The notes beneath the pieces were generated by a model. The model worked only from the letters and a program-made list of their open reading frames with translations. It did not search any database and had not been told where the DNA came from. Position numbers and translations under genes: made by a program. 64,000 nucleotides of DNA from Antedon mediterranea. Taxonomy: Eukaryota; Echinodermata; Crinoidea; Comatulida; Antedonidae. The DNA lies in contig NC_092670.1 in the NCBI RefSeq assembly GCF_964355755.1, positions 40,535,795 through 40,599,794 on the forward strand. Reading direction: 5' to 3'. How positions within the stretch are numbered: the stretch's first letter is position 1; every line of letters starts with the position of its first letter. Shown piece after piece: positions 1 to 64,000 of this stretch.

Positions 1-390
1 ATATTGCAATCTTTGCTTAAAATATTAAAACTACTAGAATAAAAAGAGAACAAAATTGGAGAGATAACACATCCTTGAGGAGCTCCAACACTGGTAGATT
101 CTTTGTTGGATAGGATACCATTGCACTTAACCATCTGCGGTCTATTAATCAAAAAACTATATATAACTTTGGCGAGCTGAGGTGAGACATTAAAACTTAA
201 TAATCTATCAATTAAAACATGTGGTAAAATAGTATTAAAAGCACTGGAGAAATCGAAAAATATAGACCGTACATAATTTCTTTTTGAATCAAGGTGATGA
301 TATGCATCATGGAGATAAGAATTAACAGCATCGTCAACCCCTTCATAGGTAGAATCAAGTCTTCTCAATGCCTGCAACGACTACACAGAC
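1..390 (-). mobile_element. Non-LTR retrotransposon reverse transcriptase fragment
   Basis: The minus strand reads through an RT palm region. It shows the first catalytic block as FFDFSSAFNTI (about 262-230) and, nearer the window edge, the GAPQGCVISPILF block (about 100-60). The spacing and the form of both motifs fit CR1/L2-type LINEs. The fragment runs off the left edge, so the YxDD box and the 3' end are not visible. The frame is open from about 380 down to the edge, with a stop just upstream. It is most likely a 5'-truncated insertion near or inside the last intron of the C-clamp gene that follows on the other strand. Confidence 0.82.
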
Positions 391-599
391 TTTTGACCTT
401 CCTTCTAGTTGCTACATTTATGGCATAATGAAACTACTACTTTTGAATGCTCAAATAATGAATATTCATTAACGTTTTAAACTTTAAACCAATGAAAACA
501 TTCCTCTCATTCAACTGATGAATAATCATTATTTGAATAACAATTTTTGAATATTCATTAATATTATGAATATATTATTTGTTTCCATTGTTTTTTCAG

Positions 600-803
600 A
601 TGACAATCCATACTCATAAGTTGAACGTGGTTCAGCAGAGACAGCAACAACATCAGGCTGCCTCTCCTAAGTCCAGTGACTTTCACGCACCCAACAGGAT
701 TAGAAGTGATGGGCGCAAATGTCGTAAGGTTTACGGAATGGATAACAGACATATGTGGTGTACGCAGTGCAGATGGAAAAAGGCATGCACGCGGTTCAAC
801 TAA
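600..803 (+). CDS. Last coding exon of a ZNF704/ZNF395/SLC2A4RG-like C-clamp transcription factor (partial gene)
   Basis: A good acceptor (polypyrimidine tract then CAG at 597-599) opens a 68-codon exon in phase 0 that ends at TAA 801-803. It has a Gln-rich stretch (QQRQQQHQ) followed by the basic cysteine block KCRKVYGMDN, then WCTQCRWKKACTRF, three residues from the C-terminus. Four cysteines in this arrangement form a C-clamp, the small DNA-binding module at the C-terminus of the GLUT4-enhancer-factor/HDBP family (ZNF704, ZNF395, SLC2A4RG) and also in TCF E-tails. The tyrosine-rich KVYGM and RWKKAC form favours the ZNF704/395 family over TCF. All upstream exons, including any zinc finger, are outside the window. 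The ATG at the exon start is in frame but is probably internal. Family assignment is from memory of the motif. Confidence 0.75.
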   Translation: MTIHTHKLNVVQQRQQQHQAASPKSSDFHAPNRIRSDGRKCRKVYGMDNRHMWCTQCRWKKACTRFN

Positions 804-3800
804 GCATCGTCTATTATGTATTATAATTTGCAGAAAAGTCCAGTTTGTCATTCTTGTATCATGGAGGAATTATTTAGAATAATAATAATAATTATTAAAT
901 AGTTTCTCCGTACTTTTGTTTTAATGATACTTTCCCCCACCTTCATACTGTAGGTAATTTATTCGTAAATGGTTAAGGTTAATATAAACTGTACAGTTCT
1001 GACTGGTATAATCCCATCTAAGCCAGATAGTTGAAAAAAACTTTTTTTTTTTTGCTAAAGTGCCCTTTTAAAACTAGCTGTGAAAATAATGGTAAATAGG
1101 AATAGCTCATGACGATTTTTTCCCCCTTTGTGGAAAAAAGAACCAGTCTGTAAAAATCCTGGCAACAGGCTTGCCACCACATATTGGACCAAATTGATTT
1201 TAGTTGGTCAACCTTTATTAGGAAAGGTTGTGTCCCAGGGTGGGTTTACCCCTGACTTCTAATCAAGCCGGTATCATTTTCTGACAATTTTTATTTTCTG
1301 TTTTGGGAAACTTTTTTAAGTTATTCAAATTTAAGATAAATAATTCTGCTGAGCTGAAGCCTTTTATAAAAATATTTATTTTTGGTTAAAAATAATGTTA
1401 AAAGGGGGTTTTTATACCTAAAATTGTTAATATTAAAACATGTTGGTGCAATACACATTTGCGTTGAGCTGTCTGTATTGATTGAACGACAAACCACCTT
1501 TTAAAAAAAAACTAACATAAAAAAACACTTTTAAAAGAAAAAGTAATATTTATACAAATAAATAATTGAAGAAACTATTTTTGATAGTTTGGTAAAAGTA
1601 TTTTCTTTCAAAATAAACTGGTTTTTATGTTAATAAGATAACTTAGATTATCTCAAGCAATTTTAAAGTTAATTTAAAAAAAAAAATATCATTTAATATA
1701 TTTCAATTTCAATAAAAATACAATTTCTCAATATAAGAAATAAGAGTAAATAAAATAGAATCAGTTTGTTGCTTCTCTTCCCACAATGCCTAAGGAGCTG
1801 TCACCTATCTTGCGTATTCTCATACGTTTCTGAGCATATGTAGAATATGTTTTGATCTGCGTAGTATAGTGGCGCATCAAAGGGTCGCGATTGTGTTCAA
1901 CAGGCCATCTACCTGGTCTTTAATTGGATGTTTAGTAAATTAATAAAGTCTTTGAGGAGCATGTATTAAAGTTTTATTTAGGATAAAAATGAATTTGAAG
2001 TTTTAAAAAATATTCTCTTCTACCTCAGAAAACTTTGGCATCAATGCATTGCTGAACAGAGTTGTTCATTTAAACAAGAGATAATGATACTGTAATAGCA
2101 ATTGATATGTTTACAATTACATGTACCCTAAAAACCTACCTACTACAACAAGAACAAGTGTAGTCATGGCAACTATAGCATGCATTGGATGCCTAGCAAC
2201 TATACATACTATTCTCTACCTCTCCTTCATTTGCATGTAATGAGAAAAGTGTTTTAATTGACGGAGTTGGTAATAAAAAGCTGAAATCATGCTTAAATTT
2301 AGCGCACAAATTTCTTTTTACATTCAACGTCTATCCTGACAGATGTTCATATGGCCATATATGGGCAAATTGATTTGATTGGTTAATTAATAAATTTACA
2401 GTCTTACTTAAAAATGCTTTAGAGCAATGCAGTTTATTAGTCTCCCACATCCAGACCTCTAACATCATTAGTCTGCCACATCCAGACCCTCAACTAATAC
2501 ACTCTGGTCAAACAATATCCATTGACTAATTAGCTTATAAAACTTGATTAAGAACATTTTTATGAGGATTTTACCATTCGAAAATAGGAATGGACTTTCA
2601 AAGTACTTTGCAATGTCAAGCATTATTAAAATTATTAATGATTTTAAAGTCGCAAAATCAGTACTTTTTGTAAACAAGGAGGTAATTGTAATTATCTTCG
2701 ATATTTTCTGTATATATTTCCATCAACATGGCTGCATTATCTTTGAAATGTAAATAAATATGTATTAATGTTATTGTTAGCTTATTATTGCTTTTATTAT
2801 TATATTTATTGTTATATGATTCAATTATTATTATTCAAGCCCACCCACTTTGAGGTGGGCCTATACCTGAACAACAACGTTTTGATTAAGAACTCCCAAA
2901 ACTGACAACTAAGAGAGAGATGTCTGTATGGATGCGCATACAGTACCATTTTGCTCCATATATCCAGCGTTATACTTTATTTTGGTTCTTTTATTTAAAA
3001 AAAAAGATTCATATAAAATGGCCAAAGCAGTAAGAACGGATTCGCAACACAATTTTTTTAGATTACAAAAAAATACAAAGATATATAAATTAAACTATTT
3101 TGTTTATTGATTCTATTCTCTTATCTTTCAATAATATTTTTCCCAGTATTTGAACAATCTAGTGTGCTTCTCCATCGCGATAGGTATTGATATTTAATGA
3201 AAATCTCATGTTTTATTTAAATAATAATATTATTGTCCATATTTTTATTCTTTCACCTTGTTCTGTAAATAAAAATTTGAAGAAAGTTCAAATGTTGTTG
3301 GTTTTGCTCCAAATTAGGAAGTTTTTGATTATCAAATTTTATTATTCTATTAACCAAATATGACCGTATTTACACTAATTTATGCTAATTTTGGACACAA
3401 TTCTTGGATAAAATCTCATCCTAAAATTTTTGCCAAATTTCATAACTTGGACAGTGAAGAAGTTATTGATTATTCAGGTTGGGGTTTATAAATGAGTGAA
3501 ATAGAACATATGGGCTTATATTCGAATCAATGCTTATATTTATTTGTGTATATAAGAACTTGGTAAAAACTATTTATGGAAAGCAGTTTATAATAATGTT
3601 TACAAAAATCTAGAAAACAAAAATAATGTTAATTGCTGCAGTAAAAAAAACTTTAAAAGATTTGTTTTATTATAAAAACGAAAGATAGTAACTAACTAAA
3701 GGGGCATTCCCATAAATCTCATGATAGTTTTCCCTTTTTTTATCATCAAATATTAATATTATTTATTACTGTTTATTAAACTTTTTTCCTATTTTTTTGT

Positions 3801-4232
3801 GGAAAAGGAGATGGTTTGGGTCCAGTAAAGTATTATAAAATAAATGATTTATTTTTGTTGTACATTGTAGGTAAGAAACGTATATGCCATAAGCATATTA
3901 CAGATTTTAAACTCTTCACTTTTTCTATTTATTAATAATGTTATAATGGGTTTTTTTTCATAAGAGAAATCGTGCTTTTAATTTATAGATCTATATAATA
4001 TAAATGTCATTTAAAGATGTCATTTAAGATAATATAACATTATCATTTTAACATTGGTTGCACTTTGTAAAATATTACACGGATAATGTCATTATTAATG
4101 TCATTGTTATATAGAATTTATTGTAATAGTTAACTTATGTTAGTGTATGTATTGTATAAAACTTTTAAAAACTTTTATTTTTTACTACTAAATGCACATT
4201 CAATTATGTTTTAATGTTTGGTACTGTTTGTT
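804..4232. other. 3' flank or UTR and intergenic DNA, no gene seen
   Basis: AT-rich sequence downstream of the C-clamp exon. Many AATAAA-like hexamers are present (for example near 1559, 2753 and 4381), so the polyadenylation site cannot be fixed. A short perfect hairpin (GCCCACC, loop CACTTTGA, GGTGGGC) lies at about 2839-2862. Open frames here are short and show no domain. Confidence 0.5.
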
Positions 4233-4375
4233 AAGCTCTGTCCACACTATGAAACTAGTTTGACAAAAAAATGAGATGTTCCCAAATATGGTATTGGTAT
4301 GACATCATCATGTCCATATATGGGCATATCACATTTTTTTGTCAAATAATGTTTGATATAGTGTAGACAGATCTT
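4233..4375. mobile_element. MITE family 1 copy
   Basis: Palindromic element of about 143 bp. It begins AGCTCTGTCCACACTAT and ends with the inverse (ATAGTGTAGACAGATCT), flanked on both sides by TA. The interior carries the inverted words CCCAAATATGG and CCATATATGGG found in every family member in the window. Confidence 0.85.
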
Positions 4376-4522
4376 AAAATAAAATTCTTTTATTTTATCA
4401 ATTGTTTTCATTCAATAACATCATATTTTACGCACAATATATAAATTAATCATTCGAAACTACTTCTTTCAATTTATATGCACATCAACATACTGTACTA
4501 AAATTTTTGTTTTATTATTCTA

Positions 4523-4675
4523 AAGCTTAATTTCCACTCGGACACAATACAAGGACATAAGTGCAATGCAGAATAATTTGACCAATCACAACACGATGGA
4601 TCATCCCAACAATCACTTGTGATTGGTCAACTCACATTGCGTTGCAGTTCTTGCATCCAAGTGGGAACCAAGCTT
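4523..4675. mobile_element. MITE family 2 copy
   Basis: Palindromic element of about 150 bp. It starts near AAGCTTAATTTCCACTCGG and ends CCAAGTGGGAACCAAGCTT. The interior holds GACCAATCACAA and its inverse TTGTGATTGGTC. There is no coding potential. Confidence 0.8.
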
Positions 4676-4999
4676 GATATTCTTGTACATTATTTTTATT
4701 GTAAAGGTCAGAGGCTATGTAACTGATTTACATATTATACAGGTGTCCAGTTGCATGTGTTTATAAAATAGGAATGTAAATATTATGCATTTTTTAATGC
4801 ATTATGTAAATATTTTATCTTTTATGAATTGTAATCATTTTTTTCTTCAATAAACATTTATTAAACTTGATACATTTATTATTTTTTATTGGCCTTTAAA
4901 AAAGTAAAGTTTTTGAGTATTGAAAACTATTCCAGCCCATGTGCTGGTATTCCTTTAGACACCTTCTTGTGGTCTGTGGACGCAATACTTAACCACGCT

Positions 5000-5090
5000 G
5001 AAGGTCACCGAAGTAAAGCAACGTTGGGCCTGGTTAGAGCTTTATATGGAGCTGGAGTCCTGTTAGGCATTTGAAATCAGCACTGCTGAC
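5000..5090 (+). repeat. 5S rRNA-derived SINE fragment
   Basis: The stretch GGTCACCGAAGTAAAGCAAC followed by GTTGGGCCTGGTTAG (from 5003) matches the internal-promoter half of animal 5S rRNA, with the box A region AAGTTAAGC changed by one base. The match weakens after GGTTAG. The 5S 5' half and a clean 3' half are missing, so this is not a working 5S gene. A SINE3-like 5S-headed retroposon is the best explanation. The following 150 bp may be its body. Confidence 0.65.
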
Positions 5091-5409
5091 TCTTATGGCA
5101 GCCCCTGCATCTAGTATCTGCCTCAGATATATTGGCCCATGCCTCTCTTCTGGTTAAGGTGGGCACTGGACGAGAGAAGCCCTTGATCAATCTTAAGATC
5201 AACCATCATCCAGATGAATGTAAGACAATTGACATTGTCGTTAGGATTAGGCTATAAACAAATGTACTAGGCATCTGAGAAATGGTTGACTAAAACGGTC
5301 CTAATCCTAGGCTTAACGGTTGGAATGAATGATGTGCTAAACAAAAATCACTATTATCCTATTTTTTGGTATAAAAATGTATTTAATGCAACTGTAGTAT
5401 ATACAAATC

Positions 5410-5641
5410 ATGTAACAATAAATGTACAGCAGCCTAGGTATCTATCTAACATTATGTAACAATAAATGTACAGCAGCCTAGGTATCTATCTAACATCATG
5501 TAACAATAAATGTACAGCAGCCTAGGTATCTATCTAACATTATGTAACAATAAATGTACAGCACCATAGGTATCTATCTAACATTATGTAACAATAAATG
5601 TACAGCAGCCTAGGTATCTATCTAACATTATGTAACAATAT
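5410..5641. repeat. Minisatellite, 44-bp unit, about 5 copies
   Basis: The unit begins ATGTAACAATAAATGTACAG and contains CAGCCTAGGTATCTATC. Copies start at 5410, 5454 and so on with period 44. They are nearly identical; one copy has CACCATAGG instead of CAGCCTAGG. Confidence 0.93.
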
Positions 5642-5955
5642 AAAATACCGTATTTAAAACACAATATTAACAAACACTGATAGTTAACTACTGTAGGATG
5701 GACGGCTTAATTACGATAAAAAATACTTAAACCAATACAGGCCTGGATTCAATATGCAATACTGTATTTCATTAATTATTACTTTTTATTATGTGCTTTT
5801 TATTTTGACAGGTTTCATCTAATTAAAGTTGTTCTTTTATTAATAGAAGAATCCCTCAACTAAAACAGAAGATCTTCAAGATAAAACAAAGACAATTGTA
5901 AGTTATATAAATTATTGTATTAATTTTTTTAAATGATCAAATTAATTCAACAATG

Positions 5956-8900
5956 TTAATTTGATATGCCTCCATGAATGTGTACAAAATCCATAAGATC
6001 ATTATTAAATGGTAAGTAGAAGTTTTCTAGGATGTCACGCGTCGCTGGCAGCATATCACCCAACTCTAGGTGGTCCTTTGTTGATCTAGAGTTCTTAACT
6101 GTTCTATTTAATATCTTCTTCTTGTCTTCTACCGTGTCTATTGACAAGAACAATAAAAAACTTTATTTATTAGTCGCTCGATTGTAATATAGTTCATTAT
6201 TATTGGATTTATCATTTCTTTATTACGTTTATTAAGGCAAGGATGGCGTATCTTTATTTTGGTCACATGATCGATGTAAACAGAGACGGAGCGACATAGA
6301 ATCGAGCAACTGAGAAGTAAGTGAAAATTGGTCACAAAAGATTGATTTTCTTAAAAATGCCACCCTAAACCACCCGTTTAACATATACATTTGGAATCAG
6401 CATCCTAAAATTGTATATAAAAAGATTGTCCGAAAAATTTCTGAGCCAGATGACATCCACCTTGGTCTACTATTATATATTGAATTTTACTCAAAATTTG
6501 ATAATCTTATATATTACAGAAACAGCGTGACTTACCAAGCTGCAGGAATTTGTAAACAGCATTGAGAGTTCTCATTGGATGATGATGCCAGTGGTCTAAT
6601 AGGATGAAATGTAATTGGTCACGTGGGAAAACTTTAAACCAATCACGTAAGAATATGACATACATCCCAGTTTGTATGGTGTCGACAATGTTTGTGCTGG
6701 CATTCTGAACAGAAACAAGTATTTAAATAGTTGCACATCAGAAATAACATTATTAACTTATTTATTTAATAATTTTTAATTACTGTAAAAATTATGGAAA
6801 AAGAGGGGCTTCTTTTCGAGATTTTACAGTATTTATGAAACAACTTACCTGGCAAATATCTGTATGATAAGCACAGTATCTTGTAGTGTGTACTCTCATA
6901 CATTGATGTAAACATTTAACAACTTTCTCTACCATGTTATGAAAATCTTCAGCAGATTTCTGCTGACTGCCTCGTCTTGAAAATATATATCCTGAATATA
7001 ACCTAATTAAAAAAATAAACAATTATATTTATTATATAAATAATTTGAACCTTATTACAAATATACCCTTTTTTTGTTAGAAATACCATGGTTAGCATTC
7101 AACATTTTATTTGTTTTTAAAATTTGTGACACAAATCAACACATATCACCACCAGATTTGGGCATATCACCACCATATTTAGTGTGATAAAAAAGTGTGA
7201 TGTGCCCAAATATGATAGAGATATGTCTCAACAACATTTTAAAAAATGCGCCCTCATGAATGATTGTAAGCATTTACTTTTACCTTTCAATAGGATCACG
7301 CAGCATGAATATTATCTTGGCAGAGGGTGTAAGAGCATATATCAGATCAGCTGTTGTGGCTACAAGTTCACCGTCAATCTCAAAGTCTGATAGCCAAGAT
7401 GGAGGAAGGTACCATCCTGTCGTCATGGAGGCATCACCTTGGCAACACAAACAGAGGTTAGTGTAATACATCACAGTCTTGCTTAAGCTCTGTCTACACT
7501 ATCAAACTAGTGTGATGTGCCCAAATATGGTAGTGATATGATTAAATATGGTAGTGATATAACATCATCATGTCCATATATGGTAGTGATATGCTTAAAT
7601 ATGGTAGTGATATGACATCATCATGTCCATATATGGTAGTGATATGCTTAAATATGGTAGTGATATGACATCATCATGTCCATATATGGTAGTGATATGC
7701 CTAAATATGTTAGTGATATGACATCATCATGTCCATATATGGGCATATCACATTTTTTGTGACATAAAGTTTGATAGTGTAGAAAGAGCTTTATTGATAT
7801 ACGAAATGAAATTTATATTTTTTATTATTTAAATAATAAATAAAAAATATAAATTTCAATACCAGGGGCAGATCCAGGGGCCTAAATTTGTTTTAATTAA
7901 TTGCTAAACTTAACCTAATGTGTAACTTTTGCATCTAAATTTATGTAACATGGACATTTTATTTTGTCTGTACATAGTCTGATTTGAACCAAAACAATGA
8001 GATCATAAAGCCAACATGCAATCACTAAGCTACTGTACCAGTATTTATTGATGTATTTACCAAATATTGCAGGATGGATGTCATGGCCCTCATGATTGAT
8101 ATCATGATTGATATCATGATTGATATCATGTTTCATATCATGATTTATATCATGATTTATATCATGATTGATATCATGATTGATATCATGTTTCATGTCA
8201 TGTTTCATATCATGTTTCATATCATGATTGATATCATTATTGATATCACGATTGATATCATGAATTGTTGTAAACGTTGATTCTCCTATTGAACTTGTGT
8301 ACCAGTCTAATGAAGATGGTTGGTATTTGTCACCACCTAAAATACAATGACAAATACATTAACATTTTAATGTTACGAGAGTATGTGAAGCGCCGCTGAG
8401 ATTTTCATAAGAATGGGTGCTATATAAACGTTAATGTTAACATTCAGTATGAAATTGAAATGTATAACTTCAATGTATATTACCAAATATAATCTTCTAT
8501 TCAATTTTGTAAATAAATTAAAACTATAGTATGATATAGTATGAAGTATTACTGACTCTTTGAGTTACGTTTGTCTGTATTTTCTGACCTTTTATTTTGT
8601 TTTGTTTCTTCTGTTGGTTAAGAGAGAACAAGAGAAAAAACATACCCACCCATCATAGTCTCACTAGGAGGGCGTCCTCTGCGCTCATATCGCCGAGCCC
8701 ACCATTGATACTCTTTAAATTTTGTCGCAACAACGTGTGGATGTTGTATAATCTTGTCCCAGATGTCGGTCGTTCCGCACTTTGGAAACCCGACAATGTA
8801 GAAGTAAGGAAGACAAATGAAATGGTCGCTGTTGTTATACCAACATGGGTTCTTGTACTCCTTTAGGAATTTGCGAGGAACTTGTACAAATAACTAGAAA

Positions 8901-9822
8901 ATAAAAAGATATTAAGCTTTCTCTACACTATCAAAGTTTATGTGACAAAAAAATGTGATGTGCCTATATATGGACATGATGATGTCATATCACTACCATA
9001 TTTAAGCATATCACTGCCATAAATTTAAATAAGGTTCCTACGTAATTAACTGTAAGAATATTACCTCTTTGTTGAACTCTTTTATTCTTTTAAGTGTTGA
9101 ACTATACATAGCTTTTCCACTATGAATTCCATCTTTAAAAAAGAGAAATATGTGACAGAAGTAGATCTACTCAATTTACTAAGTTCAAAATATGAATAAC
9201 ATTTTATCATTGTTTAATTTCAGAATTATTAGTTTTAAGAAATCCAGTTTTCTTACTCTTTCTGTCATATTTGCACTTGCCGTCAAAACGTTCTTGATAA
9301 GTACATGGCATAGAATACATGAAAAACAGCAAACTGATGATCAACGAAATTGTAGTAACAGCCAGAAACACTTTCTGAAACATGGATACAAAAACATTAA
9401 CATTCATGCTGTATATATAATCATAAGCTTGTTACAAAATCTAGATTGGCCTAACCTTCCTTGGCCCACTACTTAGCTACTAGCCTAGTAATAGTAGTAC
9501 TAGTGGTGACAGACTAGCCTTCTTGGTAGCCTACTTACTACTAAAGGCAGTATAGTCCTAATTATAGGTAGGCCTAGCTCGCTAGACCTAGTACAAGTAG
9601 TAGGCCTCCTACTACTACTACTACTACTAGCTAGGCCTAGGCCGAGTAGGCTAGGTAGTAGGCTAGGCTGTAAGCTACTAGCTAGGCCTAGGCTAGGCCT
9701 AGCTAGCCCACTTCTACTAGCTAGCTAGGCCTAGGCCTAGAGAGTACCAGCCAGGTTTTTTATGGGCTTTTGTAAGAAGCTGAAGATTTAAAAGCAGAAC
9801 TTACCATCGGCATCGAGTTCAT
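5956..9822 (-). CDS. CHST15: CHST15-like N-acetylgalactosamine 4-sulfate 6-O-sulfotransferase
   Basis: Nine coding exons on the minus strand: 9805-9822, 9257-9374, 9065-9132, 8650-8893, 8061-8336, 7284-7437, 6849-7002, 6536-6704, 5956-6137. Phases close to 460 aa plus stop. The family moves sulfate from PAPS to the C6 of GalNAc-4-sulfate in chondroitin sulfate, in the Golgi. Exon 2 gives a type II membrane anchor (about residues 9-28, LAVTTISLIISLLFFMY). The stem leads to VPRKFLKEYKNPCWY (73-87). The PAPS 5'-phosphosulfate loop is PKCGTTD (105-111). The 3'-phosphate site is RDPIERLYS (R288, S296). GMYVIFLRDWFKVFPRDQL and MLPATRDILENFYLPFN near the C-terminus are family hallmarks. Exon 1 is tiny (MNSMPM) and joins by a GTAAGT donor. 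The 8650 boundary uses GTGGGT because GTATGT next to it would put a stop in frame. Odd feature: residues 175-230 are an array of 14 tetrapeptides inside the catalytic domain. The protein is shorter than human CHST15 (561 aa), mainly in the stem. Confidence 0.93.
7139..7226. mobile_element. MITE family 1 partial copy
   Basis: Holds only the central inverted words of the family (GGGCATATCACCACCATAT and GTGTGATGTGCCCAAATATG) without terminal repeats. It lies in the intron between exons 6 and 7 of the sulfotransferase gene. Confidence 0.6.
7494..7792. mobile_element. MITE family 1 copy with internal tandem expansion
   Basis: Both ends are intact (AGCTCTGTCTACACTATCAA and ATAGTGTAGAAAGAGCTT, TA on each side). 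The middle has grown to about four 53-bp units, each containing GACATCATCATGTCCATATA and TGGTAGTGATATG. The element is twice the usual length. It sits in the intron between exons 5 and 6 of the sulfotransferase gene. Confidence 0.85.
8061..8336 (-). repeat. Coding 12-bp minisatellite exon of the CHST15-like gene
   Basis: This 276-nt exon links the 5'-PSB exon to the DASMTTGW exon. Positions 8095-8262 are 14 tandem 12-bp units, consensus GATATCAATCAT or GATATGAAACAT on the coding strand, giving HDIN or HDMK tetrapeptides (plus one RDIN and one NDIN). The repeat is in phase and keeps the exon open. The opposite strand is open too (IDIM/FHIM pattern), because the unit is built around the palindrome GATATC. 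Flanking sequence is normal: GDKYQPSSLDWYTSSIG before and HEGHDIHPAIF after, with good splice sites on both sides. Confidence 0.9.
8913..9021. mobile_element. MITE family 1 copy, 3' truncated
   Basis: Starts AAGCTTTCTCTACACTATCA and proceeds through the core GATGTCATATCACTACCATA, then stops without the second terminal repeat. It lies in the intron between exons 3 and 4 of the sulfotransferase gene. Confidence 0.75.
9470..9745. repeat. AGGCCTA/CTAG-rich palindromic tract
   Basis: Low-complexity sequence made of CTAGGCCTAG, GCTAGGCCTAG and TACTACTAC words, almost all self-complementary at short range. It fills part of intron 1 of the sulfotransferase gene. It has no coding potential and looks like local slippage of a short palindromic word. 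Confidence 0.8.
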
Positions 9823-10339
9823 TTAAGCAATACTACAAGTCTCTAACAACCATACACGTTTGTGAGAAAAAAAGAGAAAAAACCGGCGTTGTGTAACAAC
9901 AACGACAAGCCGGTCGCGCCTTTAGATAAATAATAGTCTTCGCTGCAGATGATTGGTCAAAAGTTGTAGAGAGTCGACAACATTTATGCTCTAGAGGGCG
10001 AACTCCAATCTTATTATAGCACCAAAATGTTGAACCTTTTATTTTGATTACTCTATAACAGTATGAAGTATCTTCCTATCTTTTTCATATTCATTTTTCA
10101 AAACTGTTCCTAAAAACGGATTTACTTGTAGATTACCGAGCTTACTTGATTCATATATTGCCATTGACTTCACTATTGATATGTTCTTTAATTGTTTATC
10201 TTTATTTAAATCCAGAATTAGGAAATGTTTATATTTGTTTTTTGTGGACTTTGTCGATGTTCTTTTGTCTCATGTTTTATGTATTCCAGTTTGTTCCCCG
10301 CTGTTGATTGTGAATTGAAATAAAATAAAGAATAAGATA
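9823..10339. other. 5' flank of the sulfotransferase gene
   Basis: Contains the presumed 5' UTR and promoter of the minus-strand sulfotransferase gene. A short inverted repeat (CCGGCGTTGT ... ACGACAAGCCGG, about 9882-9913) lies close to the presumed transcript start. No TATA box or other gene is convincing. Confidence 0.4.
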
Positions 10340-11640
10340 CTGTATAGCAATAGTACAGGTATTTTTTCAAAAAATAGCCATTTCTCGACCTTTTAATTTT
10401 GTGACAAAACTGGTTTCTATACGGTACTATAAGATGATGATAACGCAATATATGATCATAATACAGCAATATTATCGCATAATAGACGTAATTGAATTTT
10501 AAAAACTTGATATTTTGGCCTTTTTATTTTTTGACATAAATGGTTACTATAGCATTATAAACATGCGCAGAGTCGAATAATGCGTTCTGCACATCTCAAT
10601 TGGCTATAGTAACCACTTTTGACATAAATGGTTACTATAGCACAATAAACATGCGCAGATTCGAATAATGGGTTCTGCGCATGCTAATTGTACTATAGTA
10701 ACAAGTTTTATCGAAAAATAAAAAGGTCGAAAATTGGTTCTTTTTTGAAAATATCCCTGTACTATAGTACAGGTAAATTTTCGAAAAATGGCCAATTTTC
10801 GACCCTTTTATTTTTTGACATAAATGGTTACTATAGCATTATAAACATGCGCAGAGTCGAATAATGCGTTCTGCGCATGTCAATTGGCTATAGTAACCAC
10901 TTTTGACATAAATGGTTACTATAGCATAATAAACATGCGCAGAGTCAAATAATGGGTTTTGCGCATGCCAATTGTACTATAGTAACAAGTTTTATCGAAA
11001 AATAAAAAGGTAGAAAATTGGTTCTTTTTTGAAAATATCCCTGTACTATAGTACAGGTAAATTTTCGAAAAATGGCCAATTTTCGACCCTTTTATTTTTT
11101 GACATAAATGGTTACTATAGCATTATAAACATGCGCAGAGTCGAATAATGCGTTCTGCGCATGTCAATTGGCTATAGTAACCACTTTTGACATAAATGGT
11201 TACTATAGCATAATAAACATGCGCAGAGTCAAATAATGGGTTTTGCGCATGCCAATTGTACTATAGTAACAAGTTTTATCGAAAAATAAAAAGGTAGAAA
11301 ATTGGTTCTTTTTTTGTAAAAATCCCTGTACTATAGTACAGGAAAATTTTCGAAAAATGGCGAATTTTCGATCCTTTTATTTTTTGACATAAATGGTTAC
11401 TATAGCATTATAAACATGCGCAGAGTCGATTAATGGGTTCTGCGCATGCCATTGAACTATAGTAACAAGTTTTATCGAAAAATAAAAAGGTCGAAAATTA
11501 GTCATTTTTTGAAAAAATCCCTGTACTATAGTATGGGGAAATTTTCGAAAAAAATAGCCATTTATCGACCTTTTTATTTTTTGACAAAACTAGTTTCTAT
11601 GGTACTATAAGATGATGATAACGCAATATATGATCATATA
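10340..11640. repeat. Array of about 285-bp units with nested inverted repeats
   Basis: The perfect palindrome CCTGTACTATAGTACAGG recurs at about 10755, 11039 and 11324, with a worn copy at 11519, giving a 284-285 bp period and a shorter final unit. Each full unit contains two stem-loops built from GGTTACTATAGC and GCTATAGTAACC arms (the second ends ACTATAGTAAC), with inner arms CATGCGCAG and CTGCGCATG. A direct repeat of about 115 bp, ending GATGATGATAACGCAATATA, flanks the array at about 10345-10460 and 11530-11637. No protein is encoded. Confidence 0.9.
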
Positions 11641-12313
11641 CATTTTATTTCCGACATAAGCAAAATATTATCACATAATAATTAAGTTTAAACATATGGA
11701 GGAAAACTGATTCCTAAAGATGGCAATTAACTGTATCGGCGTTCCATACTAAACGTTTTCGTGCTGTTTAGATCAATAATCATTGTGCGTAAGTTCCATT
11801 GGTTAGGATTTGTTTTTCTAGAGAGAGTAAACAGTTTTTTTTTATTAATTAATAATTTTGTTCGAAAATGGTATGAAAGTATTCAGTACAGTAGACATTA
11901 GGGCAAAGATTGTATAGCGCCGCTATACAATCTTTGATTAGTGAGCTAGCTTTCAAAATAGCGACGCGGGTTAGGCGAAACGCGCAGGTCAGAGTTTTGT
12001 CTTAATATTAGTAAAAATATAAATATTTTTGCACATATGGCGTTTCATACGTGTATTACTTAAGTTTGGATATTTTCAGACAAAAATCAAAACGACGACG
12101 TGTGGAATGACATAAAAAAAGACAATAAATACAGACTTGGAGCAAATCTAGTAATGTTGATACAAACGGATTAACTTTCTGACTCTTATGACGACAAGAA
12201 AGCTCTTGGCGCGCGCAGGTTCATTTTGATAATAATGACGCGCGGGTTCATTTTGATAGTAATGACGCGCGGGTCAATTAAAGTGTCTCTTTCGTCTTTC
12301 GGCAAGGACTCAC
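11641..12313. other. Intergenic DNA with remnant of OATP 3' flank and a perfect palindrome
   Basis: About 11787-11850 resembles 14503-14550 next to the end of OATP copy A (shared words AAGTTCCATTGGTT and GGATTTGTTTTTCTAGAGAG). Positions 11904-11936 form a perfect inverted repeat, CAAAGATTGTATAGCG, one base, then its complement. GACGCGCGGGTTCATTTTGA-type repeats at about 12210-12270 match the intron just after the orphan exon. Confidence 0.65.
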
Positions 12314-13133
12314 CAATATAGATAGATCAGGGAGTTGTAACTCCCTGGATAGATGTTGTAGTCGAATCCACAGTGGAGTCATCAAGGTAGGTTACAAACA
12401 ATGGGAACATTGGTGTTGCACCTAACCCAATAACAATCTGTCCAATCACCAACCAGAAAACCCCTGATGATTGAACCTCCTCACTTGATTCACCGGTGGT
12501 GCACCCTTCCTCTACAACCTTATTCGGGTGACATAGCTTATTTTCAGCGTATTCAGTTTCCTTGGTATCATTGTAAAATAGCACGTGAGTCTTGTGTGCC
12601 AGAGGATCCGATGTAAAGTGCGGCAATACCACGTGACTCTTGTGTGCCAGAGGATCCGATGTAAAGTGCGGCAATACCACGTGAATCTTGTGTGCCAGAG
12701 GATCCGATGTAAAGTGCGGCAATGATAGAAGGAAGAATTCAATTCCTATGAGTATGCCAGCGACGGATAGAATTCTCGGACGGTGAGATTTAGAGCCGTA
12801 ATAAGTGACAAAAAGTAACAAAGATAATGTTACGATATCGTTGACAGTTGCGATCAGTCCGGATTTATAACTTGAAATTTGAAATTGTTTCTCAATGGTA
12901 CTGATGCATCCTCCAAAATACATTGTCGCTGCAGTTATTGTGACCAACATTGGCACCGACAAACGTAGGAAGGTGATTGGTGACACAAAACGGGATCCGT
13001 CCCTGGATCAAACCACCGTCTTCGTCATTTTGAGACCGTAAGATGTCGACGGGGTTGGTGTCTCGCTTGCCGTCCTCATTGACGACGGCGGCAACAGCGA
13101 CAGGACATTAGGAAAGGAATCGTGTTTGGACAT
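12314..13133 (-). pseudogene. Orphan first exon of an OATP (SLCO) transporter, disrupted
   Basis: This is a duplicate of the first coding exon of copies A and B: same start context (MSKHDSFPNV against [10 protein letters not shown]), first membrane helices (SPITFLRLSVPMLVTITAAT), [25 protein letters not shown] and [13 protein letters not shown], ending at a donor (GTGAGT) at 12313. Three things break it. A TGA follows about 42 codons after the ATG. A 48-bp segment is present three times in tandem (about 12587-12724), repeating [16 protein letters not shown] in frame. A 27-bp insertion near the donor (about 12326-12352) carries the inverted repeat CAGGGAGTT ... AACTCCCTG between copies of TCTATC and adds a TGA. 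None of exons 2-8 follows. The sequence downstream jumps to material like the 3' end of copy A, so the middle of the gene was lost. Confidence 0.85.
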
Positions 13134-14454
13134 TGTGCAACTTTGTCTCTATTTGGAGACAATATTGTATAAAGTTGATCCAAACGGTAGAAGCAAGTTG
13201 TAGTAATTAAAATTCAGTTTAATTACATAATAATAACTTTTATTGGGTGATAAATTAGAAAACACGAAACTTAAAATATGTGCTTCCAAGATTTTGACAT
13301 TTATTATACAGGTATGTCAAATGATTTTGATATGTAGAAAATACAGTGATGTAATAAAGACGTAGATCGATAGATAAAATGCCAAAGGTCAAAGGTCGGT
13401 TCTACAAATACTGTGCCAGGGCTTTGGAACTGTTTTTCTATTTTGTCGGAAAACATAAATTTAAGCGTTTTAATTATTACACAATAAGTTATTGTACGAT
13501 AAACTAGAAAACACCGACTTTGCTTATAGAATGTTCACAATGACATTGTTAGTTTGTACATAAAGCTTGGTACGCAACGCAATGACGTAAGCACAAAGTT
13601 ATTTCACCAATCACAAAGCGAGGCATCATCTGAACTGTCATTTTGCGTCTACGTCCTTGCGCTGCGTCCTTGCGTTGCGCCCTTGCGTTGCGTCCTTGCG
13701 TTGCGTCCTTGCGTTGCGTCCTTGCGTTGCGTCCTAGCTTAATTTAGAAGAAGAAAACGTAAGTACTGTATACCGTAACTATTTTTGTGTAAAAATATGT
13801 AGAAAATAAGCATTCAAATTGACGCATGCGTAGTAATAAAACGTTTATTTAGTCTGTCTGTATAAATATAAAGTTACTTATAAATAAGCCTATCCGATAA
13901 TATAAACTATTATGAAGTTGAAATATAACACTTAACTTATTATAATGTATTTAACCGCTATTAATTTATATAAAGATGAAAGTCAAAGACGCGACCAATA
14001 ACGTTTATGAATTAATTATGTAAGACATACACAACTGCGCGCGCGTCCAAATGCTGTTAGGTGTATGATTTTTGTACGCATGCGTACGTCAACATTTTTT
14101 CCGTCCTTCCAGGCGATGGAAATCATTTTGAGAATATATACAATACAAAGTGTGTGGACGGAGACTAAAATAAGTTTGAGAACAAACATTACGGCATTGT
14201 TCACCGGTAACAAATTAAAATGAATTGTATAAATTTACGAATGAATAAGTAAAAGATAAGGCGAAGAATGCAATACACCGAAATAGAGACCTTAAGGTCT
14301 TCTTAAGAATTGAAAAGTTGTGTGCCATTAAAAGTATTTATATCTTTCTAAGAAAGGATGTATGTTTTTTAAATTAAACATTCATTTTGGCAAATCTGGT
14401 TTATAATCATGGCGAAGAAATAGTTGTTCTAAACACTGCACTTCTTGTTTTAAA
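13134..14454. other. Intergenic between orphan OATP exon and OATP copy A
   Basis: Upstream side of the orphan exon and downstream side of copy A. It holds a MITE family 2 copy (13562-13740) and otherwise AT-rich sequence. Open frames are short and lack domains. Part of the region just after 13134 weakly resembles the 5' flank of copy A (CAAACGGTA, GGTGATAAAT), consistent with duplication. Confidence 0.5.
13562..13740. mobile_element. MITE family 2 copy with 13-bp tandem expansion
   Basis: Starts AAGCTTGGTACGCAACGC, contains CACCAATCACAAAGCG, and ends TCCTAGCTT flanked by TA/AA. The right arm has expanded into about six copies of a 13-bp unit, TCCTTGCGTTGCG, at about 13657-13734. Confidence 0.8.
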
Positions 14455-17400
14455 CTAAGCAGAGTTCTCGTTTTGGTTCTGTTTCCGAACAATATCCTTC
14501 CGCATAAGTTCCATTGGTTTGGATTTGTTTTTCTAGAGAGTAAAAAGTCAATTAATAATTTATTACGTTAGTTTGATGGAAAATAGTGCAGTAAATAATG
14601 TTATTCAGTGTTTAATGGTAAAGTGGAAACAACTATATAGCGCTTGCTGCTGTTTGTGACATTGTTGTTACTGTATGGTGATGACGTAATACTTACCTGC
14701 AGACGATCAGGGTTTATGCTGAAGTAGGTGCAGAACGACAACACAGCAGACAAGAACTTTAGAGCAATAAAGAGTCCAATGAACGTGTAGCGATATTGCT
14801 CAAGATCGTAAACAAGACATACGCCCTCACTGTTACAGGACTCTTGACGAATCAGACACGTACTAGAAATGGCGGCACCGAAGTATATAGGTGCCGGAAA
14901 AAATCCTAGAAACAAATTTAAAAAATATCACTTTGTGTACAAAGTAACCGTTTAAATTATAAAAAAAAGCATATTTAGAATATCATAAACTAGAACACAC
15001 ATTTTGTTCTTGTTTTAGGTTAGAGTTGTCCAATGCAAGGTGATGATGTAAGACCACCAGACGATAATCAATACATAAAGTTCGTACTTAACGTACCAAG
15101 TATTCTGATGACGTAGGACCACCAGACGATCATCAAAACGTAAAGTTCGTACTTAACTTACCAAGTATTCTGATTATAACTGAAAGAAAAGCAAGTGAGA
15201 TCCCACGATCTTCTGAATCAACGCATCTGTAATAAAACAAAAACAATTGAAGAAGATGTCAGGGGATGTCGCAATCATTAGCAGGACGTCACACTTTGGT
15301 ACTTTCTAAATCCGACACAAACTTACTTCGCTCAAACGATCCGACCAAGTACATTATTCTCTCCTGTTTTGTTTAGGAGGCGTGAAACTGATTGTGTCGC
15401 AACCACAGATGAAACATTTTGATCTAACGGAGCTCAGCATTCTGTTCTGGTGCTTTTTCATCGAGTGTTAATTAAACTCAGGCAATCTAACATGAAACTG
15501 AGTTCCCTTTGCCAAGATAGGAACTAGTAACAGTCCTTAGATCTTATGGCTGGCTGCGACAAATACAGTCCCGGTACTATGTCTGTTAAGGGGCGTAGAA
15601 CTTATTGTGTCGCAGCCACAGATAAACCCTTTGATCTCCGGAGCTCAGCATCCTGTTGTTAGATCACCTTGATAAAACAGACGAACACTTTACTTTACGA
15701 AACATTACCTCAATGTCAGCATAACGTTAGGATTTGCCTGCATTTGGCCAAAGACTGCAACTACTGCAATAAGGATTGCAAACGGGAGTATCTTGTCACA
15801 CGACCAGTCACATGATCCCTCGGTTGCAACTCCACCTTCAACCATCAAACCATCTGCAGCTTGCCAGGTGTCATCTGAATCTATGCAGCTACAACCAAAG
15901 AAAACCTGCAAGAATATAAGAAATGTTACCTCACAAACAATGAAGATCTATAGCTCTCACACGTAGTTACTTTATAAATTATCATCAAAAAGATTAGTTG
16001 GCATACGCGTCCAAAAATACATGCTGCGTTATCATATTTTGTACGCAAGTGTTGTCTTTTCAGCTAGGTGTACAGCTTGTTAATAAGACAGTAAAGTTAC
16101 TCCATGTTTAATAAAGGCTAGAGTAATTTGTTTATTTATTAATATATTAAAATGAGGAACAATTGTTTACCGTTTTATTCGTATTATCGTCATCAACATC
16201 ATTTCCAAAGTCTTCTTCCCAAACGCCTACACAGCCAGCATGGCACGCACTTGTATACGTCATTCCGTTTGATCCACATACGGGTGTGTAAACTCTATCT
16301 GAACATACGCAGTCAGAGTTACAGTAGCTGTTAGAATCTGGTAGTGAACTTTGAAGAAAAAAGGTTTCAAATTATTATATTATTTATATTTTGTACAGGT
16401 TTTTGGCATGTTGCCAAAGCAATATGTGTTAAATCATTTGGTATTGTAGATCAGTTAATAATACGACGGGGGATAAAATCTGAATCACCATATAAGGGAA
16501 ATTAATCAAAAACATTTACTATTGAAAAAGAAAAATTGGAGATAGCAAGAAGGTAGAAAATGATTAGACCAATCAAATGGCATATGGGAACCAAGAAACA
16601 GAGGAATTAGACTACTACGGGGGAGATAATAGCAAAGAGCAGAAAGACGTGAGGGCTACATCCAACAAGGCAATGAATACATACCTTATCTTGTAAGAAA
16701 CATTGTACTGTACAGTGGCCCCAGCAATACGTGGGTTTGAGCAACCAATAAATAGTAAAGGAATACCGAAAACAAGCGAGCTCAACCCGAATATTATGAG
16801 TAGTCTGCTAAGCCCATATTGTTTCAATTTGAATCTTTTAACAAAGAAACTACTCAGAATATTTGCTAATACACTTCCTGGTAAATTAATTCCACCTGAA
16901 ATTAGAAAAAGAAAATAAAATCAATAAAAATGTCAAATTAGAGTAGATCTGCTATCGGTGGTCACTTCTTTAACGTTTTACACAAACACACCTGTATTCT
17001 TGTATATGCAAATATTTGTACAGTAGATCCAATACAGATGAATTGCATATATTATCGTTAGTAAAGTTAAAAGTCTTTCATTCAATCTATCGTTCAATCC
17101 GGGTACTATCATAGTCAAGCTGTCTTTTTCACTGTCATTACCATGGGGCAAGAAAGACAATCGATCATATTTGCTAAAATACAATTGAATCTTTCTAACT
17201 TGTCCTTTGAGATAGGTATTTATACTTTATACATGACACTATACTGATAATATTTATTTGGTTTGATCATTATTGGTTATTCCTCTCCTTTACCTCTGTT
17301 TATTTGATCTGAAACTTCTCTAAATTATCTCAATTATGTGAGCTTAAATCAAAAACTTATAATTGTTCACAAACCTAGGACTATAGATGCAGTTGCTGCT

Positions 17401-19086
17401 GAAATTGCAAATTGTTTTTCGAAGTATTTGGCGGTGAAAAAGGCGAACCCAGCGACAATGGCAAGTTCACAAGACGCCATTAGCTGAGCAAAGATCACTG
17501 TAGGATTGGTTACGATCCTCTTCACTGCTTTCATAAGACCTAGCAACAAGAAATAAAATTCCATTCATTAATATGTTGCTGCAGGGGTATCCATAGTTTA
17601 GGTTCTAGACGCAACCCAATGACGTAAGTGCAACGCAAGCGAGATGGCCAATGATAAAGCGTCAGTTTGGATACGGTAGTAATTCACTGCTTGTGAAATT
17701 ACTTGCGTTGCGCGAAGTCTGAGGAGGTATGAACATGTATTACCTTTAACACTTGCTATCAGTCCTTTATCTTTATCCTGGAAAATATTGGCACTGTACA
17801 CGTCTGTGACGTTGATATCATCATTTAAAGCTTCTCTCTTTCCTTTTCGTTTAAAACATGAACACTCATACTTCTTCAATTGTCGAGGAAAGAAGAACAA
17901 CGGGATAGAAAACATCATTATCAAAGCGCTGAAGATGACAAATCCAAGCCACCAAGCGCCAATCCAACGGGGATCGCTGGGGTCTGTGGGTATGTTGTCG
18001 TCTTCGTCAACTCGATGGAAATCAACGTACAAAGAGAGACATTTAAAACTAGTGGTGAATCCGAGAAACGGGCCAAATGCAATTGACATGAATATAGCCG
18101 CTACAAAAGAAATATTATGTTTTAGAAAACAGTACAATACTGTACATATTATTATTAATGGTAAATAAACTTCACTTTACAGTACTCTGATTACTTGACT
18201 ACTTTACTTGTTTGAGTAAAATAATGCTGTTATTGAAAAAAGGAAAAGGTACACCATGTAGGCACGCGTTCAAACAATGTTAACGCGCGTGTCAATTCTG
18301 TGCCTCTTCGTCGTATTGAGATAAGAAAGAAAAAAACACACTCACCAATATAGATGGATGTTGTAGACGAATCCACCGTAGAGTCGTCAAGGTAGGTTAA
18401 AATCAAAGGGAATAGTGGTGCTCCGCCTATTCCAATAAAAATCTGTCCAATCACCAACCAGAAAACACCTGATGATTGAACCTCCTCACTTGATTCACCA
18501 CTGGTGCACGCATCCTCTACAACCTTATTTAGGTGACATAACTGATGTTCTACGTCTACATCTACGTATTCAGTTTCCTGTGTTTCATTGTAAAATACCA
18601 CGTGACTCTTGTGCACCAGAGGATCCGATGTAAAGTGCGGTAGTGATAAAAGGAAAATACCAATTCCTACGATTATGCCAGCGACGGATAGAATTCTAGG
18701 ACGGTGATATTTAGAACCGTAGTAGGTGACGAATATCACAAGAGATAACGTTACGATATCATTGATAGTTGCGATCAGTCCGGATTTAGAACTTGAAATT
18801 TGAAATTGTTTCTCAATGGTACTGATGCATCCTCCTAGGTACGTTGATGATGCCGTTATTGCGACATACACTGGCACTGCCAAGCATAGGAAGGTGATCG
18901 GTGAGCTGAAGCGAGTACACCCGTGGATCAAACAATCTGTGTCGACGTCGCCGTTGTCGTCTTTGTATCGTTTAGAGTAGGGATGTATGTCGTCGAGGTG
19001 CTTTTGTTGTCCTGCTTCTCGTCCGTGTTGTCGTCGTCGACGGCAACGACAGGGGTGACATTAGGCAAGGAATCGTATTTGTACAT
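14455..19086 (-). CDS. Organic anion transporting polypeptide, copy A (N-terminal frameshift)
   Basis: Exons on the minus strand: 18356-19086, 17744-18100, 17375-17539, 16685-16895, 16171-16348, 15709-15905, 15162-15226, 14697-14905, and a doubtful terminal exon 14455-14478 (NQNENSA). Exons 2-8 match copy B in length or nearly so (exons 3, 4, 7 and 8 are identical in size) and in phase. OATPs are 12-helix plasma-membrane carriers of amphipathic organic anions. The signature [12 protein letters not shown] is in exon 2. The Kazal-type extracellular cysteine domain ([19 protein letters not shown] ... SACHAGC) is in exons 5-6. The N-terminus is abnormal. The frame from ATG 19084-19086 ([10 protein letters not shown]) ends at TGA about 18930, while the transporter frame ([10 protein letters not shown]) is shifted by one base, is closed further upstream, and has no start codon of its own. 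One indel, real or an assembly error in GTC/GAC-rich sequence, would explain it. Relation to SLCO4 members is likely but not proved. Confidence 0.85.
15540..15665. mobile_element. Palindromic repeat family 3 copy
   Basis: A block with GTGTCGCAGCCACAGATAAA and GATCTCCGGAGCTCAGCAT. A second, poorer copy lies at about 15385-15445. A relative sits in an intron of OATP copy B at about 28953-29125. The two arms (CTGCGACAAA ... CAGTCC and TGTGTCGCAG) are roughly inverted. Probably a short non-autonomous DNA element. Confidence 0.55.
17596..17727. mobile_element. MITE family 2 copy, degenerate
   Basis: Carries the family core (GACGTAAGTGCAACGCAAGCG, then ATTACTTGCGTTGCGCGAAG inverted) with worn ends. 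It lies in the intron between exons 2 and 3 of OATP copy A, ending just before the exon 2 donor. Confidence 0.65.
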
Positions 19087-19904
19087 GACTGCAGTTTGGT
19101 CTGAAAGGGGAATTTTTAGAATTATAACATTCAAACGGTATAAAGACCCTGTAGGAGGTGATAAATAAAATGCATGTTTTTTTTCAAATATACGATAAAT
19201 AAAGGGTTTTAAAATAGACCTATATTATACCATTATCATTGATTCAGAACGTGAAATGAAATAACATGGCGTCCAGGGCATGAACGCCTTGGTCGACTGA
19301 TTGTTTAGTAAATTGTTCATTCATTTTTCCATTTATTTGATCGACAAAAACGTCTATGACTTCTAAAAAGTCAATGACGCTCTATAGCTCGCAAGCCAAA
19401 AGTCTTAGCGAATTAAAGTCCTAGCGGCGGAGCAAAAGTAGTTGCACAATTTTACAAATAAATTTCGCTAAATATTGAAAATATATGTCTAACCTAGACA
19501 TTGAATTATCTTACTTACCCAGAAGTACCTGTACTGGATTACTGTTGGATGACAAATGGCAAACTTGACATGCCTTTTGTATATTGAATTCAACTTATAT
19601 AACAACAATAGTGTGCACACGTGACTGACTATCCGATTACTACATTCTTGTTACTTCTAAAGGCGATAGAAACTTCTTTGGAATCATTGATCCATTCTTA
19701 TCTGTCTTTGTCAGTTGTTGTTGTAGTAGGCCCTTAAAATAAGTTAACAGTGTTTCGGTTTGAACCTAGCGTTATTGTATGACATTATAGTGCAAATATC
19801 AAAGGTGTTTCCCGGGTTTAAATGTCTTAACATGATTGTAAAGAAATTGCATTTTATTTGTCAGGAATTTGTATGATTTATTTCTTTTTTATTTTTAAAT
19901 GCGC

Positions 19905-19972
19905 CTTGAGCACTCTGGAGTGGTATGTGCGCTATAAAAATCTTATTATTATTATTATTATAAAGAAAGTTC
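19905..19972 (+). repeat. LINE/SINE 3' tail with TTA microsatellite
   Basis: GCGCCTTGAGCACTCTGG, then TGTGCGCTATAAAAATC, then (TTA)n. This is the usual form of a CR1/L2-type retroposon 3' end. A reversed relative (CAGCGCACATATCCACT next to an ATA run) is at about 48770-48840. Confidence 0.6.
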
Positions 19973-21895
19973 AAAAGTACTTAACAATTGCTATCAATAA
20001 AACAAGACAATAGCATGCGATCATACTATAAAGTAACCAACATGTTGCATATTAGTTTGCTAGACAATAACATGACAAACACATCATCTATATCTTGTTA
20101 TATTAACAATCGGGTGATATTTTGACGAACTTTCGGTTCGGAGACGCGTCGAACCGTGATTGGAATTCAATAGGTTTACCGGTCACCCTGGGACCGTCCA
20201 CATTGGCCGTGAGGATTTGGTCAGTATTGTCCAAAATAGACTAAATTGTTGTCTAAATGAGAAAGTGTTGTCCGGAATAACGAAAGCGGTACTATCTTAA
20301 TTGTGCCTGGACAGTCCCTTAATCGAATCGAATGTTCGTCATGTGTAGATTATCGTAGAAATGTTGTTTATTACTGTTTTCAACAAATTGTATATTTTCT
20401 CTTAGTTATTGTAAGGTCTTTAAATGTGTTTTATGGACAAATTCGTATGTGTTCAAGTGTAGCCTGTGGCGAGTCTGTACAAAAATTCCACATTTTGGAC
20501 AAATCTGAATTTTCCTATTACCGTTTCTCCATTTAGACACAACACTGTCGCTGTTCTGACAAAATGTCGACGTTTTGGACAAATTCGAATTCTCTATATT
20601 TGACAGTTCTCCATTTCAACACAACACTGTCGCTATTCTGAAAGAAAAATTTTCACATTTTGTACACAAAATCTGATTTTCTTTGTATTAAACAGTTGCT
20701 CTTTAATTTTGGATACCACACTGTTGTTATTCTCGACAAAATGTCCACATTTTGGAAAAACTGAATTTCCTTATATTGGAAAAATGTCCACATTTGATGA
20801 TGATTTTTATTTAAATTTTGCATCTAAATAAATTGCCAACTATATACCATAAACAAACTATCATCCAGGCTTTGACTAAATATTTGACTACTGTACCGGT
20901 ACGTGAATTTACCGTTATCTCATACCAGAATTAACTTAGGTACGTGTGAATGCACCAAACACCGTGTTTCATTAATCACTCTAAACTCGTAAGCAAACTT
21001 CGATATTTGTATAATAATTTTTAAATACGATAAACGAATCTAATCTGATAGTATAGCTTAATTGGGCTCTGAAATAGGCCTACTGAATCCTGATTTATGA
21101 ACCAATTATCGCTAAATTTGGTGGTTAGATCCACCAACTTATACCTGGGACTTGGTATAACTTCTAAGTCCCTAACGATTGCTGTTATTGCCACTTTCGC
21201 CTCACATCGTCATTCACGAGAGTATGTTTGATTTCATGGATAAACACCGACCTTACGTCACCTTAGGTCACATTAGGTCACCTTAGGTCACCCTATCTTA
21301 TTAATTACATTTAACATTATATATTATGTTAAATTACATGACATTTTATATATTGTAAGAAAAGCTAATATAAATCACACATTTTAAATTCAATTAAGAA
21401 GTTTAAATACAAAAATGATGATAAAATGAAGACAAAATCTATTCAAGAAAGAATCGTGAAGTTCTACCCACAGTCGCGGCAAAATATATAAATAACATAT
21501 TTGATGACATGAAAGATAATATTAATGTGAATAAAATGTGATGCTGTATTATGGAATTCTCCTATAATACTGGAGAATCTAGATAAAGTACCGATAATCG
21601 GGGTGACCGATTGATGCATTTGTTTTATATAAAGAATTGCAGTATACCGTAAACATTGTCGATTGCAAACCAGATGAAGTAAGTTTTTTAATTTATTAAT
21701 CTTTCGTGGTTAACCACATTTTTTTTAAATATATCTTCTACTGTACTTTTTTGTCTTCGTAATATTCTGTTTTTGTACAATTAGTAAGTATTGTGGTTTT
21801 ATTTTTACGTTGAGTATACTTTCACGTAAATAAAGAAATTTGTTTGCGGAGTTAAATACATAAAAAAAGATAACTTTCTGTTTGTTCCTAAATAA

Positions 21896-22038
21896 AACTC
21901 ACCGCAAGAACGTAAGAGCACCGCAACCGAGTTGATCAATGGGAAGAGAAACTTTGAATCATCCATCGCTTTTGATTGGTCACATGCTTGGGTTGCGCCT
22001 TTGTCGTTGCATTGCGCCCTATCAATGGAAACCAAGCT
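21896..22038. mobile_element. MITE family 2 copy
   Basis: Core words GAACGTAAGAGCACCGCAAC and TTTTGATTGGTCACATGC, ending ATGGAAACCAAGCTTTT. Left terminus worn. Located between the two OATP genes. Confidence 0.7.
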
Positions 22039-23065
22039 TTTAACGAAAGTCAATTAAATAATGGACGACGAGTAACGTATATAAAAAGTTACGTAAGTTT
22101 TCTTGCAAACGAACCTTGAATTCAAATAGATAACAAAGCATGTTTGTTCAGAGATTAAATTAATGCTTGTTAGTGTTTACATTAAGCAGTTGTATATTGT
22201 AGTAGGCCGAGCATACAACGCCTTGTGACGGTACGATGATCAAAACTCACCAAAAAGTAAGTAACATAACATTTTTTAAGCAACATTCTATAGGGTTTTG
22301 TGTCGGTAAACTTGACATATATGTCGTATACGTTTTGAAGTACTGTAAAGCAAACTGTGTTTAAATTATTACACGATCAAAATCTGCCGTCGTCCCAATG
22401 AGGTGATTTATAACTGATCACGTGAACATCATTCAGATTGCGTTTCTACAAAATACATGTCCACTAAGGATGGATATATTTTAAATATGTGCTACGCAGA
22501 GAGCAGCAGAGATCTTGCACCACCATAGCAAAAAACAATAAATGTAATAAAATATATAATTTATATAAGATATAAAAATAGCATTGGTATGTCATTGTCA
22601 TGATCGAAAGAGATATAGTATAGGCCTACAGGTGTTTTGGAAATTGCACAGAGAAACACCTCCCTAAGTCGGGTGCCAACTTCGGTGGTGTGGACACAGT
22701 CCATTCGAGTGCGCATCCGATTATACAGCTGTCTCTAGGTAGATGCTAACTGCGTATTGACAATCATCTAGATACAAGTCTAGTAGGCCTACTTGTATAT
22801 GCATATTATATCAGTTACTACCCAGAGACACATGTAGAGGCAAGTAAGTGTGATATCTGTATGGTAACCCGTATGGTAATCCTCGTCCGACCGAGAAATG
22901 GCCGCATGTGCCCTCAAATACTGATGACGCATGTAAAATGCTATTTCTATTCAATGGGTGTAGCAGAGTATGATGACGTCGAGTTAAATTGTCCAATATC
23001 CACATCAGGCGCGCGCATTTCTTGTCTTCTGTTCACCACCCCAACATAAATCTGTCTGTAAATAA

Positions 23066-23224
23066 TGCTTTGTCTACACACTATCCAACTTTATGTGACA
23101 AACAAATGTGATGTGCCCATATATGGACATGATGTCATATCACTACCATATTAGGGTAATAACCACCATATTTGGGCACATCCCTTTTGTTGTCAAACTG
23201 GTTTGATAATGTAGACAGAGCTTT
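23066..23224. mobile_element. MITE family 1 copy upstream of OATP copy B
   Basis: Starts TGCTTTGTCTACACACTATC and ends GATAATGTAGACAGAGCTTTA, with the usual CCCATATATGGACATGATG core. Its right end lies about 40 bp before the acceptor of the exon carrying the start codon of OATP copy B, so it occupies the end of a 5' UTR intron. Confidence 0.85.
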
Positions 23225-23300
23225 AGTCTGTTTACTTTTATCTGATGGTCACTTACTTTTCTTGCAGTCGCAGTCAAGTGTAAATGGAGAAAGGTTGCAG

Positions 23301-26300
23301 ATGTATAAATATGATTCACTGCAGGATTTCCAAAATGAGAACGGGTTTACCGAATCGGAAAAGAAAGTCGACGATTACCATGACAAGGACACACAATGTA
23401 CCATCAAGGCGTGCACCAGATTTAGTAGTCCGGTGGCGTTCTTATGCTTTTTAGTCCCTATGTATGCAGTGATCGTGGCGACATCGACGTATTTTGGTGG
23501 CTGTATAAGTACCATCGAAAAGCAGTTCCAACTTACAAGTTCTCAATCCGGTCTGCTTGCAACCGTCAACGACGCGGTAGGTTTATCTGTCGTCGTCTTC
23601 GTCACGTTCTACGGTAATAAATCTCACCGTCCTCGAATTATCGGCAGTAGCGGTATCATCGTAGGCATCGGCTTCTTCCTTCTGGCAATGCCGCATTTTA
23701 CGACCGATCCCGTATCGTACACGGATAATTCATATTCGCTGCAGGCGAATGAGAATGATTCCAATAGCCGCCAAGTCAATAACAAGGAACTATGTTCGGT
23801 GGATGATGTCGCGCAAGATCGTTGTTCATCTGGTGACGTCGCGGAAGACGCGCCAGCCAGTTTGTTCTGGTTGATAGTTGGTCAGGTATTACTGGGTGTT
23901 GGCGGATCACCTCTTTTTCCCCTGACCATTACTTATCTGGACGATTCTACTGTGGATTCCACGACAACCTCGGTATACGTAGGTAATTATCGGGTGCTTC
24001 TTTTTGTTCTATTATTCATCACCATCCATCCATTACGCTTCCCTAATTACACCTCTCACACTGCGTCACAACACAACCTCGATATACTGTAATCGGTTAA
24101 ATGATTAGTTGGTCTTAAGAATCCACTTCATCATTTAAACATTGTGCATATTATTTTTACTTTCACTATTGATCTGATCGTTTATTTAGCAGATATTGAT
24201 ACATTGATTGTATCAGATTCGTTTTCGTATCATGTTAATATCCGTGGTACGCATCCTTTTGCGTGGAAAGAAAAAAAAAGAGTTTTCATTTTATTATTAT
24301 TATTATTATTATTATTGAATATTATTGATTATTAATTTATAATTATTATATCTCAATAGCTGGACTATTCATGGCAATGGGGTTAGGACCTTTCCTCGGA
24401 TTTGTAATGAGCTTTAAATGCCTGTCGTTCTACGTTGATTTTGAACGAGTTGACGTCATCCCGATAAGCCCTACAGATCCCAGATGGATTGGTGCTTGGT
24501 GGCTTGGCTTCGTCATAGCAAGCATCGTCATTATTCTATTCTCCATTCCACTTCTATTTTTCCCGCGAAAATTAAACAAGTACGAATTAACGTGTTGTGG
24601 AGGAAGCTCAAAGGAAAAACCAGAAGAGGGAGCTTTCAGTATGGCTGATATTTACAAAAATGATATTATATCTCATAAGAAAAATGGTATATTGGCAAAT
24701 TTAAGAGGTAAGCCATATTTTTAAGCATTTTTTCTCATTTGTTTGTTTAAGCGGATTAATGCGCTTTTGATAACCGTCTCAAAGCGCCGTTGAACCAAAA
24801 TGTTATAACAGATACACTACAACATACATCTCCCTTAAGGGTTATTCCTTCGTGTCGAGTGCTTTCACCAAACGGCAGGGGTTTAGATGGACCAGTATAC
24901 ACCAGGGGAACCTCCTACCCTTCCGAGAGATGCACTTGGTTCTTTAAAGTGCACACAAGCAAGATTTGAACACTGGATCTCCAGTTTTAAGTCCTTATTT
25001 GAGAAGACATGTTTTACCACCAGAACATGGTGGAGAGAGCTTTGAACAAATCACGTTGCGCTTACGTCATTGCGCTGCGTCTCTAGTAGGTTAACATTAA
25101 AGACATTTTTAAACCACTTTTCTCAAGAGCTGTTACTGGCAATCAAGAGGTTACTATTAAATCCTACCTTAATCATCCTGAACCTGTCCATCTCCTGTGA
25201 ACTTGCAGTTGTGGGTGGATTTGCTTTCTTTATGGCTAAATACGTTGAAAATCAATTCGGATTGACGGCAGCTACAGCGGCCATTATCATAGGTGAGGAT
25301 GTTCAGTGTGGATATATTTAATTCGTTAATTACTTAAAAAAAAGTTGACTTGATAGCGGCTTCAGAGAGCACCTGGTTTAATTATTAATTAAGAATTTAG
25401 AAGTAATTCTAGTAAGTAATTAAGTAAGGCAGTAGGCAGTAATAAAGCAACTTAAGCAGTAATAAAACAACTTAAGCAGTAATAAAGCAACTTAAGCAGT
25501 AATAAAACAACTTAAGCAGTAATAAAGCAACTTAAGCAGTAATAAAGCAACTTAAGCAGTAATAAAGCAACTTAAGCAGTAATAAAACAACTTAAGCAGT
25601 AATAAAGCAACTTAAGCAGTAATAAAGCAACTTAAGCAGTAATAAAGCAACTTAAGCAGTAATAAAGCAACTTAAGCAATAATAACGCAACTTAAGCATC
25701 TTATTTTACAGGTGGTATCAACTTACCAGGGAATATAATTGGCAATATCATGAGTAGTTTCTTCGTTAAAAAGTTCAAACTTACCCTATTTGGTCTTGGT
25801 AAAATGCTCTTAACTGTTTCGATCTGTTCCTTCTCCTTTGCATTGCCTATTTTGTTTATTGGTTGTTCTAACCCTCCGATTGCTGGTTTGACAACTCCAT
25901 ATAACACTTCATTCAGCCAGGGGTGAGTACAGACTTTATTTTATGAATAGAGAAACCAAAATAAAATTATAAGGCTGTTAGCAAAATTTATACATCAAAA
26001 CAAGATCATGTGAAACGTATTAGATAATATATATATAATGCGTCAGAGCCGGAGATTGCACTCGTGTGATTGATAAAGGAAATTAGCAATAGATTTTTTC
26101 CAGTACTTGAGTTGCTACTGCTAGCGATGGTGTTGGTAGGCATTCATTCATTCAAGCGGTAACGGTAAGTGGAAAACCGCGGAGCATGTCCAGAGCGGCT
26201 TTCCGCTCAACCGCCCTGTTGTGTTAAAGCTTGGTTCCCACTAGAACGTAACGCAAGGACGTAAACGCAATTCAACGCAAGCGTTTTAACCAATGACAAG

Positions 26301-29300
26301 CGAAGTTATAGACAGTTAGCAATCACAAGCGAATAAGCCATCGCTTGTGATTGGTCAATTCACTTGCGTTGCGTTACGTCCTTGTGTTGCGTCTCTAGTG
26401 GGAACCACGCTTTAAGGTAACAAGAAGTAACATAATTATTCTAAGACTTTGTTTTCCGCTTAAACACCGCTCGTCGTGTAAATTAGTCTTTTGGGTTAAC
26501 CCTACTACATTACATACAGGGTGATAGTGGAAAGAGAGAGGCCAATACGGTCTACGGATGGTGGTATGTTCCGGGGGTTGTGTTCATTAAAGTGCATCTT
26601 CTTTTCTTTATTTATCTAGGACTTTACCAAACTTAAATAACACATGTAATTCAAACTGCGCATGCTCAAATAGCGTTTACCAACCTGTTTGTGGACATGA
26701 TGGTGTGACTTATACCAGTGCGTGTCGAGCAGGATGCGTAGACGTAGAAACGTGGAGAGATGACATGGGTGACCTGAAAGACATACAAATAAACGATACG
26801 GTACTATATTTGTACTATATATTTGTTAACTTTGTATATTAAGTATCGCCCTTAGGAGTGGACGTTAAGCCAGAGAACCCAAGTGCAAAACAATACACGT
26901 AACCCATATGGATTCCTTTTAGCGAAAAAGGACAATTCAGAAAACAGCTATTTTGGCACTCGTCACAGATCAGTGCACACAGCCACAAATATTCTGCTGA
27001 GCAGTGTACTGTTTAGACTATTCCATTCTCAAAATAGGTAAATTGTTTATAAGGTCAATTGAATTGATTTAAGATTCAAGAAATTTCAACCTCGGTTTCT
27101 TAAATAGTTATTACATTATGTTCAACTGCGGTTTTACGAAAATCTATTATCATCTCTTTGGTTTTAGTAATATTAAGTATTAAGTTCATATTCTCACACC
27201 AATTAACAAATGAACAAATTACAAATAAACAGGTAGGCCAGTTTCAATTCAAACTTTATAGAAACCACCACATAATATATATGTATAAAAAGGTCATATA
27301 TATAGTCCAAATCACTGTTAAATAGTCCCTTAGATATATTAATTCTAACTTTACTAAGAAGAAACATAATTATTGCCTACTTATGTTCATTATATTTCCC
27401 TTTGATAAAATGGAATAACCCGCTACCAATCCAGCCTAGCCTAGCCTATGTTAGACAATGGCCGATGCGAAATTTGTTGTATACACTTAAAAGGGCTAGT
27501 AGCTTATAGACTATTTAGGTGGTATTATTGCGTATTTTCTCTAAAAAAATTACACAGAATTATTTTATATGACTTTAACTACAATATTGATTAACAAATT
27601 GTAATGAAAATAAGAAGAATATACTCACATTTGGGTATCAAACACAGGCCAATAGTACACATAAGAGAATTTCGCGCGGAATTTCCCAAAAATATGCTGT
27701 TTAGTAATCAAATTTTCGCGGGTCTCACCATCATCCAATCAAAAAAATTTTTACATGGTTAGAAAGCCACTGTATAGGAGACTAAGATGTTAAAAGAACT
27801 AAGTTTTAAGAGGACGCTGTTCAAAGTTGTGGCAATTTCAAAACTATACATCAGCGAAAAACGCGAATTTCACACAGGAATCGGCTGTTTTTTGGCCGGG
27901 ACAGGGTATGTTTAATGTAAATTCGCGATTTCCAGCTATCAAAAATTTATTTTTTAAATACATAGTCAGAAAGTACAATACCTTAGCTTCAACATAGTAT
28001 GAGAACTAATGTATACTATGCGAGATAAAGATTTTACAAGTATAAATGTGAAAAAAAGTAGTTTCCTCCATGCACTTAGAATAGGAACAATATCGTGCGG
28101 AAGACGTTTTTGGATTAGTGCACCAAAGGAATCCATATGCTGCAACAAATACGTAGGCCAATCAACATAGTTTGCGGCATGGAAAATTGAGTTGCTGCAG
28201 TAAAATTATTTTGACATGATCCCTTACTAAAATGAAAGTTACAAAATAATTTAATTTACCTGTTATGTATTTAATTTGTTAGGTCTATTTTGGGTGTAGC
28301 TGTATACCGAGTAATGTCTTGCCGACAGACGAACTATTTGAAGAAGGCGGGATAGCGACCGAGGGATCATGTGATTGGTCATGTGATAAACTAGTTCCGT
28401 TTATATTCTTCATAGCTGCCGTATCGATTTGTTCCACTTTGAAAACAAACCCGAATATGATGCTAAACTTGAGGTGATTACGATAAACAAATTGAAGATA
28501 ATATAATGACCAAACTAAAAGAAATTAAACATACGATAAACTAAGTCTGTAACTGACTTGGTTCCCGTTAGAAACGCAATGCAACCACGTTAGCGTGCGA
28601 CGCAAGCGAGTTGTCACAAGGGACTATTCGTATAATCCATCGTTTGTCATTGGTCAAATCACTTACGTCGGGCTTACTTCATGGCGTTAGTTAAAACTCT
28701 AATTGGAACCAACCAAGCATAAGTAAAATAAAGGATACATTTTGTTTTCTAGATGTGTTGACCAAAAGGATCGTGCCCTTGCTATCGCATGCTGTGGTGT
28801 TCTGGTTAGAGTGCTAGGTAAGTTTCCCCGATATGTTCTCATCGCATTCGTTCTTCGGACAATTCGTCTTTCGTTTGGAAAGAACTCTTTTTTGTTAAAC
28901 ATTAACACACTCTCGATTATTTTTAAGTATTAGTTTCTTATCTAAAAGGCAACAGAATGCTGAGCTCCGGAGATCAAAGAATTTATCTGTGGCTGCCACA
29001 CTTTTTGACTGATTTTCGATCGGCCAGTTGGCTTCCTCAAATGTTTGGTTAACAGACACCGCGACGCGAAAACATATATACATAGAGTACCAGGACTGTT
29101 TGTCGCAGTCAGACATAGATCAAAGGACTGTTACGATTTCCTATATCTAAAATATGAATGTTTTTTATAGGTTTCTTTCCATCGCCTATCTACTTCGGGG
29201 CTGCCATTTCAAGTACGTGTTTATTACGTCAAGAGTCGTGTAGCCGTCAGGGTGCATGCCTTATCTACGATCTTGAACGATATCGGTACACGTTTGTTGG

Positions 29301-29756
29301 ACTGTTTGTTGGCTTGAAACTGCTTGCCGCGATTCTATCAACGTGTACTTATTTTAGCATCGATCCGGACCGTTTGAAGGTATTAAATCATATTTTATTG
29401 TTTGTATTTATTTGTTAAAAATGTATTTTTACTATTTAAATAAATCTTGCATATTAAATCACGCAGCATCTTCATCGTTACGAGTTACCACAACCATCAT
29501 GTTGATTATTACGAAACTAAGTTGGTGTGGTGCGGTACGGTCAAATCATCGACTAAAGAATAGATTATTCTTTAGTCCATGTTAAAATTCACAAATTCGA
29601 ATCAATTCAAAAATAATAATGATCCAAAAGAGAGACGTTAACAGTTTTTTTTTATCAAAAAGCCTAAAATAATTTTAAGGTATTTTTTTTTTTCTTTCAC
29701 AGAGGAAATCAGAAAGGAATGAAATGGAACTGTCGAAGATCAACAGCAAACAATAA
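23301..29756 (+). CDS. Organic anion transporting polypeptide, copy B (SLCO family, SLCO4-like)
   Basis: Nine exons: 23301-23982, 24360-24707, 25128-25292, 25712-25922, 26620-26800, 28283-28473, 28753-28817, 29171-29379, 29703-29756. All phases close, giving 701 aa, normal for an OATP. The start ATG ([10 protein letters not shown]) lies 33 bp after an acceptor, so the 5' UTR is split. The N-terminal tail is cytoplasmic. Helix 1 follows [10 protein letters not shown] (about residues 40-70), then [19 protein letters not shown] and SHRPRIIG. The OATP signature [12 protein letters not shown] is at 267-278. The loop between helices 9 and 10 is a Kazal-like domain ([20 protein letters not shown], then YTSACRAGC, continuing into YFGCSCI), starting near 471. 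[20 protein letters not shown] and [13 protein letters not shown] lead into the last helices. The tail is short and charged ([17 protein letters not shown]). It likely imports organic anions at the plasma membrane; the substrate is unknown. Membership of the SLCO4 branch is an inference. Confidence 0.95.
24292..24318. repeat. TTA/ATT microsatellite
   Basis: A run of TTA triplets about 27 bp long in the first intron of OATP copy B, about 40 bp before the exon 2 acceptor. Confidence 0.85.
24840..25031 (-). repeat. tRNA-derived SINE, partial copy
   Basis: Shares AACCTCCTACC, TTCTTTAAAGTGCACAC and AAGTCCTTAT with the fuller copy at 46112-46406. The tRNA-like head is lost; the sequence runs straight into a MITE family 2 remnant. 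Intron 2 of OATP copy B. Confidence 0.65.
25036..25090. mobile_element. MITE family 2 right-arm remnant
   Basis: AAATCACGTTGCGCTTACGT then CATTGCGCTGCGTCTCTAG, the right arm only. It ends about 38 bp before the exon 3 acceptor of OATP copy B. Confidence 0.6.
25437..25700. repeat. Minisatellite, 20-bp unit, about 13 copies
   Basis: Unit AAGCAGTAATAAAGCAACTT, alternating with a G-to-A variant (AAAACAACTT). It ends about 11 bp before the exon 4 acceptor of OATP copy B, so the array abuts the branch-point and polypyrimidine region. Confidence 0.95.
26227..26412. mobile_element. MITE family 2, best-preserved copy
   Basis: Starts AAGCTTGGTTCCCACTAG and ends CTAGTGGGAACCACGCTT, nearly perfect inverted termini. 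It is flanked by TTAA on the left (GTTAAAGC) and on the right (CTTTAAGG). The interior has TAACGCAAGGACGTAAACG and ATCGCTTGTGATTGGTCAA. Intron 4 of OATP copy B. Confidence 0.9.
28557..28720. mobile_element. MITE family 2 copy
   Basis: Starts CTTGGTTCCCGTTAGAAACG, contains TTGTCATTGGTCAAATCAC, and ends ATTGGAACCAACCAAGC. It lies in intron 6 of OATP copy B, about 30 bp before the exon 7 acceptor. Confidence 0.8.
28953..29125. mobile_element. Palindromic repeat family 3 copy in OATP copy B
   Basis: ATGCTGAGCTCCGGAGATCA followed by TTTATCTGTGGCTGCCACAC, and at the far end TGTTTGTCGCAGTCAGACAT. It is related to 15540-15665 in copy A. Both copies have the same orientation relative to transcription but lie in different introns. 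Confidence 0.55.
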
Positions 29757-30846
29757 ACACCAACACATTTGGCTGCTTGGTTCGGTTAATGCGTCGCCGA
29801 TGCGTTGCCGATTCGTTGCGTTGCGTCGCTAACATACTCAAAATAATTCTTAGGTGATTTCAAATCAGTTTTCAGTGACCATTACAAACCTATTGTCTTG
29901 ATTAAGAGGGTAAACTAATAGGCATAATTATTGTCATAAATATCATATTCTTTTCATTCAAATTAAATTAGTTTTTTTGCAAAAGCTTTAAAATGAATTT
30001 TGAAAAAACTAAAGAGTTAGGGGGTAAATAATATAAAATAAATGTACATTCACTGCACTATTTTATCCAGGTTGTTAAAAGGACGAAAAGAAGAAATTGT
30101 GTTAAGTTATTATATGAATAATTTCCGGTAATAAATGTTAATTTTCTAAAAAAACGTACACGGAATTGTAAGGCTGTAGATTCTTTGAATAGGTAAACAC
30201 GTGAGGGGCGGGACGCGATATTTCTTTTCGTACATAAGTTGAGGACCTCTCAGGATAAATAAACATGTACAGTATATTCATTAGTCATATCCATAAGGCG
30301 TGACGTAAGAATCGTGGGATGGACGGTGTCATTCCAGTCAATTTACTTTTTGTATTAATTGTTCTTTTTATCAGGGAGGATTAAAATTGTCCTGATCCTT
30401 GATTTTATGCAATTTCTTTTATAAAAAAACCCCCTGCAGAATAGACAGTTCGCATCAACCGTCAACTACTGTCAGAACGCTACCGGGCCCGTTGTTGACG
30501 CGTTGTGACGTAAGCAAGTCGATTGGCCGCTGGTTCAAAGGGACGAATAACTGCAGGCATTAAACGTAATTACATTTCTGACTCTGTAATAATATTATAA
30601 CTTTTAATGTTACATTTGTACAATTTATTTAACAACCAACACTGCTCTTCACATATATATAAAACTAATGCTTTATATATACACGAGGGTGAAACAATTG
30701 CTTTATATTTTGCGTAATTGTAATATATCCCATTCTATCCAGTATCATCATTGACACGCGCGCGTACACAAATGGATGTGCTCTATTAATGATATACTAT
30801 ATCATATAACTCTATGATTTGATTTTCGGCAACATATTTGTGGTTT

Positions 30847-30979
30847 AAAGCTCTGTCTACACACAAACTAGTTTGAAGTGCGACTGTGCCAAAATATGGT
30901 AGTGATATGACATCACCATGTCCATATATGGGCACATATTTTTTTGTCACATAAAGTTTGATAGTGTTAACATAGCTTT
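30847..30979. mobile_element. MITE family 1 copy
   Basis: AAAGCTCTGTCTACACACAA at the left end and TTGATAGTGTTAACATAGCTT at the right, flanked by TA. The core CATCACCATGTCCATATATG is intact. Confidence 0.8.
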
Positions 30980-31340
30980 AGACCGTTTGAATGCAGATAT
31001 TTTCAGTTTATTTTAATTACGCAACCTATTTATATTTGATCACAGAGAAGTGTTCTTTTCTCCTTTCATTTACTTGTTTCCACTCTAGCGCAGAGTCACC
31101 AGTCATTTGGTATAAAACTTTAAAAATAGTAATTATATAAACATATTTTAAGTTGGTACTGTACACAGATTTGTAAATATAATGAACACATTGGGTAGTT
31201 TTCTACATGCCTAATGGCCTCTTTACATATTTCAAGTAATTTAAGACAATTTGGTAGGAAATATATCCCTCACTATTAAACAAAATTAATTATAATGAAA
31301 TAAAATAAACTAATATAAGCCATAAAATAGTCCAGTTTTA

Positions 31341-31472
31341 AAGCTTGGTTTCCACTAGGGCGCAACGCAAGGACGTCAGCGCAACACAAGTGAGTTGACC
31401 AATCACAAAGTTTGTGATTGGTCAAATTACTTGCACTTACATCCTTGCGTTGAGTCCTAGTGGGAACCAAAC
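31341..31472. mobile_element. MITE family 2 copy
   Basis: Starts AAGCTTGGTTTCCACTAGG and ends CCTAGTGGGAACCAAACT. The interior GACCAATCACAAAGTTTGTG is itself a tight palindrome. Short version of the element (about 132 bp). Confidence 0.85.
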
Positions 31473-32154
31473 TAAACCGGGGCGTTTTTTTAAGTTAGTT
31501 ATGACACGCTATGTGTGTTAAATGTTTTTCTTTTTTCCAATATTAAGCCGAATCGCCGAGTTCAGACTAGACTATGGTCAGCCTCCACATTTGTTGTTAG
31601 TTAACCTATGTATTTTAGTATCATCTCTTACATATTACAGTATAAATAATATATTTATATATAAGCAACAAGTTCCCATTATTCAAGTGGAAGTATCTGG
31701 TTACTTCACAATAAAGACTATTATAGCAATAAAAAAAGATAAAGGTTTGCGATACTTGCTCTTATTTTTGGAGATTTACTCATTTTGAATAACCTAATCA
31801 CCAATTTGAAAAGAATAAATGGCCGTTTTCTTTCCCATTATATTCACAACTACCAAATTTCAGAAATTATTGAATGCATGTTTGGTTGTATATATCAGGG
31901 ATGTGTGCGCTGTCCATTACTTTCATGTTATTGTTTCATGGCATCATTATCCAAAGTACCAATAAATAATATTGGTTCATTTTGCATATTAAAACAATTG
32001 TTTTGTTAGATCACAGTATATGTATATATAAAGTATATTCAAGTGAAGAAAACGCGAACAAATTTCCATCAATTCTGAAAATATACTTAAATAATACCAT
32101 CAGTAAATCCCAGCACATGAAAATCATAACATGACATAATGTTTGTATCTGGAG

Positions 32155-32575
32155 TAAGGAAATGAATATTCAATGATTTATGAATATTCACTGTCAACTA
32201 ATAGGTATGTTCCTCAGTAGTTTCTATTCTTAAGTTAATAAATATTCAAAGACATATGAATATTCATTGTCAAAGACTTATGATATTCATTGTCAAAGAC
32301 TTATGAATATTCATTGTCAAAGACTTATGAATATTCATTGTCAAAGACTTATGAATATTCATTGTCAAAGACTTATGAATATTCATGTCAAAGACTTATG
32401 AATATTCATGTCAAAGACTTATGAATATTCATGTCAAAGACTTATGAATATTCATTGTCAAAGACTTATGAATATTCATTGTCAAAGACTTATGAATATT
32501 CATGTCAAAGACTTATGAATATTCATGTCAAAGACTTATGAATATTCATGTCAAAGACTTATGAATGTTCAACTT
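32155..32575. repeat. Tandem repeat, 22-24 bp unit with ATGAATATTCAT palindrome
   Basis: About 14 copies of CAAAGACTTATGAATATTCA followed by TTGT or TGT, so units of 22 or 24 bp are mixed. Similar, more diverged copies continue to about 32770. It lies just downstream of the STK3/4 stop codon, possibly in its 3' UTR. Confidence 0.9.
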
Positions 32576-32812
32576 CATTAGTCACTCAGTAGTTTCTATT
32601 CTGAATAAATATTTAAAGCCTCATAAATATTCATTATTAAAGCCTTATGAATATTCATTATCAACTTTTCTGAGCAGTTTCTATTTTCCATAAAAATATT
32701 TTCTAGATTGAACTTCCTCAGACACTTGATAAATATGCAAATTCATAAATATTCAAATTAATATTCATATAATTTGAATCTTAAAAGCTGTGCTAAATAC
32801 TTAACAAAAATA

Positions 32813-40533
<7,721 letters not shown>

Positions 40534-43500
40534 CTTGTTAATATAAAAATACTGTAATTCTACTGATGAAAATAAATTTAGTTCACTTTTTGCACATTAG
40601 TACTAATCACAACTATAAAGATAAAAAAAAACACAAAACTGAGTGAAAAAACTGTAAAATATATACATTTGCATCAGGCATACCAATGGTTTACTGTACT
40701 GTGCTTAAAAATTTTTTAATTGTGCCTGTGTTCGGACATGTATTAAAAACATAATTATTATAGTACAGTTTTTTAACACTTTTTTCCGATATTTCATTAA
40801 TCCATTCCTCAGGTACTGTATGGTTTTCAAAGAAATTCTGTACTAAAGTACTACAGTACAGTATATTAGTATAAATAATGTTAAAATACCAATCCATACT
40901 CTCAGTAATTCAATAGTCAACAGTATACTGTATATCATTTAGTGTGTCAGTGGATCCTGTGTTTGTCAATATACTGTATATCATTTACAGTGTGTCAGTG
41001 GATCCTTTGGTCTGTTACTGTAGTTACTAATATACAGAAGAAAAGCTTGATCACATTCCTAGATGCAAGGTGGCCTACTAAGTACACTTGACCTTAAAAC
41101 ATAGCAGCAATCCTATTTTCCGCATGAGTTTCTTTATTTGCCTCAAATGAATACATAATGCAGATTACAAACACACATAAATACACACACACAATAAAAG
41201 AGCTTTGTTTCACTACCAATTGGCACTAATTAAAAAAAAAACAAACAGATTGTGCGATATAAAATTACAATTTTAGTCCTCCTCAAGTTTCTATGACATC
41301 ATCAAGTACAGTTGGCATTATAGAACTGTACATTAAAACAATTCTGTAGTTTGTAAATATTGAGTTTAGCATTTCTAGCCTAAAGGTTTTGAGATGAAAT
41401 TAGAGGATTTGGGAAGGGATTTCATCTATAATGTTTTCCACTTTTCTTTCCTCAGGTAGCAAATATCACAAAAATGATTTGTATTCATTACTGTCCATTA
41501 AAAACTGAGAGCTTAAAGTAGAGGATTGAAATGTTGTATTACTGTACTGAACATACACATTAATACATTTTAAACCTAACAACAAAAAGTACAGTAAATG
41601 TAATGTTAGCTCAGAAGCATGTCATTTAGAAAAAAAAACAATACTTTCAAAACTTTCCAGATACCACTAAAACTGGCTGTGGATAATCAGGTATTCCATT
41701 TACTCCAACATGTTTTTTTTTGCCTTACAAGTAGCACTGTTCAAAACATTGTCTCTTTCAACTTATCATGATCCAAGTAAACTGCTGAATTTCATTTAAC
41801 ATAATACAAGATATACACGTACTGTAGCATCAATTGAAGCTTTTTACAAGAACTAATTGTTAGTAAGTTACCATAAATTGTTTATGTAACAGTTGCAGTG
41901 TACCATCAAGTATACACAAATAATGCAGGTAGCATAGAATACAAAACTACTGTAGAAACAAAACATTAAAGCAAAAAAAAAAATGTGTCAAATAAAATAA
42001 TACTTACTGTATTGTATAGCAAAACGCAATAAAAATTGTATAGCAGAAAATAACAATTGTATAGCAGAAAATAACAATTAAAAAAAAAATTGTTATTTTA
42101 TTGAAAAAAGATATAAATAGCATACAACAGCTGTATTTCTCTACTATACTACTTACATTTTTGGGTTCATGATTTGCATCATCGTAGCAGGACAGACATT
42201 CTAATGTAATGACATCTGCATGCACATAAATCCTCATAAAAAAAAACCCAATCAATTCTTGCTATTTAATTCAATATATATAGATGGATCGCCTTATAGA
42301 CAGTATCTGAAAATAAAAAATATGATTTAAAAATGAATAAGTAAATACATTACAGTAACACAAGTAGATATTGATTGACATTTTTAAGTGTTTTTCAACT
42401 ACTGTACATACTGAAACACTCAGCACTGTGTATTCAATTCTTAATGCATTAAATATATAATATATAGGCCAAGCAAGAGCCTAACATTTTTTTGTCAATA
42501 ATGATTGATGTATTTAGATAGAGAGGCCTGTTTACTGCATATTTTATTATTAAAATACTAGCCTAGGCCTAGTACTAGCTAGGCCTATGTTTATGAATTT
42601 CTAGTTTTAGCTAGCTACAGGACACACGTGACTATATGATGTACAGTAAATAGACCATGGAGGTATCATCCCTAGCTAAACGTAGGCCTAAATAAATAAT
42701 TTCTACCTGTAGCAGTTGAGCGTGTACCACCTCTCACTCATCAAGCAGTCGTTAGCACACGACGGGCCTAGCATTTTTAATCAAAGTTTACTGTCTAAAA
42801 ACTATAATAACAGTAAAACTAGTAAAATTTAATAATAATATAATAATTACTAAATAATATAAGCTTACATTTTTTATGATCCTGATACGTTAACACTTTG
42901 TAAAATTACATAAAAAATACCATATTTAACAACCTACAGCTTCCGGATTATCGTAATTCATCAATTGCCAGGATGTCAATATTTATTTAGCCAAATTTTC
43001 GTTGCAAAGTTAAAACAGAGAGGGCGATGTTTCCTTTTTATGTACATGACAACGGCGACATGAACTCATGCAATTTCTTTCTTTTCATTTAAAAGTTATA
43101 TTCTTTCCGAAACAGAAGTGGATTTCGCGTTTGTTTTTTTTTTTAAACTAAAAAATAATCATTTTTCGAACAGAGACCGATTCTTGAAAAGTCTTTTTTT
43201 CATCAATAAACAAACATAAGTCTCAACACAATGCTTTAAAAAGTTTATAATATTTTATTAAAATGCATAATTGTTTATTTTACTACTCTACTCAAGGTAT
43301 AAAGTGAAGTGTATCTTTTATATAAATATATTGCACATCTTCTGATGAGAAAGAACAATTTACATGAAGAAATTTAACATGAAATATCGTAAAAATGAAA
43401 ATATACTTTTTGAAACAAAAAACAAGGCATCATAATTTGTATTAATTGGTCAACAATTTCATGGGAAACTTTAGTTGGAAGAATGATGATTAAATACAAA

Positions 43501-44630
43501 TAATGGATATATTTTTTAAAGTAATCTACAAATATATATTTTCATTTTATTTAGCTTTTCTCCTTGTGTCTACATTCCATTCACATTAGACTAACAGAAT
43601 TTAAACATGATTTTTAGTATTTAATACCGATTAATTATAAAATGTTATGAAAATGATGGTATATTAATTATAAAATGATGGTATATTATATCTTTATTTG
43701 AATACCATTATTATATTCCTATAAATCTTTCACATTTGAACTGTTGGTTGATTAATAACATTTATGATTTCTGTATTTAATTTGTATTTGTCTTCTCAGA
43801 TCCAATCAGATAAACTGTAAAAGAATAGAATATATCCAAAAATGTCAAGTAATGTAGCTTGGTGGATACCTGTTCTTGATTAATGTCAAGTAATGTAGCT
43901 TGGTGGATACCTGTTCTTGATTAATGTCAAGTAATGTAGCTTGGTGGATACCTGTTCTTGATTAATGTCAAGTAATGTAGCTTGGTGGATACCTGTTCTT
44001 GATTAATGTCAAGTAATGTAGCTTGGTGGATACCTGTTCTTGATTAATGTCAAGTAATGTAGCTTGGTGGATACCTGTTCTTGATTAATGTCAAGTAATG
44101 TAGCTTGGTGGATACCTGTTCTTGATTAATGTCAAGTAATGTAGCTTGGTGGATACCTGTTCTTGATTAATGTCAAGTAATGTAGCTTGGTGGATACCTG
44201 TTCTTGATTAATGTCAAGTAATGTAGCTTGGTGGATACCTGTTCTTGATTAATGTCAAGTAATGTAGCTTGGTGGATACCTGTTCTAAAATTCTGGTTCA
44301 ACAGTGCGGACACTGTAAAACTTCCTTTATATGTCAGTTAAAAATCAAGCATAAATTGATTGTTGACTGTGATGACACTCAATGAGCCAAGGAAGTCCAA
44401 GCAGGTGCGGACAGGCCTTTCTTTCTGAAATGCCCTCTTCAAGCTAGAGAATGTGATGAATAGGAGTCGAGACATGCTCTTTTTTTACCATTTTGTGCAA
44501 AAACAGCTTGCGTACCTACTGTACTGTACTTAAAATATATACTTGCTGAATGGAGGCTGATTGGCATGTGTCTATTTCCTCTCAAACGTACCATACTTAC
44601 TGTCTTATTTAAATACGGTGTCACCTCGCT
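40534..44630. other. 5' region of STK3/4 and 3' flank of the carboxypeptidase gene
   Basis: About 4.1 kb. A possible non-coding first exon of STK3/4 ends at a donor near 42712 (minus strand, CTACAG then GTAGAA). No other gene is seen. Many GTACTGTA and TACAGTA words occur at 40900-42600. A 41-bp minisatellite is close to the 3' end of the carboxypeptidase gene. Confidence 0.45.
43841..44286. repeat. Minisatellite, 41-bp unit, about 11 copies
   Basis: Unit AATGTCAAGTAATGTAGCTT, GGTGGATACCTGTTCTTGAT, T. Copies are essentially identical, with copy starts at 43841 and 43882 giving the period. About 350 bp downstream of the carboxypeptidase stop codon, so possibly in its 3' UTR. Confidence 0.97.
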
Positions 44631-47600
44631 CTACAGCTCCTTACTAACCCCATGCACGTATCTATTTGTATGGCTGGATAATTTTGATTGGTGTCCATTA
44701 AACACAGAGTATTTTTTATTTAAAACATCTTTGTCTTCTTGTAAATAACCGCTGCTACCAACTGAGTTTGTCGTCCACACTGAGTTCCTACTCTCATCTT
44801 CCAAACGGGAACTTAAGTTATTGTTGTAAGCCGACTTATCTTTGAGTGATTTAATACTTTTAGTTTTGATTCCCGCTTCTTGGCATTCAAAACAACTACA
44901 TACATCACCACCAGAAGCCACACGTAGCCCTTTTGAGCAACCTATGAACGAGTTTGGCCTTAACACTCTTTCTGAAAGATCAGAAGAGCTGTTGTAATGT
45001 TTACCTCTACTGCTTATTACAGTGGAAAGGTCAGAGTTCATATTCTCTATTGGAACCTGCTGATTGAGAAGAACATTATGCACTTTGATTGAATCGCTTT
45101 TATCAGACACGTTTGTTGAAAGTTTTGTAGCGTTTTGTACTGCAGCAGGAGGACCTCTCAAAATACCAGGACCAGCATGCGTGTAAGACTGTCTTATTAA
45201 AACAGGACCGGCTGGCGGTACATCAAACTGCGGTTTGTCTACCAGTTTGAACGGCGTTTCGTCAGTTCGTATTTGGATTTCTCGTGTTAAAGCGACAAGA
45301 CGTGCATATTCTTCTTCTTTTGTCAATCCTTTCATATTACCATTACTACTGGCAGTTAGTACATTCTCCATTCGCTTTAAAGAAAATATTTAACAGTTAA
45401 CAGAAATACAGTGCAATTAGTGGTGCAAGGATATTACCATATGACGCAATATTTTTAGATTGAATTTTAGACTTTTTGGTAGGTTTTGGATACAAATAAT
45501 GATTGAAGTACAATACAACGTCAACAAATATATAAAAATTGTAAAATTTAAGTGATTACATTACAAACACTAAAATTGTGAAAAAAAATAAAAACCAACA
45601 ACCATTGTTTTAAATAACCAGACAGATAATCTTTTTTTAAGAGTGACCACCCAGATCCAGTACCCATGAATCCCCACTAATGATATTTATATCAATCAAG
45701 ATATTATAATTAATCTACACCTTTGCAGAGCGTTCACCGATCCGTTCATCTGTAAACATCGGAATGCCACCATTGCTTCGTCCAATGTAGCGGTTCACAA
45801 ATGCCGGATATTTTGGTTTTAAGAAGCCATTTGATGTTCTCACAGAATTTGAATTCTGTTTGGTTGACTAAAAAAAATGTTAAATAATATAAGTTCGTAA
45901 GTTTTAAACGACCAATCTGGTTAAAAATGTGGTTTATTTAAGTGATACATTAAAAAATTATATTTGTGAAATCAAATGTAAACATACAAGTGGATATTAT
46001 AACAATGTACAATTAAAGCCTCAAAAGATTTGTTAATTTAATTTTGTTAATAAAATATTGTTGGTTAAATTTACCATTTTTTGTCTTATAAGCAAACTTT
46101 GTTTGTTTTATCTTTATACTGGGTGACCTCTTCAGTCAAAGACTGATCTCCCAGAGGGCCCAGTTGGTGATCAGTGGCTGTGATGTACTAATACACTGGG
46201 GTAACCCCCTACTCGTCTCGAAAGATGTACTATGTTCTTTAAAGTGCACACGAGCTAGTTGTGTACACTGGACCTACGGTTTATAGTCCTTATCCGAGAA
46301 GACTCGTTCTACCACCAGAGCCATGGAGTGAGTGAGCCTCGAACCCCTGCCGATGTTATGGCTACGTGATTACGGTTCCACTGTCTTAACCGCTCGGCCA
46401 CTCACTTATCATCAAATAATCATATTATTTTTGGAAGGGGTTAAACAACAGTGATAGTGTACATTTAGTCATTTACAAAATATGTGAAAATGTTAACATT
46501 GTATTGAATTTCTAATTTACAACATAACAACATAATAATACATAAGAAACATAATACATAATACACAAGACTGATTTTAGTTGATTACATTATTGAAATC
46601 GTGAATGGTTATTTCCAGTCTGACTCCAATTAAAGAAATGTATTTGGAATTAAGAATCAAACTTTGTCAATGATTTTGCTTAGATAATTTATCAACATTT
46701 GTTTTTGTTTTAACTCTTGGATGCCCAAGTCCATTTCAGAACTAATTTTTTATAAATAAAGACTTACATTTTTCATTTAAGCACTTTTTAACTATCTAAA
46801 AGTCTGGTCTATAATTAGACTGAGCTTACTATATTTCAAAGAGGGGTGTTTAATTGGAGTCATACCAAGAGGGGTGTTTAATTGGAGTCGGACCAAGAGG
46901 GGTGTTTAATTGGAGTCGGACCAAGAGGGGTGTTTAATTGGAGTCGGACCTTACAATTTTAATCTGAAATGAATAAGGAATGTGTACAAATTAAGCCAAT
47001 GGACACACATGCTGGTGAATCTGAAATGAAAAGTTTTGATTTAAAAATATACAGGTTTGATCTTCATTCAAGCACTAGATATCTTTATTGTATAGATTAC
47101 TATGAAAAGTAATAATAATGGTATTGTAGTTAGTCAGCATGCTTAATATTCAAGGAGAATGGGTTCAATTCTGGTCTTCTGTCAGGAATTTCTGATGACA
47201 GAGTTCTTGTCAAAAAATCGATACTAAATTTTTAAAAATACATAAATATATATTTTGTATACTTCCATAAACATCTGGTAGAAGCAAGAAAAATGGATCA
47301 TCATGCAATTATTTTTTTAATATAAAAATAATAAATTATATGAAGTCACAAATGTTTGCAACTAATTTGTTTTGAATAAGTTTATTTTTAATGCAAGCAA
47401 TTAACAATGGACATGAATGAATTTTCAAGCAATACATTGTATGTTTATGTATACATGATGGAACTGAGAGTTTTCATAATGCTGCAAATGAACAAGTTAA
47501 AATTTACCCCAAAACAGTGAAATTGAGCAACTGGAGGACACCTAGTTATTTCGGAAACTTTCTGAAATATTAATATATCATAATAAAATGCTAAGATTAA

Positions 47601-48766
47601 CTCAAGGATACATTTTTGCTGTGTACTCTGTAGTGAACAGTTATTAACTGTAACACATTTTAAACTGGAGATAAACAAAAAAAGAGATGCAATTTCATTT
47701 GCATTACATTGTTTAAGTAGGGCTGAGATGAGATGAATCAGTGTATCGCAGCAGAAATAATAAGTAAACCTTACTCTTTCTGAAAGATGCATTGTGAACA
47801 AGAGCTACAGTAGATGTGTACATTCTAAGTTTTTATCTGAAAAGATTTGTTCTTTTCTCAGAACTATGGCTAACAGAAGAGCCTTGAACCTGTGCCGATT
47901 TTATGAATGACATTTACGACATTGTGCAAGTACAAGTTTCTAAATCAGCTTTAGGACTGTTGCCAGCTAGCAATGCCACCTCGTTGTACTACTACTGGTA
48001 CACTGCTGTTATACTAAATAGTTATCGTACTGTCCAGTTTGGGGGCGGAGGTGTGATTATACTTGAGGGCAGGCTTATACCGGGGTCAGTACGGTAAACT
48101 TAAAAGCTGCAATGAAATGGTAACAAACCGTTGCACCAGTAAATTAATGTGAAAACAAAGTAGTGAAAAGTGCAAAGTTCACTAGTATTAATACATTGTT
48201 AGAACTGCAACGCAAACAACTCATTTACGTGATAGTTGAAGTCCAATGCGTTCCTCCAATAACATGCGGTATCATCTTGTGCACCCCTTCTCATGTGGCA
48301 TTCTTGCGGTATCATCATGTTTTGTGGTACAATCATTGTTACATAGTTTTTCTTCGGTTGAGTTTTATACACGGTATTTTGTCGTTTGCTGATATGGATT
48401 AACTTATGTGGAGGGAGTTGGGGGAGACTTTCATTGTTGTTTTCCGAGGATTCATTTTTGATTGAATCCTGAGTTCCGTTGAGGGCAGCAGAATCCTTAT
48501 TGTTGAACCATTTCCTAAATGACTGCTGAGGCCCACAGATAGATTAATATTTTAAAGCAATTTATTAATCAGGAATACTAAAAGATTTTGAGCTCATAAG
48601 AGGAAAAAATACATTTATTTTTAAATCAATTCTAGTCATCATTAATTAAGCCTGTTTTTCACTAGGAAAATATAATAGCACGCATTTTAAGTAAATTGCC
48701 AAGGACTATTAAAAAAAAATTGTTTAATTCAGTCCCAAGACAAACCTACATGGCACAATTTTTTGC

Positions 48767-48797
<31 letters not shown>

Positions 48798-51700
48798 TAA
48801 TAATAATAATAATTTATACAGCGCACATATCCACTAAAGTACATCACAAATTGACATTTCAAATTCAGTTCGTGTGACATTCAACTAGTGGAAAACAAGC
48901 TATTAACGATGAAGAGGGAACACACTTTCAGAAATAATATAAATCATTACAACATGTACAGTAAATATTTGATTACATACAATTTGATATAAATTCAATA
49001 TTTCATCAGGAATCATACCTTTTTCATCTTATGTTTTGAATTTCCAGATCTTGCTAGTGCTGGAAGCATCTGGAAAGAAGCAACATGTTTTCTTAAGTCT
49101 ACACTAGCAAACAAAAAAATGTGCCGCTATTTGGAGAAGTTTTCCAGTATCAGCTGGTGTCCTTCTCCGGATCACGTGATTAAAAAGACTGTTATTTGGT
49201 TTGATTGGCTAAGTTCACAGCCTAACTCCTGCAAACTACAGGAGTCAACTGACTTTGCAAACTTTTTTTGTCGACTAATACAAATAATTTGTTCTTCAGA
49301 TCATTAAACTGTGTTTGTTTACTTACAGGTACAGTTTTAGCTCTGTTTTTAGAGTGCTTTTTACTCTTTGATTTGGTCACTGTCTGCCCATCACCTGACA
49401 ACTGTGATGCTGGCATTTCTGAGTCTGATCCGCTGTCACTATCACTTGTGCTACAACATTAAAATAATAAATAAAACAAATGTGCAACCTTTGTCATTCA
49501 GTAAAGAGATTGACAAAGTAAAGGAAGAATTCTCACACAATTGTTAATACGCTGTTAACAGTGTCTACTGCTGTCTATATATTTGAATTAGCTTACAATA
49601 AATGTAGCTCAGTTTCAATGAGATAATACAAATTTATGACTGTTATTCTGTGCAACCTATGCTAGTTGGACAAAAAAGTGTAATGTGCCCAAAATGGTAG
49701 GGATGAAATATGGGCATAATTGTTTGTCACTGTTAAAACAGAGCAGTCACAGTTTGATCATATTTGTATTTGACACAATTTTACAAACAATTAAACTTGA
49801 GAAACAAGAAACTAACTCAGATTCTGCAAATTCTTGTAAAGCATCCAAGTCTTGTAGAATGCCAACACATCCTTCAAATGTCTCTTCTGTTATCTGCAGT
49901 ATCAATGCTTCCATGTCTTCTTTCTTTACAACATTCTGATTGCTGTCTTTGGCTTCACTTTCTTTTCCAATTTCTGGCTGCTCTTTACCACCTAAGCATA
50001 AAAATGATTATTACTAGATTATACCATATTTATAGGAATGATTGTTCAGATGCTTACAATACTTGTTGTGAGGTGCTTATAGAACATGTATTTCTATTTC
50101 CAGGGTGTTATTATAATGGGTAAGATATTTGCATTAGAAAATCAGAAAATAACAACATACAGATGCTCTTATTCGTTGGCCCTACTTAAAATGTGTTGTT
50201 TTTTAGAAGGCTTATTAGAAGCACAAATTTGAAGTCGCTTGTTGACTAAAAAAAAATTAATGAAGAGAAATTGTTTTTTATTGTTGATCCAATAGATCGA
50301 AAGTACTAACAATTGTTTTCACAAACATTCAATGTGCCTTCTCAATAATACTAGGATCCAAATTAAATATTAAGAACATTATAGTTTTTACTAATGTTAC
50401 CTTTACAATAATTCATGAGTCGTACAGGCATCACACCCCGGCCCTCCAGTACTTGGTGTGTGATGTCTCTGGTCATCTCAAGGATCAATTCTGAATGCAA
50501 ACTTAGGAACAATACGAGAATGAATATGTCAGATCAATTCTAATGTATATATATGGAGTATAAAACAAGAAGGCAAGAAATATCTTTTTTCATTGTTTTT
50601 ATTTCTCAATCATTTCTTTATTTTTTGGTTTCATCTTTCATTTGGTTGTGGTTTAAGTGCATGAGATGATGTGCTATATTAACTAACTAACTATAAGTGA
50701 TATATTGGAAATCAATTAATTTTCAAATGGTAGAGACAAGTAAGTCAGTGAGAAGAAGAATCTGCCCCAACCAAGATTAGAAATGACAAATAAATTGTCA
50801 AATCATTATGCGTACCTCTGATTGTTTTTAGCTGTGTGATACTGCAATATAACCTGTCCAAACTCACGACCCAACTCCTCAAAGTCTCTGATGTTAAAAT
50901 GTCTTGATGAGGACATAGCAGTGTTCTTACTGCCGCAGAATGTCGCCTCTAGCGTGAAGCTGTTAACGATACCAAGCTGCCTCCACATCACTACACGCCC
51001 TGTAGACTCTTTGCATTTACGAACCTGGAACTTGCAGCCTCTGAACGTAAACTTATCTGGTGCCTAAACGAAGACATAATTTAATCCATTTCATTTAATA
51101 CAAAAAAATAGAATTTCTATCAATTGAAACAAATTTATTTCTCCCTTATGTGATGAGGCTGTTTAATACATTATAAACGTTTAATATGACCAACGTCAAT
51201 AACTAATTTTGGGTTTGACCTGAATAAAAATAAAAACACACATATAATATTCAACTCTATTTTTTAATGCTTTGAATGATTTTATTTTTTTTAAACACAT
51301 TTTGTTTTGAAAAAACAAATATTGGTTACACACCTTTCGCGACATTAGCCATGGAAACAAACGAAGACAAAGAAAGTTGGCTGGGTCAGCTTGCGTTCCT
51401 TTAGAGTCGCATCCATAAATGAACACATTATGTTTGCGACTGTGACCATGTAAATCACAGTACACAAGTACCTAAACAAAATATAAATATGTGGTAAAAT
51501 GCTGAATTATAAAAACAGAAAACATACAGTATCTATATGTTACTGTTATGACTTTGAAACAAAAGAAATTGAAGTTGAATGTATATATCGTAATTATTCG
51601 AATAAACGCCTCCCTCGAAATAAACGCCCCCTATCGAACATAATTTTGAATAAATACGACCATCGAAAGTGAAATAAATTATCAAATATTAAATTTAATA

Positions 51701-54700
51701 AAGCATGTTTTGCCTTGTTCCATTACATCTCTTAAATCTTCCTTTTAAAAAAACAATTCAATAAATGAGAACTTCCGTAACTATGAAAATAAAAAGAAAA
51801 TTATCGTTTTGTACTACAATACAAATTTGATATGTAGCACCTACCTACTATCATACAACAAGCTTGATATGTAGCACCTACCTACTATCATACAACAAGC
51901 TTGATATGTAGCACCTACCTACTATCATACAACAAGCTTGATATGTAGCACCTACCTACTATCATACAACAAGCTTGATATGTAGCACCTACCTACTATC
52001 ATACAACAAGCTTTCATAGTATAAATTTATCGTCATCAAATAACTCACCTCTCGTTGCCGCGAGAATGCTTCCAACATTTGTTTAGTGTGCCATATCGTT
52101 GGAAAAGATTCCTTACGAGGATTTCGATAATTTCGGTTAAGGTCTCTAGCTGCCAACGAACACCGATAATTCCCAACAATTACGCCATCCGGGTTTAACA
52201 TTGGAACAATTTTGAATATAAAGTTTTTGCGCAATTCCTAGAAAAAGGAGTAAAAGAATGGTATAATAAGTGGTAGAATGGAATAGGTTCAAGATTTATA
52301 CCTGTAGTCACAGGGTGCAGGGTTCATATCCTGTCATTAATCAGGCTCTGTCCACACTATCAAAAAAAGTGTTATGTGCCCAAATATGGTAGTGATAGGA
52401 CATCATCATGTCCATACATTTTTTGTCACATAAAGTTTGATAGTGTAGACAAGACTTTAGATATGTATTCACTTTTTAAGGTGAGAAGCTAATTGATTCC
52501 AAAATACTGAATAGAGATTTTTTTTAAAGTATTTAAGCACATGTGGCCAAGGATTACCAATAGTAAATTAACCACTGTTCTATCAGATAGGTGGTAATCC
52601 CCTGATACAGGGACTATTTTGTGAATCAGTTCTTTGGGGAAATCTCCTATTTAACCTATGACATGGGTAACAGTGAAAATTAAAATTTATGTTTGCATGT
52701 GGTTCTACTTAAGTAGCGACACCTTATATGTGGTGTACATAACATGGTAAATAGTGAAATAAAACCACAAAACGTGAGTACACAATTGAAAGTACTGTAA
52801 GAATCAGGAGTCCATTAGAATGACACTTTTGGGAATGTCATTTCATCCTGTTTGAGAGAGGCTCAATTCCTACCTGAGCATCATGGTCTAGACTTGTGAG
52901 GAAGTCAATGACCCCTTTCATGATCCAACTGGAGTTAGTTTCTCCTGGATGTACTCTGGCCGTGATTACAACACCTTTCTTCTCTTTGTCTTCAACCTCT
53001 TCACCTGTATGAGAAACAATGGTTTCTTTTATTAAAAATGTTTACCTTTATCTTTATAAAAATAATTTTACTAAGGAATATAATTCAAGTAACACTGTGT
53101 GAGACAATAGCTGGTTTAACATATTATGGAAAATGACATTTTATTCTCAATAGTTAAAAATAATTATACAAAATTGAGTATAATATTTTAAGTATATGTA
53201 AATTTAGCAATAGAAAAAACAAGGAAGTTAAATTTTGAAATACTATAGATCTCTTTGATAAAATAAACACTACTGTACCATTAATTAACTGTAAAATATC
53301 TTTAAAAAATTAATCAATTATCCATTAGATGAAGAGATAGTTAAGAGGTATACAGCTATTTCCATTATATGATAGGAATTATTACCATTAGATGAGGAGA
53401 TAGTTAAAAGGTAACAGCTATTTCCAGCTCTCGTCTCGCACATCACTTCTCGCTGTAAATAGCGCCCTCTAACTGGATCAGAAATGATTGAGTCGATGTG
53501 TTCTTTAAGATCAGTGAATGTAAAAGGGTAACAATGAGCTAAGTAGCAAGTGTCTTCCTCATGGTCAAATTCCTACAAGATGACAAATAATTAGTTAATT
53601 AATATTCCTATACTTTATATATATTATATATATTATATATAACTTTAAACACAGAGGGAGTAAAAGATAAAAAAGATGTCTTAATGTCTATAGCTCTGTC
53701 TACACGATCAAACTATAAAAAAATGTGATGTGCCCATATATGGATGATGATATAATATCACTACCATATTTAGGAATATCAATATTATTATTTGGGCACA
53801 TCACACTTGTTTGATAACTAATTAGAAAAAAAACTAGTTTAATAGTGTAGACAGAGCTTTATCCTTCAACATAATTTTATTGAAACAAAAAAGATAGAAC
53901 AAAAAAGTAGTGTAAAAAAGTGGTGTTACCATTTGCCACTCTAAAACATAGTAAGTCATATCGGGGTGTAGAAGTGGGTTCCTTGATGTGTAGTTGCGTC
54001 TGTAGCTTATATGATGTCCGCTGCGTTCCCATCCGATACTTTTCAATGTCGCTTTCTTTTCAGAGTATAATAAAGGACGCATACCTGTCAAGAAAATTTA
54101 ATTTAAACATTTTTTTTTTAATTATTTAAAAATGTAATGACATAATTGTCTCAAAAACAATCACATGTGCTTCTTTTCAAGCAATTTAGTAGGTTTTATT
54201 GAATTGACACCTCATTAATATTGTAAACCAACTAGATCATTAATTTTAAAATGTGCCATGTTTAAAAAAAATCCTGTGGGCTTACTTTTGATGCAATAAA
54301 AAGATTGGGTAGTATTAAATGTCTATATATTCTCACACCCACTGACACAAACACAATAAAAATATAAAATCTATCAAACAAATAAAATAAAAACACAAGG
54401 CTAATAATTGTTCACTGATCAAGGTCAGTACTATGATAATGTTACATGATATTTATTTGTTTTTGTTGTAAACAAAAAAATTTGAATTGTCCCAGATAAT
54501 ATAACCCATCCTTTTATATCCTGCCATACTTCATTGACGTCATACACTACTGTGACGTGTGGCATGTATATTGTTTGTGTGATTTCTCATACTTGTACAT
54601 ACTACTGATACATTGTATACAAACAAATGTGAGCATGTTTATCATTTCCAGCTTAAGATGGCCGGCTTCTTTTAAAACAATTCCCACACCTGCACTTTCA

Positions 54701-56598
54701 CGCCCTCCTTCAATCAACAATGTCATTCTATACCATATATTTTCATATTTATCTTTCTTAAAGCTCTAATAGATTATTTTAATAGCTTTGACTTTGACAC
54801 CAAAGACAATGAAAGATTGTTTTTTTGTTGTTGGACTTTAATTTTACAATTACCAGGGCCCATGGTTCAAATTCTGCCAGTTCCAGGATTTTTCTGACAG
54901 CCAATATAGCGCCACTACTTAAACTCATATGAGACTCAGTTTTGAAAGCATGTTTTTTCTGACTGTAATTGGCGAGTTATGTGTTGTTGTTTGGTATGAG
55001 AAGTAGAAGTTATATATTTACAGTATATTGAATCTGAAATCTGAATCCTTTTGGTAACCACCCTCATTTCAGAGAGTGGTGTAGTTGTGGGAATCTATCA
55101 CAACACTTATTGGTTTGTAAGCATGTGTAGACTTTTCTGCTTTGTTTGGTGTTGCCTAGTGTAATAAAAATTAATTCTGAATTACCATGGTTATAAAGAC
55201 TGTCACGCTTGAGTAGGTTGATAATACTGAATTTATACGTTACTCCAGGAACCATGTGCTGAAGGCGAAAATAATACCACTGGGTGTGTCTGTTGGTGTA
55301 CAGGTCAGTCTTTAATAGGAGTTCATATTCAAACTGACCTCTACAAGAAAAAAGATTTGATTTGATTTACTCATTATATTTAAATACAGGTAACAAAGAA
55401 CATTAAAGTGATAAAACAAACAAAAAATAATGAATAATAAAATAGACAATGTCAACGTATTTTGAAAGTTTTAAATGTAAACGCCATCGTTTCAACAACC
55501 CTCTTTATGTCAATGGCTACCAGATGGACCATGTTTTGAGCATGATGTTAATGCCTTAGGCTACCAGATGGACCATGTTTTGAGCATGATGTTAATGCCT
55601 TAGGCTACCAGATGGACCATGTTTTGAGCATGATGTTAATGCCTTAGGCTACCAGATGGACCATGTTTTGAGCATGATGTTAATGCCTTAAAACTTATTT
55701 TCATGTCCTGTAATAGCATGTTTGTCAACTTACACTCGCTTTGCTTGACGCAAGTTGCCAGACTCAAACCGTGATTCAAATAGAAGACTAGAACAACAAC
55801 CCTCAGGAACATCAAGAATGGCACTTGTCCGAGATGACCGCTCAGAATCGTAGACCATCAGTGACCCATCCCAAGGACGGAACCAGCGTGTGCGTTGATT
55901 GTGGACGGTTCTTGCTTTTTGGGGGACTGAAAATATCAAAAAGAAAATACATTCATCAACAAATCTATAAAATATAAAAAAGAAAATACATTCTTCAACA
56001 AATCTATAAAATATGAAAAAGAAAATACATCCATCAACAAATCTATAAAATATTTAAAGGAAATGTCCAAACCAAAGGTCAAACCACAGCCACCAGGATT
56101 TGTGGTTGTTTAAAAATATTTACTTTATGTAAAAAAAGATTTGATGTGCCCATATAAGGACATGATGTCATATCACTACCATATTTGTTCATACCACTAC
56201 CATATTTAGGCACGCTACACCTTTTTTTGTCAAGTTTGATGTTTAGTTTGATAGTGTAGATAGAGATTAATCATACAATATTAAATCAATAAAAAAATAC
56301 ACACTAATAGTCTGAGGTATTCAATACACCTACCATTTAATTCTTCAGGCTCACTTGGTACCGTTCTCAAATGAGATGGTGTTTGAAAGATAAAACTAGG
56401 GTGACATAGAGGCCAAAAAGGACCACCTACAACGCCACGTCCTTTATCCCATACGGTGTACTGCCAGAAATCACGCCTTAGGAAGGGCGAGGATCCTGAA
56501 AGGGGCTCTAGGCTCTCTTTAGCCATAGATTGTTGCGATTGGTTGCCGCTTGCACTAGGCTTAGAAGAAGATTTTCCAGAGAGGCAAAGGTCCATCAT
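44631..56598 (-). CDS. AGBL2: Cytosolic carboxypeptidase of the AGBL2/AGBL3 (CCP2/CCP3) type
   Basis: Fifteen minus-strand exons: 56334-56598, 55734-55926, 55186-55340, 53930-54084, 53386-53572, 52874-53004, 52049-52237, 51334-51471, 50816-51063, 50401-50501, 49817-49991, 49327-49450, 49019-49069, 45721-45867, 44631-45374. Phases close to 1000 aa. M14D metallo-carboxypeptidases trim glutamates or detyrosinate tubulin tails, often at cilia. The N-terminal domain holds [35 protein letters not shown] and [14 protein letters not shown]. Zinc ligands are H337 and E340 ([11 protein letters not shown]) and H433 (CDLHGHSRK). Substrate-pocket motifs are [11 protein letters not shown] (377-387) and DLNRNY (394-399). 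The catalytic Glu is E510 ([11 protein letters not shown]). After the catalytic domain come an acidic Ser run ([14 protein letters not shown]), a basic segment and a long low-complexity tail with a CSCFEC cysteine pair. The 50501 acceptor (CCTAAG) was chosen because the next CAG gives a stop. AGBL2 and AGBL3 cannot be told apart here. Confidence 0.93.
46112..46406 (-). repeat. tRNA-derived SINE, fullest copy
   Basis: On the minus strand the head reads GTGAGTGGCCGAGCGGTTAA (box A) with box B GGGGTTCGAGGC about 45 bp later, like a class II (Leu/Ser-type) tRNA. A body of about 220 bp follows, with TCTTCTCGGATAAGGACTAT and GTGTGCACTTTAAAGAAC. The 3' acceptor stem is not closed, so this is not a tRNA gene. 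It lies in the large intron before the last two exons of the carboxypeptidase gene. Confidence 0.78.
46841..46950. repeat. Tandem repeat, 28-bp unit, 4 copies
   Basis: Unit GAGGGGTGTTTAATTGGAGT followed by CGGACCAA. Intronic in the carboxypeptidase gene. Confidence 0.93.
48770..48840 (-). repeat. ATA microsatellite with reversed retroposon tail
   Basis: About 40 bp of AAT triplets adjoining TTTATACAGCGCACATATCC, the complement of the tail seen at 19905-19972. Intronic in the carboxypeptidase gene. Confidence 0.65.
49661..49744. mobile_element. MITE family 1 remnant
   Basis: CTAGTTGGACAAAAAAGTGT followed by AATGTGCCCAAAATGG, then GGGCATAATTGTTTGTCAC and a worn right end. Intron of the carboxypeptidase gene. 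Confidence 0.6.
51829..52013. repeat. Minisatellite, 37-bp unit, about 5 copies
   Basis: Unit GATATGTAGCACCTACCTAC followed by TATCATACAACAAGCTT. It ends about 35 bp from the donor of the DLNRNY exon of the carboxypeptidase gene (exon edge at 52049). Confidence 0.95.
52343..52458. mobile_element. MITE family 1 copy
   Basis: GGCTCTGTCCACACTATCAA and TTGATAGTGTAGACAAGACTT ends. Core shortened. Carboxypeptidase intron. Confidence 0.78.
53693..53859. mobile_element. MITE family 1 copy
   Basis: AGCTCTGTCTACACGATCAA and TAATAGTGTAGACAGAGCTT ends, TA on both sides. The longer core contains GATGATGATATAATATCACT-like sequence. Carboxypeptidase intron. Confidence 0.85.
55517..55690. repeat. Minisatellite, 44-bp unit, 4 copies
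   Basis: Unit CTACCAGATGGACCATGTTT followed by TGAGCATGATGTTAATGCCT and TAGG. About 45 bp from the donor edge (55734) of exon 2 of the carboxypeptidase gene. Confidence 0.95.
55932..56056. repeat. Tandem repeat, about 42-bp unit, 3 copies
   Basis: Unit AAAGAAAATACATTCATCAA followed by CAAATCTATAAAATAT. It begins immediately upstream (transcript sense) of the exon 2 acceptor, whose exon edge is 55926. Confidence 0.85.
56112..56265. mobile_element. MITE family 1 copy
   Basis: Left end worn (ACTTTATGTAAAAAAAGATT), core GATGTCATATCACTACCATA, right end TAGTTTGATAGTGTAGATAG. In intron 1 of the carboxypeptidase gene. Confidence 0.75.
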
Positions 56599-59500
56599 TA
56601 TATCCACATGTTTAATCTTTCAACACTAGTTTATATACAACGTCTAAGCACAATAATTAATTTAGGCTTTGCGATCAAAATGCGTACCAACAGTAGATTA
56701 CAAACCAAGTCTAGGCCTAGGCACAATAATTAGGATATAATCACAAATGAGAGGTATCATAGCCTAAAGTTACAACTGAAGTGATTTGTCCATGCCGACA
56801 CAGATATGTTTACATAGTAACAACTGATAATAGAGATGAACAGATAACAAATATTGACTAGGATGGCTGAGTGTGCACTTCTTGTTATCGTGTAATCCTA
56901 AAGCCCATTATCTTTCTTGCTAATTTTAAATCCTAGTCCGTTAAAATCTTTGATTTATTTTGAGTGTTTGCTTATACCTTGTAGGGTTTCTAAGTAAGTT
57001 GATAAGTAGTAGTTCTATGCCATGATAAACCTAAAATACAGAATGAAATTAAGTTTACCAATTAATCATGACAGAGCTTTATCGAACAAATTTTCAACCA
57101 AATAAAAACAAGAATATTTGGCCAAAGAATTCCTAAGCAAGCCACCCTAGATTATGTCAAGGCTCAGTAACTCTTCTGTCCGTGTTTCGCTCGGTTATTC
57201 TTGTGTTCCATTTGATGATTCTTCTGTCTGTGTTTCGCTCCGTTTCATAGATACACTTTTATCAATCACAATACAAATAATCCAAAGTATTGTAGTGTAA
57301 CACAGAAAAGTCAAAGGTCATGATTAGCAACAGTGTATGAAATCAGTACATATCACTCCAACAGTACACTACAAATGATAACAAACCCAAAACAATAAAT
57401 AAACCTGTGTAAATGTGTAAATTCCGATGTTAAACAATCGTAAAAGTATTATGTCAATATGAGAGGAATCTTCACACCTAGGTTATTACCGCTACAAGCA
57501 ATTTTCTCGCAAGTACAAAAGGACGGTCGCACCTGCCATGTGAACACACCTTTTGTCAAACTGTATTATTTCCATGGTAACAGTTTGAAATGACATGTTT
57601 GCTCAATTCCTTTGTTTGTTTTTCCCTCAGGTTATTTGTCACGCTTTTATTTAAATCTTTTATTTTTCCAAAGGCCTTATATTATTTCACATAAATAAAA
57701 CTAACAATTCTCAACATATCTATTAAATAGAGAGAATTGGACTAAAAAGAAATAAACAAAAACTTATTATTGCAATTACTGACCATATATACAGAAATAC
57801 ACAATACATTAAAACAAAATAAACAAAATAGAAAAGGATTATTAGATTGAAGAATAGAATTTTCACCTTCAGAGTAATTTTTGCATATGTAATGTTGTAT
57901 GTGAAATTCTACTGTAGGGAATTATTGACCATAATAAGTTTATCCCACGCAACCTAACATTCTGTATCCACATATTTTTTAGTGTAATGAATTATGAAAC
58001 TTTTGTATCTTTGACCAGACATAAATCATTTCTCTCTAGGGATTTATAAACTTAATATTTATATTTGTCTTCCCTTTTTAAAAATTCAAGTGTATTCTAT
58101 TAGTTTATACCAAAGTGTTTGTTACCGTATTTGAACACAGAATCTAAACCACAATGGAAACCCCACAGACTGCCATTAAACTCAAATAGAAAACAAGAGC
58201 ATCTAAACATAGCTTAAATTTCATACTCATTATACACTGACACAATCTAATTAACAACCTCATTGAAATCACCTAATAAACACACATTACTTAAACGCTA
58301 TCAATTACAAACATGATCTTAGCTTCTGTGTCATTGTTAACTTAAGTACATTGGTTCATGGAGTTTAGGATTGGTTACACTTAAATAGCGCCCTCTTTTT
58401 AAGTTTCCTTCTAATTTTTGAACAATAAAGAAAAAATATATTTACAGTAACAAACTTTCTGAATATAATTTGTTTGTTTTCTTACAATTTTCAACCTGTC
58501 CCCAGCCAAGTTTAGTCAGTTTCTTAGCAAAAGGACCACAACATCTCCTAACCCCATTAAAGCATACTGACCTAAATAGGTTTATTTATGTAATAATTTA
58601 AAATAAACTATTTAATCTGATGTTTTTATGACAAAAATACAGTGTTTGAGATTCACAAATTTATGAATATTTATAGGATTTTGGCTACAGGATGTTAGTA
58701 ATAAAGAAACAATTATGTATTGTATAATGCAACATGTTGCCAATTTGATGTACATATCACCTGCTATACCACTGTAGCATGTCGATACTTAATAGGCCTA
58801 CCGGTAATTAATGTTTCTTAAGTTGCCTAGTGCCATTTTTTATGTGAATGATTAAAATGAGAAAATCTTTGAGTGGAAACATTTTATATATAAAAATTTA
58901 CCAGGTTGAATACTGCTGTTGAATAAACAAACTAATAAATAATAATAAATCAAGAGCAAACATAATGTCTATGTATATTTTATAAAAAAATGACAATATA
59001 TGGAAATAATTTTCCACTGATGAATGAATGAATGACACTAAACATTTATTTATTTTAAATGAAAGTGTATAATATATATACACTAGCAATGATGAACAGA
59101 TGTTGCCGAAAGCTCTGCCAATTTTTCTGGCTGTTTTACTTAATGGTTTTGATTTGGCTTTTTGCTCAATATATTTTGTATCTCCATTGAGATCCAGCCA
59201 ATGATACCCACAGCATTGTCATTTTTACAGTAAATTGCCTTTGGATTTACAATATAGTTGAAATATAACACCTTAAGAAAGTATAACAGAATGCATTGTA
59301 TTTTGAATAAAGATTTAGTTTCTATCAAAATATTGCCCCTAACCAATACTAGAGATTGTTTTGGGGGTGGTAGTGTTGCTTAGCAACAGTGTTTTAGTTT
59401 GGTATAGGTGATTTAGCCCAATCTTTGATCAATTGCACTATGAAATCCATAATGTTCTCAAAATTTGATGAGCATTTATGGGTAATTTGCAAATGTTCCC

Positions 59501-60714
59501 TAAGTATAAATATTAATAAATCTATCTATACTAAGACCATCAAAGCACTTTATAAATAGACAAATGGTTGCGTGTGTGGGTAAGAGGTTAGATACACAGG
59601 CCTACTTCAGATTACTGCTTAATAGCATCTATTAATGTTCAACAGGCATAAGACGTACAAGTGTTATCATTTCTCTATCAAATTTATTGAAATTAATGAC
59701 AGACTTTGCACACACATTACACGCCTGACGAAATTTGTACAGTACATGGGTGTCATCTTCTTGATTTCGGAAGGGGTCACACGACATCAAGGATGTTCTA
59801 CGTACAGTATAGACTAGTATGTGAGAAATATTACTTTTATACCCTTACACTACATCACCTAGCAAAACATTATAAAAACACACAAGGGACTATGAAATAA
59901 AAATGCTGTTCGCAAATAACGTCATGCAATATGATTACAAAAAAAATGTGACAAATATGATGTTTTCCACAAACACTGACAATTGCGAAATGTGAACAGG
60001 AGTTTACTACAATTAAACCCTCTTCACAACTGATTTATGCTCCATGACGATAAGAGACAAAATGATGACATCAAAACAAAAATATTGAGATAACATTTCT
60101 ATGAAAAAAGGAATTTATTATTAAACAACAATTCGTCAGAACAAGGAATTGGATGTGTGGTTCCAATAGAATAAGTTGTATTGTTAATTTTTTCTAAGAA
60201 AATCTCAAAACCGTAAACCAGAAATTGTTTTAATTATTGTTATTGAGGTAGAAAATCCAAAAGTTTTATTCAACCAAATCATTTTAATACTAAAATTCAC
60301 AGTAAATTATGCGTTAAAGTCATTGGCATTTCAGAAAAGATTCACAATAAACAATTTTTAAAAAAAGATGAGATTTGTTATGGTTGTGTAGTCCAATAAA
60401 AATACGTTTTTTTTCATCCAAAAACAACCTTTACAATATTTTAGGCAACATAAGTGATTTTTTTTTTCCTTTTTGTAATTAAGATTAGTTAAGAGAGACG
60501 GCAATGTGGCTACAGTATCTGGCCTCTCTGGGAGACTCATCTGCAAACTTTCATTAAAAAAAATGTTGACATTTCACAGAAATCATCACCAAGCAATGTC
60601 CACCATATTATAGTATTAATATAATATCCTTAGATCCTTAATAGAGCATTTAAAGTGATTATTTATAAAGCCTACAACCCTATGATGAAATCCAATTAAG
60701 CTCCAAGTATTTGC

Positions 60715-61065
60715 AAAAGTGGGTCAAAATTGTCTAATGAAATTACACAGGTTTTGGAGAAAGTAGACAGAATACATACTGTACAGTACTATAAAGCTCT
60801 GTCTACACTCTCAAACTTTATGTGACAAAAAAATTGTATGTGCCCATGGACACGATGATGTCATATCACTACCATATTTAAGTCACAACAATTAGTCCAT
60901 AAGGTTTTTTAGAATTCACTCCTTCAACCCATAGTAACAGAACTGGGTCATAATATTCTAATGAAATCGAACAGATTTTGGAGAGAATAAACAGAATTAG
61001 TCCATTAAGGTTTTTTTCAAAACATTCCACTCTTTCAACCCATAGTAACAAAACTGGGTCATACT
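60715..61065. repeat. About 115-bp direct repeat, 2-3 copies, interrupted by a MITE
   Basis: CAACCCATAGTAACA followed by (A)AACTGGGTCATA, and TTAGTCCATAAGG-like blocks, occur at about 60893 and 60995. An older half-copy (TTTTGGAGAAAGTAGACAGA) is at about 60755. The MITE at 60794-60887 splits the series. Confidence 0.7.
60794..60887. mobile_element. MITE family 1 copy, right end missing
   Basis: AAGCTCTGTCTACACTCTCA left end, TATGTGCCCATGGACACGAT core, then lost after CATATTTAAGTCAC. A TA precedes it. Confidence 0.75.
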
Positions 61066-61582
61066 TTCATAAGAATTTGATTTAGTCTCAACAAACCGTT
61101 AAGCCGACAACATGACGTAGGGCTAATCTAATGAAGCATACAAAGGGAAAATTTGACTTGGACACCTTCGTGTTTGGTAAACAAAAGAAAAAGGCAAATA
61201 TGAATAGAAATAGTCTAAGTATAGCACCAAAAGCCAATGCATGCTGTGTATAAAACAGCTACAATTGCAAGAATGGGTTTATTTTCAATTCAAAAGGTTT
61301 TATCAAGAATGAACTACTGTATTATGTCAATAACTAAAAACTTAGTTTTCCACTCTGATAGAATTTAAATGTGTGATACTAGATTCCACAATTTGGCAGA
61401 GGAATGGTGGATGGGAAGGGCTTGTCAGGATTCAGAGAAGAAACTTTGTACGAGTCAAGGGGTCCTTACACTCTGACAATATGTGAACTTTTATGCTGTT
61501 TTAATGCTTGGTGATACAGTAATAATACTAAAGGGTAATAACCATTTCCAACCATTTTCTCAATCTGAGAAACGCAACACTA

Positions 61583-62675
61583 AGGCCCTGTTCAGACCCA
61601 TGGCGTTAGACCGTTTTAGCGTACAACGTTACTATCAAGGTCACGTTACAAACCGCAGAGAAAAAAACGAGGTGTTCAGACCCATAGCGTACGATTATCG
61701 TTACAACGGAAGTACGTCATCCAGGTTGTTTCTAGTTGCATATTCATGTGCTCTTACCCACGTGTTTTCATCATTATTTCCACTGTATATAGGCCTAGAT
61801 CTCAGCCCTAAAATTATGACAAAATGTGCCGTAAATAAAACATACCTCAGCATTTATTTAAGAAAAATATAGTAAAGCCAAATTTCTGTTTCTATTGTTT
61901 TTATTTTGTTTGTAGTAAAAAACATTTTCCCCAGGCTCTTGTGTTACGAAAATAAAGCAGGCCTCGTAATGCTAATGATGAAGAAAAAAATGATTGTGAT
62001 TAGTCTATCCAGTCCAGTCAAAGATATATATTCTTTGGTCCAGTCGGTTGAAAATAACCCTTAACTTGCTAATAAAAGGGACACAGCTCCTCTTGTTTGT
62101 TTACTGATTTTTTTAGGAGTTAGGGGGTTTTCAGCATTAAACTTGTCCAGTCTAGTCTGCCTTGTATGAATGAGTGACTTGATGTCCCACGCTAGTTTTT
62201 AGCTTGAATGAAATGCGTGAATGGCTCTAGGCCTAGCTAGGCCTAAAAGCGGATGGGATCGTAGTCCCTATGTTTAAATACAAGGTGCATGTATTTATGT
62301 CATTTGTTAGAAAATATAATGGTAATCAGTTGATAGTAGTTTGTAGCCTTTGTAACAGTTGTATTTGTAGTGTAGTTAGGCCTTATTTATTCTGGCCTTT
62401 TTGTTATTGAAATCATGATCCATCTCACACATTGACGATACAAGATGTCAGCCTAGGTCAAACCTTGTTTCGCGTCATAACAGGAAACGTTCTGATTGGA
62501 TACAACGTTGACTTAGAGTAGCGTCGTACGCTAAAACGGTACTATCAACCGTTTTCCACTACAACGCTACAACCGTTGTACGACGCGTTGTACGCTAATC
62601 CCCAACTGTTCAGACACACATTCTTTTAGCGTCGTACGCTAAAACGGTCTAACGCCATGGGTCTGAACAGGGCCT
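61583..62675. mobile_element. Non-autonomous DNA transposon with inverted ends of about 45 bp
   Basis: Left end GGCCCTGTTCAGACCCATGG then CGTTAGACCGTTTTAGCGTA; the right end is the complement (TACGCTAAAACGGTCTAACG, CCATGGGTCTGAACAGGGCC). Subterminal words GTTCAGACCCATAGCGTACG and AGCGTCGTACGCTAAAACGG repeat inside each end. About 1.1 kb, no transposase frame. No clear target-site duplication. Confidence 0.85.
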
Positions 62676-62963
62676 GAATCATCTTTGTCAAAGAAAAATT
62701 GACATAATTTTTTTTTGTTTTCAAATAAACCCATCCTTTTATCATAAATCATCTAAATCAAAATATTGGTTTGTAAGAATTATGTTTTGTAGTAAAACCA
62801 CAAAACCACAATTTTCATTGAAATGGAAAAAAAAAAGAATATGAGGGACTTGCATGAATGCTTGTGTTAAATAAAAGTTTGCCATTTCATTAGAAAGCAG
62901 CTAACAAAATCACACACACTAAATATCATTTTAAACACTTAGGTCATTCACATTTGTACTTAC

Positions 62964-63827
62964 CATTATTTGATAACAGTTCATAATTCTTGGGTAGCTC
63001 TAAAATGTGCTGTGGTTTAGGGACAACTGGGGTGTATTCAGGAGGCCAAAACGGTCCATCCTTAGTCATCAATACTCCATTAAAATTATCCTCTTTCAAC
63101 AATTCTTTCATTTTATTGTTTTTCTTCTTGTGTTCCACATAACTTTTAAATCCTTTTTTGGTATAACTATGAATAGTTTCATTTTCTGAAGGAGTTTCTG
63201 TCGTTCCTGGCAAAGTTTTCATGTCTGTTGAAGATCTTGTTAATACAATTTTTGATAACGCCTCTGGCGATGATACAGGGGTGGAATTTGTCCAGTTCTG
63301 TTTTTTCAAATTAACAGATGTTTCGTTCATATTAATTTCTTCATCATCAGACGTTCTCTCTGATGAACGTAAAGCGGTGCTTGTGGCAAACCTACGGTAT
63401 GGTTGCCGTTTCTTTTTGTTACGTTTCTTTGATTTTTGTGCTTTTAATTCTTCTACAGAAGTGACTGACTGTGATCTATAAAATTAAAAAAATGTAAGAA
63501 ATTGAAACGGTATAATAATAAACCAAATAAATGTAAATAAAATAAATCTACAATTTTTTTTATTGTTTTTTTTTGTCATTGTACCATTGTAGAGTTTGTA
63601 AATAAATGTTTTGAAATTTATTTACAATAAAATGGATACAACGCAATTTGATTGAATTGAATGAACTTACCGATTAGCTAGTTGTACTTGATGTAAACGA
63701 CGTACTTTAGCTTTTTCTCTGTTGCGTCTAATTCTCTCCAGCGGTGGCGTATCTAGCGCCTCACGAACACGTTGTGCTATTTCTTGTTCAATTCGTTCTT
63801 GAATCTCCATTCGCCATGTAAGAGGCT
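62964..63827 (-). CDS. Two upstream exons, likely alternative N-terminus of the carboxypeptidase (5' partial)
   Basis: Exons 63671-63827 and 62964-63475, with clean splice sites and matching phases; the first begins with two bases of a split codon, so the gene continues beyond the right edge. The product starts EPLTWRMEIQERIEQEIAQR, a helical, charged stretch. It then has a Lys/Arg-rich block (KSKKRNKKKRQPYRRF), a Ser/Thr-rich segment, and ends DGPFWPPEYTPVVPKP followed by QHILELPKNYELLSNN. The GPFWP block resembles the N-terminal exon of the carboxypeptidase at 56334-56598, and both exons end in phase 1 after Asn, so either could splice to 55926. I read this as an alternative upstream start of the same gene. 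A neighbouring paralogue with its body lost or elsewhere is the other option. The basic segment matches nothing I recognise. Confidence 0.6.
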
Positions 63828-64000
63828 CTGACAAAATATAAAAGTACAGTTTTTTAAATATTCTTTAACTAATTGCTATGCAAAAATTAAATGTGAATTA
63901 CAAACGATTTTAGTGTTAGGTTTTTTTTAGACTGCTAACAATTTTCAGTGTAAATTTGTATCATCATGCAAGACAGTAGCCAAAACATGTTATATTTTTC

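Follow-up and report, generated by a model that had tools for sequence, protein, structure and literature searches.

A coding minisatellite of 14 units of 12 bp, which spell HDIN or HDMK (minus strand, 8096-8263), lies in the fourth exon of a sulfotransferase gene within the 64-kb window, by which we mean the whole stretch of DNA analysed, and it is a real event of an ordinary kind, i.e., an ordinary process at an unusual site. We consider it likely that this is a young coding minisatellite which expanded in a loop of a Golgi-type sulfotransferase, before the strand of the predicted catalytic acid, and which is tolerated there.

The array was located by TRF at 8090-8263 with 14.5 copies (as read from one assembly, in which collapse or expansion of the repeat during assembly is possible), 90% matches, 0% indels and a score of 257, while the top score among 500 dinucleotide-preserving shuffles of exon 4 was 95; the unit register is good to a base. 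On the minus strand from 8263 to 8090, 14 uninterrupted units and a partial unit encode, in this order, HDIN, RDIN, NDIN, HDMK, HDMK, HDMK, HDIN, HDIN, HDIN, HDIN, HDMK, HDIN, HDIN and HDIN, followed by HEGHDIHP. In the sense direction the HDIN frame alone stays open across the array, the other two do not, and one antisense frame is open as well; with this and the TRF score, the 14 in-phase HDIN/HDMK units described in the initial annotation are confirmed. The units comprise six distinct sequences, with two silent kinds of difference (ATC/ATA and GAT/GAC) and several kinds that replace residues (e.g., His to Arg or Asn, and Ile-Asn to Met-Lys). The unit of 12 bp is a multiple of 3 bp, it is repeated in an open frame and the exon has homologues, which makes the array a coding minisatellite. 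Two joined HDIN units belong to a single locus, as all eight matches in the 354-Mb genome (at most two mismatches) fall inside the array, and a dispersed or mobile repeat is thereby ruled out. When exon 4 was searched against the genome, 25 of the 26 matches were elsewhere, weak and low-complexity-like, several with stops, and a search of viral contigs gave no match. The perfect length of the units had also been pointed out, and it is true (0% indels), but it does not serve as evidence of selection; the absence of indels and stops was rejected as such a sign because most other tandem arrays in the window likewise show few or no indels, non-coding arrays are also without them, and the main unit has codons that are far from stops.

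The host gene (minus strand, 9407-5956) has eight exons and an open coding sequence of 1398 nt for 465 amino acids plus the stop; all junctions are canonical gt/ag with matching phases, and there is no stop or frameshift. Exon 1 (9257-9407) holds the start codon and a hydrophobic N-terminal segment that by hydropathy resembles a type II signal anchor (best 19-residue value 2.36, residues 13-31), and by this predicted anchor the protein is a type II membrane sulfotransferase. In the spliced gene model, exon 2 (9065-9132) encodes the stem, exon 6 (6849-7002) contains LYSGY, and exons 7 (6536-6704) and 8 (5956-6137, with the stop codon) complete the protein, while gene model and paralogue alignment together place the 5'-PSB (VGFPKCGTTD) and KEYQWW in exon 3 (8650-8893) and GDAS, with the predicted catalytic acid, and the first part of the 3'-PSB (IIFMLRDPIER) in exon 5 (7284-7437). 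A point against the model is that the donor taken for exon 3 (gtgggt) is weaker than a GT close by, the gtatgt located a few bases further along; splicing there would lead to a stop. Exon 4 (8061-8336), which has a homologous segment in four paralogues, is 276 nt long with phase 1 at both ends, and the array stands in it between the flanks GGDKYQPSSLDWYTSSIGESTFTTI and HEGHDIHPAIF. Its boundaries (ag/GTGGTG...TATTTG/gtaaat) fit 8336-8061 exactly, and the next exon begins at 7437, as had been proposed. All eight exons are on the minus strand.

Membership of the PAPS-dependent sulfotransferase superfamily is established by profile matches above the curated cut-offs, namely Pfam PF00685 Sulfotransfer_1 (45.9 bits, cut-off 22, E=6e-12) and PF13469 Sulfotransfer_3 (35.1 bits, cut-off 27, E=2e-8), the latter in a single stretch that spans the array. 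The 5'-PSB PKCGTTD and the 3'-PSB RDPIERLYSGY are intact and conserved in the five aligned family members. PDB sequence searches matched only heparan sulfate 3-O-sulfotransferases (3-OST), NDST and a bacterial sulfotransferase, and a profile of the gene and its paralogues matched the 3-OST structures (1zrh, 1vkj, 3uan) and the bacterial sulfotransferase 3rnl with E values of 1e-10 and 3e-12. The initial annotation had described an intact CHST15-like gene with the array between the 5'-PSB and GDAS exons; the intact sulfotransferase and the position hold, but the name CHST15 reflects a resemblance of motifs, the database matches being to sulfotransferases in general. The family layout of CHST15 (GalNAc4S-6ST) is type II topology with 5'-PSB, GDAS/GEAS and 3'-PSB in that order; compared with this layout, the host protein is likewise type II and has PKCGTTD, GDAS/GEAS and RDPxERLYSGY in the same order, whereas the 56-residue HDIN/HDMK insert is its own. 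No report on CHST15 in invertebrates was found in the literature searched.

As controls, five further sulfotransferase loci (L025-L029) are available in the same genome, and the segment from the 5'-PSB exon to GDAS/GDGS/GEGS was found in four of them (on C6, C5 and, in two cases, C4), none of which carries the array or any repeat. L026, L027 and L029 have it as separate exons of 96, 96 and 87 nt that end at the phase-1 Gly codon of the window exon, and exon 4 without its 168-nt array measures 108 nt, which is close to the 87-96 nt of these paralogues. The 3' intron before GDGS/GEGS has the same phase-1 position as in the window gene in three of the four comparable paralogues. The closest paralogue, L025 (C6:6939200-6942500), shares the phase-1 5' boundary of exon 4, and its flanks read SSIEWY...FHPKVFGDAS where the window gene reads SSLDWY...IHPAIFGDAS. 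Across the paralogues, the segment varies in length and sequence. Since the paralogues have a homologous exon segment free of repeats, the repeat is exonic; the initial annotation had named a different exon in orthologues as the sign of an intronic repeat, and the comparison was run on paralogues of the same genome. Nor was any intron inside exon 4 found, GT-AG or GC-AG, that would remove the array in frame: one AG is available 3' of the array, no GT or GC donor situated 5' of the array or in its first part keeps the frame with it, and all six long internal options break the frame. An intronic repeat is thus ruled out, both because the paralogues have homologous exon segments whose introns agree in phase and because no internal GT-AG intron restores the frame, and the array is translated unless the entire exon is skipped. 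Two observations on the paralogues stand apart from this. In L025 the intron ahead of GDAS, present in the window gene and in three other paralogues, has been lost. At L028 (C5:21988500-21995500), where no equivalent of the array exon was found, GDGS reads VDRS, and this copy may be degenerate, or else the exon escaped detection.

In alignments to solved structures, the segment before the array aligns with GLGWYLSQM of 3-OST-1 and the GDAS of the host gene with GEAS of 3rnl, which puts the array into the stretch that joins a helix to the active-site strand and that differs among the paralogues in length and sequence. In 3-OST-1, Glu90 is the catalytic glutamate and Glu88 a gate residue for specificity (PMC8341778); by inference from sequence, GDAS would sit at the position of Glu90. 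About 13 residues separate the end of the array from the predicted catalytic acid. At this position the 3-OSTs and 3rnl differ from the host protein, having a short helix-strand link without a repeat.

One alternative is that the array was selected for a function: it would form a His/Asp-rich helix by the acceptor cleft, bind metal or act as a sensor of Golgi pH, and tune access of the substrate. The 56 residues include 12 His and 14 Asp, with HxxxH spacing recurring along the length; the array ends close to the predicted acid, and in 3-OST-1 the gate Glu88 comes just before the catalytic Glu90 (PMC8341778); an AF2 model of exon 4 alone is one helix (residues 16-82; mean pLDDT 70.7, about 80 over most of the array). 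The helix is weak evidence, however, because lone repeats are often modelled as helices, AF2 run on a single sequence tends to predict helices for repeats, and the pTM is 0.31; a fold search with this model returned nothing, as is expected of a lone helix. In addition, nothing similar is present in any paralogue, and the differences among units include amino-acid changes without a pattern showing constraint, and we therefore regard selection for function as unlikely. It seems very improbable that the array is a long His-ridged surface helix by the acceptor cleft whose length, changed by slippage from one individual to another, adjusts the pattern of sulfation or lets the enzyme respond to metal or pH.

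As a further explanation, exon 4 could be skipped or alternatively spliced, so that most protein is without the array, and with 276 nt and phase 1 at both ends its skipping would keep the frame. The same skip, however, would also remove the invariant Tyr (WY) together with the strand ahead of GDAS, both of which all four comparable paralogues encode, and the product would probably be inactive, which leaves this explanation quite improbable. That the gene is a decaying copy, with the array a result of relaxed constraint in a pseudogene, draws on the presence of several paralogues in the family, but 1398 nt without stop or frameshift, with all splice sites and PSB motifs intact, make it very improbable.

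The surroundings are rich in repeats, with 36 tandem arrays covering 8.5% of the bases of the window. A second coding minisatellite (minus strand, 12577-12723) consists of three in-frame copies of a 48-bp unit (16 residues) in a gene of the OATP/SLCO family (E=4e-37), while the adjacent OATP paralogue at 18230-19060 has one copy. This expansion from one to three copies between neighbours means that frame-safe growth in protein loops is not unique to the sulfotransferase here. The array does not find support as a special anomaly: the segment varies among the paralogues, the window is minisatellite-rich and the OATP neighbour shows the same phenomenon. Intron 4 of the host gene contains, at 7485-7791, a MITE-like element whose inverted termini are 24 bp long (AAGCTCTGTCTACACTATCAAACT) and which has a 53-bp minisatellite inside. 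Its terminus has more matches in the window (e.g., 8919-8937, 53696-53854 and 56245-56263), and with up to two mismatches allowed there are about 29,700 matches in the 354-Mb genome (control 0). Near 410.9-412.4 kb on C1 the terminus is repeated at spacings that are multiples of 42 bp, as though it had become a satellite.

To return to the young, tolerated minisatellite, its growth probably started from a single 12-bp unit, possibly derived from the edge sequence CATGACATCCAT (HDIH), to which replication slippage or unequal exchange would then have added further copies. Since the unit is a multiple of 3 bp and the codons of its main form are at least two steps from a stop, any copy number gives a full-length enzyme, and the minisatellite would be tolerated because 12 bp keeps the frame. 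The 56 extra residues would stand out from the surface, either helical or as a flexible loop, between the helix that follows KE-WW/WY and the strand that runs to GDAS, presumably at little cost to catalysis, and the copy number is predicted to vary between individuals. In Plasmodium globular proteins, repeats are mostly in probable surface loops (PMC2705789), and in Daphnia in-frame coding VNTRs are common, 70% of 106 tested loci being polymorphic across populations (PMC2763877); in human proteins, by contrast, most repeats are old and have stayed stable (PMC3995336). The array resembles the Plasmodium and Daphnia repeats in that it is in frame, has hydrophilic residues, occupies a variable segment and consists of units whose length is a multiple of 3 bp (PMC2705789, PMC2763877). 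It differs in that those are homopolymers or belong to surface or cuticle proteins, whereas here the genome is metazoan-like and a mixed tetrapeptide is repeated in a Golgi-type sulfotransferase; no repeats in sulfotransferase catalytic domains were found in the literature searched.

The locus is a clean example of how a frame-safe minisatellite grows in a catalytic domain, with paralogues of the same genome that have no repeat as controls. If the copy number varies, it would provide a natural series of loop lengths by the active site, with which one could measure how well an enzyme fold tolerates insertions; otherwise, the array reflects the ordinary turnover of repeats in a part of the genome that is rich in minisatellites.
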